A DNA stretch of 64,000 bases. Source: an uncultured Selenomonadales bacterium. Its GTDB lineage: Bacteria > Bacillota > Negativicutes > Selenomonadales > Selenomonadaceae. The position numbers and the translations under genes were made by a program. Position 1 is the first letter of the stretch. Each line of letters starts with the position of its first letter. Where the stretch lies: positions 1 to 64,000 of the forward strand of contig CAMZHX010000011.1 of assembly GCA_947307055.1 (NCBI GenBank), given 5' to 3'. The notes under the pieces are model-generated. The model was not told where the DNA came from and made no database searches. It saw nothing but the letters and a program-made list of their open reading frames with translations. Of this stretch, positions 1 through 64,000 are shown one piece after another.

Positions 1-697
1 CGTTGTACATTTTTTTATTCATCTTGCCCAAAATTAAATCGCGGTCGGCATTTTCGATTCGCGACGGCAAATTGTTTTCAAAAGTTGTGCGCGGCGAAAC
101 TAAAATCAACACCGCGGGTTGCGGCAAATTATTTTCCTTGAGATAAATAGCGAACGCTAAAGCCAAGTTGCCGCCCGCCGAGTCACCAAAGACGATAATA
201 TTTTTGGAATCAATGCCGCGATTCAAAAGTTCGCGGTAAGCCGTGACAGTGTCTTCGAGCGCGGCAGGATAAATATTTTTGGGCGCGACGCGATAGTCGA
301 CCATGTAAATTTCCCGCGCGTCGACCATGACCGCCTGTTTGATTGCGAAGTCGCGATACCAATTACTCAACTTGCCGACATAGCCGCCGCCATGAAGTTG
401 CAACGCGACCCGCGCAGATTTTTTTTGCTTAGGATTGGCGAGCCGCTCGACCTTGACGCCGTTAAATGAAAGTTTTTCGTAAGTCCACTTGTCCGGCACC
501 TCGAAAGTCATCGGAATTTCTTTGTTGAAAAACTTTGTCATATAGTCTTTGATGTAAGCTTGTTTGGCGGCGTTATCGCTGAAAGTTTTCCCTTGCTTAG
601 GGAGTTGCCACGCCGGAGCCGCAAAGCTCGTCCCCGTCAGCAAACTCAAACTCAATACGACCGCCAAAATAATTCTGCTAAGTTTCAAAATCCTCAC
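1..697 (-). CDS. Exported alpha/beta hydrolase (esterase/lipase, HSL-like), partial
   Basis: Reading leftward from a GTG at 697, the protein opens with MRILKLSRIILAVV and a hydrophobic stretch ending SFAAPA, a clear signal peptide, so it probably acts in the envelope. The sequence then shows an HGGG oxyanion-hole motif and, about 70 residues later, the nucleophile elbow GDSAGGNLA. Together these mark the hormone-sensitive-lipase-like esterase family, which hydrolyses short acyl esters. The gene runs off the left edge, so the catalytic Asp and His are not visible. The start has a weak AAGG ribosome site, and a TTG four codons in is an alternative. It is divergent from the ABC-F gene, and their promoters overlap. 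The natural substrate cannot be told. Confidence 0.85.
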   Translation of the reverse strand, partial: MRILKLSRIILAVVLSLSLLTGTSFAAPAWQLPKQGKTFSDNAAKQAYIKDYMTKFFNKEIPMTFEVPDKWTYEKLSFNGVKVERLANPKQKKSARVALQLHGGGYVGKLSNWYRDFAIKQAVMVDAREIYMVDYRVAPKNIYPAALEDTVTAYRELLNRGIDSKNIIVFGDSAGGNLALAFAIYLKENNLPQPAVLILVSPRTTFENNLPSRIENADRDLILGKMNKKMYN

Positions 698-717
698 CGC
701 CTTAAAATTTTCCCCCG

Positions 718-746
718 ATTATACAATCGCGAATCGAACTTGCCAA
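718..746 (-). promoter_or_regulatory. Sigma-70 promoter of the esterase gene
   Basis: On the minus strand, TTGGCA (746-741) is followed after 17 bases by TATAAT (723-718), about 20 bases before the GTG start. Its -35 box overlaps the -35 box of the opposite promoter. Confidence 0.7.
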
Positions 747-768
747 TGAAAAATTTTTCGCGTAGAAT
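740..768 (+). promoter_or_regulatory. Sigma-70 promoter of the ABC-F gene
   Basis: TTGCCA (740-745), a 17-base spacer and TAGAAT (763-768) lie 26 bases before the chosen ATG at 794. The -35 hexamer shares five bases with the -35 hexamer of the leftward promoter, so two polymerases could not bind both at once. Confidence 0.7.
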
Positions 769-793
769 GGGAAAAAAATTCAGAGGCGAGCAA

Positions 794-2458
794 ATGATTC
801 AACTTGAGAACGTGAAAAAATTTTACGGCGAGCGGCTGATTTTCTCCGACGTGACATTTAAAATCGTCGAGGGCGAAAAGGTCGGCATAGTCGGCAAGAA
901 CGGCGCGGGCAAATCGACGCTGTTAAAAATAATGACGGGCGCGGAACCATTCGACGCGGGGACAATCAGCGGGCTAAGGGCTGAGGACGTCGGCTTTGTC
1001 GAGCAGATACCAAAATTTTCAGCGGCGACGCTCCTGGACGAATTGTTGACGGTCGACGGCGCAGAAAAATTCATGGCGCGGAAAATTTTATTTGGACTGG
1101 GCTTTTCTGAGGCGGAACTCGAAAAAAATCCGAACAACTTCAGCGGCGGCGAATCGGCTAAAATTTCTCTGGCAAAAGCTCTGATAAACGAGCCGCGCAT
1201 TTTGATTTTGGACGAGCCGACTAATCATCTCGACATTTACGCGATTGAATTTCTAGAGGAGTTCGTGAAAAATTATCGCGGGACGGTCATCGCGGTCACG
1301 CACGACAGGCATTTTCTGCAAAATTGCGTTGGGAAAATTTTGGACATCGAGAACGGCAAGGCGACCCTTTATCCGGGCAACTACGAAAAATTTGTTCAGC
1401 TCAAAAGGGAGCGGCGCGAGTCGGAGATTAAAGCCTACGAGAAACAGCAAATCGAAATCGCTAAGCTTGAGGAATTTGTTCGGCGGAATAAGGCGGGCGT
1501 CAAGGCCAAGCAAGCTCGCGGGCGTCAAACTCTGCTCGACCGTATGCAACGTCTCGAAAAGCCGCCGTCGATTGAAACTGCCGCTATCAAACTAAACGAC
1601 GCCGCCGAGTCAGCTAATCGCGTTTTAATTCTCGATGACGTGAATTTTAAAACCGTCATTAAAAATTTCAGCGCGGAGATTTTCAAGGGCGAAAAGGTCG
1701 GGCTTATCGGGCGCAATGGCGTCGGCAAGTCGACTTTGCTAAAAATTATCGTCGGCGAACTCAAATCGGACGATGGCGAAATCAAAATCGGCAACCGCGT
1801 TAAAATCGGCTACCTGTCGCAAGGTCACGAGGAACTAAACGAAAATCGCACGCCCCTTGAGGAATTGAATCAGGAATTCGGGTTGACGGAAGGACAAGCA
1901 CGCTCTGAACTGGCAAGGTTAAATTTGTTCGCGCAAGTCGTCGAGAAACCGATTGCTGACTTATCGGGCGGCGAAAAAACTCGCGTCGCGCTAACTAAAC
2001 TAATCTTGACCGGCGCAAATTTTCTAATCCTCGACGAACCAACAAATCATCTCGACTTGCCAGCAAGAGAGGCTATCGAAGCGGCGTTGCAAAGTTTCGA
2101 CGGCACAATCCTAATCGTCACGCACGACCGATATTTGCTTGACAAAGTAACTTCGCGAATAATAGAATTTGCCGAGCAAAGGGAAATGGGAAAAGGGAAA
2201 TGGGAAAAGGGGTTGCAACCTAAAACCCAAAACCTAAAACCTAAAAGCTCAAAGCTCAAAGCTCCCAACGAGTACGCGTTAGAGAAAATCGAGGCGCAAA
2301 TAAAAATGGCGGAAATGGAATTGAAAATGATAGAGCACGAAATAAATAGCGCGGTCGACCCGCAAAAGTTGACGGAGTTGGCAGCGGCGCACGTCGCCAA
2401 GCTCGAACAGATAGACGAACTTTATTTGCGCTGGGAGGAGCTGGGGAACAATGCGTAA
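794..2458 (+). CDS. ABC-F family ATP-binding protein (ribosome-associated type)
   Basis: The protein has two ABC ATPase domains on one chain and no membrane segment, the layout of ABC-F proteins that act on ribosomes. Domain 1 has GKNGAGKST, signature SGGES and ILDEPTNHLD. Domain 2 has GRNGVGKST, signature SGGEK and ILDEPTNHLD. A charged linker lies between them and a coiled-coil tail follows. I chose ATG 794 because GAGG precedes it and the ABC fold begins at once; an upstream in-frame extension from 560 crosses the promoter and reads as junk. After domain 2, positions 2185-2266 are degenerate 7-base tandem repeats translated in frame into a Lys/Gly/Pro-rich linker. The stop codon also lies in such a repeat. 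Whether it is a translation factor or an antibiotic-protection factor cannot be decided from sequence. Confidence 0.9.
   Translation: MIQLENVKKFYGERLIFSDVTFKIVEGEKVGIVGKNGAGKSTLLKIMTGAEPFDAGTISGLRAEDVGFVEQIPKFSAATLLDELLTVDGAEKFMARKILFGLGFSEAELEKNPNNFSGGESAKISLAKALINEPRILILDEPTNHLDIYAIEFLEEFVKNYRGTVIAVTHDRHFLQNCVGKILDIENGKATLYPGNYEKFVQLKRERRESEIKAYEKQQIEIAKLEEFVRRNKAGVKAKQARGRQTLLDRMQRLEKPPSIETAAIKLNDAAESANRVLILDDVNFKTVIKNFSAEIFKGEKVGLIGRNGVGKSTLLKIIVGELKSDDGEIKIGNRVKIGYLSQGHEELNENRTPLEELNQEFGLTEGQARSELARLNLFAQVVEKPIADLSGGEKTRVALTKLILTGANFLILDEPTNHLDLPAREAIEAALQSFDGTILIVTHDRYLLDKVTSRIIEFAEQREMGKGKWEKGLQPKTQNLKPKSSKLKAPNEYALEKIEAQIKMAEMELKMIEHEINSAVDPQKLTELAAAHVAKLEQIDELYLRWEELGNNA
2185..2266 (+). 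repeat. Degenerate heptamer tandem repeats inside the ABC-F gene
   Basis: Units of the GGGAAAT/GGGAAAA type are followed by CCTAAAA-type and then GCTCAAA-type units, all with a 7-base period. The run stays open in frame and encodes the low-complexity linker before the C-terminal coiled coil. Confidence 0.8.
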
Positions 2459-2482
2459 TGCGCAATGCGTAATGCGTAATGA
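2449..2482 (+). repeat. Heptamer repeat GCGTAAT/GCGCAAT
   Basis: About four 7-base units overlap the end of the ABC-F gene and supply its TAA stop. The same word family returns at 14100-14165 and 47168-47200. Confidence 0.8.
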
Positions 2483-2533
2483 TTTTGATTTCTCATTGGA
2501 TGCAACGTCACGTTGCCGCTGGGAGGAGTTGCA

Positions 2534-3862
2534 ATGTTGAGAATTGCGCCGATTGTCCTTGCCGTGATGATTTGTTTTTCCAATCTCGGATTTATAGATT
2601 TCGGCGGGCACTCGGCTAATCAAATCGAGCCGGACGAAGCCCACGCGCCGCGCAATCACCTCACCCAAGATAAAAACGCTCAAGCCGCCCCGATTAACGA
2701 AGTCTACACCTTCGAGGACGTCACAGAAAGTCCCGCTCAGATAGTTTCGGGCGAAGTCATTCAGCGCGACGAAAATATTTTGCGCCTTCATTGGGACGTA
2801 ATCCCTAACGCCGTCAAGTACGAAATTTTAATCGGCGGCGCGACCCTCTACGCCTTCACCAACGGCATTGAAATCCCCGTCGATGACGTTCACAAAAAAT
2901 TTCAAGTCAACGCCATTTCCCTAGAAGGCACGACCCTCCAAAATAAAATACCGATTGCCGATATTGATACCAATCCACTAAGCCCGCGCACGACGACCGA
3001 ATTTGATAAAATGAATTATCCGCCGATTTACCCTGTCTACTCGTGGATTCCCGTCAACGGCGCAGACCATTACGAAATTGAACTCATAAAGGATAATAAA
3101 ATTGTGCGCCGCTACTTTACCGACTCGAATCCCGGCGACGACAACTTTGACTTGTACGACAAGACGCCCGTTTTAGATGAGGGCGAATATTTTTGGCGGG
3201 TTCGTGCTTTGACAGCTGACAATCAACCGCTGACGAATTGGTCGGAGAAAGACGCCTCGAACAGTTTTGAAGTCAAGCACCAGATAAGATTTTGCGCGCT
3301 CGGTGACAGCATAACTCACGGCGGCGGCTCGATATCTGTTCCGCCCTCGACGGTGCTTTATAACTGGGAGACTTACTGCGCGATTCCAATAAAAAATTTG
3401 GGCAGGAGCGGCGATACTACTGCGGAAATTCTAGCGCGGTTCGATAATGACGTTTTGCCCTTTCGCCCCGAAGTTTTATTCATAATGGCGGGCGTCAACG
3501 ATTACCGCTCAAATATTTTAGGTTGGGAGTCGGTAGAAAATTTGCGGCTGCTCAAGGAAAAGTGCGAGCTAAACGGGATTAGGCCGGTGTTCATGACGCC
3601 GACGCCATTAAACCCCGCGCAGATTGCGAAAGTTAATTTTGTAGAGCCGCCGCCGGTCGATTGGCAGGAGCATCAGCGATTCATTTGCGATTGGATTTGC
3701 TCGCAAGAATTTTATATCGACGTGAACGCGAAACTCACTGACGGCGAGGGCAATTTGATTGAGAGCTTGTCGGTTGACGGCCTACACCCCGACGCCGAAG
3801 GCAAAAAAATAATCGGCGAGACGGTCGCCGCATGGTTGGATAAATATTTGAACTTAAAGTAA
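2534..3862 (+). CDS. Secreted SGNH/GDSL hydrolase with N-terminal fibronectin-III-like region
   Basis: The N-terminus MLRIAPIVLAVMICFSN is hydrophobic and looks like a signal peptide or anchor. Residues of about 60-250 form two beta-rich segments that resemble fibronectin type III modules. The C-terminal 190 residues carry the SGNH hydrolase blocks: CALGDSITHGG (block I, nucleophile Ser), AGVNDY (block III, Asn) and DGLHPDAEGK (block V, Asp and His). Such enzymes remove acyl or acetyl groups from sugars or lipids. ATG 2534 is preceded by GGGAGGAG at good spacing, so I prefer it to the longer in-frame start at 2513. The gene ends 7 bases from the convergent asparaginase gene. Confidence 0.85.
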   Translation: MLRIAPIVLAVMICFSNLGFIDFGGHSANQIEPDEAHAPRNHLTQDKNAQAAPINEVYTFEDVTESPAQIVSGEVIQRDENILRLHWDVIPNAVKYEILIGGATLYAFTNGIEIPVDDVHKKFQVNAISLEGTTLQNKIPIADIDTNPLSPRTTTEFDKMNYPPIYPVYSWIPVNGADHYEIELIKDNKIVRRYFTDSNPGDDNFDLYDKTPVLDEGEYFWRVRALTADNQPLTNWSEKDASNSFEVKHQIRFCALGDSITHGGGSISVPPSTVLYNWETYCAIPIKNLGRSGDTTAEILARFDNDVLPFRPEVLFIMAGVNDYRSNILGWESVENLRLLKEKCELNGIRPVFMTPTPLNPAQIAKVNFVEPPPVDWQEHQRFICDWICSQEFYIDVNAKLTDGEGNLIESLSVDGLHPDAEGKKIIGETVAAWLDKYLNLK

Positions 3863-3869
3863 AAAATTT

Positions 3870-4865
3870 TTAGAAGACAGCTTCAATGGTGCCGATAATC
3901 TCGCCTCTGTGATTCTTCAAGACGGGCGGGAATTTTTTATCGAGTTCGGCGGCCTCGTCTTTGGTGAGCAAATCCAATTTCTTAAGCACAGCGATTGTCA
4001 TTGGCGTCACCGCCGCATAGTCGCCGTCCTCAATCTTGAACGTGATACCCAAATCGCCGTCCTTGACAGCTAAGCAATAAACCGCGTCCGAGCCAATTTT
4101 CGCGATAATCCTGCCGCCAGTGACTTCCGAGACAGCCAAATCGATTCTGCCCGTGCCCGAAATCACTTGCGGATATTTGCTCATAGCGTCGCGGATTTTA
4201 GTCGTGGCGTCCTCGTAGTCGCCCCAATCGCCAAGTTTCGGCGTAGACAGTCTAGCATAGGCGAGCGACATATTATAAATCGGCAGGTAGAAGACCGGCA
4301 CGCCGCAGCCGTCAATCCCAATCTCCAATTTGTCTTCAGGCATACGCGACGACATCGCAACGTGCTTGAAGATAATTTTTTGCGCCTCGTGAGTGGGTTG
4401 CGTGTAGCCTTCGTAGGGAATGCCGAGCATCATCGACAGCGCGATAATTTGCGAGTGCTTGCCGGAGCAGGGATTGTGAACCGGCAAAACTTTTTCGCTC
4501 GCCGCGATGAGTTTTTTGAATGCCTTGCCGCTCATAGGTCTGACGACGCCGCAATCTAAAACGCTTTCATCAAGTCCGAGCTTATTTAAGATTCCTCTGA
4601 CCAACGCAACGTGATTTTCTTCGCCGCTGTGACTTGAAACTAAAAGCGCGAGTTCTTCTTCGTTTATGCCGTATTTTTCGAGTCCGCCATTTTTTACGAA
4701 CGGCAACGCTTGAAAAGGTTTAGCCGCCGAACGCCAGAACATTGGCAAATGCGCATTGCCGACCGCCGCGACGACTTCCCCTTTGCAATTTACTGCCGCC
4801 ACGTCGCCGCGATGAATATTTTCGACGTGACCGGCGCGAGTGTAATGCAATACAATTTCGCTCAT
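3870..4865 (-). CDS. Asparaginase II family protein
   Basis: The 331-residue protein matches the asparaginase II family (Pfam Asparaginase_II type) from end to end. Typical features are YTRAGHVENIHRGD near the start, RSAAKPFQALP, SSHSGEENH and the CSGKHSQ block. Members hydrolyse L-asparagine to aspartate and ammonia in the cytosol, although few have been tested. The start has a strong GGAGGAAG ribosome site. It is the last gene of the leftward divIC-tilS-hpt-ftsH run, 67 bases after ftsH. Confidence 0.85.
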   Translation of the reverse strand: MSEIVLHYTRAGHVENIHRGDVAAVNCKGEVVAAVGNAHLPMFWRSAAKPFQALPFVKNGGLEKYGINEEELALLVSSHSGEENHVALVRGILNKLGLDESVLDCGVVRPMSGKAFKKLIAASEKVLPVHNPCSGKHSQIIALSMMLGIPYEGYTQPTHEAQKIIFKHVAMSSRMPEDKLEIGIDGCGVPVFYLPIYNMSLAYARLSTPKLGDWGDYEDATTKIRDAMSKYPQVISGTGRIDLAVSEVTGGRIIAKIGSDAVYCLAVKDGDLGITFKIEDGDYAAVTPMTIAVLKKLDLLTKDEAAELDKKFPPVLKNHRGEIIGTIEAVF

Positions 4866-4932
4866 GAAACTTCCTCCTAAAAAAATCGGGCGGTCAAAAT
4901 CTCTTCGACCTCCCTAAAAATTTTCGTTCTGT

Positions 4933-6831
4933 TCAAATCGGATTGGGTGTCGGCTCGACCGGCTTAACCAACTCGACGGGTTCTGGCAAGGGCGGCGGCG
5001 GTGGTGGTTCGTCTTTAGGCTTTTGCAGTGAAATTTTATCTCCACCAAAAACTATGTCCTTGAGTTCCTGCGACGTCAATGTCTCTTTGTCCATAAGGGC
5101 TTGCGCGATTTTCTCCAGCGCGTCGCGATTCTCGTTGATAATCGTGCGGCAAGCCTCGTAAGCCTCCTCCATGTACTTGTGAATTTCCTTATCGATTTCG
5201 CCGGCGACTTCCTCCGAATAATTTTTCTGCGGCTGCCCGAAGAAATATTGCTGCGCGGGGTCGCCGCCATAAGCTACGGGGCCAAGTTTATTGCTCATGC
5301 CGTATTGCATAATCATGGCGCGGACGATTCTACTTGCCTGCTGAATGTCTTGAGATGCGCCGGTCGAAATTTCGTTGAGGACGATTTCTTCAGCGACGCG
5401 CCCGCCCATAGCGACTTTCAACCTGTCTAAAAGTTCCGAGCGCGTGGCGTAACTCCTATCCTCTTTAGGCAACATCAGAGTATAGCCGCCCGCCCTGCCG
5501 CGAGGAATTATCGTGACTTTGTGGACGGGGTCGGCGTGCTTCAACATCATACCAACTAGCGCGTGCCCGCCTTCGTGATAGGCCGTCAACTTTTTTTCGT
5601 CGTCGCTCATGACTTTAGATTTTCTTTCGGGACCGGCCATAACGCGCTCGATTGATTCTTCAAGCTCAGTCATATTGATTTCGTGCTTATTCCTGCGCGC
5701 CGCCAAAAGTGCCGCCTCGTTGACGAGATTAGCCAAATCCGCGCCCGTAAAGCCCGGCGTCCGTCGCGCTAAAATATCTAAGTCGGCGTCCTTAGCAATC
5801 GGCTTGCCTTTGGTATGCACTTTCAAAATCGCGATACGCCCTGTGACGTCTGGCTTGTCGACGACGATTTGACGGTCGAAACGTCCTGGCCTCAAAAGGG
5901 CTTGGTCGAGAATGTCAGGACGATTTGTCGCGGCGATTATGATAATCCCTTCGTTCGGCGCGAAGCCGTCCATTTCGACGAGTAGTTGATTCAAAGTCTG
6001 TTCGCGTTCGTCGTGACCGCCTCCGACATTTGCTCCGCGCTGACGGCCGACCGCGTCAATCTCGTCGATAAAAATTATGCACGGGGAATTTTTCTTAGCC
6101 TGCGCGAACAAGTCACGAACTCGCGACGCGCCCACGCCTACGAACATCTCGACGAAATCCGAACCGCTTATCGAGAAGAACGCAACACCCGCCTCACCCG
6201 CGACCGCCTTAGCCAGAAGTGTTTTACCTGTGCCGGGCGGCCCGAAGAGTAAGACGCCCTTTGGGATTCTCGCGCCTAAGTCGTTGAATTTTTTCGGGTG
6301 CTTGAGGAATTCGACGACCTCTGCAAGTTCTTCCTTAGCCTCGTCGGCTCCGGCTACATCGTTGAACGTCACTTTGACTTTATCGCCGCCCATGAGTTTT
6401 GCGCGGCTTTTACCGAACGACATTACTTTTGAGCCGCCGCCCTGTGTCTGCGTTATTATGAAGTACCACGCGCCGACCAATATCGCAATCGGCAACAACG
6501 ACGAAAGGAGCGTCACCCACCACGGCGGCTCTTTCGGATTCTGCGCTGTTATTTCTACTCCTTTGGCTTCGAGTTTTCCGACTAAATTTTCGTCGCCAAT
6601 CGGCGCGTCGGGTGCTATCGTCGTGAACTCGCTGCCGTCTTTTTTCGTGACCTTAATCGAATTTTTCACCAGGATAACTTTTGTGACTTCGCCCTTGTCG
6701 ACCTGCTCCAGGAATTGTGAGTAGCTCGTTTCCTGTACGGGCTGCGGCTTTATCGAAAAGTAATCGTAGGCGGTTATCGCGATGAAAATCACTAACAAAT
6801 AAAACCCGACGTTGCGCCAGAAACTATTCAA
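4933..6831 (-). CDS. ftsH: ATP-dependent zinc metalloprotease FtsH
   Basis: FtsH is a membrane-anchored AAA+ protease that degrades misfolded membrane proteins and short-lived regulators. Residues 8-24 and about 106-126 are membrane segments flanking the small extracytoplasmic domain. Walker A is GPPGTGKT (197-204), Walker [10 protein letters not shown], the second region of homology [19 protein letters not shown], and the zinc-binding protease motif HEGGH (419-423). The length (632) is normal. The C-terminus is a proline-rich tail (six consecutive Pro, then PEP and PTP) that is longer than usual. It follows hpt by 28 bases, the tilS-hpt-ftsH order conserved in Firmicutes. Confidence 0.97.
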
Positions 6832-6859
6832 TCAAAAACGCTCCTTTGTCAATGTCAAA

Positions 6860-7417
6860 TTATTTACCACCGTAAACGCTACGCTTCAAAATGCCGAGGT
6901 AAGGCAAGTTGCGATAATGTTGCGCGAAGTCTAGCCCGTAACCGACAATGAAATCGTCCGGAACCTCAAAGCCGCAATAATCAATTTTGACATCGACCTT
7001 GCGGCGGCTGGGCTTATTGAGCAGGGTGCAAATTTTTACGCTGTTAGCCTTCTTGTCAAGGAAATAATTAATCAAATAGTTCATGGTCGTGCCGGAGTCG
7101 ATAATATCTTCGACGAGCAGAATATCGCGACCTTTGGGGTCGTTGTCGAGGTTTTTGAGGATATTGACTTTGCCGCTGGTGTGGGAGTTGGCGTCGTAGC
7201 TTGAGGCGATGAGGAAATCGAATTGCACGGGGATAGTCAAGCGGCGCACGACGTCGGTATAAAACATGACCGCGCCATTGAGGACGCCGACCGTCAGGAG
7301 CGGCTTAGCAATGTCTTTGTAATCTTCGCTGATTTGCGCGCTGAGCTCCTTGGCGCGGGCGGCGATTTCCTCCTCGGTGTACAGCACGCGTTCGATGTAA
7401 TCTTCTTTACTCTTCAA
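6860..7417 (-). CDS. hpt: Hypoxanthine phosphoribosyltransferase
   Basis: The enzyme salvages hypoxanthine and guanine with PRPP to give IMP and GMP. The PRPP-binding loop LLVEDIIDSGTT is clear, and the C-terminal motif PDDFIVGYGLD is the purine-specific block. I chose TTG 7417 because an AAAGGG ribosome site lies 9 bases upstream. The TTG at 7426 would abut that site directly. The gene lies between tilS and ftsH, the usual neighbourhood, and the gap to tilS holds a large repeat hairpin. Confidence 0.93.
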   Translation of the reverse strand: MKSKEDYIERVLYTEEEIAARAKELSAQISEDYKDIAKPLLTVGVLNGAVMFYTDVVRRLTIPVQFDFLIASSYDANSHTSGKVNILKNLDNDPKGRDILLVEDIIDSGTTMNYLINYFLDKKANSVKICTLLNKPSRRKVDVKIDYCGFEVPDDFIVGYGLDFAQHYRNLPYLGILKRSVYGGK

Positions 7418-7437
7418 AGCAATCAACCCTTTCTTTT

Positions 7438-7514
7438 CAGGGGAAAGGGAAATGGGAGAAGGGAAAAGTCTTTTCCCTACTTATCCCATTTCCCATCTCC
7501 CTTTTCCCTTTTAG
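7438..7514. repeat. Head-to-head heptamer-repeat hairpin (GGGAAAT family)
   Basis: Four GGGAAAx/GGGAGAx units on the left are mirrored by TTTCCC/CATCTCCC units on the right around a perfect centre GGGAAAAGTCTTTTCCC. The stem can be about 30 bp. The right arm codes for the last residues of tilS. Similar hairpins lie at 14100, 21194, 27421, 35938, 45066, 57357, 58003 and 62146. Confidence 0.85.
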
Positions 7515-8475
7515 TTATGTAAATTTTTCCTTGTTTCAAGTTTGCTCGCAAACTATTGGGCAATTCGACGCCCGCCAAATTATTTATCAGAACTTTCCGG
7601 ACGCCCTCGAAATGCACAAAGCCGAAATCTTTTATCGAGCCCGCGACTTGCGCCAGAAATTTTTTTATGACGACTCTTTGGAGCGCGGGGTGAAGTTTCA
7701 AAAATTCTCTGCGGACGATGCAATTTTCTTTGACGACTCGCGGGAAAATTTTATCAACCTGCGCGGAAATGAAATCATTTTCTTGCGCGGCGACCTCGCC
7801 AAGTCTGCAGAGCGTTTCGACCAGCGCGGGATTAAATCTTTCAAGCGTCGGGATAAGTTCCAAGCGAATTTTATTGCGTGTGGTATCGGGCGCGAAATTT
7901 GTTTTATCGAGGCGCGGCGATAAATTTTTCAAGCGGCAGAAATTTTCCAGCTCGGCTTTTCTGAATCTCAACAGCGGACGAATCAACAAGCCGTAATCTT
8001 CCGAAAATGTTCTGAACGTCATAGCCGCTAAGCCGTCGGAAGTCGCGCCGCGCAGAAGTCTCATTAAAATTGTCTCGGCCTGGTCGTCAGCATGATGCGC
8101 TAAGGCTATCGCGTCGAAATCGGAATCGCATTTGACTTTGCTCAAAAATTCGTAACGGAGAATCCTCGCGGCCGTCTCGACCGAAATTTTATTTCCCGCC
8201 GCAAAAATTTTAACGTCGCCATGTCCGCCGAAAAATTTTATCTCGCGCTCTTCGGCGAAAGTCTTAACAAAGTCCGCGTCGTCGAGGGAATCTTGACCGC
8301 GCAGTCCGTGCTCGAAATGCGCAATCGCAATTTCCAAATTGAATCGTCGCCGCGAATTTATCAGCAGTTCAGCTAAGGCTAGGGAATCTGCGCCGCCCGA
8401 TACCGCGATTAAAATTTTGCTGACGCCGTCGAAAATATTTTCCGTCGCGCAAATGTCGATAAATCTTTTGAGCAT
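7477..8475 (-). CDS. tilS: tRNA(Ile)-lysidine synthetase
   Basis: TilS modifies the wobble C of the AUA-reading isoleucine tRNA to lysidine. The N-terminal PP-loop ATPase motif AVSGGADSLALAELL and the downstream AHHADDQAETILMRLLRG block identify it. The protein is 332 residues, shorter than the 420-460 of many homologues, so the C-terminal TilS domain is reduced. Its last residues (REKGDGKWDK) are encoded by the repeat hairpin at 7438-7514, so the natural C-terminus may have been cut or replaced by the repeat. The ribosome site before ATG 8475 is weak. The gene starts 13 bases after the S1 gene. Confidence 0.92.
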   Translation of the reverse strand: MLKRFIDICATENIFDGVSKILIAVSGGADSLALAELLINSRRRFNLEIAIAHFEHGLRGQDSLDDADFVKTFAEEREIKFFGGHGDVKIFAAGNKISVETAARILRYEFLSKVKCDSDFDAIALAHHADDQAETILMRLLRGATSDGLAAMTFRTFSEDYGLLIRPLLRFRKAELENFCRLKNLSPRLDKTNFAPDTTRNKIRLELIPTLERFNPALVETLCRLGEVAAQENDFISAQVDKIFPRVVKENCIVRREFLKLHPALQRVVIKKFLAQVAGSIKDFGFVHFEGVRKVLINNLAGVELPNSLRANLKQGKIYITKREKGDGKWDK

Positions 8476-8488
8476 AAAAAAATGCTTA

Positions 8489-8911
8489 TCAATCCGACCG
8501 TCGCGAGCCGCGCCCGCCGCGTTTGGAATCAGTTTTTCGTTTTAAATCGGTCAAACGCTCGTCGCTATCCTTTAGGAATTTAGACAGCTTGTCTTCAAAT
8601 GAGGCCGACAGTTGTCTTTGCGGCTTGCGAAAGTCTCCGCGTCGATTTTGTTTGAAAGATTGATTTTCTTCGGGCGGCTTAGCCTTTGCCTGTTTCAACG
8701 ACAACGCAATTTTATTTCCGTCTATGCTGACGACTTTGACTTGAACGGTATCGCCCTCGCTCAAAAAATCGCGCACGTCGTTGACGTAAACTTCAGCGAC
8801 CTCCGAAATGTGAATAAGTCCAACTTTACCCTCTTCCAGCTCCACGAAGGCTCCAAAGTTCGTGATTCGTGTAACCTTGCCTTCAACAATGCTGCCTACT
8901 TCCATTGCCAA
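8489..8911 (-). CDS. S1-domain RNA-binding protein (YabR/GSP13-like)
   Basis: Residues 1-75 form a single S1 OB-fold: VGSIVEGKVTRITNFGAFVE, then GLIHISEV and GDTVQVKVVSID. The C-terminal half is basic and Arg/Lys-rich (ending KRGGRGSRRSD) and probably disordered. Family members bind ribosomes or RNA. The start is a TTG at 8911 with GGGAGG 8 bases upstream; the next ATG, six bases in, is too far from that site. The divIC-S1-tilS-hpt-ftsH order is the standard Firmicute division/translation cluster. Confidence 0.9.
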   Translation of the reverse strand: MAMEVGSIVEGKVTRITNFGAFVELEEGKVGLIHISEVAEVYVNDVRDFLSEGDTVQVKVVSIDGNKIALSLKQAKAKPPEENQSFKQNRRGDFRKPQRQLSASFEDKLSKFLKDSDERLTDLKRKTDSKRGGRGSRRSD

Positions 8912-8935
8912 AATTTTGTCCTCCCAAAAAATTTT

Positions 8936-9211
8936 TTATTGCCGCGCTTGATAGGGCATCTCGCCTTCTTTGGCTAGTCCTAAATCTTCACGCGCCAATT
9001 TCTCAATGTTGTTAATGTCCTGCAGTTCGGCGAGTTCCTTGCGCAATTTCTCATTAGTCGCCTTTGCCTTCTCTAATCGTTTATCGGCGATTCGCTGACT
9101 TTCGCTAACGTGCGCCAAGTGAACTTGCTGAGAAATTAAAACCGTCGAGAAGTAAACGATCATCGCCAGCATAACCACCGCGAACCAGTTAAAACTTTTT
9201 CTTTGGGTCAT
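8936..9211 (-). CDS. Septum formation initiator (DivIC/FtsB family)
   Basis: A 91-residue bitopic membrane protein: a short cytoplasmic N-terminus, one membrane helix (about 8-26), then a long coiled coil (ESQRIADKRLEKAKATNEKL) ending in the family hallmark IEKLAREDLGL. Such proteins scaffold the divisome with FtsL and DivIB/FtsQ. GAGGAGG precedes the ATG. It is the first gene of the leftward operon, directly behind the promoter at 9236-9264. Confidence 0.9.
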   Translation of the reverse strand: MTQRKSFNWFAVVMLAMIVYFSTVLISQQVHLAHVSESQRIADKRLEKAKATNEKLRKELAELQDINNIEKLAREDLGLAKEGEMPYQARQ

Positions 9212-9235
9212 TACGTCGCCTCCTCAATTTGTCCT

Positions 9236-9264
9236 ATAATAGCAGTTAGGGCGGTCTTTCGCAA
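9236..9264 (-). promoter_or_regulatory. Sigma-70 promoter of the divIC-tilS-hpt-ftsH operon
   Basis: Minus-strand TTGCGA (9264-9259), a 17-base spacer and TATTAT (9241-9236) lie 25 bases before divIC. The promoter sits just past the stop of the FkbM gene. Confidence 0.7.
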
Positions 9265-9265
9265 G

Positions 9266-10378
9266 TTAATAATTTTCGGCGTAGACAATGCCCTTTCTGA
9301 AATCCGCCGTGTCAAAAATTTTCGGGTCGTAAAGAAAAATCATATAGCCCGCGCTCGTCGAAGTTTGGTAGCCGTACTTTTGGAAAATGGATTTTATCTT
9401 GATTAAGTCGTCGGCTTTGTGATAGCTGCAGACTGAAGCTTTGACTTTGTTATTGGTGAGAATTTTTTTCGCGCCGCGCAGGGCAAGTGGTTCGGCTCCT
9501 TCAATGTCCATTTTGAGGAAAATTTTTTCGCCGCGCAAATCGGGCAGGGCGTCATCGATTGTAATATTTTTGTCGTCCGTGACATTCGAGACAAAGCGCG
9601 GGATAAGTTCCACTTTGTCGCGATAATTTCTGAACGTCTGACTTAGCGGCTCAAGCCATTGGGAATCAGACTCGAACAAATACATTTTGGAGCACAAGTC
9701 AACGTATCGCAAAGCGAAATTTCCTTCGCAAACGCCCGCGTCAATGACGATGTCGCCCGCGTTGACTTTATGCTCGCCTTTTATGTATAGGTGCGGCGAA
9801 GTCGGCAGTTGCTCCGACATGAGATTTTCTACAAATTGCTCGCCGTCTTTAATGAAAAATTTTTTGTCTCGCGGATAATACATCTTTCGCCAATCGCCGC
9901 TGACCGTTTGAAACTGAATGTATGGCAAGTCAAGTTCGCTATCAAAAAAAACCCTGTGGAGCTGACCTTTATTATTTGGCAGGTACTGATTGAAAATAGA
10001 AATTTCGTTTGTCTTCCAATACTCCAACGTCTCTTGAATTGCTCGGTCATCGAAGTCTTCATATTTTTTAATCATCAACTGCTTGAGGAGCCAATAGGGT
10101 TTTTGGAATTTCTCCTGCGTCCCGATTCCAATTTCAATCATTTGTGGGGCAATGTCATTAAAAAGGTCTTCACCGCAAGCAAAAATCGCTACTTCCCATG
10201 ACAAATTTAAAATCTCGTTGAGAGGGTAGACGGGATAATTTTTAATTAAAGTCGATTTCTCTTCCAAGTCCAATGAAACAATTCCCGCGATGTCGTATTC
10301 AATTCTCTCGGCAAGTTCGCAGAGTTTTGCGCAAAAGCTTTCGTGTATGTATGGAAGTTTCATTATGATGATTCGCAT
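9266..10378 (-). CDS. FkbM family methyltransferase
   Basis: The C-terminal half is an FkbM-type SAM methyltransferase: GDIVIDAGVCEGNFALRY is the SAM-binding loop, MYLFESD the acidic loop, and FLKMDIEGAEPLALRGA the family signature. The N-terminal 150 residues, with IVSLDLEEKSTLIKNYPVYPL, resemble the partner domain found in polysaccharide methyltransferases. FkbM enzymes usually O-methylate sugars or natural products, so a role in surface glycan decoration is plausible but inferred. ATG 10378 has AAAGGA at good spacing. The gene is transcribed alone and is divergent from the secreted protein gene. Confidence 0.85.
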   Translation of the reverse strand: MRIIIMKLPYIHESFCAKLCELAERIEYDIAGIVSLDLEEKSTLIKNYPVYPLNEILNLSWEVAIFACGEDLFNDIAPQMIEIGIGTQEKFQKPYWLLKQLMIKKYEDFDDRAIQETLEYWKTNEISIFNQYLPNNKGQLHRVFFDSELDLPYIQFQTVSGDWRKMYYPRDKKFFIKDGEQFVENLMSEQLPTSPHLYIKGEHKVNAGDIVIDAGVCEGNFALRYVDLCSKMYLFESDSQWLEPLSQTFRNYRDKVELIPRFVSNVTDDKNITIDDALPDLRGEKIFLKMDIEGAEPLALRGAKKILTNNKVKASVCSYHKADDLIKIKSIFQKYGYQTSTSAGYMIFLYDPKIFDTADFRKGIVYAENY

Positions 10379-10442
10379 ATGCCGATTCCTTTCGAGCCGA
10401 AATTTTCATTTATATTTCAACGTGCATTATACTTTTCCTGCC

Positions 10443-10471
10443 TTGACAAAGAAAATCGGCAAGGTTATTAT
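10443..10471 (+). promoter_or_regulatory. Near-consensus sigma-70 promoter
   Basis: TTGACA (10443-10448), 17 bases, TATTAT (10466-10471). Transcription should start near 10478, about 20 bases before the ATG of the secreted protein at 10497, with GGAGG in between. Confidence 0.85.
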
Positions 10472-10496
10472 GCAAAAAAATTTTGGAGGTAGCGTT

Positions 10497-11462
10497 ATGA
10501 AATTCAGACTAAAAAAGTTGGCGGCAGTCTTGGCGATTGGCGGCGCGATTTTTTTCGGCGGCAATGCTCAAGCCGACGCCGCTAGCATGACTAATGATGG
10601 CATGTGGGCTTTCCGCGAAGCTTATACCTCGCAAGTTCCCGACACGCGCGTTTTCGAGCAGGACTTAACACTTATCGCTACAAATTTTCATCTCGACATA
10701 GATTCAAAAACGCAAATCCTTAAAGACGGCTCCTTCAGAATGGGCGGGCAATTCAACTGGACTTACACCAACCTAAAAAGAAATTATTCGACCAACAGCA
10801 CAATTCCATTTTACATTGAGCAAATCGGCAACGATATGACCCTTTATGTTAAGCGCAGAGGTCGTTGGAGTAAAATGCTTTTGCCGGGCTTGCCGTCGAG
10901 TATCGCTCTCCTTTGGAAGTCGAACGACCCCGAAATCACGAACGCTATTTTGGACGCCGTAAAGAAAATCGAAGTCTTGAACGATACGCCCGACTTGCGG
11001 ACTATGAATGTTACTTTGGACGGCATGAAGCTCGCAAATATTTTGAATGCAAATTCTGAAGCGACGTTTGCAAACCTTTCGGGCGACGCCCTCACCGAAG
11101 AAAAAGAAATTTTTTATCGTTGGCTGTCGGCGTTCAGAAAGACTGATATAACTTTTGCATGGACTGTCAATAAGCCGAGCTGGACGACTGCAACCGCCGC
11201 GTTCGATTTAACGTCGATTATGCGCGCCTATGCAATTTACGTCCTCGACGAGGCGGCCGCCGGTCGCGTAGTCCTCACCGACGAAGAACGCGACCTACTC
11301 GACGCTATGGGCTACTACGCCGAGCTTAGGTCTTACACTACGCAAATCAAGGCGCAAGATGATAACTTTGTCGATGTCCCCGCCGATTTGTCGGCCGTGC
11401 CGGAAAATGATAACTCGCTTGACGATATTTTCAGGGAAATGACCACCGTTGTTGAAAAATAA
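10497..11462 (+). CDS. Secreted protein of unknown function
   Basis: I do not recognise the family. The 321-residue protein has a textbook signal peptide (MKFRLKKLAAVLAIGGAIFF, then ADAAS as the likely cleavage region). The mature part is mixed alpha/beta without cysteines. It includes a beta-rich first half with QFNWTYTNLKRNY and a helical acidic C-terminus. A LolA/LppX-like lipid-binding fold is possible but only a guess. The ATG has GGAGG 8 bases upstream. A strong promoter and a strong terminator on either side make this a single-gene, probably abundant transcript. Confidence 0.8.
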   Translation: MKFRLKKLAAVLAIGGAIFFGGNAQADAASMTNDGMWAFREAYTSQVPDTRVFEQDLTLIATNFHLDIDSKTQILKDGSFRMGGQFNWTYTNLKRNYSTNSTIPFYIEQIGNDMTLYVKRRGRWSKMLLPGLPSSIALLWKSNDPEITNAILDAVKKIEVLNDTPDLRTMNVTLDGMKLANILNANSEATFANLSGDALTEEKEIFYRWLSAFRKTDITFAWTVNKPSWTTATAAFDLTSIMRAYAIYVLDEAAAGRVVLTDEERDLLDAMGYYAELRSYTTQIKAQDDNFVDVPADLSAVPENDNSLDDIFREMTTVVEK

Positions 11463-11501
11463 ATTCTAAATAATTTTGTTGGCGTCGTCGCCGGATGACG
11501 C

Positions 11502-11575
11502 AAGGCATTTGCACGAACTGTAGGCAAGAGCTTAAAAGCTTCGGAAAGTTCGTGGCAGATGCCTTTTATTTTTGG
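11502..11575 (+). terminator. Long-stem intrinsic terminator
   Basis: AAGGCAT and CACGAACT on the left pair perfectly with AGTTCGTG and ATGCCTT on the right, and an inner AAGCTT hairpin is also possible. A T-rich run (TTTTATTTTT) follows. It ends the secreted-protein transcript just before the next ribosome site. Confidence 0.8.
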
Positions 11576-11586
11576 GAGGGCTTGCG

Positions 11587-12006
11587 ATGATTTTCATACC
11601 GATAGCAGTTGCAGTCTTAGCGAACGTCTTTTATCACGTGGCGAGCAAATCCATTTCGCCCGAACAAAATGCCTTTATGGGCTTGGTCGTCAACTACGCG
11701 ACAGCACTTTTTGCGAGCGCGATTTTATTTTTCCTGACGCCGCACGAGAAAATTTTAATCGAGGCGACCAAAACAAATTGGGCTTGCATTTTAATGGGCT
11801 TGTCGATAACGGGAGTTGAAGCGGCGTTCATAATGATTTACAGGTCGGGCGGCGAACTCTCAACCGCGTCGCTAATTGTGAACATTCTAATCGCGATTGC
11901 AATGTTGGCAGTCGGAGGAATTTTTTATCACGAACAAATTTCACTGCAAAAAATTTTCGGCGCGGCTCTTTGTATCGCGGGCGTCATAATACTTTCCTTG
12001 CACTGA
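11587..12006 (+). CDS. Small EamA-like membrane protein (half-size DMT transporter)
   Basis: The 139-residue protein has four to five membrane helices: MIFIPIAVAVLANVFYHVA, a second containing YATALFASAILFF, a third around CILMGLSITGVEAAFIMIY, and a C-terminal pair ending GAALCIAGVIILSL. The final GAALCIAGVIIL is typical of EamA/DMT proteins. At half the usual ten-helix length it would have to work as a dimer. ATG 11587 has GGGAGGG 6 bases upstream. The substrate is unknown. Confidence 0.75.
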   Translation: MIFIPIAVAVLANVFYHVASKSISPEQNAFMGLVVNYATALFASAILFFLTPHEKILIEATKTNWACILMGLSITGVEAAFIMIYRSGGELSTASLIVNILIAIAMLAVGGIFYHEQISLQKIFGAALCIAGVIILSLH

Positions 12007-12024
12007 AAAAATTTTTGTAAAGCG

Positions 12025-12053
12025 TTGACGCTTGAAATTTCTAAAAGTATAAT
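12025..12053 (+). promoter_or_regulatory. Sigma-70 promoter of the sucrose operon with overlapping palindrome
   Basis: TTGACG (12025-12030), 17 bases, then TATAAT (12048-12053) give a strong promoter with a leader of about 60 bases. The -35 box lies in a short palindrome, AGCGT-TG-ACGCT (12021-12032), which could be an operator half. No regulator gene is adjacent. Confidence 0.8.
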
Positions 12054-12119
12054 CTAAGCGGTTTCTAACCAAAAATTTTTAATGGGTTTTTATAACATTC
12101 AGGAGGGTGTGGTTTTTTT

Positions 12120-14045
12120 ATGGCAAAGGACATCCGCATAAGCAGCCCGCTGAACGGTAAGTTGGTTCCGTTGAATTCAATCAACGACCCCGTTTTCGCG
12201 AGCGGCGCAATGGGACGTGGTATTGCCGTCCAAGACCCGAAGGGGCAAGTTTTTTCGCCGTTCGATGGTGAAATTACAGTTTTCTTCCCGACGGGACACG
12301 CAATCGGCCTTAAGTCCGACGACGGTATCGAACTTTTGATTCACGTCGGCATGGACACGGTCAAGATGAATGGCGAAGGTTTCACGCCAAAAGCAGAGGC
12401 CGGCGACAAAATTAAACGCGGTCAGCTCCTGCTCGAATTCAGCCCCGAAGCTATAAAGAAGGCGGGCTACGAAACCACTACGCCGGTTGTCGTCACCAAT
12501 CACGCTGATTTTGGCGACATTACGGTCGAACTCGACGGACAGTCTATCACGGCTAAGGCTCCGGCTGAAGACGCTAACGCAGGTCCCGTTGAAAAAGACG
12601 CGGACGACTCGCAATACGACGGACTGCCCGACGAAGAACGCGTTGCTAAACTCATCATGAAGTACGTCGGCGGCCCCGATAACGTAAGAACCGCTGAACA
12701 CTGCGCGACGCGTCTGCGCTTGATTGTCAATGACAAATCGAAGATTCAAGAAAAGAAAGTTGAGAATATCGAGGGCGTCAAAGGACAATTCTTCGCGGCT
12801 CAGCAGTACCAAATTATTTGCGGCACAGGTTTTGTCGACAAGGTTACGGAAGAATTCATCAAGCTCAAACCGTCATTAGCAGGCGGCGGCGGTAAGGAAG
12901 CAGCCTACGCCGAAATGAGCTTAATGCAGAAAATTTCCCGTACCTTAGGCGACGTGTTCGTCCCGATTATCCCCGTTCTCGTTGCAACAGGTCTTTTCAT
13001 GGGTGCTCGTGGTGCTATCCTTTCACTCGGTAGCGAATGGGATCCCAACTTCCTGCTCATGACTCAGGTTTTGACTGATACGGCGTTTGCATTTTTGCCG
13101 GCTCTAGTCTGCTGGTCGACTATGAATAAGTTCGGCGGCACAGCAGTTATTGGTATCGTTTTAGGTTTAATGCTCGTCTTCCCTGGCCTTCCGAATGCGT
13201 ATGTCGTTGGTGGCTCGGCGGCTGAAATCGCGGAAAAAGGTCTCACTTGGGTTGAGGCATCAGCTATGCCCGAATACGCCGGCAAAACTCCTATTCCGCT
13301 CGATTTGGGTTTCGTAACAATTCCGCTCGTCGGCTATCAAGGCTCGGTTCTCCCTGCACTCGTTTTAGGTATCTTCGCAGCTAAATTCCAGCAATTCTTG
13401 AAAACTTTTATCCCCGATATGATTGACCTTATCGTTACTCCTTTCTTGACTTTGACTGTTTCGATGGCTCTTGGCTTCTTGGTAGTTGGTCCTATCATGC
13501 ACGGTTTGGAATCTTTAGTCTTTGGTGCAGTTCAAAGCTTCTTGACCATTCCGATTATCGGCGGCTTGATTATCGGCGGCTTGCAACAAGTCATCGTTAT
13601 TTTCGGTGTCCACCACGTCTTCAGCGCGTTGGAAATTTATCTGCTGTCAACTCAAGGCTCCGACCCCTTCAACGCGATTATCACTTGCGCGACGATTGCT
13701 CAAGGTGGTGCGGCATTGGCGGTTTCGCTCAAAACTCAAGACCCGCGTAAACGTGCTCTCTATATCTCCTCGACGGTTCCTGCGTTCTTGGGCATCACTG
13801 AACCCGCTATCTTCGGTATTAACCTTCGCCTTATGAAGCCCTTCATGTTCGGTTGCGTCGGCGGTGCGGCTGGCGGTGCTGTTTCTAGCTTCTTAGGTCT
13901 CGCCGGTACTGGTATGGGTATTACGGTTCTGCCCGGTATGCTCCTCTACATGAACGGACAAATTGTTCAGTATATCATCGTCAACTTGATTGCGTTTGCA
14001 GTCGGCTTCGCGCTTACTTACGTACTGTTCAAACACGACGAATAA
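12120..14045 (+). CDS. PTS sucrose/beta-glucoside-type EIIABC component
   Basis: This single-chain sugar phosphotransferase permease has the order EIIA-EIIB-EIIC. EIIA (about 1-150) has the phospho-accepting His 75 in LLIHVGMDTV. EIIB (about 170-250) has Cys 195 in HCATRLRL. EIIC (about 270-640) has roughly ten membrane helices and the motif GITEPAIFG. The GH32 sucrose-6-phosphate hydrolase downstream makes sucrose the likely substrate, imported and phosphorylated. EIIA at the N-terminus is less common than at the C-terminus in this family. GGAGGGTG lies before the ATG. Confidence 0.92.
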   Translation: MAKDIRISSPLNGKLVPLNSINDPVFASGAMGRGIAVQDPKGQVFSPFDGEITVFFPTGHAIGLKSDDGIELLIHVGMDTVKMNGEGFTPKAEAGDKIKRGQLLLEFSPEAIKKAGYETTTPVVVTNHADFGDITVELDGQSITAKAPAEDANAGPVEKDADDSQYDGLPDEERVAKLIMKYVGGPDNVRTAEHCATRLRLIVNDKSKIQEKKVENIEGVKGQFFAAQQYQIICGTGFVDKVTEEFIKLKPSLAGGGGKEAAYAEMSLMQKISRTLGDVFVPIIPVLVATGLFMGARGAILSLGSEWDPNFLLMTQVLTDTAFAFLPALVCWSTMNKFGGTAVIGIVLGLMLVFPGLPNAYVVGGSAAEIAEKGLTWVEASAMPEYAGKTPIPLDLGFVTIPLVGYQGSVLPALVLGIFAAKFQQFLKTFIPDMIDLIVTPFLTLTVSMALGFLVVGPIMHGLESLVFGAVQSFLTIPIIGGLIIGGLQQVIVIFGVHHVFSALEIYLLSTQGSDPFNAIITCATIAQGGAALAVSLKTQDPRKRALYISSTVPAFLGITEPAIFGINLRLMKPFMFGCVGGAAGGAVSSFLGLAGTGMGITVLPGMLLYMNGQIVQYIIVNLIAFAVGFALTYVLFKHDE

Positions 14046-14099
14046 AATTTTTCTGGTCACCTCTTACTTATTGAAAGAAGTTGCCGCGCTCGGAAAAGC

Positions 14100-14165
14100 A
14101 ATGCGTAATTAGGAATGCGCAATGCGCAATGAAAAAAAATTACGCATTACGCACTACGCATTATT
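14100..14165. repeat. Head-to-head heptamer-repeat hairpin (GCGTAAT family)
   Basis: Units of AATGCGTAAT/AATGCGC on the left face ATTACGCATTACGC on the right across a run of A. It lies between the PTS gene and the next two small genes and might dampen read-through. Confidence 0.8.
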
Positions 14166-14249
14166 AATTGCATTTCGGGCGCGGCTCTTTTTAAATAATC
14201 TTGTTACTGTCATTTATATCATTCCCGAAGCTGATAGGAGGTGTTTCTC

Positions 14250-14531
14250 ATGGCTGATTTAGAAAGAAAAGTTGAAAAGCTCGACGAACGCGTCACGAGT
14301 CTTGAACAACGAGTTACTGAAACGACTGCAAATGTCAACAGCTTGATTCGTGAGTTTAAAGATTTCAAAGACGAAATGCGTCAACAAAATCAAATGCGCG
14401 CTGAAGATATTCGCGAAATTCGAGCAAGTCTTGAAAACATGGGTAGACACGTCCGCAATTTGTCTTTGACGGCAATGGGTGCTATTGGCACAATGGTCGT
14501 CACTGTAATTATTTCCTTACTAAGAAGTTGA
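14250..14531 (+). CDS. Small coiled-coil, C-tail-anchored protein (copy 1)
   Basis: The family is not recognised with certainty. The 93 residues begin with a strong heptad coiled coil (KVEKLDERVTSLEQRVTET), continue through a second amphipathic stretch (DIREIRASLENMGRHVRNLS) and end in one membrane helix (about 71-90) with a short Arg tail. The neighbouring gene encodes a paralogue of the same length that shares EDIREIR, MG+HVRNLS and the C-terminal helix. ATG 14250 follows AGGAGG, and an in-frame GTG at 14241 is inferior. Both lie between the sucrose permease and hydrolase genes. A membrane-tethered scaffold is a guess. Confidence 0.8.
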   Translation: MADLERKVEKLDERVTSLEQRVTETTANVNSLIREFKDFKDEMRQQNQMRAEDIREIRASLENMGRHVRNLSLTAMGAIGTMVVTVIISLLRS

Positions 14532-14546
14532 TGGGAGATGATTCAA

Positions 14547-14828
14547 ATGACTGAACAAGAAAAAATTAACGCTGATGTTCAAATGAAACTGGCTATGCAA
14601 GACGCCAAATTTGCGGTGTTCATGCAAGAACTTCAGCAACAACGTGAAGACATTCGCGAAATTCGTCAAGACATGAAGGCTATGCAAGCTAATCTCGACG
14701 CAAAAATTGACAGCATGGGCAAACATGTTCGTAACTTGTCGATAACAGCAATGGCGGCGGTCGGCGGTATGTTTGTCGCCGTCGGCGCAATGGTCGCCAC
14801 AGTTATTTATACTATTCTTAAAAGTTAA
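14547..14828 (+). CDS. Small coiled-coil, C-tail-anchored protein (copy 2)
   Basis: Paralogue of the preceding gene, also 93 residues from ATG 14547 (GGGAG 9 bases upstream; the ATG at 14538 touches that site). It has a Gln/Met-rich coiled coil with EDIREIRQDMKAMQ, the shared MGKHVRNLSITAM block and a C-terminal membrane helix ending TILKS. It starts 15 bases after copy 1 and ends 12 bases before the GH32 gene, so all three are surely co-transcribed. Pairing of the two coils is a natural hypothesis. Confidence 0.8.
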   Translation: MTEQEKINADVQMKLAMQDAKFAVFMQELQQQREDIREIRQDMKAMQANLDAKIDSMGKHVRNLSITAMAAVGGMFVAVGAMVATVIYTILKS

Positions 14829-14840
14829 GGAGGAATTTTT

Positions 14841-16394
14841 ATGGCAAAAAAATCCGGTGAAACCTTGGAGGCTATCAAGGCGAAGTTCAACAAGCAAGCA
14901 GTCGACGAACGCGTCCGCAAAGAAATTCCCTACACAACTCGCTGGCATAATCATTTCCACATTGACGCGCCGCACTCCCTGATTAGCGACCCGAACGGCT
15001 TGTGCCAATGCGACGGCACCTATCACATTTTCTGTCAGTGGAATCCCGTTCCCGAAAATCAGCAATGGCACAAAAATAAATCTTGGATGCACACCGCGAC
15101 CAAAGATTTTATCAACTACACTATGCCTGAACTTTCGCTCTGGCCCAGAGATGAGTACGATAAAGACGGCTGCCACTCCGGCTGCGGTTTCGTCGAGGAC
15201 GGCAAAGTTCGCGTCTTCTACACCTGCAACGCTCGCGATGAAAATTACGTTCGCACCGTCGCGCAACGTTTCGGCACCCTTCAGGACGACGGCTCCATTA
15301 AATTGGACGAAATTCAAGTTTACGGCAACCCCGAAGGTTACACCGCCCATTTCAGAGACCCGAACTTCTTCTATCGCAATGGCGTTCGCTATTTCGCTAT
15401 GGCCGCGCAGCGTATGAGCGACCCCGCTAAGAGTTCGCGCCCCACTAACGGTGCTGTCCTCATCTACAAGGAAAAACCCGAAGGCGGTTGGGAATTGCTC
15501 GGCGAAGTCAAAACCGATTACTACGATTTCGGCTACATGTGGGAATGCCCCAACCTTTTGCAGTTCGAGGATATGGACGTTTTGATTGTCTGCCCGCAAG
15601 GCGTCAAGCATGAAGAGCTTAAATATCAAAATCACTGCCTCGCCGGCTATTTCATCGGCCATTTCTCGGTTGATAGCCTCGATATGATTCACGGCAAGTT
15701 CCATGAGCTCGACAAGGGCTTTGATTTCTATTCCCCGCAAGTTTTCGCCAATGAAGCTCGCCACATCATGATTGGTTGGGTTGGTATGCCCGACCTCACC
15801 GACACGGTTGAATCCGCAAAAGACGGCTGGCTTTACTCCTTGACAATGCCGCGCGAACTCACGATTCATCAGGGCAAAGTCCGCAGTCAGCCCGTCAAAG
15901 AAATGGAAGGTCTTCGCCAAGAACGCACCGATGTCGACGTTTCCAACGCGAAAGATACAAATATCAATCTGCCGGAAGCCTCTGAGTCCGATATTAATAT
16001 TACATTCGGCGCGGCTCGCAAGATTGAAGTCTCCGTCAACTGGGGCAGTGAAAAATTCGTCATCAAGTACGACCGCGATAACCAAATTTTGATGCTCGAC
16101 CGCGAAGGCATGAAACTCGGCGGCAAAGGCATTCGACCGTTCAGCGACGGCAAAAACACCGACGTTAATATCGGCACGCGCAAATTTAAACTCTTCACTA
16201 ATCTTGAACTTAATTTCCGCCTCTTCGTCGACAAATCCGCTATTGAGCTTTTCCTCCAGGACGGCGAAGAAGCTTGCAGCCTTCTCGTTTACCCCGAAGA
16301 AGACGTTGCGCCCGTTCTCAAATTCGATGCTGATAAACCTATGCAGAGAATTTCCGGTGAAGTCTGGAAGCTCGGTAAATTCAACTATAAATAA
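14841..16394 (+). CDS. GH32 sucrose-6-phosphate hydrolase
   Basis: A GH32 enzyme of 517 residues, cytosolic (no signal peptide), expected to split sucrose-6-phosphate into glucose-6-phosphate and fructose. The three acidic active-site blocks are present: SDPNG with nucleophile Asp 50, FRDPNFF with the transition-state Asp near 173, and MWECPNLL with the acid/base Glu near 235. The C-terminal beta-sandwich ends in the usual DKSAIELFLQDGE. AAGGAGG precedes the ATG. The operon with a PTS permease supports the phosphorylated substrate. Confidence 0.93.
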   Translation: MAKKSGETLEAIKAKFNKQAVDERVRKEIPYTTRWHNHFHIDAPHSLISDPNGLCQCDGTYHIFCQWNPVPENQQWHKNKSWMHTATKDFINYTMPELSLWPRDEYDKDGCHSGCGFVEDGKVRVFYTCNARDENYVRTVAQRFGTLQDDGSIKLDEIQVYGNPEGYTAHFRDPNFFYRNGVRYFAMAAQRMSDPAKSSRPTNGAVLIYKEKPEGGWELLGEVKTDYYDFGYMWECPNLLQFEDMDVLIVCPQGVKHEELKYQNHCLAGYFIGHFSVDSLDMIHGKFHELDKGFDFYSPQVFANEARHIMIGWVGMPDLTDTVESAKDGWLYSLTMPRELTIHQGKVRSQPVKEMEGLRQERTDVDVSNAKDTNINLPEASESDINITFGAARKIEVSVNWGSEKFVIKYDRDNQILMLDREGMKLGGKGIRPFSDGKNTDVNIGTRKFKLFTNLELNFRLFVDKSAIELFLQDGEEACSLLVYPEEDVAPVLKFDADKPMQRISGEVWKLGKFNYK

Positions 16395-16442
16395 AATTTT
16401 CAAACGCTACGGCACGGCAATTTCGTTCAAATTATCTGTTCC

Positions 16443-16467
16443 CCCGCTTTTAAAGCGGGATTTTTTT
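16443..16467 (+). terminator. Intrinsic terminator of the sucrose operon
   Basis: The arms CCCGCT and AGCGGG, joined by a TTTAA-type loop, are followed by A and seven T. A close copy lies at 48131-48161. Confidence 0.9.
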
Positions 16468-16493
16468 GATATAATTCGTTCGGAGATGATTTT

Positions 16494-16764
16494 ATGATTG
16501 AAATGCGACGAGAATTTATTCACGGCAAAAAATTCGATGAACAATGGACAGAACTCGGATTAAATGACGATAACTTAAAAGATTTGCAGAAAATCCTTTT
16601 AGAAAATCCAAAAATCGGCGCAGTAATAAAAGGAACCGGCAGATTAAGAAAAATGCGCTACAGTTACGGAAATCGTGGAAAACTTATCGCAGGAAGAACG
16701 AAATTCGATTAAAAAATTGATTAAGCGGCTTGAAAAATGTTTTGAGGAACGAAAATTACCATGA
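16494..16764 (+). pseudogene. RelE/HigB-type toxin gene, broken by internal deletion
   Basis: From ATG 16494 (GGAG upstream) frame 1 reads a normal toxin start: the block GLNDDNLKDLQKILLENPK, then GTGRLRKMRYS and NRGK, but it hits a stop at 16712 after 72 codons. The next frame, from about 16676, reads VENLSQEERNSIKKLIKRLE and ends at a TGA at 16764 that overlaps the antitoxin ATG, exactly how intact toxins of this family end. The roughly 30 residues between, which contain the beta-strands and catalytic residues, are missing. So the gene carries an internal deletion plus frameshift and should be inactive. The family assignment is from memory of HigB/RelE proteins. Confidence 0.75.
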
Positions 16765-16952
16765 GTACCGCATACGAAATGATTAGCGAATCTTTGAACG
16801 AAATTATTAAGGATTTGGAAGAAAACAACGGTAAGAATCTTAAACGCGAGACTTTGTCGGCTGAAATTCAGAAAAAAAAGACCATACCTATTAAAAAAGT
16901 TATCAAACAAGATTCAATAAATAAATTCTTCGAGCCGCTCACAAGTTATTGA
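16761..16952 (+). pseudogene. HigA-like antitoxin, truncated
   Basis: The 63-residue product begins with MSTAYEMISESLNEIIKDLE and NGKNLKRETL, the start of antitoxins paired with RelE/HigB toxins. It then jumps to a short tail (KKVIKQDSINKFFEPL) without the helix-turn-helix DNA-binding domain that normally occupies the C-terminal half. It overlaps the toxin stop by ATGA. With the toxin also broken, the pair is a relic. A terminator follows at once. Confidence 0.65.
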
Positions 16953-16962
16953 AAAATTTTTT

Positions 16963-16993
16963 GCCTTTGCTATCGCGCAGAGGCATTTTTTTT
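16963..16993 (+). terminator. Intrinsic terminator after the toxin-antitoxin relic
   Basis: GCCTTTGC pairs with GCAGAGGC (one G-T pair) around a 6-base loop and is followed by A and eight T. Confidence 0.8.
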
Positions 16994-17023
16994 GCTATTA
17001 TTACGAAAAAAGGAGGGATTGCT

Positions 17024-17422
17024 ATGGGAGATTGGACTATCAGCGATTTTTTAGGCGTTTTGCTCATTTTAATGGTCATGCAGGTCATCGGGACACATTT
17101 GCAGGTTAAAAAGTACCGAAAAGCCGTTCACAAGCTCCATAAACTCGGAAATTTGGGTGTAGGAGCGAAAAAAGGCAAGCTCGGCGGCGGAAATATCGTA
17201 ATTATCGCTTGCAAGGCCGACGGAACCGTCACAGGCGCGGAAGAAATGAAAGGTATGACCATTTTTGCTGGTTTTAAAGAAATTCCCGACATTATCGGAA
17301 AAAATATCTATAATTTGAAGTCCGAATACCAAATCGACGAAAAAAAATACAAAGCACACCTTCAAGCCATTGAAGCGTTGGAAATTCGGCTGAAAAACGA
17401 TTCGGAGGGCGAAAAATCATGA
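17024..17422 (+). CDS. GutM/SrlM-type transcriptional regulator
   Basis: The 132-residue protein has an N-terminal membrane helix (about 8-26, VLLILMVMQVIG) followed by the GutM domain: GNLGVGAKKGKLGGGNIVIIA, then MKGMTIFAGFKEIPDIIG. In enterobacteria GutM activates the glucitol operon, but no glucitol PTS gene is nearby here. ATG 17024 follows AGGAGGG; a longer reading frame from 16949 crosses the upstream terminator. Its stop overlaps the next start by ATGA, so it forms an operon with the exported pyrophosphatase. Confidence 0.8.
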   Translation: MGDWTISDFLGVLLILMVMQVIGTHLQVKKYRKAVHKLHKLGNLGVGAKKGKLGGGNIVIIACKADGTVTGAEEMKGMTIFAGFKEIPDIIGKNIYNLKSEYQIDEKKYKAHLQAIEALEIRLKNDSEGEKS

Positions 17423-18498
17423 AAGCATTAAAATTTTTCCTGCGAATGTGGGGATTTATCGTCGGAATGGTGCTAACTTTCGCGGCTTTACCCGTCGGAG
17501 AATGTAAAGTTGCCATCGATGACATTCGCTCGGCTTTTATCGAGGAATTCGAAGAAATTAGCAGGACAACTTACGTTATCGGCCACACTTGCCCCGATTC
17601 TGATACCGTTTGCTCCGCAATCGCTTACGCAAACTACAAAAATCAACTAAATTTCAAGTGCGAGCCGCGAATTTCAGGAAATTTGAACAAGGAAACCAAT
17701 TTTATCCTAAAATATTTCGATGTCGACGCTCCACCCGTCCTGAAAAGTGCTAAAGGGCAAAATATTATCCTCGTCGACCATAATTTAGCCGCGCAGGCAA
17801 TTTCTGACATTGAAAAGGCTCATATTGTCGAAATTATCGACCACCACAACATTTTTGGCGATATTAAGTCCAAAAAACCCGTTTTTTATCTGAGAATGCC
17901 CGTCGGATGCACTTCAACTATCGTTTGGCTGTGTTATCGGCAAAATAATATCAAAATCAATAAAAAAATCGCCGGATTGATGTTCGGAGCAATTTTATCC
18001 GATACTGATAACCTTCGCTCGGCAAATACGACCGGTTTAGATGTTGAAGCCGCACAAAATCTACAAAAAATAGCCGAAATCGAAGACCGAAATAAATTTT
18101 TCTTGGATATGGAACGCGATTTCACAAATTACGAGGGAATAAGCGCGCAAGATATAATTTTTACTGACTTTAAGGAGTTCAACGCGGGAAATTTGCGTTG
18201 CGGCTGGTCTACGGTCGCTACTTTGAACGTTGAGGAGCGCGAAAATATTAAAAATCGCCTCGATGAGTTCATGAAAACCTTTTCAAGCCCCAAATTAGAC
18301 ATGTTTTTTATCAAAGTGCACGAAATAGAAGGATATACGGCGGAAATATTAGCATACGGGGCAGGAGCACGAGAAATTTTAGCATCAGCATTAAATTTGG
18401 AGGGAAAAAACCGATTCATACTGGAAACGAACTTACCGAATAAAAAAATCGCCCGCGCAATCACACAGACGATAGAAAATTTGAGAATCGCGGCGTAA
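17419..18498 (+). CDS. Family II (DHH) inorganic pyrophosphatase-like protein with N-terminal export signal
   Basis: The C-terminal 320 residues match manganese-dependent family II pyrophosphatases: GHTCPDSDTVCSAIAYA (motif I), IILVDHN (II), EIIDHHNIF (III) and LSDTDN (IV), then a DHHA2-type domain. These enzymes hydrolyse pyrophosphate in the cytosol. This copy begins with MKALKFFLRMWGFIVGMVLT and AALPVGEC, a convincing signal peptide or anchor, which is odd for the family. No proper lipobox is seen. It overlaps gutM by ATGA and is followed by a two-helix membrane protein gene. It may act outside the membrane on a phospho-substrate other than pyrophosphate. Confidence 0.8.
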   Translation: MKALKFFLRMWGFIVGMVLTFAALPVGECKVAIDDIRSAFIEEFEEISRTTYVIGHTCPDSDTVCSAIAYANYKNQLNFKCEPRISGNLNKETNFILKYFDVDAPPVLKSAKGQNIILVDHNLAAQAISDIEKAHIVEIIDHHNIFGDIKSKKPVFYLRMPVGCTSTIVWLCYRQNNIKINKKIAGLMFGAILSDTDNLRSANTTGLDVEAAQNLQKIAEIEDRNKFFLDMERDFTNYEGISAQDIIFTDFKEFNAGNLRCGWSTVATLNVEERENIKNRLDEFMKTFSSPKLDMFFIKVHEIEGYTAEILAYGAGAREILASALNLEGKNRFILETNLPNKKIARAITQTIENLRIAA

Positions 18499-18516
18499 AA
18501 TGTGGAGGGAATATTA

Positions 18517-18780
18517 ATGGAAGACATTTTTGGCTTAATATTTTTAGTTTCGTTAGTGGCGAGCATATATTTTTTTATTCGGCTGGTGATAAGGGCAATT
18601 TTTGGCGGCGAAACGTCCGGATATAGGACAAAATTAGTAATATCGCTTGGAGCGTTGATAATTTCGGTCGCGCTATTCTCTTTTATCGAAATGTTAATCG
18701 AAGAGAACGAAGCGGACTTAAAAGAGGAAGCTCAACAGCGATTGGAAGAGACTTTGGAGCAAAATTTCCCGTCGAAATAA
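18517..18780 (+). CDS. Small two-helix membrane protein
   Basis: Not recognised. The 87-residue product has two hydrophobic helices (about 4-26 and 40-62) joined by a short basic loop, and an acidic helical tail (EENEADLKEEAQQRLEETLE). ATG 18517 has GGAGGG upstream. It starts 18 bases after the pyrophosphatase-like gene and is the last gene of that operon, convergent with mqnA. Confidence 0.7.
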   Translation: MEDIFGLIFLVSLVASIYFFIRLVIRAIFGGETSGYRTKLVISLGALIISVALFSFIEMLIEENEADLKEEAQQRLEETLEQNFPSK

Positions 18781-18809
18781 AGAGAGATGAGTTCAGTGCA
18801 AAGTCTGAT

Positions 18810-19634
18810 TTAGGTTTTAGCGAATTGCAAATCGGGCACCTTATCAATCAAATTGAGCGCGGCGGCCTTTTGATAATAAATTTTCAAGGCGTCGAGAGCC
18901 TCTGCAGTCAAATTCCACTTGATAGCCCCGCCCAAATAGTTATTTAGCTCGTCGAAGGTGAAATTTTTAGTTGAGAGCACGGATTTTATGGCGGCGGCTT
19001 TATTTTCGATTCCGAATTGGAAAGCGCGTAAGATTTTTTGATAAACGGGCTGAAAATCTTGAGTTTCGGCGAAATTTTTTCTTACAGTCCACAAAGCGTA
19101 AACCATTTGCCGACCCGTCAGCTTATGCCATTCCCTGCCCAAATCGTAAACGTAAAAATTTTTTGGCGGGTGCAAATAGATAAAAAGAGCGTCATCGCCG
19201 ATAAAAAGTGCGGCGTTTGCGTCTTTTTCGACGGGATTTTCGACTTTTACGGCTCGCGTCTCGTAATTTGGGGTTAAATGGTAACTTTCGTGCAAAATAA
19301 TCTTCAAAAGGCATTGAGCGGTAGCGGATTTCGATGTCAAGACTATTTTATCATTTTTTAGCGTTTCGATAGGTTTTCGCGAGACTAAAACGATACTTGT
19401 AACGTCTGAATCGGCGCGGACGCAAATTTTGGGCAAAATCAGGAGATTTTCGGCTTGGCGAGCGTATTCAATGGAAGAAATGTTGCTTATTTCGATTTTT
19501 CCGACCCTAAGCTCGTTATTTAGGAAAGTTGGGACGCCGTAGACGATATTTAAGTCTTGAGCGGTATTTTTGTAGCCAAAATTGAGCGGAAGGACGTTTA
19601 AAAAGCTAATGTGACCGATTTTTGGGCTGTTCAT
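18810..19634 (-). CDS. mqnA: Chorismate dehydratase (futalosine pathway)
   Basis: MqnA converts chorismate to 3-enolpyruvyl-benzoate, the first step of menaquinone synthesis by the futalosine route. The N-terminal IGHISFLNVLPLNFG and the substrate-binding blocks ISNISSIEYAR and LTSKSATAQCLLKI identify the family, a periplasmic-binding-protein fold used as an enzyme. ATG 19634 has GAGG at good spacing. A TTG at 19652 would overlap the guaA stop and is less likely. It follows guaA by 10 bases. No other mqn gene is in the window. Confidence 0.88.
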   Translation of the reverse strand: MNSPKIGHISFLNVLPLNFGYKNTAQDLNIVYGVPTFLNNELRVGKIEISNISSIEYARQAENLLILPKICVRADSDVTSIVLVSRKPIETLKNDKIVLTSKSATAQCLLKIILHESYHLTPNYETRAVKVENPVEKDANAALFIGDDALFIYLHPPKNFYVYDLGREWHKLTGRQMVYALWTVRKNFAETQDFQPVYQKILRAFQFGIENKAAAIKSVLSTKNFTFDELNNYLGGAIKWNLTAEALDALKIYYQKAAALNLIDKVPDLQFAKT

Positions 19635-19644
19635 GAAATTTTCC

Positions 19645-21162
19645 TCATTCAAATTCGATAGTAGCAGGCGGTTTGCTCGTGCAGTCGTAAAGGACGCGAT
19701 TTACGCCTTTAACTTCGTTTACAATGCGATTTGCGACGGTATTTAGCGTTTCAAATGGGATATTTGCGGCTTCGGCGGTCATAAAATCGCTTGTGAGGAC
19801 TGCGCGAAGGGCAACCGCGTAATCGTAAGTTCTTCCGTCGCCCATAACGCCGACTGAGCGCATATTTGTAAGCGCGGCGAAGTATTGAGCGAGATTTTTG
19901 GCGATTTCGGAAGATTTTTCGACTTCTTCGCGGAAAATAGCGTCTGAATCCTGAACAATTTTAATTTTTTCCTCAGTAACCTCGCCGATAATGCGAATTG
20001 CGAGGCCTGGACCCGGAAAAGGCTGACGATTGACGATATTTTCGGGCAAACCGAGTTCGCGACCGACTTTACGCACTTCATCTTTAAAAAGTAGGCGCAA
20101 AGGCTCGATAATCTCCTTAAAATCGACGAAATCGGGCAAACCGCCAACATTATGATGAGATTTAATAACTGCGGACTTGCCTAAACCGCTTTCGATGACA
20201 TCTGGATAGATTGTACCCTGAACTAAGTAGTCAACTGCGCCGATTTTCTTAGAAATTTCCTCGAAAACGCGGATAAATTCTTCTCCGATGATTTTTCTTT
20301 TGAGTTCTGGCTCGAAAACGCCTTTTAAACGGTTTAAAAACCTTTTTGAGGCGTCAACTTTAATAAAATTCAAGTCGAAGTGGCTAAAAACTTCCTCTAC
20401 TTGCTTAGCCTCGTCCTTACGTAAAAGCCCGTGATCCACGAAGACGCAAGTAAGGTTTTTTCCGACGGATTTACTCAAAAGAACGGCCGCGACGCTCGAA
20501 TCGACGCCACCGGAGAGTGCGCAAAGGACTTTTCCGTCTCCGATTTTGTTTTTTAGCTGAGAAATTGTGCTTGAGGCGAAAAAATCCATTTTCCAATCGC
20601 GATTACAGCCGCAGATGTCCACAAAGTTGGAAAAAATCTTCATTCCCTCGACTGTGTGAACAACTTCGGGGTGAAATTGCACGGCGTAGAGATTTTTTGC
20701 GGAATTTTCTATTGCGGCGATAGGACAAGCGTTTGTAGAGGCGATAACGGAAAAATTTTCGGGTTTTGAGCAAATTTTATCGGAATGGCTCATCCAAACG
20801 ACGGAATTTTGATTTACACCGCGAAAAAGCTTTGAATCGGCTAAAATTTGGAGATTTGTCTTGCCGAACTCGCTGATTTGGGATTTTTCGACTTCGCCGC
20901 CGAAAATTTTGGCGATAGCCTGTGCGCCGTAGCAAATTCCGAGAATTGGGACGTTCAAATCAAAAATTTCGGTTGGCGGGAGCAAAGAATCAGAATTATA
21001 GACGCTTTGAGGGCCGCCGGTCAAAATAATTCCTTTAGGATTGAGTTCGCGAATTTTTTCGACGCTCAAAGCGGTATGAACTTCGCAATAAACGTTATTT
21101 TCGCGGATTCTGCGTGCAATCAGCTGATTATACTGCCCGCCGAAGTCTAAAACTAAAATCAT
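19645..21162 (-). CDS. guaA: GMP synthase (glutamine-hydrolysing)
   Basis: GuaA aminates XMP to GMP using glutamine. The N-terminal class I amidotransferase has the nucleophile Cys in ILGICYGAQ and HPEVVHT with the catalytic His. The PP-loop ATPase has [12 protein letters not shown], and the C-terminal dimerisation domain ends KPPATIEFE. The length is normal. I chose ATG 21162, which begins MILVLDFG as in homologues. A TTG at 21174 adds four residues and is possible. The region upstream to metK is filled by a repeat hairpin. Confidence 0.95.
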
Positions 21163-21193
21163 TTCCCTTTCCAAGTGAATCCCCCCAAAAAAA

Positions 21194-21284
21194 TTAGGTT
21201 ATTAGTAGTTAGGTTATCAGGTTATTAGTAATAATAACCACTCAACAACCTAATAACCTAATAACCCAATAACCTAATAACCTC
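21194..21284. repeat. Head-to-head 8-base repeat hairpin (GGTTATTA family)
   Basis: GGTTATTA-type units on the left face five AACCTAAT-type units on the right, with a period of 8. It fills the gap between guaA and the metK stop and could terminate metK transcripts. Confidence 0.8.
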
Positions 21285-22451
21285 TTAAAGTCCTGCCGCT
21301 TTCTTTAAAATTTCTGCTTTGTCGAGTTTTTCCCAAGAAAAATCTGCATCAACCCTGCCGAAATGCCCATAAGCCGAAGTTTGACGATAAATCGGGCGGC
21401 GAAGGTCGAGCATTTTAATAATTCCCGCCGGGCGCAAGTCAAAATTCTCTTTAACGAGCTTTTCAATCAAAGTTTCGTCAACTTTAGCCGTGCCAAAACT
21501 CTCGACGCGAATCGAAACAGGATAAGCAACGCCGATTGCGTAGGCAAGTTGAATTTCGCATTCATCAGCGAGACCGGCCGCCACAATATTTTTCGCGACG
21601 TAACGAGCCGCATAAGCCGCGCTCCTGTCGACTTTTGTAGGATCTTTGCCGCTAAAAGCCCCGCCGCCATGACGAGCCCACCCGCCGTAGGTGTCGACGA
21701 TAATTTTTCTGCCGGTCAAGCCGCTATCGCCCTGAGGACCGCCGATTACAAATTTGCCGGTCGGGTTCACAAAATATTTCGTCTCGGCCGTCAAAAGTTC
21801 CGCCGGCACAATCGGTTTGACGACGTATTCAATCATGTCGCGCTTAATCTGCTCAAGTTCGACTTCGGGATTGTGTTGCGTGGAAATGACAATCGTATCG
21901 ACCGCGACGGGTTTACGCCCTTCGTAAGCGATAGTGACTTGCGTTTTGCCGTCGGGGCGCAGGTAATTGACTTCGTGCGTAGATTTCCTGACTTCTGCGA
22001 GGCGACGGGCTAATTTATGTGCAAGCGAAATCGGCAAGGGCATATATTCGGGCGTCTGATTGGTCGCGTAGCCAAACATCATGCCTTGATCGCCCGCGCC
22101 AATTTCGTTTTTGTCATCAAATGCATTGTCGACGCCCTGCGCAATGTCGGGCGATTGCTCGTCGAGGGAAATCAAAACGCCAACCGTATCCGCGTCGAAG
22201 CCATAAGCCGAATTAGTGTAGCCTATTTCGCGAATCGCGCCGCGAATAATTTTGGCAATGTCAACATAACAAGTCGTAGAAACTTCGCCAACGACGTGTA
22301 CTTGACCGGTCGTGACGAGAGTTTCGCAAGCGACGCGCCCCATTGGATCTCGCTCTATAATCTCATCTAAAATGCTATCGGAAATTTTGTCCGCGACCTT
22401 ATCGGGGTGCCCTTCGGTTACTGATTCGGAAGTAAATAACATTCTGCGCAT
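21285..22451 (-). CDS. metK: S-adenosylmethionine synthetase
   Basis: MetK makes SAM from methionine and ATP. Hallmarks are [20 protein letters not shown] near the start, the hexapeptide GAGDQG and the P-loop-like [16 protein letters not shown]. The length of 388 is normal. ATG 22451 has GCGAGG 8 bases upstream. No SAM riboswitch could be found in the 5' region on this strand. A plausible promoter lies at 22482-22510. Confidence 0.96.
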
Positions 22452-22481
22452 TCTTATACCTCGCTTTCAAAAGTTTTATCA

Positions 22482-22510
22482 AAGCTAACACATTTAAGCT
22501 AAACCGTCAA
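22482..22510 (-). promoter_or_regulatory. Probable promoter of metK
   Basis: Minus-strand TTGACG (22510-22505), 17 bases and TAGCTT (22487-22482), about 30 bases before the ATG. The -10 box is imperfect. Confidence 0.5.
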
Positions 22511-22562
22511 TAAAAATTTTTAGCATTAGATTAGTCACTAACAAAACTTTAATATTTAATGA

Positions 22563-22591
22563 TTGACAAAACTTTTTTCCTGCAATATTAT
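22563..22591 (+). promoter_or_regulatory. Near-consensus sigma-70 promoter with no adjacent gene
   Basis: TTGACA (22563-22568), 17 bases, TATTAT (22586-22591). Transcription would begin near 22598, about 465 bases before the first ATG, into a stretch with hairpins but no convincing reading frame. Confidence 0.75.
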
Positions 22592-22597
22592 GCGCTT

Positions 22598-22976
22598 GAC
22601 AGTCAAAAGCGTTTGGTGGACGCCGACTCGTCAAGGGGGGCTTTTAACCTAAGTTGGGGGACTGATGGTTAAAGTCAATTTCTTTGTGGCGTTTGGAACG
22701 GCGAATCTTTTCATATTTGCCGATTCAACGCTGTTTTGCTTTTAGTCGGTTGGCAGTAAAATCGTTCTGCCGTAAAATAAAAACGTGGCGGTTAATGTCT
22801 TCCGTTTTAACAAAAAGTGTCGTGTACTTACAAAAAATATCCTCAAGCGAGGAAACTTATTTTAACGAAATGAACCGATAGGGTTCGGCTCGCAAACAAA
22901 GGCATTTAGGTTTTTCGCTCAATAGCCTATGCCTTTCAGAATTCTTTCGGTTCATTATCAATCTTTTTCTGCTATC
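22598..22976 (+). ncRNA. Candidate structured RNA or long leader
   Basis: Downstream of a strong promoter several stems can form. CTTTTAACC (22641-22649) pairs with GGTTAAAG (22667-22674). GCGTT plus GAATC (22689-22707) pair with GATTC-AACGC (22722-22731). GGCAG pairs with CTGCC (22752-22771). A long hairpin joins AATGAACCGA (22869-22878) to TCGGTTCATT (22947-22956), with AAAGGCAT/ATGCCTTT inside. The only reading frame, of 65 codons, has no ribosome site. It does not show the landmarks of tmRNA, RNase P RNA, SRP RNA or a SAM riboswitch. It may be a free RNA or the leader of the giant gene. Confidence 0.45.
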
Positions 22977-22977
22977 G

Positions 22978-23010
22978 GTCGCACTCCATACGAGGTGCGT
23001 GGATTGAAAT
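22978..23010 (+). CRISPR. Single orphan type I-C-like CRISPR repeat
   Basis: A 33-base unit begins GTCGCACTCC and ends GGTGCGTGGATTGAAAT, which matches the type I-C repeat class as I know it at both ends, with variation only in the loop. There is one copy, no second repeat or spacer array, and no cas gene in the window. Its final TTGAAA serves as a possible -35 box for the following gene. Confidence 0.65.
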
Positions 23011-23031
23011 CTAAATCTTGAATCATACAAT
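23004..23031 (+). promoter_or_regulatory. Possible promoter of the first giant gene, formed partly by the CRISPR repeat
   Basis: TTGAAA (23004-23009, the end of the repeat), 16 bases, TACAAT (23026-23031), about 33 bases before ATG 23064. It is weaker than the promoter at 22563. Confidence 0.45.
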
Positions 23032-23063
23032 AAAAAGAGATTTAAGAAGGGAGTTCTAATTAA

Positions 23064-26000
23064 ATGAGCGATTTGTTCAAATTTGATTTACAGCGTTTTG
23101 CAGTCGTAATCACTAATGATGCTGGTGAACCCGTAACGGTTCAGTCTTATTCCACTGGCGGTGCTTCAAACGCAGGTGCATATTATTTTGATTCTGCCGG
23201 AAAATATGCTGTCGGCTCGACCTTCGAGGGCGACGTAACCATTACCGCTGATTTTGAAGACGGCACGGCCGACGATGTGGGCGTAGGCAATTATATTATA
23301 TCGGAAGTCACAGGCATTGCCTTACCCGGCACTGGCACTGGCGAAATCACGACTGGCGCAGGCGTTGGCACTTCCACTACTCCTGCTGCTATCAACAACC
23401 TCGGAAGTGCAAATCTCACTTTCAGCGGCACGACTCTTGCATTCCAAAACGCTTCCTCCGACGCTGCCGTTAATGTTTACGGTGGTAGCAATATAGCTTA
23501 TGTTGCTATTGAAAGCGGCTCCTTCTCTGCAGCAAGTGTTACAGGGCTTAACATCAATGATACCGAATCTGGCTCTGCACTCACTATCGATAAAGCTTTT
23601 ACCTTTACGGGCAACAGCGACGGCGGCTCAATCACGCTCAGCGAAACTGGCGCAAATGTTTCCGCTACTGACGGCGCAACTGTCGTTTCTGCTCCTGCGG
23701 GCTCGGACAATACAATCACTGTTTTGGGCACAACTTTAAATTATTCCGCTTCAAGCGCGGCCGCCATTGCCATTGACGCCGATAATGCCAGTATCGCCGG
23801 CTATACACTTTCCGAAACCGGCGACAAAGTTGCTATTCCTGCGGCTCTTGCAGGCAGTGAAGACTTTGTATTAAACGACGGCGATCTTGCTACAGACTAT
23901 ATGCCCTCTTCCGGCTACACTATCGAAAAACTTGAGAGCGGCTATTATACAAATGGATTCGCTAGTAAAGTTTCCCTCGGCGAAGATGAATATATTTTGA
24001 CCAATACCACCGGCTCCGCCGCAATCGCTGTTTCCAATGACGGCTCCGACATTACGGCTGTTGTCCTTAACACCGGCGATATTCTCGCGCCCGCTTCTGG
24101 TAGCGACCTCACTGCCGTCGGCGATACCATGACCCTTTACAAAAATTCTATCTCCGATGACAACAAAATTAATATCAACCTTACAAGTGCTTCCGAAGTC
24201 AGCGTAACTCGTTCTGATTCCGCTGTCTCCATAGGCAACGTTAGCGGCTCCGAAGGCGACGCAGTTGTTTTGGGCGACGCTACTTTCGAGTATTCCAATA
24301 AAAATGGTTATGCCGTGTACAATGATGACGGCACTGCCGAGGTCAGTGTTGCAAGCGGTTCCGGCGAAAATCGCGGCGAAATCTCAGTCACCGACGAAGG
24401 CGACAGCCCCATTGGTATTACCTTCAATGGCGATGCTTCGGTCAGAGTTGATAATAGCGGCGAAGCTTTCATCTTAACCAACACAAAAAATATTGCCGGC
24501 ATTACTGACCTTCAGGACGGCGTAGTCATGTTGGCTGAAAATATTCAAATCGTTGCTGAGGGCGTTGATAGTGCTACCATTAACAACTACGCTATCAGCA
24601 CCGAAAACTTGGGCGACGACTTCAGCGGCAACTTAACCATCACTATCGACGAAGACGGCAAAATCACTCAAATCGTTGATTCCGAAGACACCAGCACCGA
24701 TATTAAAGAAAACGCTATTACAGATGATAACGTTGAAAACCCGCTCGAAGGTGATGCCGATAGCGATTCTGATTCCGACAGCGACAGTGATTCCGACAGC
24801 GACAGTGATTCCGACAGCGATAGCGACTCCGATTCCGACAGCGATAGCGACTCCGATTCCGACAGCGATAGCGACTCTGATTCCGACAGCGACTCCGATT
24901 CTGATAGCGATTCCGATTCCGATAGCGACTCCGATTCCGATAGCGACTCCGATTCTGATAGCGATTCCGATTCTGATAGCGACTCCGATTCTGATAGCGA
25001 CAGTGATTCTGACAGCGACAGCGATTCCGATTCTGATAGCGACAGTGATTCTGACAGCGACAGTGATTCCGACAGCGACAGTGATTCCGACAGCGACAGC
25101 GACTCCGATTCCGACAGTGATTCCGATAGCGATTCCGATAGCGATTCCGATTCCGACAGCGATTCTGATAGTGATTCCGATTCTGATTCCGACAGTAGCG
25201 AAATTCAGCCGCCTATCGATATATATACTCAAATTAATATAAATCCTGAAAGTACCTATAGCAAAAGTGACTTTAAGAACGGCAAGCTCACTATCGGCAA
25301 GAATGATTCTAGTGCCGAAGTCATTATGAGCACTGGCGCACAAACGCTTACTTTCAATAACGAAGGCGGCAACGAGGCATTTGTCATCGCTGAGGCTACT
25401 GGTGCTAAGACAATTACGCTTTCAAACGGCGGCGACGTTGTTGCTGTTTATGGCTCCAAGGGACGCGGGCTCTCTGTCAACGTAACAGGCGGCACGGGTA
25501 ATGATAGCCTCTACGCCTTCAGAAACGCCCCCATAAACTTTAACATGAGCAAGGGCGGCAAAGATAAAGTTTATCTCGCATTCGGCGATAATAGCCAAAA
25601 TGTCACCTTGACAGGTTACAACGCCTCAACCGGCGGCGGTATCGCTTTGGGCGGCGACGCCTCAGCAATCTTGGATGCAATTCAAAACGAAACAATCACC
25701 TTCGGCAACGGCGTAGTCAATCTCAACGGCGCAAACGGCAACAAAGCTAAAGTCGAGTTCGCAGGATACACCAGCGATAGCGGCTCCACCGTGTTCAACT
25801 TCTACGACGCAAGCGACAATAAGCAAGCAGTCGGCTTCACCAATAACGACGGCGGCGCAATCAACGTCAGCTCTTCGGGCGACAGTCATATTCTCGTTGG
25901 CAACTACAACGACAAGAAAGACGGTAGCTCAACCCTCTTGGGCGGCGCGGGCAATGATACAATCCTTGCCGGTGCAGGCGATGTCGTCAACGCGGGCGCA

Positions 26001-27419
26001 GGTAAAGAAAATCTCGTCCTCTTGCAAAGCGATAGCGTTCGTGGCGGCGCAGAAGTTATCGTCGCAGCCGGCACAACTTCAATCAGAAATGCAAACAGCG
26101 GCTTCGATGAAAGCGGCGACGTTATCAATGTCGACCTCAGCACAGTAACTCTCAGCGTCGAAAATAGCGGGCTTGTCTTGGGTGCAAAGGGCATTCACGC
26201 AACTGTTGAAGGCGTCGGCGACAGCGGCGTTGTCAAACAACTCATCAAGAGCGACGGCACCACTTACAAAGCAGCAATCGCGGCTTCGGGCACTGAAATT
26301 GCCGTGACTGATGACGACGACGACATTGCCAACTACTATCAGGGCGAAACTGTCAACTTCTCGAATTACTACGATACCGTTAAAGCTGACCTTGCCAACG
26401 GCGACGGCTCTATTAACGGCGGCGCGGCTGTCTTCAACGGCGTTAAAACTTTCTACGGCGGCGCAGGCAATACGACCTTCATGGGTGGCGCGTCCAATGA
26501 AACCTTCTACGCTGGCACGGGTTATACTTCCCTCTACGGCGGCGGCGGCAGAAATAATTTGGTCGGCAACGAAAGTAGCGATAAAGACGGCGCAACTTCC
26601 TTCTTCGTCCTGGGCGTCGCGGACGGCGCAAAGAATACTATCAGCAACTTTGAATTCGTTGCGGACGGCGGCGATAATGCAACTACCGCTGACAAAATCG
26701 AAATCGATACGGCAAGCGGCAACGTCGTTTCCAATGTCTACATCAGGAACGGCGGCGTTGCAATCGATGTCGCTAAACCGAGTGGCACTACCGAGACGGC
26801 CTTCATTGAAGGCGCAGTCGGACAAAATATGCGTTTCGGCGATAACATCGTTGCGCAAGTCAACACGACCGCTTTGACCTATGACGGCGTTGCGAACTAC
26901 TTCGTAGCGACCGAACAAAATGCGGCAATCAGCGTAGGCGCGGACGTTGGAACTTTGGCATCTGTCTGGCTCGACGGCAAACTCGGCAACGGCATTGGCA
27001 AAAACTTCGTCGGCGACATTAAGACAATTGACGCGACGGCTTCCACTGTCAAAGCCGAATTGGCTGGTAACACTGGCGATAACGTAATTTACGCAGGCAA
27101 CGGCGAATCTAGTCTGTGGGGCGGCAATGGCGGCAATGATACACTTGTCGGCGGCATAAGCAGAAATAACTTCTTCTACACCAACGGCAACGGCAACGAC
27201 GTTATCAGCGGCACCAGAGAAGGCGATATGATCTTCTTGTCCGAAGTCACGCTCGACCAAATTGCCTCGACCTCTGTTGAAGGCAACGTCGCGACGCTTA
27301 ACTTTAAGGACGGCGGCTCGCTCACTGTCAACGACGCGTCGAATTGCCAATTCGTTATGACTCAAGGCGATCAATATCAGACATACAGAGTCAGCGGCGA
27401 TCAATTTGTCGCAGGCTGA
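23064..27419 (+). CDS. Giant RTX-like surface protein with Ser-Asp repeat (paralogue 1)
   Basis: The 1451-residue protein has no classical signal peptide but begins [15 protein letters not shown], carrying the FDLQRF tag. Residues of about 15-560 are low-complexity, Gly/Ser/Asp/Thr-rich and probably beta. Residues 566-711 are 73 Ser-Asp dipeptides in a row. After that come RTX-type calcium-binding repeats (GGAGNDTIL near 960, more after 1140). The C-terminal 65 residues ([15 protein letters not shown] to [11 protein letters not shown]) are shared with the next two proteins and could be a type I secretion signal. No cysteine is evident. The ATG has GGGAG 10 bases upstream. It is probably a secreted adhesin or cell-surface layer protein; function is inferred only. 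Confidence 0.85.
24759..25196 (+). repeat. Ser-Asp dipeptide repeat, 73 units
   Basis: Alternating GAY and AGY/TCY codons encode uninterrupted Asp-Ser. Synonymous codons are mixed (GAT/GAC, AGC/TCC/TCT/AGT) in larger 12-24 base patterns, which suggests growth by unequal exchange of blocks and later drift. Confidence 0.95.
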
Positions 27420-27420
27420 A

Positions 27421-27502
27421 GTAGGTTATTAGGGAAATAGGGAAATAGAGAATTAGGGAATTAGAATTCTAATAACCTAATAACCTAACCACTAATAACC
27501 TA
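27421..27502. repeat. Head-to-head repeat hairpin (GGTTATTA/GGGAAATA family)
   Basis: GTAGGTTATTAGGGAAATAGGG-like units are mirrored around GAATTC by CTAATAACC units. It sits just after the stop of paralogue 1. Confidence 0.75.
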
Positions 27503-27507
27503 AGAAG

Positions 27508-27541
27508 CTCTGCTCTTCTAAACGAGGGGCAGAGTTTTTTT
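27508..27541 (+). terminator. Intrinsic terminator after giant gene 1
   Basis: CTCTGC pairs with GCAGAG, with an inner TC/GA pair, followed by seven T. The sequence is duplicated at 45136-45168. Confidence 0.9.
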
Positions 27542-27542
27542 C

Positions 27543-27571
27543 TTGCAAAGGAAGGCTTTTTGGTGTATAAC
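27543..27571 (+). promoter_or_regulatory. Promoter of giant gene 2
   Basis: TTGCAA (27543-27548), 17 bases, TATAAC (27566-27571), 29 bases before the ATG. It follows the terminator by one base, and the whole terminator-promoter cassette recurs at 45136-45200. Confidence 0.75.
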
Positions 27572-27600
27572 TTTTGCGGCATATGAAAAGGAGGGTTTTT

Positions 27601-30600
27601 ATGGCTATAACACTTTCTACCGGCGAAAGGCGCACTTATGACGGCGTGATTTATACCGCAACCAGCGACGCTGTACTTAATATAGACGACGACAAAGTTT
27701 CCGGACTTGCAAGCGGCTCGGTTAAGGCTGTCGTAAGCGGTGCTGATACTTCACCGACTATCACTTTCGACGCTTCGGACGGCGCGCTTACTTTCACTGC
27801 AACTAGCGACGGCGAAATTATCACGGTCAAGCAACTTTTCCCGATTGAATTTATCAGCGGCGAATTTACTTACGTCGGCAACAAACTCAATATAGGTGTC
27901 GGCGCAACTCTTATCATTGACGGTCAGCGCGGCAATTACTCTCTGCGCAACCAAAATACCTTTGAACAAGGCGGCACATACACTTTCACCAATACCGCCA
28001 TGACGACCGAAAGTCAGCACACAATTAGCATTTACACTTTGGCTAATGGCACCGATACTAGGACGCTCAACCTTGAAGCATTCGGCAAGGTCATTAACAA
28101 TTTCACTGAACAAGGTTTCACGCTCGTCAAAGGTTCAAGCGAAGTTATGCACATCGGCGACTACACTTTGACGGCAACCGCTATTGACGACGACGCCGGC
28201 TTGAATATCGAACTTAACGAAAACGGCGTTACGCTCATTCCGAATAAAAACGACGGCAAACTTAATGTCGTTCTCACTCGCGGCGACTTGGAAATTATTT
28301 CGGGCGATTTGGAATGCACCAGCGGTTCAATTACTTTTGGTTTTGATAAAGCTGTCACCTTTGCAGAGGGTACAAGTTTTAATTTCACATGGAACGACTA
28401 CGTAACGAGCGTAACCACGACCGCCCAAGCCACTACGGCTATTGCTTTGACTGACACTGGGATATCCTTCACGCCCGGCGAAAATGACGGCGCACTTAAT
28501 ATCGTAATAACTAAGGGCGGCACAGAGATTTTCGGCGGCACTTTGAACGTTACCGGCGGCACTATTTCTTTCGACACCACCGAGCAGAAATTTTCTTTCA
28601 CCGAAGGCACGAAAATACAATTAGGAATAGGGAATGAGGAATTAGAATATGAGGTTGTGGGCGGCGAGGCAAGTTTCAAAGTCGAGGCGGACGGTAGTGG
28701 CAATTTCACAATCACGCCCACAATCGGCGACGGCACATTGAATTTTACGCTGAACACTTCAAGCGGCTCGCTTACCGGCAACTTGGAAATTTTAAGCGGC
28801 GGATTCATTTTCGGGAAAAACGGAGCTTTAAACGTCATCAAAGATACCGAACTGCAAATTAAATTCTCTGACGATTACATTATCAAATTCAAAGCGACTG
28901 ACGAGGCGGGCGGCTCACTTTCTCTTAGCACGGACGGAATAACTTTCACGCCTAGTTCAGATGACGGCGGCTTACAACTTACTGTAACGCGCGACGGGCA
29001 AACGCGCTCTGCAAGTTTGGACGTGACAGGCGGCTCGGTTACTTACAAGCTTGACGGCTCCATTTCCTTGACGCAAGGCACCGTTGTTAAAAATGTTTTC
29101 GATGACGGCAACATCTTGACGATAACCGCTAACACCGACGCCAGCGGCAAGATTGAATTTACACCCGATAACGGCTTGACAATTAAGCCCACAACGCCCG
29201 ACGCGCTAACTGTTTCCTTGCAGACGGGGGGCGATTTAGAAATTGTCAACATTACGTCAATCACCGGCTCAATCACTTACAGCGGCGGCGTTGTCACAGC
29301 AAGCGACGGTACAGAGGCTCAACTTTCATTTTTCGGCATTTGGGAGCCAAAATTGCGCACGACGGGCGGTACAGCTTCCATTCAATTCACTGATGACAGA
29401 ACTATTTACACTGCAAACGAAGGTGCGACGTTAGTTCTCGACGGCAACAACGACTTGAGCCTTGAATTTGAAAACGGCTCAATTACTGACGTTTACGCTG
29501 AGAATATTGGAGATGGCGTTCTACGCCTCTCTGAGGGCGCGACTTTAAGGAGCAACGACCACGATTTTGTTTTCACGCTCGAAAAGGCTGGCAACTACAC
29601 GATTAACGGCATAAACGTAACGACTTCTGCAGAAAATGCCAAAGTCACGCTGACTAATTACGATTCGATAATTGTTGACGGCGTAAGTTACAAAGCACTT
29701 GACGACGCGGCGCAACTTACTTTCGGTAGCGACGGAAAAGTTTCAGGCGTTGCAAGCGGTAAAGTTCAAGCGACTGTTGCGGGCGTGGAAACTTCGCCGA
29801 CTATCACTTTCGACGCAACCGACGGCGCGATTGATTTCACTGCAACCGGTGACGATACACTTGATGTCACGCTCGCCGGACGCACATTCAAATTCACTGA
29901 GGGCACCGCTACGATTTCGGGCGATACAATTAACACGGGAGCTGTAAAGTTTTTAATGTCCGGCACCCATTCCCAAGCCGATTACGAATTCACAGTTGAG
30001 GATTCCTCCGAAATTTCTATCACGACGGACTATTTCAGTATCTCTGCCGAAAAATTTTCTGTTGCAGTCAGCGCGGGCAGTATCACTCTCAATTTCGACG
30101 TTTCGGGCACAGCCATTCGCAATTTCACTAATCACACTTTCGTTCTTGCAGACGACACGACCGTTTCTACAACTCTCGGCGATTATACAATCAGTGCTAC
30201 GACAAACGACGAGACGGGCGGCGAACTTTCTTTCACTTCAAAAGGTGTCACCTTCGCGCCCAATAATAATACTGGCTTGATTGCCGTTGATGTTTTACGC
30301 GGCGGCACTTCGATTTTCTCCAAAGGGATTTCATTTTCCATAAGCAACGGTTCTATTTCATTCAATCCGTTTACGCAGGAAATTTCTTTGGCTAAAGATA
30401 CCGTCTTGACGTTCGTAAGGGATGACGGAAAATCGATAGAAATTACCGCACTCGACGAGGCGGGCGGACAACTGACTTTGACAGACGACGGGATAAGATT
30501 TGCTCCGAACTCCGGCGACGGCGCATTGGAATTAAATTTCGTTTCTAGTGGGCGCAAAGCAAATTTAAATGTCACCGGCGCAATTATTTACGGCAACGAT

Positions 30601-33600
30601 GGGAAAATTTCCCTCGAAGACGGCACCGTTGTCAACATCACTTGGGAAGACGGCTTTAATCTCAAAATGACTTCGCACGGCTCGACCGGTTCCATTGCCT
30701 TTGTCGAAAAGGGACTTCAAATCACCTCTGACGACGATAAACTTGACATCACCTTGACGACTGCCATTGGTTTGCAAACGGATTTGAGCGGCATAAAGGG
30801 CACGATTTACTACAACGCGGGCACAATTTCATTCGACGCGGATTCAAAGATAACTGCAACTTCGACGCTCGGCGGGCAACCGATTTTAACTACGCTCGAA
30901 ACAATCGGCGGCACCGGACACATTTCCTTTGCCGATAATGGCGTTATTTATTCGACGGACACCGGCGCAATGAGAATCACTTGGGCACGCGACGGCTTGG
31001 AAAGCACATTCACTATCAACAGCGGCACAATCCAAATCGGGCACAATCTCTTCAAACTCACGGAAGGTGTCGACCTTTCAACCGACTTGAAAAATTTTGT
31101 CCCCGCGCTGTACACACTCACGGTAAGCGGTGCCGGCTCCTACACAATCAACGGGAAGACGATAACGACTGACGGCGAAAATATTTCTATGAGGGCGACT
31201 GATGATTATACGTCCTTTATTCCGAGCGACGATGTTGTCACGTATAACGGAAGGACTTTCAGCGGCAGCGGCACTGTGACTCTTAGCAGTTCGGGCGAAA
31301 TAACTTGCGACGCGACAGACGGCACGCTCCGAGTTTCAATTCCGCTTGGAAGCCTTATCGGCGAATCTATTTTGCCCAATACCTTTGACATTTCGAGCGG
31401 CTCAATTACCTTTGACCCCGATAATAAAAAAATATCCTGCGCGGCGGGCACGACGCTTTCATTCACGCAGGACGAACAAACTATCACGCTCACCACGACC
31501 AAAGATACTTCCGCGACTTACAAGGTCGAAGATGAAATTTATTATCTCATGCTCGGCGACAGCGCGACGGCAAATATTGCCATTGCACGCGGCGACCAAA
31601 CAATTATCAAAGGAGAACTTGAACTTGGCGGCGTCATCAGCTACAGACCCGAAACAGGCACTTTCGGTTTGACGGGCGCGAACTCTTCACACGGCGACGG
31701 AACAAATACTTATTGCCAATTCACGACTGAAGGGCAAAACGGCACCTACAGTTTCAGGACGGCGACGAATGATACGACGATTGTATTTATTCCGACCTTA
31801 ACCGACGGCAAACTCGAAATCAATTTCCCGAACGAACGAAAGCACGCTATGAAGTTCACCGTTAGCAGAGACGGACAGACGATTTTTGAAAATAATATCG
31901 CTATCGACGGCAAAATAAACTTTGACACAACCACGCAAGAAGTTACTTTGATTAAAGATACCGTCCTGACACTCACGCAAGGCGATAACGTAGTTACGAT
32001 AACGGCACTCGATGACGCGGGCGGCGTGTTGAATATAGTTGACGGCTGCTTGAGATTTGCTCCGAACTCCGGCGACGGCGCACTTGAATTGAATTTCGTA
32101 ACCACCGGGCGCAAGGCAAATTTAAATGTCACGGGTGCGATTGTCTTGGGCGAAGGCGGCAAAATTTCTCTCGAAGACGGCACGGAAATAAATCTCGACT
32201 GGGAAGACGGCACCAACCTCAAACTCAATTCGCACGGCTCGACGGGTTCAGTTACCATTGGCGAAAAGGGAATTAGAATCACCTCTGAAGACGAAAACCT
32301 TGACATGACTTTGACGACTCCCGACGGCTACTCGGCGACGATTACTTCCATTCAAGGCGCGGTGTGGTATAACGCGGGCACAGTGACTTTGGACGCGAAT
32401 ACTTCCATGACGGGCAAGAATGTCGTTGAAGGGCGCACCGTTGGAATTAAAGTTGAGGCAATCGACGGCGACGCCTCTTTAACCTTCTCGAATGTCGGTA
32501 TCACTTACAACGCCGGCGAAGGCAAAACTCGCGTCACCTACACGCTCGGCGACGGGGAAAGCTCCTTCACTCTCAATAAAGGTTCCGTGTTCATTCAAAG
32601 GCGCGTCTTCCACATAGCTGAAGGCTCCGACCTTGCCACCGATTTTAAAGACTTTATCCCCGTGCAATACTTCCAAACTCAAGAGGCAGGCACTTACACA
32701 ATCAACGGGCATACGATAACGACGACCGCCGCGAATCTTGCTTTGACGGCGACTGATGATTATATGACCTTTGTAACGAGCGATGATGTTGTTACGTATA
32801 ATGGAATGACATTCGCGGGCGCGGGCAATGTCAGTATCACAAGTGGCGGCGTCGTATTAGGCGCGGGTGTTGTGGCGGACGGCTTTGGCAAAGATAAATC
32901 GTTCATTTTGGCGGAAACTGGTAACGTTACTGCCGACGCTAGAATTTTTGAACTGACGGAAGAAGTCCCGACCGGAATCACCGTTACGGGCACGCAGGAC
33001 GGATTTATTTTCAGTCGCACCAACACCGAAGAATCCGAAGCGCGATTCGACAAACCCAATCCCGATAACGTTGGCAAAATTTTTACGGAAGAATTTTCCC
33101 TTTCCAATGACAATGCCTATCGCATTCAAACTGATTTACTCGGTTTGCAACAGATTATCGGCGTGACGGCTCCCGTAACTGTCGTAGGTAGTGCGAGCTT
33201 TGGCGGTGAACCGGAAGAAACTATTTTTGACCTCGTCACCAACTCGGAAGGCGTCTTCAATATCGACGAGAAACCCTACACAATCAGCGGCGATAGTAGC
33301 GTTGCGATAATGGCTGACTTTGAACCGGATAAATCATACGTGCGAGGCTTCAAGGATTTGAACGGCACAGTTAGCGGCGACTTCACCGAACACGCAGTTT
33401 CAATCAACGGCGGCGAATCCATTCTGATTAGCGGCGACAGTTCGATTGATTTAGTCGCGAGCGCAAACGGCGTGGAACTTTTCAGTGTAAGCGGCGGCGT
33501 TTCTTTAATGGAAATGGGCGGCGTCTCGAAAGTCCACACCGACACTGAAGGCGTTTTCACTTTTGGTCATGGGGAAGACGATACGCTTGCAATCACGGTT

Positions 33601-35937
33601 CAAGGCGACGACAGCGTTACCTTTGAGATTGACGACGAACGATTTGTCACGGGCATAACGAATATTGAAGGCGACCTCTTCTTCAGCGAAACGACCGCTT
33701 CTTTGTCAATCAACGGCATAAGCGGTACGTTTATCTGCGAATTTTCTTCGATTGGTGCTTACAGCGGCGCACTTTATGTTCACGACATAACGGACAATAG
33801 CGCACTTCTCACCAGCGACCAAGATAAATTTTGGTTGCAAATGCTCGGCGCGTCCTTTGCTCTCAACGATAACAGCTTGACTTTGACCAATGACGCCGAC
33901 GGCATTTGGCTCCGCGATAAAGAAATTGTCGGGCTCGACGAAGGCGCAAGCTTGAAAGTTTCTGAGGCGGGCACTTACATTGCTAATGAAACTTCGCTTA
34001 AGGCTAAGGCTGATGATATTATCGTCGGGCTAAAGGACAGCGCGTACATTTACGACCCGAATAACCCGCTGATAACTAAGAACACCCCGACCGAAGAAAT
34101 TGTTCAGCAGATGACCGGCGGCGATTCTTCAGTCAATGTTACGGTTGCGAGCGGCAAGGAAAATGTTACGCTCAAGGGCGGCGATTTAGTTGTCGTCGAA
34201 GATACCAGCGCGAAAGTCAACATAACCGCGAGCAGGGGCAATGATACTATCGTCAGCAAGGGCGAAAATGTTTCTATCAAGTTGAATAGCACGGGCAAGA
34301 CAGACCTTTTCGCGCTCGAAGGCAAGATGACTCTTGAAGGCTACGACGCCGCGACGGGTACGGGCTTTGGCACCAATTACAGCAACATTTTTGACGCGAT
34401 TGGCGACGGGATTGACTTCGACAAAGGCAGGCTCTCAATCGATTCGGCGGTCGTCTACTTAGGCAAAAACAGCGAGATTTTTAATTTCTACGACGCGAAG
34501 GGCGAACTCCAAAAAGTCGGCTACGCCTCCGAAGATGAATCACTTAACCTTAGCAAGCAGACCGATGATTTGATTTTATTCGGCGAAAAATATTCTTCAA
34601 TTACGAGCGGCGCGGGTAGCGATTCAATTTTCGCTGACGCGGGCAGTTACATCGACGCGGGCGCAGGGAAAAATTATATCGAAATTGAGGAAGAGCGCGG
34701 CACTAATGAAGGCGCGATAATCAATATAGTTAACGGAAATAACACTATCGCGAACTTCAACGCGGGCTTTGACGATTCAAGCGACGCGATTGAGAACAGC
34801 AGCAAATATTGGGATAATAAATTCGACGGCACGGACATTATCATTAAAACCGACGGCGGCAAGGCAGTTATAAGCAACGTCGGCAGCGGCGAAGATTTCG
34901 TTAAGTTCAAACAATCCGCCAATGGTTATGATTATAAGGTTGCCCTTGCGCAGAAAAATTCCGTTATCGTGGCGAGCGATGATATTGCCAACGTTTACAG
35001 AGGCGAAAAGTCCGGCGTCGATTTCACCGGCTTTGAAGATTCGTTGCTTGTGAACTTGAAAGAAGGCGCAGAAGGTAAAGCCGTTGACGAAAATATTTAT
35101 TTCTATGGAATCAATCGCGTGACGTTAGGCGGCGGGCAAAATACTTTGCTTAGCTCTTCGCAAAACGAGACTTTGACGAGTTCCGACGGCTCGACAGAAT
35201 TTATTTTCGCTAAGGACAGCGGGCGCGACGTGATTAAAAATTTCAACTTCGATAACGATACAATTTCTGTCGGCAATGAGACAATCACGGCGGTTAATGT
35301 CAATAGTTCGGGCGGCGTCCGCATGGAAATCAGCGGCTCGGCTGTGTTGACGATTGACGACGCACAAGGTAGAATATTCAGAATCAATGATTTTGCCGCT
35401 AAAGTTGATAAAAATATCATCTACGACGCCGAAGCAAATTATTTCGTAGCGACTTCGCAAAATGCAACTTTAACAATTGGCGAGGGCGCGGAAATTTGGC
35501 TCGACAGCTCGCACGGGAAAACTTTTGTCGGCGACATAAGGACTTTGGACGCCTCAACCGCAGAAGGTAAAACTTCTCTGGCTGGCAACGCCCTCGATAA
35601 CACAATCCTTGCTGGTAACGGCGATTCGACTTTGTGGGGCGGTAATGGCGGCGATGATTTGTTAGTCGGCGGCGCGAGTAAAAATACTTTCGTCTACACC
35701 AATGGTAATGGCAATGACACTATCGCGGGCACGAGGGAAGGTGATATGATTTTCTTGTCCGAAGTCACGCTCGAACAGATTGCTAACACCGCTGTTGATA
35801 ATAATGTTGCGACTGTCAATTTCAAAGACGGCGGCTCGCTCACTGTCAACGACGCGGCTAATTGTCAATTCGTTCTCACTCAAGGCACACAATATCAATC
35901 TTACAAAGTTAGCGGCAACCAATTTATAGAAAGTTGA
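27601..35937 (+). CDS. Giant RTX-like surface protein (paralogue 2)
   Basis: A 2778-residue protein starting MAITLSTGERRTYDGVIYTA; ATG 27601 has AAGGAGGG upstream. Unlike paralogues 1 and 3 it lacks the FDLQRF tag, although residues after the start align with paralogue 3 just behind its tag (ATSDAVLN). Up to about residue 2150 it is built from beta-rich repeats with phrases such as ITALDEAGG, GDGALELNF and NYTINGK. One block of about 1 kb occurs twice, 1,550 bp apart. The last 650 residues hold RTX-like GNDTI repeats and the shared C-terminus ([15 protein letters not shown]). Secretion and adhesion are inferred. Some stretches are nearly identical to paralogue 3, a sign of recombination. Confidence 0.85.
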   Translation: MAITLSTGERRTYDGVIYTATSDAVLNIDDDKVSGLASGSVKAVVSGADTSPTITFDASDGALTFTATSDGEIITVKQLFPIEFISGEFTYVGNKLNIGVGATLIIDGQRGNYSLRNQNTFEQGGTYTFTNTAMTTESQHTISIYTLANGTDTRTLNLEAFGKVINNFTEQGFTLVKGSSEVMHIGDYTLTATAIDDDAGLNIELNENGVTLIPNKNDGKLNVVLTRGDLEIISGDLECTSGSITFGFDKAVTFAEGTSFNFTWNDYVTSVTTTAQATTAIALTDTGISFTPGENDGALNIVITKGGTEIFGGTLNVTGGTISFDTTEQKFSFTEGTKIQLGIGNEELEYEVVGGEASFKVEADGSGNFTITPTIGDGTLNFTLNTSSGSLTGNLEILSGGFIFGKNGALNVIKDTELQIKFSDDYIIKFKATDEAGGSLSLSTDGITFTPSSDDGGLQLTVTRDGQTRSASLDVTGGSVTYKLDGSISLTQGTVVKNVFDDGNILTITANTDASGKIEFTPDNGLTIKPTTPDALTVSLQTGGDLEIVNITSITGSITYSGGVVTASDGTEAQLSFFGIWEPKLRTTGGTASIQFTDDRTIYTANEGATLVLDGNNDLSLEFENGSITDVYAENIGDGVLRLSEGATLRSNDHDFVFTLEKAGNYTINGINVTTSAENAKVTLTNYDSIIVDGVSYKALDDAAQLTFGSDGKVSGVASGKVQATVAGVETSPTITFDATDGAIDFTATGDDTLDVTLAGRTFKFTEGTATISGDTINTGAVKFLMSGTHSQADYEFTVEDSSEISITTDYFSISAEKFSVAVSAGSITLNFDVSGTAIRNFTNHTFVLADDTTVSTTLGDYTISATTNDETGGELSFTSKGVTFAPNNNTGLIAVDVLRGGTSIFSKGISFSISNGSISFNPFTQEISLAKDTVLTFVRDDGKSIEITALDEAGGQLTLTDDGIRFAPNSGDGALELNFVSSGRKANLNVTGAIIYGNDGKISLEDGTVVNITWEDGFNLKMTSHGSTGSIAFVEKGLQITSDDDKLDITLTTAIGLQTDLSGIKGTIYYNAGTISFDADSKITATSTLGGQPILTTLETIGGTGHISFADNGVIYSTDTGAMRITWARDGLESTFTINSGTIQIGHNLFKLTEGVDLSTDLKNFVPALYTLTVSGAGSYTINGKTITTDGENISMRATDDYTSFIPSDDVVTYNGRTFSGSGTVTLSSSGEITCDATDGTLRVSIPLGSLIGESILPNTFDISSGSITFDPDNKKISCAAGTTLSFTQDEQTITLTTTKDTSATYKVEDEIYYLMLGDSATANIAIARGDQTIIKGELELGGVISYRPETGTFGLTGANSSHGDGTNTYCQFTTEGQNGTYSFRTATNDTTIVFIPTLTDGKLEINFPNERKHAMKFTVSRDGQTIFENNIAIDGKINFDTTTQEVTLIKDTVLTLTQGDNVVTITALDDAGGVLNIVDGCLRFAPNSGDGALELNFVTTGRKANLNVTGAIVLGEGGKISLEDGTEINLDWEDGTNLKLNSHGSTGSVTIGEKGIRITSEDENLDMTLTTPDGYSATITSIQGAVWYNAGTVTLDANTSMTGKNVVEGRTVGIKVEAIDGDASLTFSNVGITYNAGEGKTRVTYTLGDGESSFTLNKGSVFIQRRVFHIAEGSDLATDFKDFIPVQYFQTQEAGTYTINGHTITTTAANLALTATDDYMTFVTSDDVVTYNGMTFAGAGNVSITSGGVVLGAGVVADGFGKDKSFILAETGNVTADARIFELTEEVPTGITVTGTQDGFIFSRTNTEESEARFDKPNPDNVGKIFTEEFSLSNDNAYRIQTDLLGLQQIIGVTAPVTVVGSASFGGEPEETIFDLVTNSEGVFNIDEKPYTISGDSSVAIMADFEPDKSYVRGFKDLNGTVSGDFTEHAVSINGGESILISGDSSIDLVASANGVELFSVSGGVSLMEMGGVSKVHTDTEGVFTFGHGEDDTLAITVQGDDSVTFEIDDERFVTGITNIEGDLFFSETTASLSINGISGTFICEFSSIGAYSGALYVHDITDNSALLTSDQDKFWLQMLGASFALNDNSLTLTNDADGIWLRDKEIVGLDEGASLKVSEAGTYIANETSLKAKADDIIVGLKDSAYIYDPNNPLITKNTPTEEIVQQMTGGDSSVNVTVASGKENVTLKGGDLVVVEDTSAKVNITASRGNDTIVSKGENVSIKLNSTGKTDLFALEGKMTLEGYDAATGTGFGTNYSNIFDAIGDGIDFDKGRLSIDSAVVYLGKNSEIFNFYDAKGELQKVGYASEDESLNLSKQTDDLILFGEKYSSITSGAGSDSIFADAGSYIDAGAGKNYIEIEEERGTNEGAIINIVNGNNTIANFNAGFDDSSDAIENSSKYWDNKFDGTDIIIKTDGGKAVISNVGSGEDFVKFKQSANGYDYKVALAQKNSVIVASDDIANVYRGEKSGVDFTGFEDSLLVNLKEGAEGKAVDENIYFYGINRVTLGGGQNTLLSSSQNETLTSSDGSTEFIFAKDSGRDVIKNFNFDNDTISVGNETITAVNVNSSGGVRMEISGSAVLTIDDAQGRIFRINDFAAKVDKNIIYDAEANYFVATSQNATLTIGEGAEIWLDSSHGKTFVGDIRTLDASTAEGKTSLAGNALDNTILAGNGDSTLWGGNGGDDLLVGGASKNTFVYTNGNGNDTIAGTREGDMIFLSEVTLEQIANTAVDNNVATVNFKDGGSLTVNDAANCQFVLTQGTQYQSYKVSGNQFIES
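30300..32850 (+). repeat. Intragenic duplication in giant gene 2
   Basis: About 30.3-31.3 kb and 31.85-32.85 kb encode matching series at an offset of about 1,550 bp (516 residues): DTVLT, ITALDxAGG, RFAPNSGDGALELNF, RKANLNVTGAI, GKISLEDGT, HGSTGS and finally SDDVVTYNG. A third, more distant cycle lies at about 29.0-29.7 kb. Confidence 0.8.
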
Positions 35938-36013
35938 AGTAGGTTAATAGGTTAATAGGTTAATAGGTGGATAGAATTCTAATAACCTAACCACCTAACC
36001 ACCTAACCACTTA
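35938..36013. repeat. Head-to-head 8-base repeat hairpin between giant genes 2 and 3
   Basis: Three GGTTAATA units on the left face CCTAATAACC and three CCTAACCA units on the right around GAATTC. There is no other terminator or promoter in the 93-base gap, so genes 2 and 3 may share a transcript. Confidence 0.8.
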
Positions 36014-36030
36014 ACAAACAGGAGGTTTTT

Positions 36031-39000
36031 ATGAGTAATTTTATTTTCGACCTGCAAAGGTTTGATTCAACAGTCACAATCGCTAGCGGTCAAAGTCAAA
36101 CGATTGGCGACGTGACTTACAGAGCAACCAGCGACGCCGTACTCAATCTCGACGACGAAGGAGCAGTTTCTGGCATTGCAAGCGGCGTGGTCGTCGCCCA
36201 ACTCACTGACGCAGATTCAAGCCCTCAAATCACTTTCGACGGCTCGACGGCATTTGCATTTTCTTGTAGCTCTTCGGACTCTGCGCTCCAAGTCAAAGCT
36301 TCCGGCACGTCGATTAGCTACACGAGCGGACAAGTCACTTACTCGGCGGACGGCTTTTCTGGCGCGGGCGAAGTCTCTGTCACAGGCTATATGGGTAACA
36401 TTTTGCCCTTCGACGTCGTCTTTGACATTCCCGACTCCGGCATAAAATTTACTTTCGACAGCGACAACAACATCACCACATTAAACGCGGACGAAAAAGT
36501 CAACGCCACGCTCACTTTCCCCGAAAGTGCCGCGACACTCATTGAAAATATCAAACCCTTGATACCTGTGCTCCTAAAAGTCGACGAAGACACCGCCAAT
36601 AGACTTTACAACATCGCGGTAAAACTCGTCAGCTCTTCGACCACCGCGCAAGTTCAAGGCGTGCAATCTTGGAACCAAAACGATAAGAAACTTACCCTCA
36701 ATCAAAATTCGCTCCTAGCGTTTAACGTTCTCGACTACGATTTAAGCATGACGGCTGAAGGCGGCAATGTCGACGGTTTAAGTTTCTTCTATCAACTCAC
36801 GAACGGAACCGAATTGTCTGCCGGCGCGAGATTCATTCCCAACACGGACGAAAACGCCGGTCTTAATCTCACCTTCGCTAAGAGCGGCTCACAAATTTAC
36901 GACGGAGTTCTCAAAGTCACCTCCGGCGCAATCGATATTGACGTCGTAAACACAAAGGCTTCAGTCGAAAAAGATACCGCCGTCACGATGACTTTGCAAG
37001 ACGGCAGCTTAGCTGAATTTAAATTCGACAACGCGGCGTCTATCACGTACAGCGCGAACGAGAGCGGGCTTGCCTATTTAACGTTCGGCGAAAACGACGG
37101 CAAGCTCGAAATGACAATCTATCGCGGCGATACTCCAGTTTTTACGACGGGCATTGAAATCAACGGCTCGCTCACCCTCGACACGGATAATCAAACTGTC
37201 GGCGTGACGAAAGACACCACAACCATAATCACAATCGGCAACAATACAGCCACAATCAATGTCACTGACGACGCGGGATTCAAAATTGGTTTGAGCAACG
37301 ACGCCATTACAATCACCCCGCAGGAAGACGACGGCTCACTTAATATTTCTCTCAGCAATGGCGATGAAACCGTTTTCCAAAACACCGTAAGCGTTAGCAA
37401 CGGCTCTATCATTTTCAACCCCGCAACGCAAGAAATGACTTTGACGGACGGCACGACAATTTCTTTCTTGATTAACGACAACTACACCCTCACAGCGACG
37501 GCATCGGGCGACGCCACAAGCACACTTTCTTTGTCGACAAGCGGAATTGCTATCACGCCCTCAACCGGCGACGGCTCGCTTGACCTCACGCTGACCGGCA
37601 CTTCAAGCGGCTCGCTTTCCGCTAACATTGAAGTTTTAAGCGGCTCGTTTATTTTAAGCGAAGGCGGCGCGTTGACTGTTGCCAAAGATACCGAACTGCA
37701 AATTAAATTCTCCGATAATTACATTGTCAACTTCAAAGCGACTGACAAGGCGGGCGGCACACTTTCTCTCGGTGCAGACGGAATAACTTTCGCGCCTGGT
37801 TCAGATGACGGCGGCTTGCAACTTTCCATAACTCGCGACGGACAAACGCGCTCCGCTTCCCTTGATGTTACAGGCTCGGTCACTTACAAGCTTGACGGCT
37901 CCATTTCTCTTGCGAAGGATACCGTTGTTAGAAACGTTTTCGACAGCGGCAACATTTTAACCATAACCGCCAACACCGACGCTAGCGGCTCAATCAAATT
38001 TAATCCGCAAACCGGCTTGACGATTACGCCATCAACTGCCGACGCGCTTAACGTTGTCTTGTCAACAGATAATTTGGACGTTGTAAATGTCTCGTCAATC
38101 ACCGGCTCAATAAATTACAACGGCGGAGTTATCACCGCTTCAGACGGCACTAAGGCTCGTATCTCATATTATTTCGGTTGGGAATCTGATTTGTACACGA
38201 CCGGCGGCTCCGCTTCCATTCAATTCACTGATGACAGAACTATTTACACTGCCAACGAAGGCTCGACTTTCACAGTGGATTATCTCGACGGAACGACAAC
38301 GGAAATTCAAAGTGGTTCATATGCCGACGTTTACGGCGAAACTATTGAAGATTACACAGAACTTGTCTCTGAGGGAACAATTTTAAGGAGCAACGACGCC
38401 GAAGTTGTTTTCACGCTCGAAAAGGCTGGCAACTACACGATTAACGGCATGGCAATCACTGCGACGAAAAACAACGTCGAAGTCCACTTGCTCGATTACA
38501 ATACCGTTACATTTGACGCCGACGCGGGCATTACTTTTAACGAGCAGGAATTCTCCGGAAGCGGCACCGTCACCCTTACCGACGGCAATATCACAGTAGA
38601 AAACACCGAAGATAATGTCGCAGTCAACGGCACCGCGCTTGCCGATTCAATTTCAAACAGCGGCGCAAGCGTCACGATAACGGGCGGCGAAGGTGACGAC
38701 CTTATCCAAATCGACGGCGATAACGTTCGCATTCAATACAGCGCGGGCGACGGCAATGACACTATCGAAGGCTTGAATGAGACCTCCACACTTTCAGTCG
38801 GCAACAATTTGTATTCCACGCAACAAAGCGGCGACGATTTAATTCTCACGGTCGGCGAGAACAAAATTACTTTGGTAGACGCGGCGAACTTAGACGAACT
38901 TAACATAGTCCCCGATGTGAAAACCGCAACATCTTTGGTCGGAGCAATGCTTTATCGCACGGAGGCAGGTTATCCCATAATCGCGGGAATGGCATTCCAC

Positions 39001-42000
39001 CCCACCGTATATCATGGCGACGAACCGACCAATTATGTGGATAAGGAAACTTGGACAATCAAATCGTCGAACGCAATCGAATCAGCGGACGGCTTGGAAC
39101 TGAGCGGCATCCACTACACGCCCGAAAACTCCAACGATAAATGGGTTGTCATCATTCACGGCTACGGGCACAATCATAAACACATGTATCCTTTCGCGGG
39201 GTTTTTCCTTGATAACGGCTACAACGTCTTGATGGTAGACCAACGCGCCGCCGGCGATTCGGAAGGTAGCTGGCTGACTATGGGCACGGCGGAAAGTGCT
39301 GACATTGCGCTTTGGACGCAAGAAATTGCTCGCCGTAATCCCGACTCAAAAATTACACTCTTCGGCGTGTCAATGGGTGCGGCAACGGCAATGCTCGCCG
39401 CCGCCCGCTCGGATATCGCAAACGTCACGTCACTGGTCGAAGATTGCGGCTATTCAAACGTTGTCGATATAATAAACCTGTTCAACGACGTCATCTTACA
39501 TCAAGACCAATCGACGGTTGATATGATGATGCCTGTCTCCGAAAGCTTGACAGGCTACAACTTGGAGGACGCCGCGCCGATTAACTCGATTTCCGCCGCG
39601 AAGATGCCGACGCTGTTTATCACGGGCAGCAAAGATAGCGTTGTCGCGGGTTCAATGCTCCCCGCCTTGTATAACGCTTCGGGCGCGGAAGTTAAGGAAC
39701 AATTTATCGTCGAGGGCGCAACTCATGGCATGGCCGGTATGTATGACCCCGTCGGCTATTCAAATACGACGTTCCGTTTCCTTGCCGAGGCGAACGGCGA
39801 AGGTTGGGAAACTTCCAATAAAACCGACGATATTTCACTGCGCGGAACCAAATACAACGACACGATTTCAACCAGCGGCGATAATGTCACGGTAAACACG
39901 GGCGTAGGTGACGATTCAATCACTAACACCGGAGAAAATGTTCTGTTCCTGTACAATGAGGGCGACGGCTCCGACACTATCAGCGGCTTTAACGAATCAA
40001 CCGCCCTTCAAATTTCCGGCGACTACTCGACTGTTACCAGCGGTGATGATGTTGTCGTGACTGTCGGGGAAGATGCTATCACTTTGACCGACGCGGCGAG
40101 CTTAGACGCTCTCAATATTTTCAACGACACCACCGGACAAACTATCGCCAATGCCGACGACAACACTTTAATCAGCGGCACGGGCGGCAACGATTCTATT
40201 GGCAATATCGGCGACAACGTCACGATAAGAGGCTTGCTCGGCAACGACACCATTACCAATTTAGGCGCAAGGTCTATCGTCGACGGCGGACTTGATGACG
40301 ACGTAATCGAAAACAACAGCGCAAATACGACAATCATTGGCAGCTACGGTAACGACTCCATTCACAACACCGAAAGCAACTACAATTCAATCAGCGCGGG
40401 CGCGGGTAATGATACGATTCTTAACGACCATGCCTACTACGCGACGATTGAGAGCGGCGACGGCGACGACTTAATAACCATTGCGCGCGGTCATTATACA
40501 AACATTGACGCTGGAGATGGCAACGATACCATTTTGGGCGATGGTAGCAATGATTGGGCAATGGGCGGCTACGCAACCATTAACGGCGGCGACGGCAACG
40601 ACTATATCAACCCCGAAACTAGCGATTCAGCGTCGATAATGGGCGGCGACGGTGCTGACACTATCATAACTTCCGGCAACGACGCAACGATTAACGGCGG
40701 CGCAAGTTCAGACGTTATCAGCTTGACCGGCGCGTCAGTCGATAACATTATAATCGAGTACGAGACCGGCTCCGGCAACGATTCTATCTACGGACTGAAC
40801 GAAACCGGAATTATCAGCATCACTTCGGGCGAAGAATATTCAACGGCTCAAAGCGGCGACGACGTTATTTTGACGGTCGGAGAAAATACAATCATGGTCG
40901 CGGGCGCGTCAAGCGTCAACGTTGTCAACTACGAACTCACAGGTTCAGACATTGAAAACACCGTCAACAATACGCTAGTCACCGGCACTAGGTTTGATGA
41001 CGAAATTAACAACAAAGGCTCCAACGTCACAATCGACGCGAAGGCCGGCAAAGATTCTGTCTTCAATTACGGCGCAAGTGCCAGCATAAATGGCGGCGCG
41101 GGTGACGATTTAATTTTAAACAACGGCCAAAACGTCACAATCAGCGGCGATTACGGCGACGACTACGTTTCTAACTGGGATAGCAACGCTTCAGTTAGCG
41201 GTGGTTACGGCAACGACACAATTTATAACAACGGCTCCAATGCCACGATAAACGGCGGCGGCGGCAACGATTCCATTTCCAACGACGGCGAAAATCTCCT
41301 CATCGAATACAGCGGCGGCATGGATACTGTTGTTGGCGTCAATGAAACGTCAACGATTTCCGTTAGCGGCGACTTCAGCAAAGATGATATTGTTCAAGGC
41401 GTAAGAAATGTCCTGATTCCTTCCGGCGATTACTTCCTCACCTTGCAAGACGCTATGCTCACGACCGATTCAATTAACGTCAACGGCGAGACGATTGAAC
41501 TTGACAAAACTATCAGCTTGCTTGGCAGCGGCAGTGCTACAATCAGCAGAAGCAATGTCACGATAAACGGCGACGAGGGCGAAAACTTAATCACCCTCAC
41601 GGACGACGCTAAGAACAATACTATCGTGCTCGCCGGCAAAACAACTGTCGAAGGCTTCAAAACCGGCTTTGGCGAAGATGCCGATACTGTTTATATCAAA
41701 GAAGGTGACGAGCCCAGCGTCGACTTCAAAGACGAGGGCTTGAGCCTTTACTACGATAACGACCCCGATAATTATCTGACCTTCGCGGGACTTTCCACGA
41801 CCGCCGGAATAACTTTCTACGATGAGAATAGCAGCTTAAAAACCTCCAAGAATGTTTTCATTGCCGATGATGACTGGTACAAAGTTACTGACGGCGCGGC
41901 TGATTACTACGTCGGCGCAACCGCCAAGATGAATCACGGCATAGACTTCACCGGCATAAGCGACGCGCTCAATATCTCACTCGATACCGATTACACGGCT

Positions 42001-45000
42001 GACGTTGCCTTCTGGGTCAATAACGTTTACTCGATAAGAGGCGGCGCGGGCAATACCACAATAACCGGCACCGATAATGACGATACGATTATTGCTGGCA
42101 CCGGCAACACGACCATTAACGCGGGCGCGGGCAATAACTTAGTCAACGTTGAGGACGCTGAAAGTGCGCTCATTCAACTCGCGGGCAATACGACCGTTGA
42201 AGGCTTCAAGACCGGCTTTGGCGAAGGCACCGACACAATTTATATCGATGGCGACCCTGCAGGCGTTGAGTTCAAAGATGGCGGCTTGACTTTCGGCAAC
42301 AGCACCGACAGCTTGGCTTTGAGCGGCATAACGACTACTTCAAAAGTCAACATATATCACGAGAGAAGAAGCGTTCTTAATAAGGGCGTCTTCATTGCCG
42401 AAAACGATTGGTATAGCGTCCAGAGTAGCGATTTGACCGTTGGTAGCGGCGAAGAAGTTTACTTCGTGGGCACCACCTCCAAATCCCAAGTAGGCGTAGA
42501 CTTTAGCGGCATTTCTTCCGCGCTCAACGTCACTATGGATACCGCCTACGAGGATAGCGAAGACTTTGTACCTGGTACGACAACTTGGATTAACAGCGTG
42601 TACTCGCTCAAAGGCGGCGCGGGCAATACGACAATCACCGGCTCCAAACATTCAGATACGATTGTCGCGGGCACCGGCGCAACCACTATCAACGCGGCGG
42701 CGGGTGATGATAATATCAGCTTAGGTTCCTCTGCGGCTCTAGTTCAATACACTTCGGGCGACGGCAACGACACTATCGAAGGATTCAATAGAAATTCGAC
42801 ATTGCAAATCGGCGACGGCACAAGCACCTACTCCACACAAGTTAGCGGCTCCGATGTTATTGTTACGGTCGGCGACGAGGCAATCACTTTGGTTGACGCA
42901 AGCGACGTTAGACTGAACATAATCGGCGATTCGGGAAGTGTCAGCCCGCAACCTACTGTCGCTACCAAGAGCGTCGAGGAAATTAAAGAAGAAATCGGCG
43001 CGGATTCAATTCAAACTGCCTCCAAGGATACGTTAAAGGTCAACAATGACGACGGCAATAATTTGGTTTACGTCGACGAAGACGCGAAGGGCTCCAAGAA
43101 AATCACGCTCGGCACGGGCGGCGATGCTGTAGTTATCGAAAGCGCAAAGGCAAATGTAAGCGTCATAGGCGGCAAGGGTAATGACAGCCTTATCGTCAAG
43201 AACAGTGCGCCCGTCGAGTTCGATATGTCTAAGGGCGGCAAGGATAAAATTTACCTCGCTAACGACGACGCTAAAGAAAATGTCACGCTCAAAGGCTACA
43301 ACGTTTCCAACAACGGCGGCATTGTGGTTGGGACTTCGGACATTGCCGGAGCGATTCAAAACAAAGACATTACCTTTGGCAACGGCTCAATGCAAATGGG
43401 CGCGGCTAATGCTAAAGTCACGTTCGCAGGTCATACGGACGATAGCGGCTCCACGACCGTTAAATTATTCGACGATAACGACGAGGCGCAAGCAGTCGGC
43501 TTCACCAATCGTGACGGCGGCAATCTCAACGTCAGCACCTCAAGCGATGATTATCTCTTGGTCGGCAACTACTTCGACGACAAATCGGGCGGCTCGACAA
43601 TCACGGGCGGCAAAGGCAATGACAATATCCTTGCGGGCGGCGGCGATGTCGTCAACGCGGGCGCAGGTCATAATCAAGTTATCCTCGACACCGTAGAGAA
43701 TCGCGACGGCGCAGATATTATTCTTAACAGCGGCAAGACGACCGTTCAAAACTTCAAGGCGGGCTTTGAGGGCGACCGCGTATTCTTCGGCGTCAACGAT
43801 GTTATCGATTTCAAATTTGACGGCACGAATGTCAGCGTTCAAAGCAATAACGTATGGCATGGCGTATTGTCCGAAGTTGGCAACGGCGCGAACTTTGTAA
43901 ATATTTTGTCGGCCGATGCAAATGGTCCTGTTAAAGTTGCTGTGGCGCAGGAAGGCGCAGTTATCGCGGTTGAGGACGAACTCGCCGACTATTACATTGG
44001 CGAAAAATCCGGCATCGACTTCACGAACTACAGCGGCGAGCTTATGGCAAATCTCGGTTCGCAACAACAAAGTCTTGGCACCGGCGAAGTTCTGTTTGCC
44101 GGAATCAATCAAATTACGGCGGGCAGTGGTCAGACAACGTTAATGGGCTCGGCGAAAAATGAAACGCTTTACGCGGGCACGGGCGCGGCGTCCATTTACG
44201 GCGGCGGCGGCAAAAATCTTTTGGCGAACAGCTCCGACGATAAGGACGGCTCGACAACGTTCTTGGTCTTGGGCAATGCTGACGGCGCGAAGAATACTAT
44301 TGCCGGCTTTAACTTCGCAGGTGGTGACGGCGTCGCAGATAAAATCGAAGTCGATACCAATACAAATGTCGTTTCCAACGTCGCGATTTCGGGCAACGAT
44401 GTTATTATCGAAGTCAGCAACCGCGCAGGCACCGCGACCGAACGTGCAGTCATTAGCGGCGCAGTCGGACAAAATATGCAATTCGGCGATAACGTCGTTG
44501 CGCAAGTCAATGCAACAGATTTGGTCTACGACGGCACAGCGAATTTCTTCGTCGCGACCAGCAACAATGCGTCAATCAGCGTAGGCGCGGACGTTGGGAC
44601 TAAGGCGGAAATTTGGCTCGACGGCAAACCCGGCAACGCTCTAGGCAAAAACTTTGTCGGCGACATCAGGACGATTGACGCGACGGCCTCCAGTGTCAAA
44701 GCTGAATTGGCCGGCAACGACACCGATAACACAATCCTTGCCGGCTCTGGCGATACAAGTTTGTGGGGCGGCAATGGCGGCGATGACTTCATGCAAGGCG
44801 GCGCAGGTCACGATTCTTTCTACTACACCAACGGCAATGGCAACGACACTATCAGCGGAGCCGGCACGGGCGATGTCGTCTTCTTGAGCGAAATGACGCT
44901 CGACCAAATTTCTACTACTTCGGTTTCAAACGGCACGGCGGTTATCAGCTTCAAAGACGGCGGCTCGCTCACAGTTGGCGACGCGGCTAATTGCCAATTC

Positions 45001-45066
45001 GTTCTCACTCAAGGCGATCAATATCAGACATACAGAGTCAACGGCGATCAATTTGTCGCAGGCTGA
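36031..45066 (+). CDS. Giant RTX-like surface protein with embedded alpha/beta hydrolase (paralogue 3)
   Basis: A 3011-residue protein beginning MSNFIFDLQRFDSTV; AGGAGG precedes the ATG. Residues of about 30-950 are the same beta-rich repeats as in paralogue 2. Residues of about 966-1262 form a complete alpha/beta hydrolase: HGYGHNHKHM near 1043 (oxyanion region), the nucleophile elbow GVSMGAA with Ser 1114, TGSKDSVV with Asp 1202 and GATHGMAG with His 1232. Then come many RTX-like repeats (GGAGDD, GGYGNDTI) and the C-terminal module shared with the other two, ending YRVNGDQFVAG. The architecture points to a secreted, calcium-binding surface protein that carries an esterase or peptidase-like enzyme. 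The substrate is unknown. Confidence 0.87.
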   Translation: MSNFIFDLQRFDSTVTIASGQSQTIGDVTYRATSDAVLNLDDEGAVSGIASGVVVAQLTDADSSPQITFDGSTAFAFSCSSSDSALQVKASGTSISYTSGQVTYSADGFSGAGEVSVTGYMGNILPFDVVFDIPDSGIKFTFDSDNNITTLNADEKVNATLTFPESAATLIENIKPLIPVLLKVDEDTANRLYNIAVKLVSSSTTAQVQGVQSWNQNDKKLTLNQNSLLAFNVLDYDLSMTAEGGNVDGLSFFYQLTNGTELSAGARFIPNTDENAGLNLTFAKSGSQIYDGVLKVTSGAIDIDVVNTKASVEKDTAVTMTLQDGSLAEFKFDNAASITYSANESGLAYLTFGENDGKLEMTIYRGDTPVFTTGIEINGSLTLDTDNQTVGVTKDTTTIITIGNNTATINVTDDAGFKIGLSNDAITITPQEDDGSLNISLSNGDETVFQNTVSVSNGSIIFNPATQEMTLTDGTTISFLINDNYTLTATASGDATSTLSLSTSGIAITPSTGDGSLDLTLTGTSSGSLSANIEVLSGSFILSEGGALTVAKDTELQIKFSDNYIVNFKATDKAGGTLSLGADGITFAPGSDDGGLQLSITRDGQTRSASLDVTGSVTYKLDGSISLAKDTVVRNVFDSGNILTITANTDASGSIKFNPQTGLTITPSTADALNVVLSTDNLDVVNVSSITGSINYNGGVITASDGTKARISYYFGWESDLYTTGGSASIQFTDDRTIYTANEGSTFTVDYLDGTTTEIQSGSYADVYGETIEDYTELVSEGTILRSNDAEVVFTLEKAGNYTINGMAITATKNNVEVHLLDYNTVTFDADAGITFNEQEFSGSGTVTLTDGNITVENTEDNVAVNGTALADSISNSGASVTITGGEGDDLIQIDGDNVRIQYSAGDGNDTIEGLNETSTLSVGNNLYSTQQSGDDLILTVGENKITLVDAANLDELNIVPDVKTATSLVGAMLYRTEAGYPIIAGMAFHPTVYHGDEPTNYVDKETWTIKSSNAIESADGLELSGIHYTPENSNDKWVVIIHGYGHNHKHMYPFAGFFLDNGYNVLMVDQRAAGDSEGSWLTMGTAESADIALWTQEIARRNPDSKITLFGVSMGAATAMLAAARSDIANVTSLVEDCGYSNVVDIINLFNDVILHQDQSTVDMMMPVSESLTGYNLEDAAPINSISAAKMPTLFITGSKDSVVAGSMLPALYNASGAEVKEQFIVEGATHGMAGMYDPVGYSNTTFRFLAEANGEGWETSNKTDDISLRGTKYNDTISTSGDNVTVNTGVGDDSITNTGENVLFLYNEGDGSDTISGFNESTALQISGDYSTVTSGDDVVVTVGEDAITLTDAASLDALNIFNDTTGQTIANADDNTLISGTGGNDSIGNIGDNVTIRGLLGNDTITNLGARSIVDGGLDDDVIENNSANTTIIGSYGNDSIHNTESNYNSISAGAGNDTILNDHAYYATIESGDGDDLITIARGHYTNIDAGDGNDTILGDGSNDWAMGGYATINGGDGNDYINPETSDSASIMGGDGADTIITSGNDATINGGASSDVISLTGASVDNIIIEYETGSGNDSIYGLNETGIISITSGEEYSTAQSGDDVILTVGENTIMVAGASSVNVVNYELTGSDIENTVNNTLVTGTRFDDEINNKGSNVTIDAKAGKDSVFNYGASASINGGAGDDLILNNGQNVTISGDYGDDYVSNWDSNASVSGGYGNDTIYNNGSNATINGGGGNDSISNDGENLLIEYSGGMDTVVGVNETSTISVSGDFSKDDIVQGVRNVLIPSGDYFLTLQDAMLTTDSINVNGETIELDKTISLLGSGSATISRSNVTINGDEGENLITLTDDAKNNTIVLAGKTTVEGFKTGFGEDADTVYIKEGDEPSVDFKDEGLSLYYDNDPDNYLTFAGLSTTAGITFYDENSSLKTSKNVFIADDDWYKVTDGAADYYVGATAKMNHGIDFTGISDALNISLDTDYTADVAFWVNNVYSIRGGAGNTTITGTDNDDTIIAGTGNTTINAGAGNNLVNVEDAESALIQLAGNTTVEGFKTGFGEGTDTIYIDGDPAGVEFKDGGLTFGNSTDSLALSGITTTSKVNIYHERRSVLNKGVFIAENDWYSVQSSDLTVGSGEEVYFVGTTSKSQVGVDFSGISSALNVTMDTAYEDSEDFVPGTTTWINSVYSLKGGAGNTTITGSKHSDTIVAGTGATTINAAAGDDNISLGSSAALVQYTSGDGNDTIEGFNRNSTLQIGDGTSTYSTQVSGSDVIVTVGDEAITLVDASDVRLNIIGDSGSVSPQPTVATKSVEEIKEEIGADSIQTASKDTLKVNNDDGNNLVYVDEDAKGSKKITLGTGGDAVVIESAKANVSVIGGKGNDSLIVKNSAPVEFDMSKGGKDKIYLANDDAKENVTLKGYNVSNNGGIVVGTSDIAGAIQNKDITFGNGSMQMGAANAKVTFAGHTDDSGSTTVKLFDDNDEAQAVGFTNRDGGNLNVSTSSDDYLLVGNYFDDKSGGSTITGGKGNDNILAGGGDVVNAGAGHNQVILDTVENRDGADIILNSGKTTVQNFKAGFEGDRVFFGVNDVIDFKFDGTNVSVQSNNVWHGVLSEVGNGANFVNILSADANGPVKVAVAQEGAVIAVEDELADYYIGEKSGIDFTNYSGELMANLGSQQQSLGTGEVLFAGINQITAGSGQTTLMGSAKNETLYAGTGAASIYGGGGKNLLANSSDDKDGSTTFLVLGNADGAKNTIAGFNFAGGDGVADKIEVDTNTNVVSNVAISGNDVIIEVSNRAGTATERAVISGAVGQNMQFGDNVVAQVNATDLVYDGTANFFVATSNNASISVGADVGTKAEIWLDGKPGNALGKNFVGDIRTIDATASSVKAELAGNDTDNTILAGSGDTSLWGGNGGDDFMQGGAGHDSFYYTNGNGNDTISGAGTGDVVFLSEMTLDQISTTSVSNGTAVISFKDGGSLTVGDAANCQFVLTQGDQYQTYRVNGDQFVAG

Positions 45067-45134
45067 TTTAGTGATTAGGGGTTAATGTTTAGTGATTAGA
45101 GTTTTACTAGCCACTAATAGCTAATCACTAACAA
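45066..45134. repeat. Head-to-head heptamer-repeat hairpin (TTAGTGA family)
   Basis: TTAGTGA, TTAGGGG, TTAATGT, TTAGTGA and TTAGAGT units face CTAATAGCTAATCACTAA. It directly follows the stop of giant gene 3. Confidence 0.75.
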
Positions 45135-45135
45135 G

Positions 45136-45168
45136 CTCTGCTCTTCTAAACGAGGGGCAGATTTTTTT
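45136..45168 (+). terminator. Intrinsic terminator after giant gene 3 (copy of 27508-27541)
   Basis: The same CTCTGC/GGGGCAG hairpin and T run as after giant gene 1, with one base changed at the foot of the stem. Confidence 0.85.
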
Positions 45169-45171
45169 TGC

Positions 45172-45200
45172 TTGCAACGGAAGGGCTTTTGTTGTATAAC
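45172..45200 (+). promoter_or_regulatory. Duplicate promoter in front of the broken fourth copy
   Basis: TTGCAA (45172-45177), 17 bases, TATAAC (45195-45200), the same boxes and spacing as at 27543. It now drives only the remnant. Confidence 0.65.
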
Positions 45201-45239
45201 TTTTGCAATATATGGAAAGGAAGTAAAGAGATTCTTTCT

Positions 45240-45785
45240 ATGTACATAGAAAATAGCAATAGTACCATAGTTACCGGCACAAATAGCGACGACACAATTA
45301 TCAATAGCGGCAGAAACGCCACATTCAAGCACTCGGCGGCAACGATTCCATTGACAACGATGACGGCGCAAAGAATACGATTGCCGGCTTTAACTTCGTG
45401 AGCGGTGACGGCGTCGCTGACAAAATCGAAGTCGATGCCAATAAAAATGTCGTTTCCAACGTCGCAATTTCGGGCAATGATGTTATAATAGAAGTCAGCA
45501 GCCGCGCAGGCACCGCTACTGAACGCGCAGTCATTCAAGGCGCAGTCGGTATTCAATTCGGCTCAAACGTCGTGGCGCAAGTCAACGCAACAGATTTGGT
45601 CTACGACGGCACAGCAAACTTCTCCAAATTTCTACTACCGCTGTTGAGAATGGCACGGCGGTATCAGCTTCAAAGACAGCGGCTCGCTCACAGTCGGCGA
45701 CGCGGCTAATTGCCAATTCGTCATGACGCAGGGCAACCAATATCAATCTTACAGAGTCAACGGCAATCAATTTGTCGCGGTCTGA
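45240..45785 (+). pseudogene. Remnant of a fourth RTX-like surface protein gene
   Basis: From ATG 45240 one frame reads MYIENSNSTIVTGTNSDDTI, like the RTX units of paralogue 3, and stops at 45401. A second frame, from about 45360, continues with DGAKNTIAGFNFVSGDGVAD and NATDLVYDGTANF, nearly identical to paralogue 3. A third, from about 45625, gives the shared C-terminus ([18 protein letters not shown], ending at 45785). Large internal deletions and at least two frameshifts separate the pieces. The ribosome site has also decayed (AAAGGAAG, too far away). It could act as a donor of sequence for recombination with the intact genes. Confidence 0.8.
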
Positions 45786-45786
45786 A

Positions 45787-45834
45787 GTAGGGGAGTAGCA
45801 CTTATTCCCCACTTCTCTTATTCCCTAGTTCCTA
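45787..45834. repeat. Short degenerate repeat hairpin
   Basis: GTAGGGGAGTAGCACTTATTCCCCACTTC and the following TTCCCTAGTTCCTA resemble the other repeat hairpins. It lies between the remnant and the ClpX-like gene. Confidence 0.5.
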
Positions 45835-45850
45835 AGGAGGAATTTTTTAG

Positions 45851-47164
45851 ATGGCATTTGACAGTTATCATTGTAGCGTTTGCGGTCGGCGCATTAAAAT
45901 TCAGAGCCGCACTGATATGCCCGTCCTCGACCCCAATACCGGATTCGGCATTTGCAAGAGCTGTATCAAAAATATTTATCATTTTATCGAGGACGAGGAA
46001 GGCGGCTCAACTCGCAAGGTCAAGAGAGGTTTTAAAAATGCGCTCGGCGATTTGCTCGCGAAGAACAAGCCGCACATAATCAAACAATATCTCGACGAAT
46101 ATATCATCATGCAGGAGCGCGCGAAAAAAATTTTGTCGGTCGCGGCGTACAATCACTACAAGCGCATGAAATACGATTTGGATAATCGCGGCGGCGTCGC
46201 TGACGAAATCGACAAATCCAACGTCATAATTTTAGGACCGACCGGTTGCGGCAAAACTGCGATGCTTAGTCATCTTTCCAAACTTTTAAATATACCCTTT
46301 GCCGTGACGGACGCTTCGAGCTTGACGGAGGCGGGCTTTGTCGGCGCGGATGTCGAAGTCGCTGTGCGTAATCTCTACTACGCGGCGGGCATGGACGTTG
46401 AGAAGACCGAGCACGGGATAATTTATCTGGACGAGTTCGACAAAATCGCTCGCAAATCCGGCGCGAACAATTCTATAACGGCCGACCCCGGTCATGAAGG
46501 CGTTCAGCAAGGACTTTTGAAAATGTTGGAAGGCAGCGTTGTCGAGTTCACCGAGCGCGGTCAACGTAAACACCCCGAAGCCCCTACGATTAAAGTTGAC
46601 ACGAAAAATATTTTGTTCATATGCGGCGGCGCGTTCGTCGGCATTGAAAAGATTATCGAAAAGCGCGTCAGGAAGGACAACGCCGCTATCGGTTTTGGTT
46701 CGGAAGTCCCGTCGAAAGAAGATACCAATAAAAAATTCAACGAGCTGATTCATCAAGTGCGTCCAGAAGATTTGATGAAGTACGGCATTATTCCGGAAAT
46801 TATCGGGCGATTGCCGGTCATCTGCACGCTTGAAACGCTCGACGAAGACGCGCTGTTGAGAATCTTAACCGAGCCGAAAAACGCGCCCGTCAAACAATAC
46901 GAAAAACTTTTGGCAATGGACAATGTTAAATTGGAGTTCGAGGAGGCGGCACTGCGACTGGTCGCGAAAATGGCAATCGAGCGCAAAACCGGAGCGCGTT
47001 CGCTCAAAGGTATTATCGAAGACGTGATGCTTGATGTAATGTTTGAGATTCCGAAGTCGGACGAGCCGCGCAAAATCATCATAACCGAAGCTTGCATAAA
47101 GGGCGAGGAGCAACCAAAAATTTTGCCGCTCGATGAAGTCAAGCTCGTCAAGGAATCGGCATGA
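45851..47164 (+). CDS. ClpX-like AAA+ unfoldase, divergent
   Basis: The 437-residue protein has the ClpX layout: an N-terminal zinc finger (CSVC about 8-11, CKSC about 36-39), then an AAA+ domain with GPTGCGKTAM (Walker A), GIIYLDEFDKIA (Walker B), the RKH pore loop (QRKHPE) and an IGF loop for docking ClpP. It differs from ordinary ClpX in the spacing and flanks of the zinc finger and in the pore loop, which reads GFVG instead of GYVG. There is no clpP, tig or lon next to it, so it may be a second, specialised unfoldase. AAGGAGG precedes the ATG. Its stop overlaps the next ATG. Confidence 0.85.
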   Translation: MAFDSYHCSVCGRRIKIQSRTDMPVLDPNTGFGICKSCIKNIYHFIEDEEGGSTRKVKRGFKNALGDLLAKNKPHIIKQYLDEYIIMQERAKKILSVAAYNHYKRMKYDLDNRGGVADEIDKSNVIILGPTGCGKTAMLSHLSKLLNIPFAVTDASSLTEAGFVGADVEVAVRNLYYAAGMDVEKTEHGIIYLDEFDKIARKSGANNSITADPGHEGVQQGLLKMLEGSVVEFTERGQRKHPEAPTIKVDTKNILFICGGAFVGIEKIIEKRVRKDNAAIGFGSEVPSKEDTNKKFNELIHQVRPEDLMKYGIIPEIIGRLPVICTLETLDEDALLRILTEPKNAPVKQYEKLLAMDNVKLEFEEAALRLVAKMAIERKTGARSLKGIIEDVMLDVMFEIPKSDEPRKIIITEACIKGEEQPKILPLDEVKLVKESA

Positions 47165-48042
47165 TGACAATGCGTAATGCGCAATGCGTAATGCGTAATG
47201 AAAAAAACTTTTCCCATTTCCCATTTCCCATTTCCCTTGACTTCGCGATAATCGGCGGGTCGGGCACGCTTAGTAGTGACTTCCCGAAAAATTTTGCGGA
47301 CGTCGAGATTTTAGCGGAAGATTTATTTTTCGAGACGCCTTACGGGAAAAGTCCTGCATTCAGACTTTGCAAGGTCGACGGGAAAAATTTCTTGACGTGC
47401 AAAATGCATGGTTGGCGGAGCGGCGTCACTCGCGCTGATTCTTCGCGGCAAATTTTTTGGACGTTCAGGGAAGCCGGCGTTAAAAAGATTTTTTCGGAAG
47501 GCGGCGTCGGCACAATCAATCACCTGCTCAACCCTCGCGACTTGATGATTCCCGACGATTACCTTGACTTGTCCAACAGAAAAGATGTTCAGCTTGACGG
47601 GAAATTTTTGCTGATAATGCGCGACGCTCTTTGTCCAAATCTGCGCGGGAAACTTTTGGAAGCGGCTAGGAAATTTTTCGACGGTCGGATTTTCGAGCGC
47701 GGGATTTACGCCGTGACGGACGGTCGCCACTTCGAGAGCCCCGCCGAAATTGCTATGCTCAAAGGGCACGCCGATATTGTCGGACAAAGCCTCGCGCCCG
47801 AAGTTTATCTTGCGCGAGAAATCGGCGCGTGTTATGCAAATCTTTCGTTTGTGGTCAACTACGGCGAGGGGCTTAAAGTTTGGTCGCACGAGGTCATGAA
47901 AAATATTTTCTACGACGACGCCGAACTTATCGGGAAAATTTTGCTCGACGCTATTAAAAATACCGACACCAATAAAAATTCTTGTCATTGCCGCGAACTT
48001 CGCAAGGAAACTCTGCTCAAAGAAATTTACGACGCTAAATAA
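47161..48042 (+). CDS. MTAP/purine nucleoside phosphorylase family protein with repeat-derived N-terminus
   Basis: From residue 28 the protein reads FAIIGGSGTLSSDF, then FSEGGVGTINHLLNPRDLMIPDDY and GRHFESPAEIAML, the blocks of the 5'-methylthioadenosine/purine nucleoside phosphorylase family, which cleaves nucleosides with phosphate. The first 27 residues come from heptamer repeats of two families (47168-47236). ATG 47161 overlaps the ClpX stop and suggests translational coupling. No other ATG, GTG or TTG start lies between the repeats and the conserved domain except within the repeats themselves, so the true start is uncertain. A terminator follows at 48131. Confidence 0.82.
   Translation: MMTMRNAQCVMRNEKNFSHFPFPISLDFAIIGGSGTLSSDFPKNFADVEILAEDLFFETPYGKSPAFRLCKVDGKNFLTCKMHGWRSGVTRADSSRQIFWTFREAGVKKIFSEGGVGTINHLLNPRDLMIPDDYLDLSNRKDVQLDGKFLLIMRDALCPNLRGKLLEAARKFFDGRIFERGIYAVTDGRHFESPAEIAMLKGHADIVGQSLAPEVYLAREIGACYANLSFVVNYGEGLKVWSHEVMKNIFYDDAELIGKILLDAIKNTDTNKNSCHCRELRKETLLKEIYDAK
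47168..47236 (+). repeat. Heptamer repeats of two families inside the phosphorylase gene start
   Basis: Four GCGTAAT/GCGCAAT units are followed by four TTTCCCA units, all open in the phosphorylase frame. Three units make 21 bases, so such a run keeps frame in blocks of seven codons. Confidence 0.85.
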
Positions 48043-48130
48043 ATTTTACAAGGCTAGCAATGCGCAACATTGCGTACCGACGCGGCGATTTTGTTCAAAT
48101 TATCGGGCGGCAAGACGCGTCCGCTGTTCC

Positions 48131-48161
48131 CCCGCTTTCAAAGCGGGTGGAAATTTTTTTT
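48131..48161 (+). terminator. Intrinsic terminator after the phosphorylase gene
   Basis: CCCGCTTT-C-AAAGCGGG, then TGGAAA and eight T. The stem is the same as at 16443. Confidence 0.8.
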
Positions 48162-48219
48162 GCCGTGTTGTAGAATAGCGACGGCTTTCAAGCCCACTCA
48201 AATTTTGGGAGCTAACGAA

Positions 48220-49512
48220 ATGCAAAGTATTGACATCACCGACAAGATTAAAAATTTTATCCGATACGGCTTAGCGGTCGTGATTGTGCTGGCGTCGGTT
48301 ATCGGTTATGCCGAGTACAAATATTGGCACAAAGACGAAGTCATTCAGCTCGACGACGCCAAAGTTGCGGGAACTATGGTTTCAGTGCGCGTTTTGGCGA
48401 GCGGCAAGGTCAAGGAACTTTTATTCGAGGACGGAGCCGAAGTCAAAGCGGGCGATGTGATTGCGCGTTTGGAAGTCGCCATAACCGAGGAAGAAATTCA
48501 GCAGTTGGAAAACACGGTTCAACTTGCGCGGGATAATTACAACAATTTAGCTGCGGGGCAATGGGTCAAAGTTCCAGTCCAGCGCGAACGAGTTATCACG
48601 CCGCCGCCGACCGTAAATTATTCGGGTTCATCGGGAAATTTGGCGAAGTTGGAGGAGCGCGCAAATCGCATGGCGGAATTGTTCGAGATGGGAGCAGTCA
48701 GCGCGGTTCAAAGAGACGCCGCCCGCCGAGCTTATGAAAGTGCGCTTGCCGAATCCCAATCGGCGTCCTATTCCTACGCCGAGCCGACCGTCGAATACTA
48801 CACCGAGTACGTTGACGAGTTCAGAGAGACGCCGCCCGAAGTTTTAGCGGGAGCCGACCAAGCTATCAAGCAGGCCGAATTGTCATTGAACGTCGCCAAG
48901 CAAGAGGCTCGCGAGACCGATGTTATTGCGCCGGTCAGCGGGACGATTTATTACGGCGTCGAGGTCGAGGAAGAAATTGTTGCGGGCGATAGCGTTTCGA
49001 GAATCGGCGACAGTCGCGAACTTTGGCTTGAAGTCGAGGTCCCGGAGGAGATTTTCAATAAAATTCCGCTCGGCAAGCTCGTAACCTATTCGATTGACGG
49101 CAAGGAACTTTCCGGCACGGTCATTGAGAAAATCAAGCCGAATGTTACAGAGCCTGAAGAGCCGCCCGAACCTATGGAGTTGCCCGAAATCCCGACGACC
49201 GAAAATGCGCCGCCGCCCTTAATCGAAGAAAATCCGCCAGCCGAAAATCAAACTTCGCCCGCTGAAAATCCTCAAGCCGTCAAAGCCGAAACGCAAGTCA
49301 TCAACGCCGAAAATCCTAACGACAAAATCAAAGCGATAATCGACAAGCACAGGAAAAGTAAAGCTCCGACGCCTCAACCGCCGAAAATCCCCGACGAGTT
49401 CGCCGAACAACAAAAGCCTAACGACAAGTTCATCATAAAAATTTCGATACCGACCGACCGCGATTTTGACTTGCGCCCGAATACCAAAACGACCGTCAAA
49501 ATTAAATTGTGA
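48220..49512 (+). CDS. HlyD/EmrA-type membrane fusion protein
   Basis: The 430-residue protein has a short cytoplasmic start, one membrane helix (about 14-34, YGLAVVIVLASVIGYAEY) and then the adaptor fold: a lipoyl-like half (VRVLASGKVKELLFEDGAEV), a coiled-coil hairpin (about 90-230), the second lipoyl half (DVIAPVSGTIYYGVEV) and a beta barrel. Inside the barrel it carries an unusual Pro/Glu-rich insertion of about 100 residues (from about 310). Such adaptors link inner-membrane exporters to an outer-membrane channel. No exporter or TolC gene is adjacent, so a role in secreting the giant proteins is only a suggestion. ATG 48220 has GGGAG upstream. Confidence 0.8.
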   Translation: MQSIDITDKIKNFIRYGLAVVIVLASVIGYAEYKYWHKDEVIQLDDAKVAGTMVSVRVLASGKVKELLFEDGAEVKAGDVIARLEVAITEEEIQQLENTVQLARDNYNNLAAGQWVKVPVQRERVITPPPTVNYSGSSGNLAKLEERANRMAELFEMGAVSAVQRDAARRAYESALAESQSASYSYAEPTVEYYTEYVDEFRETPPEVLAGADQAIKQAELSLNVAKQEARETDVIAPVSGTIYYGVEVEEEIVAGDSVSRIGDSRELWLEVEVPEEIFNKIPLGKLVTYSIDGKELSGTVIEKIKPNVTEPEEPPEPMELPEIPTTENAPPPLIEENPPAENQTSPAENPQAVKAETQVINAENPNDKIKAIIDKHRKSKAPTPQPPKIPDEFAEQQKPNDKFIIKISIPTDRDFDLRPNTKTTVKIKL

Positions 49513-49579
49513 CTTGGTTCGCGGTGGCACGGCGCGTACATTGTTTGCTACTTTTTAAAAGTAGGCAGGAAAATTCCAG

Positions 49580-49611
49580 CCTCGTATCGAATAATACGGG
49601 GCATTTTGTTT
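49580..49611 (+). terminator. Intrinsic terminator after the HlyD-type gene
   Basis: CCTCGTAT pairs with ATACGGGG (one G-T pair) around CGAATA, followed by CATTTTGTTTT. A separate small stem, CTACTTTTTAAAAGTAG, lies just upstream. Confidence 0.65.
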
Positions 49612-49626
49612 TAGGAGGTTTTTTCT

Positions 49627-49701
49627 ATGAAGTACCAAACCTACTCTAAAAAATATTCGACGTGGGGTGCTTCGGCACCCGAAAATTTCTGGCAAAACTA
49701 A
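49627..49701 (+). CDS. Short leader ORF resembling the start of trpB
   Basis: An excellent ribosome site (TAGGAGG) precedes ATG 49627, which opens a 24-codon frame, [20 protein letters not shown] plus FWQN. Its first ten residues resemble those of the next gene ([10 protein letters not shown]), and the DNA matches as well, so it looks like a partial duplication of the trpB start. It has two Trp codons and contains a GGGTGC-TTCG-GCACCC hairpin (49665-49680). A leader peptide that senses tryptophan is possible, but no terminator follows it. Alternatively it is a relic. Confidence 0.5.
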
Positions 49702-49738
49702 TCGAGACGCGAAATATTTTTTACCTGGAGGTTTCAAA

Positions 49739-50959
49739 ATGGACTACTCGACTTATCTTAAAAAATATCCTTCAGAAGATGGCTTTTTCGGGAAATACGG
49801 CGGCGCGTACTTGCCTCCGCAACTCGTCCCCGCTATGGAGGAAATTACGCAGGCTTACTTGACGATTTGCCATTCGTCGCAATTTATTAACGAGCTGCGC
49901 CGCATTCGTCGCGAGTTTCAAGGCCGTCCTACGCCGGTTTATCATTGCGAAAATCTCAGCCGCAAACTTGGCAACTGCCAAATTTATCTCAAGCGCGAGG
50001 ATTTGAATCACTCTGGCGCGCACAAACTTAATCACTGCATGGGCGAAGGTCTTTTGGCGAAGTTCATGGGCAAGAAGCGGATTATTGCCGAGACAGGCGC
50101 AGGTCAACATGGCGTCGCGCTAGCTACTGCTGCGGCATTTTTCGGGCTTGAGTGTACAATTTACATGGGCGAGGTCGACATTGCCAAACAAGCTCCGAAC
50201 GTCGCGCGAATGAAAGTTTTGGGCGCGAATGTTGTTTCAGTCGACAGGGGCGCGAAGACTTTAAAAGAGGCCGTCGACGCCGCGTTTGAGGATTACCTTG
50301 AGAACTACAAGGAAACGATTTATTGCATAGGCTCGGTTGTGGGTCCGCATCCTTTCCCGATGATGGTTCGCGATTTTCAATACGTCGTCGGCGAAGAGGC
50401 TCGCGAGCAATTCAAAGAGATGACGGGATTGTTGCCTGATGTCGTGACGGCTTGTGTAGGCGGCGGCTCTAATTCGATTGGATTTTTCCTGCCGTTCATA
50501 AATGACCCGGTTGAGATTGTCGGCGTTGAACCATTAGGGCGCGGTAAAAATCTTGGCGACCATGCCGCCTCGATGAGTTACGGCTCGGAAGGCGTCATGC
50601 ATGGATTCAATTCGATTATGCTGAAAAATTCTGACGGCGAGCCCGCGCCGGTTTACTCAATCGCGAGCGGTCTTGATTATCCGAGCGTCGGTCCCGAACA
50701 TGCATTTTTGCGCGAGATTGGGCGCGTGAAATACGAGGTCGCGACTGATTTGGAAGCGGTCGACGCATTTTTCAAGCTCAGCCGCTACGAGGGGATTATA
50801 CCTGCGCTTGAGAGTTCGCACGCGGTCGCCTACGCCATGAAGCTTGCTAAGGAAATGGGCAAGGGCTCGATTTTGGTAAATTTGAGTGGGCGCGGCGATA
50901 AGGATTTGGATTACGTGATTGAGCATTACGGCTACGGAGAAAATTTTAAGGATTTTTGA
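49739..50959 (+). CDS. trpB: Tryptophan synthase beta chain
   Basis: TrpB condenses indole and serine to tryptophan with PLP. The PLP lysine lies in HSGAHKLNH, the loop ETGAGQHG matches canonical TrpB, and the phosphate-binding GGGSNS and the C-terminal GRGDKD are present. The N-terminus [16 protein letters not shown] is also typical. At 406 residues it is full length. ATG 49739 follows TGGAGG. There is no trpA or other trp gene next to it, which is unusual for a canonical TrpB. The gene downstream starts 3 bases after its stop. Confidence 0.92.
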
Positions 50960-50962
50960 CAC

Positions 50963-51550
50963 ATGGAGCAAATTTCGCAAGCTTTTTTGACATTTATTGA
51001 TTCGTGGGGTTATTTTGCCGTTGCGATTTTGATGGCTATGGAAAATGCGTGTATTCCGGTTCCGAGCGAATTGATTTTAGGATTTGCGGGTTATTTGGTG
51101 AGCGCGGAGCGTATGACATTTACGGGCGCGATGATTGCGGGCATGATTGGCGGCATGGCGGGCTCGATTTTTGCGTATATTGTGGGCGCGACGGGTGGCA
51201 GACGTTTCGTTGACAAATACGGCAAATACTTTTTTATTAAGAAGTCGCACGTTGATATGGCGCAGAATTGGTTTGACAAATACGGTATCCGCGCAGTTTT
51301 TTTCAGTCGCATGTTGCCTGTTATCCGGACGTTTATTTCATTGCCGGCAGGTTTTGCGAAAGTTAAATTTCCGGCGTTTTTATTCTACACGTTTGCTGGC
51401 TCGCTACCATGGACGGCGTTAATTTTATATGCGGGCGTTTTACTCGGCGATAATTGGGAATATTTATTGGAAATCGGACATAAATTCAGCGCGGCATTTA
51501 TCGTAGTCAGCATTTTAATAATTGCGTGGCTTTATTTCAGGAAAAAATGA
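50963..51550 (+). CDS. DedA family membrane protein
   Basis: The 195-residue protein has several membrane helices and the DedA/SNARE-associated pattern: MENACIPVPSELILGFAGYL near the start, AYIVGATGGRRFVDKYGKY, and the signature FFSRMLPVIRTFISLPAGFAKV. Members are thought to be lipid scramblases or proton-dependent transporters that recycle undecaprenyl phosphate or phosphatidylethanolamine. It starts 3 bases after trpB, so both are on one transcript. A terminator follows. Confidence 0.9.
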   Translation: MEQISQAFLTFIDSWGYFAVAILMAMENACIPVPSELILGFAGYLVSAERMTFTGAMIAGMIGGMAGSIFAYIVGATGGRRFVDKYGKYFFIKKSHVDMAQNWFDKYGIRAVFFSRMLPVIRTFISLPAGFAKVKFPAFLFYTFAGSLPWTALILYAGVLLGDNWEYLLEIGHKFSAAFIVVSILIIAWLYFRKK

Positions 51551-51569
51551 CAATCGGATAAAAAAAATT

Positions 51570-51602
51570 AACTCCTTCGGCACGAGTCGAGGGAGTTTTT
51601 TT
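51570..51602 (+). terminator. Intrinsic terminator after the DedA gene
   Basis: AACTCC with TCG pairs with CGAGGGAGTT and is followed by seven T. Confidence 0.8.
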
Positions 51603-51696
51603 GCAGGAATTTTCCGTTGCAAAAAGAATTTTATCGGGGAAGTAATGATACAAGCAGTCTCGATTATTAAAACACACGCCAAAATTTAAATCAACG

Positions 51697-51725
51697 TCAC
51701 TTTTCCGATATTCTAATCACTTTTC
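51697..51725 (+). promoter_or_regulatory. Direct repeat, possible LytTR-regulator binding site
   Basis: TCACTTTTC occurs at 51697-51705 and again at 51717-51725, 20 bases apart, just before the ribosome site of the first kinase gene. LytTR-family regulators bind two 9-base direct repeats spaced about two helical turns apart. The locus encodes such a regulator. The position so close to the start would fit repression better than activation. Confidence 0.4.
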
Positions 51726-51734
51726 GGAGGAAAA

Positions 51735-52595
51735 ATGATATTATCAAGCCTAATCGCGTTATATCAGCTAATCGATACCTACATCCGCCTTTTAGCGTTT
51801 AAAAAAAGTGTTTCAGAAGAATTAGAGCGGCGATTATTGCTCGAATCGCTAATTTGGAGTATTGCGAGCGTATTTTTGTACACTTTTTTATTTAAAATCT
51901 TCGGAATCCAAGCCGCAACTTATAAATTTGTCATGATGCTGGGTTGGTTGCCCTACTTTTTAATATTTTTGCGGAAAATATCGGGATTTCTCAAGCATAT
52001 ATTTGTTTTAGGAATGGGAGCAATTTTTTCGCTGACTCAACATACAATCGCCACGACAATAATATTAAAACTCGATTTAAAAAGCGAATATGATATAATT
52101 TTAATGGAATCGGCTGTATATTTGCTATTATTTGCGATTTTTTTACCGATAGCCCGAAAATATTTTACAAATTTACTGCCGAGCCGCGAATTTTTCGAGT
52201 TACGACCGATAGGAATTTATATAGCAATTTTGCCGCTTTTAATTGTATCAGCGAATCTTTTTAGAATTGCCGATGATGTTTTAGTTCATTCAGACGTTGA
52301 AAGAATATCTCGAATTTATTTACCAGTGGTATTTTTCTTTTTCTATCGCTATATTTTATCGGCGGCGAAACATTTTTACGATTTACAACGATTAGAGCGA
52401 AATAAAGCACTTTTGGAAGAGAAATTGGAGCTTTTAAAGGAATATCATGCATTATCGGAAGAAAATCAGAAGAAAATATCAGTAATGCGGCATGATTTGC
52501 GGCACAGTTACAATTTAATTTACGCGATGTTGGAAAATGGCGACGTTGAAACGGCGCGAGAACATATAAGGAAGCAAAAAGAATGCTTGAAATAA
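51735..52595 (+). CDS. AgrC-like sensor kinase lacking the ATPase domain
   Basis: The 286-residue protein has about six membrane helices (up to about 210) and a coiled coil (about 215-245). It ends with the dimerisation/phosphoacceptor helix of AgrC-type kinases: MRHDLRHSYNL with the likely phospho-His 253. It stops right there (EHIRKQKECLK) and has no N box or G box, so it cannot bind ATP. The stop overlaps the start of a paralogous kinase by 13 bases, and the SD of that gene lies inside its last codons. GGAGG lies 5 bases before its own ATG. Such sensors usually detect peptides. The A/T-rich codon use differs from the housekeeping genes. Confidence 0.8.
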   Translation: MILSSLIALYQLIDTYIRLLAFKKSVSEELERRLLLESLIWSIASVFLYTFLFKIFGIQAATYKFVMMLGWLPYFLIFLRKISGFLKHIFVLGMGAIFSLTQHTIATTIILKLDLKSEYDIILMESAVYLLLFAIFLPIARKYFTNLLPSREFFELRPIGIYIAILPLLIVSANLFRIADDVLVHSDVERISRIYLPVVFFFFYRYILSAAKHFYDLQRLERNKALLEEKLELLKEYHALSEENQKKISVMRHDLRHSYNLIYAMLENGDVETAREHIRKQKECLK

Positions 52596-53905
52596 TATTG
52601 GCATTGGAAATGACATTGGCGCAAATATCGGGCGCATATTTAAGATATTTACCATTTAGCAGCGAAATATCGGAAAAACAATTATCCGCGCTGAAAAAAT
52701 GGATAATTTTATGGAGTTTTGTAGATTTCGGGCTGAATTTATTGATATTTTCGGACGGATTGAGCTATCAGACATATAAAATAGCGTTATTAGGGGGTTG
52801 GTGGCCCTATTTTTTAATCTCGGCGAAAATAATCGGGAAAATGTTTAAGCAACTATTTGCGTTTGGAATGGAAGGTTTATGGGTTTTTATGCTCCATGCG
52901 TTCGCGGGAATGGGCGTTGCATTTATACACGGGCAAATGTCGGAAGAATTTTTATCGCTACAACTGATGATATATTTGCTACTTTTTGCGGGATTATTGC
53001 GGATTGAGCAGAAATTTTTTACAAAATTGCTCCCAACAAATAAATTTTTTGAAGATAAAGCATTAAAATGGGCGATTTCGATATTACCACTCGCAATTTT
53101 CATAGGAACAATAATTCCTGTAATGGAAATTACATTTTTGCAGACGTGGACGGACAGGTTACAACGATTATTTTTTCCGATATTTTTCTTGCTGATATAT
53201 CGTTTAATGAGTATAACGACGCAACAATTTGAAGAAAAACGGCTCAAGGAGCAAAACAATTTGATTTTAGTGCGGCAAATGACTTCGTTATCGGAAAATA
53301 ATTTGTTAATAGAAAAAAATCAGCGCGAAATGACCGAATTGAGAAAAAATCTGTCAGAAAATTATTTGGAGCTAGAAAAATTGATAAACGCGGGGCAAAT
53401 ATCAGCGGCAATGGAATTTATTTCGCGGCAAGTTGAAATATTGGATTCGACGCGTATAAAAAAATTCAGCAAATTACCGTTGATAAATGCGGCAATTTCA
53501 ATATATTTTCGGCGTGCAGAGTCATTAGGAATAAAATTTTTGCATAAAATAGATTTACCAGAAGAATTATCGACTGATGAGAGCGATTTAGCGGTTTTAG
53601 TGAGCAATTTGTTGGAAAATGCAATAGAGGCAAGTTTGAAGCAAAAAAATCCCTCCGAACGAGATATTTCAATAATATTACGCAATATCAAGGGACAAAA
53701 TGTATTGGAAATAGGAAATAAATACGATTTCCCGATAAAATTGGGCGAAAATGGCTTACCTTACACGACTAAAATAGGTCACGGGCTCGGAATGAATTCA
53801 TTAGAAATTTTCGCGAAAAAGTATAATGCCTTCGTTGATTTCAGTCATGAAAACGGTTTTGTGCAATTAAATTTATATTGGAATGATTATTTATGGGCAA
53901 AATAA
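52583..53905 (+). CDS. AgrC-like sensor kinase with ATPase domain but without the phospho-His
   Basis: Paralogue of the preceding gene, 440 residues: about six membrane helices (to about 210), a coiled coil, then a GHKL ATPase domain with N box SNLLENAIEAS (341-351) and G box GHGLGMNS (399-406). In the helix where its neighbour has RHDLRH, it reads RKNLSEN (254-260), so Lys replaces the phospho-accepting His. It can presumably bind ATP but not autophosphorylate. AAGGAAG lies 10 bases before the ATG within the first kinase gene. Its 3' end overlaps the convergent regulator gene by 19 bases. Phosphorylation of the partner in a heterodimer is the obvious hypothesis. Confidence 0.82.
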   Translation: MLEIILALEMTLAQISGAYLRYLPFSSEISEKQLSALKKWIILWSFVDFGLNLLIFSDGLSYQTYKIALLGGWWPYFLISAKIIGKMFKQLFAFGMEGLWVFMLHAFAGMGVAFIHGQMSEEFLSLQLMIYLLLFAGLLRIEQKFFTKLLPTNKFFEDKALKWAISILPLAIFIGTIIPVMEITFLQTWTDRLQRLFFPIFFLLIYRLMSITTQQFEEKRLKEQNNLILVRQMTSLSENNLLIEKNQREMTELRKNLSENYLELEKLINAGQISAAMEFISRQVEILDSTRIKKFSKLPLINAAISIYFRRAESLGIKFLHKIDLPEELSTDESDLAVLVSNLLENAIEASLKQKNPSERDISIILRNIKGQNVLEIGNKYDFPIKLGENGLPYTTKIGHGLGMNSLEIFAKKYNAFVDFSHENGFVQLNLYWNDYLWAK

Positions 53906-54885
53906 CGCATGAATTTAACTTTAACTTCCTTTTTCTTGCGCTGACTAATTGGAATTGAAGTCCCGTCCATTAAAATAAAGTCGTCGGGCTCCATCGATTT
54001 TATATAGTCCATATTAACAATAATTCTGTGATAACACTCCAAAAAACGTTCGTCCGCAAGCAAAATCGGCTGAATTTCGGAATAATTATTTGCCGTGACG
54101 AATTTTTTGCCGTCGGCGAGGTAAACGCAAAGTCTGTGTCGGTAATCAATATCGATGTATAAAATATTGCGATTCGGGACAAAAATTTCATTTCCGCTGA
54201 CGTTCAAGGCAATTTCCGGCGTGTTTTTGAAGATTTTAGGGAAAATATGCTCGAAAGTTCGCGAAAAATCGTCCTCGTGATTGGAAATCGGCTTTAAAAA
54301 GTAGCCAACAGCAAAAACTCGATAGCCATTTAAGATAAAATCATCGCTGGAAGTGAGAAAAACTATATTAACGTCGTCATCACCGCGAGCACGTATGATT
54401 TGCGCCGCTTGAAGACCGTCAATTTCTTCCATGCGAATATCCAAAATCACGAGTTGAAATAAACCAGGCTTGAAAACATTCAAAAATTCATTCGTGTTGG
54501 AAAAAGTTTGAATCGTTACTTCGGAATAAATTTCGGGATAATTTTTTTGAATAAAACTGCGCAAATACAATTCGGCAGCATTTAATTCCGAAATTTCATC
54601 GTCGACAATGGCAATATTCATAGAAAAATCCTCCTGAGGCTTTATAAAAATGATTTTAACGTCGAAATTAGCAATATAATCGGCGAGTTTGCGCATATTT
54701 CCGCCGAGAATTACGACTTGATAAATTTGCGGACTAAACCAGGTCAAAAATTCATTTTTGCGTTGAAATAGTTCGATATGAATATCCGATTCGTAATTCT
54801 GAAAATTTTCGCTGATATAATAGCGCAAAAAGGCTTCGGCGGTCTCCAATTCGATTTTTTCGTCATCGACAATGGCAATATTCAT
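53887..54885 (-). CDS. LytTR response regulator with an extra degenerate receiver domain
   Basis: The 332-codon frame holds two receiver domains and one LytTR DNA-binding domain (about 230-332). Receiver 1 (1-88) begins MNIAIVDDEK, but its phospho-Asp position reads VVILGGNM (Gly 61) and the domain stops after strand four. Receiver 2 starts at Met 89 (ATG 54621) with the same MNIAIVDDE, has Asp 149 in VVILDIRM and Lys in YFLKP. CAGGAGG stands before ATG 54621, so a normal 244-residue regulator can be made from within the same frame. The first ATG has GAAGGAG, buried in a hairpin. The tail-to-tail kinase genes are the natural partners. It looks like a fused tandem duplicate. Confidence 0.85.
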   Translation of the reverse strand: MNIAIVDDEKIELETAEAFLRYYISENFQNYESDIHIELFQRKNEFLTWFSPQIYQVVILGGNMRKLADYIANFDVKIIFIKPQEDFSMNIAIVDDEISELNAAELYLRSFIQKNYPEIYSEVTIQTFSNTNEFLNVFKPGLFQLVILDIRMEEIDGLQAAQIIRARGDDDVNIVFLTSSDDFILNGYRVFAVGYFLKPISNHEDDFSRTFEHIFPKIFKNTPEIALNVSGNEIFVPNRNILYIDIDYRHRLCVYLADGKKFVTANNYSEIQPILLADERFLECYHRIIVNMDYIKSMEPDDFILMDGTSIPISQRKKKEVKVKFMRYFAHK

Positions 54886-54890
54886 AAAAA

Positions 54891-54940
54891 AAATCTCCTT
54901 CGCCCGTTTTGTACATTAAAACATAAAACGAAGGAGATTT
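54891..54940 (-). terminator. Perfect 12-bp hairpin that is both terminator and ribosome-site mask
   Basis: On the minus strand AAATCTCCTTCG pairs perfectly with CGAAGGAGATTT around 26 bases and is followed by more T (eight in all), then ATG 54885. As a terminator it would end the flavodoxin transcript. The right arm is also the Shine-Dalgarno site of the regulator gene, so folding would hide it. Confidence 0.75.
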
Positions 54941-54973
54941 CTTAATCAATTTTTGGGAAAAAATAATCAGTTT

Positions 54974-55459
54974 TCAGCCGATAGGCAACGTTTTAACCCA
55001 ATCCGCTAAAATATTTTTATCAGTGCGACCGCGAAAAACTTTACCTTGAATCCAAAGCGTCGAGTCAGAACAGGAAGGTTTGAGCTGCGAAAGCGTTTCT
55101 CCAAAGCCCGAACCACCCGAAGTCGCATATAAAACAATAGTTTTTCCGCTAAAATCGTAACTTTCAAGGAAAGAATTGATAATATGCGGCGCGACATACC
55201 ACCAAATTGGAAATCCAAGAAAAATCGTGTCGTAATCGGCAATTTTTGCGGATTTATCAGCGAGTTCGGGACGCGATTTAATATCCGCCATTTCAACAGA
55301 ACTGCGCGATTGCGAGTTGTTCCAGTTTAAATCTTTGCCCGTGTAAGGCGTGGCGGGCTTAATTTCGTAAGTGTCCGCATTGAGAATTTCCGCCAAATCG
55401 TTGGAAAGTTTGCGCGTAGAACCGCTTGCAGAGAAAAATGCTACCAATTTTTTGCTCAT
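54974..55459 (-). CDS. Flavodoxin
   Basis: The 161-residue protein has the flavodoxin FMN phosphate loop near the start (FFSASGSTRKL) and the second loop FLGFPIWWYVAP, the pattern of the flavodoxin-4 group. Flavodoxins carry electrons for low-potential reactions. Its ATG overlaps the stop of the small upstream gene by ATGA, and cbiT precedes both, so it is co-transcribed with them. Confidence 0.9.
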   Translation of the reverse strand: MSKKLVAFFSASGSTRKLSNDLAEILNADTYEIKPATPYTGKDLNWNNSQSRSSVEMADIKSRPELADKSAKIADYDTIFLGFPIWWYVAPHIINSFLESYDFSGKTIVLYATSGGSGFGETLSQLKPSCSDSTLWIQGKVFRGRTDKNILADWVKTLPIG

Positions 55460-55647
55460 TTTAATGCCTCCGAATCAAAATTACCTTGAAAACTTAGCCT
55501 AATGTTGTCATTTGCAACGTCTTGCCGCGAAAAATATCTAATTCCGGCTTCTGAAACGCGATTATCTGTCTTATTTTCCTCGTCGGAGGAAGGCGGCCGC
55601 TTAAAAATCTTCATAATGTCATCAAGCCGCGCGCCGTCTTCAAACAT
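55456..55647 (-). CDS. Small hypothetical protein
   Basis: Not recognised. The 63-residue product is charged and soluble, with no Cys and no membrane segment. It starts MFEDGARLDDIMKIFKR and ends QGNFDSEALK. GAGGAGGGG lies 6 bases before the ATG, and the stop overlaps the flavodoxin start by ATGA. The tight packing supports it as a real gene. Confidence 0.65.
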   Translation of the reverse strand: MFEDGARLDDIMKIFKRPPSSDEENKTDNRVSEAGIRYFSRQDVANDNIRLSFQGNFDSEALK

Positions 55648-55659
55648 AATAACCCCTCC

Positions 55660-56217
55660 TCATTTTTCGCCGGTGATAATCCAAACAGGATTCAAAACTT
55701 GATTCATATCGTGCGCTCTGATTTTTTTCAAGCGCGTAATTTGCACCTGGAACGCGTCGTATTTTATGTCGTGCGCTCTGAAATACGCAAGACCAGCCGC
55801 CGCCGTTTGAATCGTTATCGCGTTGAGAACTATTCTGCCGCTAATTTTAAGTTTTTCGCACAGGATGTCAAGAATTTTTTCGAGCTTGCCGCCACTGCCG
55901 CCGATTATCGCCGCGTCGAGTTCCGGCAAATTCTCCAAACCGTCTGGAGCCTCCGCGCAAATTATTTCGACGTTCCCAACCGAAAATTTTTCAACGTTGC
56001 GCTTGATGAGCTCTACGGCCTCCGCTTTCCTCTCGACGGCAAAAATTTTTCCGTTCGGAGCAAGCAGAGCCGCCTCAACAGAAATTGAACCCGTGCCCGC
56101 GCCCACGTCCACAACTACAGAATCAGATTTAATTCGCGCCTTCGCCAAGGTCAAAATCCTAGTCTCCTGCTTAGTCATCGGGACTTCGCCGCGAATAAAT
56201 TTTTCGTCGTCAATCAC
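55660..56217 (-). CDS. cbiT: CbiT-like cobalt-precorrin methyltransferase
   Basis: The 185-residue SAM methyltransferase matches CbiT, which methylates C15 and decarboxylates cobalt-precorrin-6B/7 in anaerobic cobalamin synthesis. Visible features are GEVPMTKQETR near the N-terminus, the SAM loop VVDVGAGTGSISVEAALL, VERKAEAVELIKRN and the family motif AAIIGGSGGKLEKIL. The rest of the cbi cluster is not in the window, so this copy stands apart, with the flavodoxin downstream. Confidence 0.88.
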   Translation of the reverse strand: MIDDEKFIRGEVPMTKQETRILTLAKARIKSDSVVVDVGAGTGSISVEAALLAPNGKIFAVERKAEAVELIKRNVEKFSVGNVEIICAEAPDGLENLPELDAAIIGGSGGKLEKILDILCEKLKISGRIVLNAITIQTAAAGLAYFRAHDIKYDAFQVQITRLKKIRAHDMNQVLNPVWIITGEK

Positions 56218-56228
56218 GCAATCGCCCC

Positions 56229-57338
56229 CTAAAGTTTTATCACAATGTTAAACCGCTTGAAAAGTTCGGCTATCGGGAACCACAGCAAACACCAGATGAT
56301 ACAAAATAATGTTGCGCCGAATTCCGTCGAGATAAGCCCCTGCGTCGTGTGCCGATACAGCCACAAATAAATTCCGCCGTGTTCAGCAGATTTGGGTAGC
56401 ATAGTCAAAATTGTTAGGACGAAATTGTTCGCGAAGAAAAAGAATAGCGGATTCATGCCGAGCGCGTCGAACGGTTCGGCTAATTTTTTTGCCCGCTCCG
56501 AGATTGCAAAAAGTTTCGTGAACAGCGCGAGCACTAAGAAATCGCCGCCCGCATTTATCAGCGTGTAGGGCGTCGTCCATAATTTTTTGGAGATAATGTC
56601 GACTTGGCTCCATAAGCCGCCCGCGATTAACAGCACAATACCAAGCCCGCCCATCAGAAAAATTTTGTCACGCAAGGTGGCGTTTTCAATCAGAATTCTT
56701 CCCGCCAAATATCCGAACAAAACTGATGCTGTGGCCGAAATCGAACCGTAAAGCCCTTCGGGGTCGTGAGTCGGCGTGTAAATGTGATTCGCGCCGGGAA
56801 AAATGTAATCAACTGCGCGGCTGATATTGTCTTCAATCGCAAAGGGGTTATCGGGCGCGTAAATGTGATAGCCCAACGACGACAAAATCAAAAGTACGAA
56901 CGCCGCAATGAATATCCCAACGTCGTTTTTTATAGCCCGCACAAGCAAAACGCCGAGCAAGTAAGCAACTGCGAGCCGCTGAATTATTCCGAACAGTCGC
57001 CCATGTACAATCGCGGCGTCGAAGAAATTTCCGGCGGTGAAGTCCTCGACGAAAAGAAAATTTATTATCGACGGCAGGAAGTTCAGGAACAAGCCGACCG
57101 CGAACATTAACGCTGTGCGCTTGAGGATTCGCCGTGTTGATAGCGGGCGTTTGGACATGGAAATTGCCGCGCCCATTGCGAAGGCGAATAGCGGCAACGC
57201 GACATCCGGGACGGTTAGCCCTTCCCAATCAGCGTGTTTAAGTATCGAGTAAATTTTATCGGGCGGCGCGTCCAAGAACAGCATGATTATTATCGCGATG
57301 CTGCGCAGGACGTCCAAAGAATAAATTCGTTTCGCCAT
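56229..57338 (-). CDS. Membrane acyltransferase-like protein (HGSNAT/DUF5009 type)
   Basis: About ten membrane helices in 369 residues. The N-terminus RIYSLDVLRSIAIIIMLFLD and VPDVALPLFAFAMGAAISMS resemble the family of heparan-alpha-glucosaminide acetyltransferase-like proteins (DUF5009/DUF1624), which transfer acetyl groups across membranes. A Phe-rich helix near the end (NPLFFFFANNFVLTI) is also typical. ATG 57338 has AAGGAG 5 bases upstream; a GTG two codons earlier is inferior. It may acetylate cell-wall or surface sugars (inference). Confidence 0.75.
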   Translation of the reverse strand: MAKRIYSLDVLRSIAIIIMLFLDAPPDKIYSILKHADWEGLTVPDVALPLFAFAMGAAISMSKRPLSTRRILKRTALMFAVGLFLNFLPSIINFLFVEDFTAGNFFDAAIVHGRLFGIIQRLAVAYLLGVLLVRAIKNDVGIFIAAFVLLILSSLGYHIYAPDNPFAIEDNISRAVDYIFPGANHIYTPTHDPEGLYGSISATASVLFGYLAGRILIENATLRDKIFLMGGLGIVLLIAGGLWSQVDIISKKLWTTPYTLINAGGDFLVLALFTKLFAISERAKKLAEPFDALGMNPLFFFFANNFVLTILTMLPKSAEHGGIYLWLYRHTTQGLISTEFGATLFCIIWCLLWFPIAELFKRFNIVIKL

Positions 57339-57356
57339 GTTCACTCCTTAAAAAAA

Positions 57357-57425
57357 GTAGGAACTAGGAACCAGGAACTAGGAATCAGTTTCCCTAGTCC
57401 CTAGCTCTTAGCTCCTAGTCCCTAG
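57357..57425. repeat. Head-to-head heptamer-repeat hairpin (AACTAGG family)
   Basis: AACTAGG, AACCAGG, AACTAGG units face CCCTAGT, CCCTAGC, TCTTAGC, TCCTAGT units. It abuts the efp stop. Confidence 0.85.
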
Positions 57426-57426
57426 A

Positions 57427-57984
57427 CTATGCGCGTTCAATGTAACTGCCGGTGCGCGTGTCGATTCTGAGAACGTCGCCCTCGTTAATGAAGAGCGGCA
57501 CGCGGACAACGTAACCGGTCTCAAGCGTAGCATTTTTAGTCGCGCCGGTTGCGGTGTTGCCTTTGACGGCGGGTTCGCACTCGGTGACCTTGAGTTCGAC
57601 GGAGTTGGGCAGGTTAATGCCGATAATGCGCCCCTTGAAGGTCTGCACGTTGACTTCCATATTTTCCATTAGGTAATTGAGCGCGGTGCCGAGTTGTTCT
57701 TTAGTCAGCTCGATTTGGTCGTAAGTCGTGACGTCCATGAAGGTATATTGCCCGTCGGATTCGTAAAGGAATTGCATTTTGTTGGTATCGAGGCGAGCGG
57801 GCGGCATTTTCTCATTGGGATTGAAAGTGCGTTCGACGACTGCGCCGGTCTCGACGTTTTTAATTTTCGTGCGGACGAATGCCGCGCCTTTACCTGGCTT
57901 GACGTGTTGGAACTCGACGACTTGCCACGCCGCCCCGTCAATCTCAATCGTTAAACCTGTTCTGAAATCGGTACTTGAAATCAT
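57427..57984 (-). CDS. efp: Elongation factor P
   Basis: EF-P relieves ribosome stalling at polyproline stretches. The 185 residues form three OB-like domains, starting ISSTDFRTG. The modified-loop region reads [13 protein letters not shown], so a Lys sits at the tip as in most bacteria. The C-terminal signature is [29 protein letters not shown] precedes the ATG. It lies downstream of pepQ and aroQ, the usual Firmicute order. Polyproline substrates in this window include the FtsH tail and the HlyD-type insertion. Confidence 0.96.
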
Positions 57985-58002
57985 TTTATAACCTCCGTTT
58001 AT

Positions 58003-58062
58003 AGTTGTTAGTGATTAGTGGTTAGTTGCTAGAATTCTAATTCCCTAATAACCTAATAACCT
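58003..58062. repeat. Repeat hairpin between efp and pepQ
   Basis: TTAGTGATTAGTGGTTAG units on the left face CTAATTCCCTAATAACCTAATAACC on the right around GAATTC. It abuts the pepQ stop. Confidence 0.75.
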
Positions 58063-59149
58063 ACAATTCTATCAAATGTTTTGGCGAATGCGTCAAAGGC
58101 TCGGCTGAACCTTGCGTCACCAAAACTGTATCCTCAATCCTGACGCCGCCGACATTTTCAAAGTAAAGTCCTGGCTCATCGGTGACAATCATATTCGGCA
58201 AAAGCTTTTCGGTCTTGCTGAGCTTTGAAAGGCGCGGCTCCTCGTGAATCTCAAGGCCGACGCCGTGTCCGAGTCCGTGAACAAAATTTTTGCCAAAGCC
58301 CGCGTCCTCCAAAATTTTCCTGACGGCCTCATCAATATCCTTGCCGCTCTTGCCCGCCGTGATAACTTCCAAGCCGTAAAGTTGCGCGGACAAGACAGCG
58401 TTATAAATTTTCTTCTGCTCGGCGGAAGCTTTGCCGACACAAATTGTGCGCGTTATGTCGGAGTGGTAGCCGTTGAAGACCGCGCCGAAATCCATTGTGA
58501 CGAGTTCGCCCGCCACAATTTTTTTATCGGTCGCGATGCCGTGCGGAAGACTACCTCGCCAACCCGACGCAACGATTGTAGGAAAGGCGGCGCGTTCGGA
58601 ACCGAGCTTGCGCATAAGGTATTCCAACTCGGCGGCGACTTCGACCTCGCTGACTTCGGGCTTGATGAAGTCCAGAATTTTTTCAAAAGCTTTGTCGGCA
58701 ATCTCGCAAGCTTTTTTTATGCAAGCAATCTCCGCCGCGTCTTTGACTTGCCGCAAAGTATCAAGCTCGACGGATTTAAGCTCGACACCTGCAATTTCTT
58801 TGGCGAGGTAATCGCTTTTGGCGACCGTCATATCCAAACTTTCAATGCCGAATTTTTTACAGCCGGAAGCTTTCATTTCTTCGACGAGCTTTTTATAAAG
58901 CCCTTCGGTTTGCTCGACGATTTGGAAATTTTTACTCTCGCGCTTAGCCTGTTCGGTGTAGCGTCCGTCAGTCAGGAGCTTGCGAAAATTTTTCCCGACC
59001 AATAACGCTGAACTATCTCCGCGAAAACCGCTAAAGTATGTGACGTTGGCAATTTTCGTGATAAGGAGCGCGTCGACTTCTTCTGCGGAAATTTTTTCGT
59101 AGAGATTCGCCAGCCGCCCCGAAAAATCAAAACTTTTCCCTTCTCCCAT
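58061..59149 (-). CDS. Xaa-Pro aminopeptidase-like M24B peptidase
   Basis: The C-terminal pita-bread domain has the dinuclear metal-site blocks: TMDFGAVFNGYHSDITRT (two Asp), FVHGLGHGVGLEIHEEPRLS (His), VTDEPGLY (Glu) and GGVRIEDTVLV (Glu). The N-terminal creatinase-like domain reads ALLITKIANVTYFSGFRGD. It releases N-terminal residues ahead of proline. The start ATG 59149 lies within a heptamer repeat, so residues MGEGKS come from repeat DNA and the original start may have been lost. It begins 12 bases after the aroQ stop. Confidence 0.9.
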   Translation of the reverse strand: MGEGKSFDFSGRLANLYEKISAEEVDALLITKIANVTYFSGFRGDSSALLVGKNFRKLLTDGRYTEQAKRESKNFQIVEQTEGLYKKLVEEMKASGCKKFGIESLDMTVAKSDYLAKEIAGVELKSVELDTLRQVKDAAEIACIKKACEIADKAFEKILDFIKPEVSEVEVAAELEYLMRKLGSERAAFPTIVASGWRGSLPHGIATDKKIVAGELVTMDFGAVFNGYHSDITRTICVGKASAEQKKIYNAVLSAQLYGLEVITAGKSGKDIDEAVRKILEDAGFGKNFVHGLGHGVGLEIHEEPRLSKLSKTEKLLPNMIVTDEPGLYFENVGGVRIEDTVLVTQGSAEPLTHSPKHLIEL

Positions 59150-59163
59150 TTCCCTTTTCCCTT
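59136..59163. repeat. Heptamer repeat across the aroQ-pepQ junction
   Basis: TTTTCCC, TTCTCCC, ATTTCCC and TTTTCCC units occupy the 12-base gap and the first codons of pepQ, and reach the aroQ stop. Confidence 0.75.
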
Positions 59164-59638
59164 ACTTAGAATCCTTCTGCAACTTGCGAATAGCGATGTC
59201 GAGCGCGGCAATGTAGCTATCGACGCCGAAGCCGCAAATTTGCCCCATGACGACCGGCGCAATTACCGACTTATGCCTAAACTCTTCCCGGCGATGAATG
59301 TTCGACAAATGCAACTCAATCACGGGAACGGGCACGGCAGCTATCGCGTCGCGCAGGGCAATGCTGTAATGCGTCAATGCTCCGGCGTTGAGCAAAATAA
59401 AATCGTAACGCCCGCGAGCTTTTTGAATCGCCTCGATCAATTCGCCCTCAAAATTCGATTGCAAAAAGTCTATCTCGTCGACGCCCGCAATTTTCGCCCG
59501 CTCGCGCAAAATTTCGTTTATGTCGTTTAGGGTCGTCCACCCGTAAATTTCCGGCTCGCGCGTCCCCAACAAATTTAAATTCGGGCCGTTCAAAACTAAA
59601 ATCCTCTTGACGTTCAAGCCGCCATTTTCTGATTGCAA
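59162..59638 (-). CDS. aroQ: 3-dehydroquinate dehydratase, type II
   Basis: AroQ removes water from 3-dehydroquinate in the shikimate pathway. The signature ILVLNGPNLNLLGTREPEIYG with the catalytic Tyr, the FLQSNFEGELI block, LNAGALTHYSIALRDA, and IELHLSNIHRREEFRHKS with the catalytic His are all present. The start is probably TTG 59638, with GGGGGAG 7 bases upstream; another TTG eight codons in is possible. The aroQ-pepQ-efp order is conserved in Firmicutes. Confidence 0.93.
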   Translation of the reverse strand: MQSENGGLNVKRILVLNGPNLNLLGTREPEIYGWTTLNDINEILRERAKIAGVDEIDFLQSNFEGELIEAIQKARGRYDFILLNAGALTHYSIALRDAIAAVPVPVIELHLSNIHRREEFRHKSVIAPVVMGQICGFGVDSYIAALDIAIRKLQKDSK

Positions 59639-59653
59639 ATTCGTTCTCCCCCT

Positions 59654-59998
59654 TCAATATCTGATAGCAAATGTATTTTCGCCCGCGACGACCGGCAAAT
59701 CGCTCTGCGTAAAGTTCGTGACCTTAATCCAATCGTTGCCGCGCTGAATTTTGGCGATAAGTCGTTCGACAATTTGCGGCTCGCCTTGCAATTCCATAGT
59801 GACGGAGCCGTCGCTCATATTTTTGACCCAGCCGGTTATGCCCATAGCTTTGGCGTTGCTCTGAACAAAAAATCTGAAGCCGACGCCTTGCACGCGACCT
59901 TCAGCCCTGCCCGCCTTGCGAATCGCATTTTCCACGTTGACGGGCTCGACGGTCTCGGCGTCCTCCGAACCGCCAAAAATATTTCTCCAAAATCCCAT
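59654..59998 (-). CDS. Acylphosphatase with N-terminal extension
   Basis: Acylphosphatases hydrolyse carboxyl-phosphate bonds. Residues of about 32-114 are the whole enzyme: GRVQGVGFRFFVQSNA with the catalytic Arg, and GITGWVKNMSDGSV with the catalytic Asn. The first 30 residues (GFWRNIFGGSEDAETVEP) are extra and not part of the fold. ATG 59998 has GAGGAG 9 bases upstream; a TTG three codons earlier is weaker. It sits between a BASS transporter and aroQ. Confidence 0.9.
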   Translation of the reverse strand: MGFWRNIFGGSEDAETVEPVNVENAIRKAGRAEGRVQGVGFRFFVQSNAKAMGITGWVKNMSDGSVTMELQGEPQIVERLIAKIQRGNDWIKVTNFTQSDLPVVAGENTFAIRY

Positions 59999-60018
59999 AA
60001 TTTTCAACTCCTCATAAG

Positions 60019-60939
60019 TTATCGGTTACGTTGCCGCGACATGTAATTTGCCGCGATTGAGCCAGAGATATTGTGCCAGACGCTGAAGATTGCGCTGGGA
60101 ATTGCAGCCGCCGCGCTGAAATGCGTCATTGCCAGCGACGCCGCCAATCCGGAATTTTGCATTCCGACTTCGATTGAAATTGCTTTTGTCTTAGCCGTGT
60201 TCATGCCGAAAATTTTCGCCGCGCAGTAGCCCAAACCATAACCGCAAAGATTATGCAACATGACAACAAACATCATGATTAAGCCCGTCTGCAAAATTTT
60301 TTCTGCGTTCACGCTGACGACGCCGCCAATAATCAGCAAAATTGCGACAATCGACACGAGCGGCAAAATTTCCGTCACGCGCTTTACGAAATCGGTGAAC
60401 AGTTGATTGACGAGCAAACCTAGTACAATCGGCGCGACGACCACTTGAACAATCGAAAGCATCATGTCGACGAACGAGACGTTAATCCACGCGCCCGCTA
60501 AAAGCCAAGTCAAAAGCGGCGTGACAATCGGCGCAAGAATCGTTGACGCCATCGACATCGAAACCGATAATGCTAAATCGCCCTTCGCCAAGTAAGTCAT
60601 CACGTTCGACGCGGTACCGCCCGGACATGTGCCTACGAGTATCACGCCTGCCGCAAGCTCAGCCGGCAACTGAAATAAATTCGCAAATCCGAGCGCAAGC
60701 AACGGCATTATCGTAAACTGCGCCAAAAGTCCAATCAGCACGTCACGTGGTCGGCGGAAAATTTCGCGGAAATCTTCGGGCTTGAGCGTCATTCCCATGC
60801 CGAACATAATCACGCCCAAAAGAATCGAGATACGCGGTACCACCCATTTGAACGACACAGGCAAAGTCAGCGCAATAACGGCGACGATTATGGCGAGCAG
60901 TGCCATATTCCGCGAAACGAACGTTGAAAAATTTTTCAT
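60019..60939 (-). CDS. Bile acid:sodium symporter (BASS) family transporter
   Basis: The 306-residue protein has nine to ten membrane helices and the BASS signatures: ILLGVIMFGMGMTLKPEDF, LVGTCPGGTASNVMTYLAKGD (the discontinuous helix that binds sodium) and SIEVGMQNSGLAASLA. Bacterial members import organic anions such as pantoate or 2-keto acids with sodium. The substrate here is not known. It starts 3 bases after the U32 peptidase stop, so it is in that operon. Confidence 0.9.
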   Translation of the reverse strand: MKNFSTFVSRNMALLAIIVAVIALTLPVSFKWVVPRISILLGVIMFGMGMTLKPEDFREIFRRPRDVLIGLLAQFTIMPLLALGFANLFQLPAELAAGVILVGTCPGGTASNVMTYLAKGDLALSVSMSMASTILAPIVTPLLTWLLAGAWINVSFVDMMLSIVQVVVAPIVLGLLVNQLFTDFVKRVTEILPLVSIVAILLIIGGVVSVNAEKILQTGLIMMFVVMLHNLCGYGLGYCAAKIFGMNTAKTKAISIEVGMQNSGLAASLAMTHFSAAAAIPSAIFSVWHNISGSIAANYMSRQRNR

Positions 60940-60942
60940 GAA

Positions 60943-62235
60943 TCAAACCTCACGCATCAGAGACCAAGTTTCTACGGGGTCGGCGACGGGAATTTTCACG
61001 ATTTGTTGAGCGTGCGGCGCAGATGAAATTTCTAAGCCGTCCGCGTCGCGCATTGCAGTTATCGTCTGCGAAAAAGTTTTGCCATGCGGTTGAAAAAATT
61101 CCACGCGCTCGCCGATTGCAAATTTGCCGCGCTGTTCAATAGTCGCCGTCATAGTGCTTGCGTCGAAGGCGCGAACGATTCCCAAAAAGTTTGACGAACG
61201 ACTTGGCTTTGACATGTCGTAAATTTCAGTCGGTTTGCCGTCGCTCATGAAAAATCCGCTTGTGTACGGTCGGTGCGCAATCTTATTCAATTCGTCGAGC
61301 CACTCGCTACGAATTTCAAACGCGCCGTCGAAATATGAATCAATCGCCGCCCGATAAACTTTCACGACGCCCGCCACATAATTAACGCTTTTCATGCGCC
61401 CTTCAATTTTTAAACTCGTCACGCCGCTTTCAATCACCTTGTCGAGGTACGGCAACAAGCACAAGTCTTTTGAGTTCATAACGTAGGAGCCGCGCTCGTC
61501 CTCGCCTATTGGAAAATATTCGCCTGGTCGCGTCTCCTCGACGAGATTATATTTCCAGCGGCATGAATGAGTACACGCGCCTTGATTGCCGTCGCGCCCC
61601 GTCAAGAATTTCGACAGCCAACACCGCCCCGAATACGATATGCACATTGCGCCGTGAACGAAAATTTCCAACTCCGCCGCGCAGTTCGATTTAATCTCTA
61701 AAATTTCCGCGCAGGTGAGCTCGCGAGCTAAAACGATTCGACTTGCGCCTAAGTCGCTGAAAAATTTCGCCGCGCGCCAATTCGTAACGTTCGCTTGCGT
61801 GCTGACGTGAATTTTTAAATTGGTCAGCTCCTTCGCCAAACTTAAAACGCCTAAGTCCGAAACTAAAATTGCATCGACGCCTGCGCGGTCCAAAAATTTC
61901 AGATAGTCGGCAAGGTCGGCGATGTCCCTGTTGTGCGCGAAGATGTTGACTGCCGCATAAATTTTTTTGCCGAGCGCGTGCGTAAAGTCGACCGCCTTTA
62001 AAATTTCGTCGCGGGTGAAGTTGTCGCCGAAGGCTCGCAAGCTGAAATTTTTCCCGCCGAAGTAAATTGCGTCCGCCCCGTAAATCAGCGCGGCTTGCAA
62101 CTTCTCAAAATTCCCAGCCGGTGCTAAAAGCTCTGGCTTTTTTAAGGGGAAAGGGAGATGGGAGAAGGGAGAAGTAATGAAAAGACTTTTCCCCTTTCCC
62201 TTTTCCCATTTCCCTTTAACGATATTTGTTGACAA
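60943..62235 (-). CDS. Peptidase U32 family protein with repeat-encoded N-terminus
   Basis: From residue 33 the protein is a typical U32 protein: KPELLAPAGNFEKLQAALIYGADAIYFGG, then VHGAMCISYSGRC, GACTHSCRW and LKIEGRMKS with the Cys residues of this family. Several members act in tRNA or rRNA hydroxylation (TrhP/RlhA). The only usable start is TTG 62235, within the last codons of mltG, with GAGGAG about 10 bases upstream. No ATG, GTG or TTG occurs between it and the domain. So about 30 residues (VKGKWEKGKGKSLF and so on) are translated from the repeat hairpin at 62146-62217. Confidence 0.88.
   Translation of the reverse strand: MSTNIVKGKWEKGKGKSLFITSPFSHLPFPLKKPELLAPAGNFEKLQAALIYGADAIYFGGKNFSLRAFGDNFTRDEILKAVDFTHALGKKIYAAVNIFAHNRDIADLADYLKFLDRAGVDAILVSDLGVLSLAKELTNLKIHVSTQANVTNWRAAKFFSDLGASRIVLARELTCAEILEIKSNCAAELEIFVHGAMCISYSGRCWLSKFLTGRDGNQGACTHSCRWKYNLVEETRPGEYFPIGEDERGSYVMNSKDLCLLPYLDKVIESGVTSLKIEGRMKSVNYVAGVVKVYRAAIDSYFDGAFEIRSEWLDELNKIAHRPYTSGFFMSDGKPTEIYDMSKPSRSSNFLGIVRAFDASTMTATIEQRGKFAIGERVEFFQPHGKTFSQTITAMRDADGLEISSAPHAQQIVKIPVADPVETWSLMREV
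62146..62217. repeat. Head-to-head heptamer-repeat hairpin inside the U32 gene start
   Basis: GGGGAAAGGGAGATGGGAGA units (62146-62175) face CTTTTCCCCTTTCCCTTTTC units (62187-62217). The whole hairpin is open in the U32 frame and ends next to the mltG stop codon. Confidence 0.85.
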
Positions 62236-63373
62236 GATTCAAATGCTCCTCGTAAGTGTAGGCGTAATGATTGTGACCGCTGCGGTCGGCGACGAAGTAA
62301 AGATAATCGGTGTTGGCGGGTTGCAAGACAGCTTCAATCGACGCCATACCAGGATTAGCAATCGGACCCGGCGGCAGTCCCACATGCTGATAAGTGTTGT
62401 ACGGCGAATCAATTTGCGTGTCCTCAATCGTGACCTCTTCCTTTGGCGAGTCCATTAAATATTGTAACGTCGCGTCGGTTTGGAGCGGCATATTTAATTT
62501 TAATCGCTTCAATAAAACTTGCGCGACAATCGCTCTATCCTCCGGAAATCTGACTTCGCGCTCGACCATAGACGCCAAAGTTATCAAGTCGTAAATCGAC
62601 AAATCCATTTTGGCAGCTTGCGCCCGCATTGCCGGCGTCAATTTCTCGTCGAAAGTGTTCGCCATTAGGTTCAAAATTTCGTCAATCTCAACGTCGTTTT
62701 CGACAGTGTAGGTGTCGGGGAAAAGAAAACCTTCCGCCGCGAAGAAAACATTTTTATGTTTGTGCATGTAGTCGAAGGGCGCGAAATTTTCGGCCGCCAT
62801 AAGGAAATCGTCTTTGTTGGCGAGGTCGAGGTTGTAAAGCCGCTCGGCAATCTCCTTGACGCCAAAACCTTCGGGCACCGTGAATTGAATCAATTTTTTC
62901 TCGCCGGTCAAGAGTTTAGCGAAAACGTCATCATAAGCCATACCGGGCGTGAACGTGTAGGAACCAGGCCGGAGCTTGTCGTCGTAGCCGTAAATTCGCG
63001 CCAAAATTCTAAACTTCAACGTGCTGTCGATAACGTCCTTTTCCGCTAGCCTGTCAGCAATTTCCGCCGTCGAAAGTCCTTCACGAATTTTGACGTTGAC
63101 GCGCCTTTCAATTTCGGTGCTCGAATCGGTTTCGGTTTGGGTCGAGGTCGGTTTATGAATTTGCGCGACGGTCGGGTCAGCGAAAATCAAAACTGCGCCG
63201 ATTACCACTATGCAAAAGAAAACTGCGCCCGCCACGCTCGCGACGTACTTAAAAGAAATTTCTTCGCGCAAGCCGTTCACTAATGATTCATGTAATCTTT
63301 TGAGCGCGGAAGGTTTTCTTTCGGAGCGGCGGGAGGGGATTTTTGAAAAATTTTTGTCGTCGGGCTCTATCAT
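62216..63373 (-). CDS. mltG: Endolytic murein transglycosylase
   Basis: MltG cuts nascent peptidoglycan strands and so sets their length. The 385-residue protein has a basic cytoplasmic start, one membrane helix (about 45-66, VASVAGAVFFCIVVIGAVLI), a LysM-like region (RVNVKIREGLSTAEIADRLA) and the YceG domain with FPDTYTVE, the catalytic Glu in ASMVEREV, DATLQYL and SPYNTYQHVGLPPGPI. The ATG overlaps the DUF1292 stop by ATGA. The ruvX-DUF1292-mltG-U32 order is standard in Firmicutes. Confidence 0.95.
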   Translation of the reverse strand: MIEPDDKNFSKIPSRRSERKPSALKRLHESLVNGLREEISFKYVASVAGAVFFCIVVIGAVLIFADPTVAQIHKPTSTQTETDSSTEIERRVNVKIREGLSTAEIADRLAEKDVIDSTLKFRILARIYGYDDKLRPGSYTFTPGMAYDDVFAKLLTGEKKLIQFTVPEGFGVKEIAERLYNLDLANKDDFLMAAENFAPFDYMHKHKNVFFAAEGFLFPDTYTVENDVEIDEILNLMANTFDEKLTPAMRAQAAKMDLSIYDLITLASMVEREVRFPEDRAIVAQVLLKRLKLNMPLQTDATLQYLMDSPKEEVTIEDTQIDSPYNTYQHVGLPPGPIANPGMASIEAVLQPANTDYLYFVADRSGHNHYAYTYEEHLNLVNKYR

Positions 63374-63675
63374 TCTTCTTCATCCAAAAGTTTTTCGTAG
63401 GCCGCTTGAACCTTATCAAATTCCTCGTCGGTGGGCTCGATGTATTCTTCTTGCCCGTCCGCGTTGATGACGATTTTGGCAATGACAACGTCGTCGTCCT
63501 CGCAACCGCAATCGCAACCGTGCTCGTGTTCGTCGTTCTTAATCTCGACCAGCAAGGCATATCTTTCGCCGTCGACAGGGATAATCAATTCCTCGCTGTA
63601 GTAGAAAACGTTGCCGTCCTCGTCGGTCATCTCGACAACAAAATCATCGTCGAAATTTTCTTCTCTCTTATCCAT
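63370..63675 (-). CDS. DUF1292 (YrzB-like) protein with Cys/His cluster
   Basis: A 101-residue acidic protein of the DUF1292 family (DDDFVVEMTDEDGNVFYYSEE, then IVINADGQEEYIEPTDEEFD). Its function is unknown, but it is conserved between ruvX and mltG. A central HEHGCDCGCEDDD cluster could bind a metal. ATG 63675 has GAGG 8 bases upstream, in a stretch of heptamer repeats (63676-63706) that separates it from ruvX. Confidence 0.88.
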   Translation of the reverse strand: MDKREENFDDDFVVEMTDEDGNVFYYSEELIIPVDGERYALLVEIKNDEHEHGCDCGCEDDDVVIAKIVINADGQEEYIEPTDEEFDKVQAAYEKLLDEEE

Positions 63676-63706
63676 TCCAAATTCCTCATTCCTAATTTCT
63701 AATTGC
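63676..63706 (-). repeat. Heptamer repeat at the ruvX-DUF1292 junction
   Basis: Minus-strand AATTAGA/AATTAGG, AATGAGG and AATTTGG units provide both the end of ruvX (its stop is at 63692) and the ribosome site of DUF1292. Confidence 0.7.
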
Positions 63707-64000
63707 ACTTTCAAGCCAGCCTTGCAAGATGTAGACTGCCGCCATTTTGTCGATAACTTTCTTGCGTTTTTTGCGACTTAAATCCGCCTCGATAAGCGAA
63801 CGCGTCGCGGCAACCGTGCTAAGGCGTTCGTCCCAAAAAATTTGCTTGACGTTTGGGAAGCTCGCATTGAGTTTGGCGGCAAATTTTTTTACGAGCTCGC
63901 AACGAGTACCTTCCGTGCCATCCATATTTTTAGGCAAGCCGATAACGAAAACTTCCGCGCCGTATTGCGTGACGAGTTCGCCTAGCCGATTCAAATCATT
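63692..64000 (-). CDS. ruvX: Holliday junction resolvase-like RuvX (YqgF), partial
   Basis: The visible 103 residues are the C-terminal two thirds of a YqgF/RuvX protein: VFVIGLPKNMDGTEG, QIFWDERLSTVAATRSLIEA with the conserved Asp-Glu-Arg, and the final KRKKVIDKMAAVYILQGWLES. The family has an RNase H fold and is linked to 16S rRNA 5' maturation and resolvase-like activity. The N-terminal part lies beyond the right edge. The gene is followed by DUF1292 and mltG as usual. Confidence 0.92.
   Translation of the reverse strand, partial: NDLNRLGELVTQYGAEVFVIGLPKNMDGTEGTRCELVKKFAAKLNASFPNVKQIFWDERLSTVAATRSLIEADLSRKKRKKVIDKMAAVYILQGWLESAIRN

Follow-up and report, generated by a model that had tools for sequence, protein, structure and literature searches.

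Sensor kinases are usually described as homodimers in which each chain carries both the phospho-accepting histidine and the ATPase domain. AgrC reportedly forms asymmetric dimers, and a complementing heterodimer made in the laboratory is said to have been described by George Cisar in 2009. Spo0B and HPt are phosphotransfer proteins. Split kinases are already known among the CheA proteins and are a precedent for the locus described here: CheA3 and CheA4 of Rhodobacter sphaeroides do not autophosphorylate singly, while their mixture does (PMC3591291), and in the PilL-N/PilL-C (Hik36/Hik43) system of Synechocystis, Hik36, Hik43 and Rre6 interact in two-hybrid analysis (PMC7656254). An engineered EnvZ whose domains were placed on separate chains is among the work cited by PMC3591291, and AgrC is described as working as a dimer (PMC6066662). 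No split kinase of the AgrC/GHKL type, either in Selenomonadaceae or elsewhere, was found in searches of the open-licence literature by title and beginning of abstract.

The locus considered here is located within a 64,000-nucleotide stretch of DNA (the window) and comprises two tandem genes, A and B, on contig C11 of genome G000 (other G numbers denote the genomes compared with it), together with a regulator operon (53887-54885, minus strand) which is convergent with A and B (Table 1). The original prediction had described two overlapping AgrC-like genes, the first retaining RHDLRH (His253) and ending before any ATPase domain, the second retaining a full GHKL ATPase domain and having lost the phospho-His, with membrane sensor halves kept in both, and this description was borne out throughout. 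Both open reading frames and their overlap are present at the coordinates in Table 1. A Pfam scan of the A protein returned no family at an E value of up to 0.1, and its AlphaFold2 model (23-sequence alignment; mean pLDDT of 90.6, with every residue at 70 or above) comprises membrane helices and a long helix (residues 196 to 267) which continues into DHp helix 1. Because the model places DHp helix 2 at residues 271 to 285 of 286, A consists of a sensor and an entire DHp hairpin, after which the protein ends. B matched HATPase_c_5 (GHKL) at 43 bits (cut-off, 22) and HATPase_c below threshold, carries Lys255 within RKNLSEN, and is modeled by AlphaFold2 (24 sequences; mean pLDDT of 81.7 and pTM of 0.51) as membrane helices, DHp helices ending at residues 269 and 289, and a CA sandwich at approximately residues 299 to 434. 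Its closest solved match, both by profile (E value of 1.8e-5) and by fold, is AgrC (6e52). Across 12 measured loci of the window's type, the two genes overlap by 13 bp at five and by 4 to 8 bp at six, and are separated by a 3-bp gap at one; this overlap suggests that they may be translationally coupled.

Table 1. Features of the A/B kinase locus and of the convergent regulator operon
Feature	Position	Strand	Remarks
Gene A, His-only subunit	51735..52595	+	286 aa; membrane sensor half and complete DHp hairpin, ATPase domain absent
Gene B, ATPase-only subunit	52583..53905	+	440 aa; sensor half, His-less DHp and intact GHKL CA domain
Overlap of A and B	52583..52595	+	13 bp
DHp region of A (residues 242-286)	52458..52592	+	Alignment to B; AlphaFold2 model of A
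His253 codon in A, predicted phospho-acceptor	52491..52493	+	First His of RHDLRH
Lys255 codon in B, phospho-His column	53345..53347	+	RKNLSEN in place of the His box
CA (ATPase) domain of B	53453..53902	+	Pfam, alignment, AlphaFold2
N box of B	53603-53623	+	SNLLENA, residues 341-347
G box of B	53777-53794	+	GHGLGM, residues 399-404
REC-LytTR response regulator	53887..54621	-	Pfam; Asp codon at 54439-54441
Truncated receiver stub	54622..54885	-	88 residues; in-frame fusion ahead of the regulator; phospho-Asp replaced by Gly (54703-54705)
Direct repeat TCACTTTT-N12-TCACTTTT, candidate LytTR regulator site (autoregulation)	51697..51724	+	Ahead of gene A
Weaker repeat copy TCAATTTT-N13-TCAGTTTT	54946..54974	+	Ahead of the stub/regulator operon; regular expression, any base at one position per half

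As in the split CheA proteins, the phospho-His and the ATPase are distributed over two proteins, an arrangement which for A and B is known from sequence and which is that of a split kinase in the CheA3/CheA4 sense. However, the histidine of CheA resides on a P1/HPt domain, whereas A and B are both membrane-bound sensors with the AgrC fold and are encoded in tandem as paralogues which each possess a DHp and whose roles are swapped between relatives; no CheA domain (P1/HPt or P5/CheW-like) was detected by Pfam in either protein, the two ATPase families being the only matches of B. With AgrC of Staphylococcus aureus, the system shares a multi-helix membrane half, a DHp, a GHKL ATPase and a LytTR regulator, B combining a GHKL CA domain with an AgrC-like DHp and A being without the CA domain. 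The difference is that AgrC holds both parts in one chain, whereas His and CA are here on separate polypeptides. Because no AgrB-family gene was detected in any of the 12 genomes carrying the pair (some incomplete, and with a profile of uncertain sensitivity, which matched 1 of 14 control genomes, below the cut-off), an autoinducing-peptide signal is not indicated. The proposed A:B complex would correspond to a natural heterodimer of a His mutant and an ATPase mutant and would thereby resemble the engineered AgrC and EnvZ heterodimers, but the latter are laboratory constructs, whereas A and B are conserved natural genes.

A search of 66 genomes of the genus with A as the query identified some relative in 35; 12 of the 66 (G000, G017, G024, G036, G061, G062, G070, G071, G072, G076, G085 and, with two loci, G086) carry the arrangement seen in the window, which makes 13 loci in all, a recurrence which indicates that the pair is more than a chance occurrence. 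Named relatives carrying A are Selenomonadaceae/Selenomonadales metagenome assemblies, several of which derive from the rumen or omasum of goat, sheep or deer. RHDLRH, including the histidine, is retained in all 13 A orthologues, each of which ends before any CA domain and within a few residues of the others, and the phospho-His column of gene 2 is occupied by K, Q, A, E or R, and never by H, in 13 of 13 readable sequences (of which G061 and G086a are cut inside the CA domain by contig ends and G086c is a piece on another contig). The pattern that would have spoken against the original prediction, a break confined to this strain with undamaged single kinases at the same place in its near relatives, was looked for and not seen, the complementary pair being kept at all 13 loci. 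For seven species pairs, dN/dS was 0.13 to 0.23 for A and 0.12 to 0.25 for B (dS exceeding 1.3 in two of the seven), values well below 1 which place both genes under selection; subunits of other lineages gave 0.08 to 0.26 (usable pairs), and four single-kinase pairs gave 0.17, 0.27, 0.585 (damaged N-terminus included) and a saturated value. Co-inheritance and selection of A and B are, therefore, both apparent, and from their adjacency and co-inheritance we infer that they are likely to form one system. This system can be lost, as A persists only as broken remnants in G064. What is conserved is a kinase-stub-regulator cassette; the flanks mostly differ between loci, and the neighbor at 54974-55459 is common to G024 and G072 only among nine other loci of the window's type compared.

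The class-level search covered 380 genomes, at least 110 of which contained relatives, and 40 regions examined among the matches listed yielded, together with the genus loci, 48 tandem pairs, which were classified by hand (Selenomonadaceae-type genomes). A complementary state, in which one partner is His-only and the other ATPase-only, was assigned to 39 of the 48: 13 of the window's type, one with the same roles (G222), 11 in which an ATPase-only gene 1 accompanies a truncated His-only gene 2, two in which it accompanies a gene 2 with a degenerate ATPase, and 12 in which its partner is a DHp-only protein of approximately 100 residues. G086b was scored as complementary via a His-less, CA-bearing gene-2 piece on another contig (G086:C155), the pieces being unjoined, and the gene-2 states of G086b and G226 were both inferred from pieces on other contigs; G025_2 and G075_2 were classed as degenerate ATPases by score (120 and 100 bits, respectively). 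The ATPase was absent from no pair as a whole and the histidine from two (G034 and G273a). Counted per protein, 42 were His-only, 42 ATPase-only, eight carried both and four neither (Fisher P of 1.6e-14, a descriptive value only, in which relatedness is ignored).

The nine non-complementary pairs comprise G289, G182, G291 and G290, in which both parts, or nearly both, occur in one partner; G224 and G226, in which gene 1 is without both activities and gene 2 either holds both, with SHEL in its His box (G224), or is cut by a contig end and was called complete from a piece elsewhere (G226s; G226); G034 (L045) and G273a (L113), in which neither gene has a canonical His; and G172, in which both genes are intact and represent a separate duplication. 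The states of G034, G273a and G224/G226 indicate that complementarity is not an absolute rule and that pairs can reach other states. The pairs of G224 and G226 are those at loci L112 and L121.

Complete ATPase-only partners in complementary pairs had CA scores of 169 to 220 bits, and the 26 single-kinase rows, each left out in turn, had scores of 171 to 241 bits; His-only partners in complementary pairs had either no CA domain or a leftover at 100 to 120 bits, the leftovers of G182 and G291 scoring 35 and 73 bits, respectively. Both parts were present in all 26 single-kinase rows, one of which, G226s, is located where a contig ends and could be a second gene. Mean DHp identity of the His-keeper versus its partner was 0.66 versus 0.58 in the window's type (10 complete pairs), a modest contrast, 0.52 versus 0.32 in the swapped type within the genus (six pairs, including G034), 0.85 versus 0.67 in the swapped type of genus g24 (five pairs) and 0.65 versus 0.43 in the DHp-only type (12 pairs). 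The CA identity of ATPase-keepers (0.69, 0.54, 0.75 and 0.66) was in the same range as that of single kinases (0.62).

The DHp-only type constitutes a third architecture, found at 12 loci of other genera, in which a short gene specifying a membrane protein of approximately 100 residues comes after the gene for an ATPase-only kinase. Read from a conserved internal start, this protein consists of one hydrophobic helix, a coiled linker and a DHp whose His box is RHDLRHHYRLL or a close variant, the ATPase domain being absent. Its gene gave dN/dS values of 0.13 and 0.16 (dS below 1) and 0.10 (dS of 2.1), a fourth pair being saturated. These partners resemble stand-alone phospho-acceptors such as Spo0B or HPt, but they differ in their single hydrophobic helix and in their position beside an ATPase-only kinase, and neither the HPt nor the SPOB family was matched in the one example scanned. 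The DHp-only partner looks like the split reduced to its minimum.

In the window's type, the His-only member is gene 1 and the ATPase-only member is gene 2, whereas other lineages show the reverse assignment, with an ATPase-only gene 1 and a His-only gene 2. Within the genus, this swapped type was found in six genomes (G025, G032, G034, G067, G075 and G084), in which gene 1 has the ATPase and is without the His; gene 2 retains the His in five of the six. Three of the second genes (G032, G067 and G084) are without the ATPase domain, and the other three (G025, G075 and G034) have a degenerate one. In G084 (L087), the ATPase-only open reading frame (4502-6292) overlaps the called gene-2 open reading frame (5787-6722) by 506 bases in another frame, which may represent either a long overlap or a lost stop.

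In a tree of the sensor plus DHp (56 rows, made without three short rows), the first genes formed one clade (86/88) and the second genes another (99/93), and in a sensor-only tree the second-gene clade was recovered at 92/85 and the first-gene clade with weak support (68/76). In the family-wide sensor tree (110 rows, excluding 15 rows with short sensor parts, mainly DHp-only proteins), the second genes again formed one clade (35 rows; 100/92), and the window's ATPase-only gene 2 was sister (100/95) to second genes which are His-only or combine His with a degenerate ATPase. The first genes, with the exception of that of G172, fell on the other side, intermixed with single kinases; they do not constitute one clade in this tree, since the swapped-type first genes of the genus join single kinases (95/87). 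With refined states, the minimum number of changes on the 110-row tree was 10 for His and five for CA. These sequences give good support to the roles having been swapped with respect to the sensor halves. Three other groupings were rejected: a single clade of His-only sensors (57 log units worse; AU P of 6e-4), a single clade of ATPase-only sensors (65 log units worse; AU P of 6e-5), and an origin of the window's pair by duplication within its lineage (AU P of 8e-6 on the sensor tree).

It is quite possible, if somewhat short of probable, that the split arose only once and that the swap was produced by an exchange of sensor and cytoplasmic halves between the tandem genes, a history which would leave function unchanged. 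In the tree of the DHp alone (68 columns, quick method), DHps without the His fall together whether they come from gene 1 or from gene 2 (SH-aLRT of 92), contrary to the sensor tree. A CA clade of the ATPase-only genes is not rejected (P of 0.09); the CA-domain tree does not resolve the deep forks, and none of the four groupings tested on it was rejected (P of 0.09, 0.33, 0.11 and 0.11). However, DHp sequences may converge, a single gene-2 DHp clade is not clearly rejected (P of 0.066 and 0.050, with G273b_1 excluded), and G291, G182 and G289 look like intermediates, with both directions represented. Either history, opposite losses or recombination, points to a need for the pair to retain one of each activity.

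LytTR sites are paired direct repeats approximately two helical turns apart. By sequence, the REC-LytTR domains of the regulator and the paired direct repeats of the locus are those of a LytTR two-component system, the sites being candidates. As a GGAGG-like stretch precedes the Met at 54621, the regulator may also be translated alone. The preceding receiver stub was noted in the window and at L031-L034, L036, L083, L084, L155 and L156, and the replacement of its phospho-Asp by Gly was seen in nine of nine aligned. Depending on the species, the stub is either joined to the regulator or encoded by a gene of its own, with dN/dS of 0.14 to 0.36 (six pairs); exceptions are an internal stop codon in G085 and a mere remnant in G076, and no stub was seen beside the two regulators of G086. 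It may act on the split kinase as an inhibitor or an adaptor. The kinase-stub-regulator cassette is separable, since the stub-regulator fusion of G070 (L155, G070:C6) is located on another contig with its own repeat.

The strict TCACTTTT repeat had one match in the window versus none in 100 shuffles, a control which covers the strict form only. A wider pattern (20- or 21-bp period) gave 31 matches in 11 of the 12 pair-bearing genomes, with none in the reversed control; eight lie before gene A (seven genomes), 11 before the stub or regulator and 12 elsewhere. Among these last 12, five are positioned no more than 50 bases from where a large divergent gene begins (G000, G061, G070, G071 and G085; L143, L145, L146, L147 and L150). 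The products of the two such genes scanned are hybrid kinases containing dCache, HisKA, HATPase and REC domains, the remaining three being judged from the sequence start; the neighbor across the repeat from this gene in four genomes we take to be SecD-like. The repeat also precedes genes for large proteins which bear a TFDLQRF stretch near their start, at L144 (G000), with Peptidase_M26_N and GLUG matches, and at L149 (G076), with GLUG just under the cut-off. Given these repeats before hybrid kinases and large proteins, it is plausible that the output of the regulator is tied to surface proteins and a signaling cascade.

We consider it likely that A and B work as a split kinase with the AgrC fold that is obligately heteromeric: His253 of A would receive its phosphate from B, and the LytTR regulator from A. 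The comparisons thereby support the heterodimer put forward in the original prediction. The sequences themselves establish how the two proteins are built and that this is conserved, that both genes are under selection, and that complementary loss has recurred with the roles swapped. The steps of this pathway, namely heterodimerization, trans-phosphorylation, phosphotransfer and repeat binding, we infer as follows. A and B would dimerize via their sensor halves and DHp helices, and the CA domain of B would bind ATP and phosphorylate His253 of A in trans; the phosphate would then pass from A to the Asp of the adjacent LytTR regulator, which would bind the 20/21-bp direct repeats before the kinase operon, the regulator operon and a few other genes. 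A productive A:B dimer would need trans geometry, and by analogy with the AgrC dimer, A:B would be the productive state, with His253 as the target of the CA domain of B. Because A:A is without an ATPase and B:B without the His, only the heteromer would signal, and its output would depend on both sensor halves.

That A instead serves as a phospho-acceptor or phosphatase subunit for another kinase, B being a separate ATP-dependent modulator and no phosphotransfer occurring between the two, appears unlikely. The window's genome does hold one single kinase of the same family (G000:C42), which combines both parts and is located beside a regulator, and this could in principle serve A. However, such a kinase was seen in just 2 of the 12 pair-bearing genomes, and the copy of G071, which sits alongside the split pair, is frame-broken, as is its regulator (L090, G071:C39); furthermore, A adjoins B, with overlapping genes at 11 of the 12 measured loci, and the complementarity of His and ATPase within pairs would be left unexplained. 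Receptors that are truncated and have no enzymatic domain often act as inhibitors, a generality which would accommodate A as a decoy or dominant-negative protein titrating B or the regulator, with no phosphate passing through the pair; this is distinctly improbable, as the His and the following Asp are kept in all 13 A proteins, the DHp is better conserved than any other region of A, and the phospho-acceptor position of B is without His. Decay of both genes into pseudogenes, which the original prediction had offered as its alternative and which the absence from each of a part required by a stand-alone kinase and the remnants in G064 might recall, is very unlikely given the conserved reading frames with their near-identical end point, the retention of the pair at 13 loci, the low dN/dS and the complementary loss, with swapped roles, in other lineages, and decay limited to one strain is ruled out by the orthologous pairs and dN/dS.

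Beyond the heteromeric kinase proposed for A and B, it is tentatively suggested, and may well be the case, that a tandem-duplicated AgrC-type receptor of Selenomonadaceae became an obligate two-receptor heterodimer, the roles being evolutionarily reversible on the same paralogues and one lineage possessing a one-helix, DHp-only His subunit, so that the pair would gate two inputs by AND or ratio logic. For annotation, the locus carries a warning that "truncated" and "His-less" kinases may be working partners. Many members of one bacterial family keep complementary half-kinases, mostly both with full membrane sensors, and that opposite paralogues carry the roles in different species amounts to a natural complementation experiment favoring trans-phosphorylation in AgrC-type kinases. 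The question of what is gained from a receptor needing two sensor chains, whether two-signal logic, ratio sensing or switch-like behavior, the last of which is described as having been modeled for split kinases (PMC3591291), is thereby made testable.
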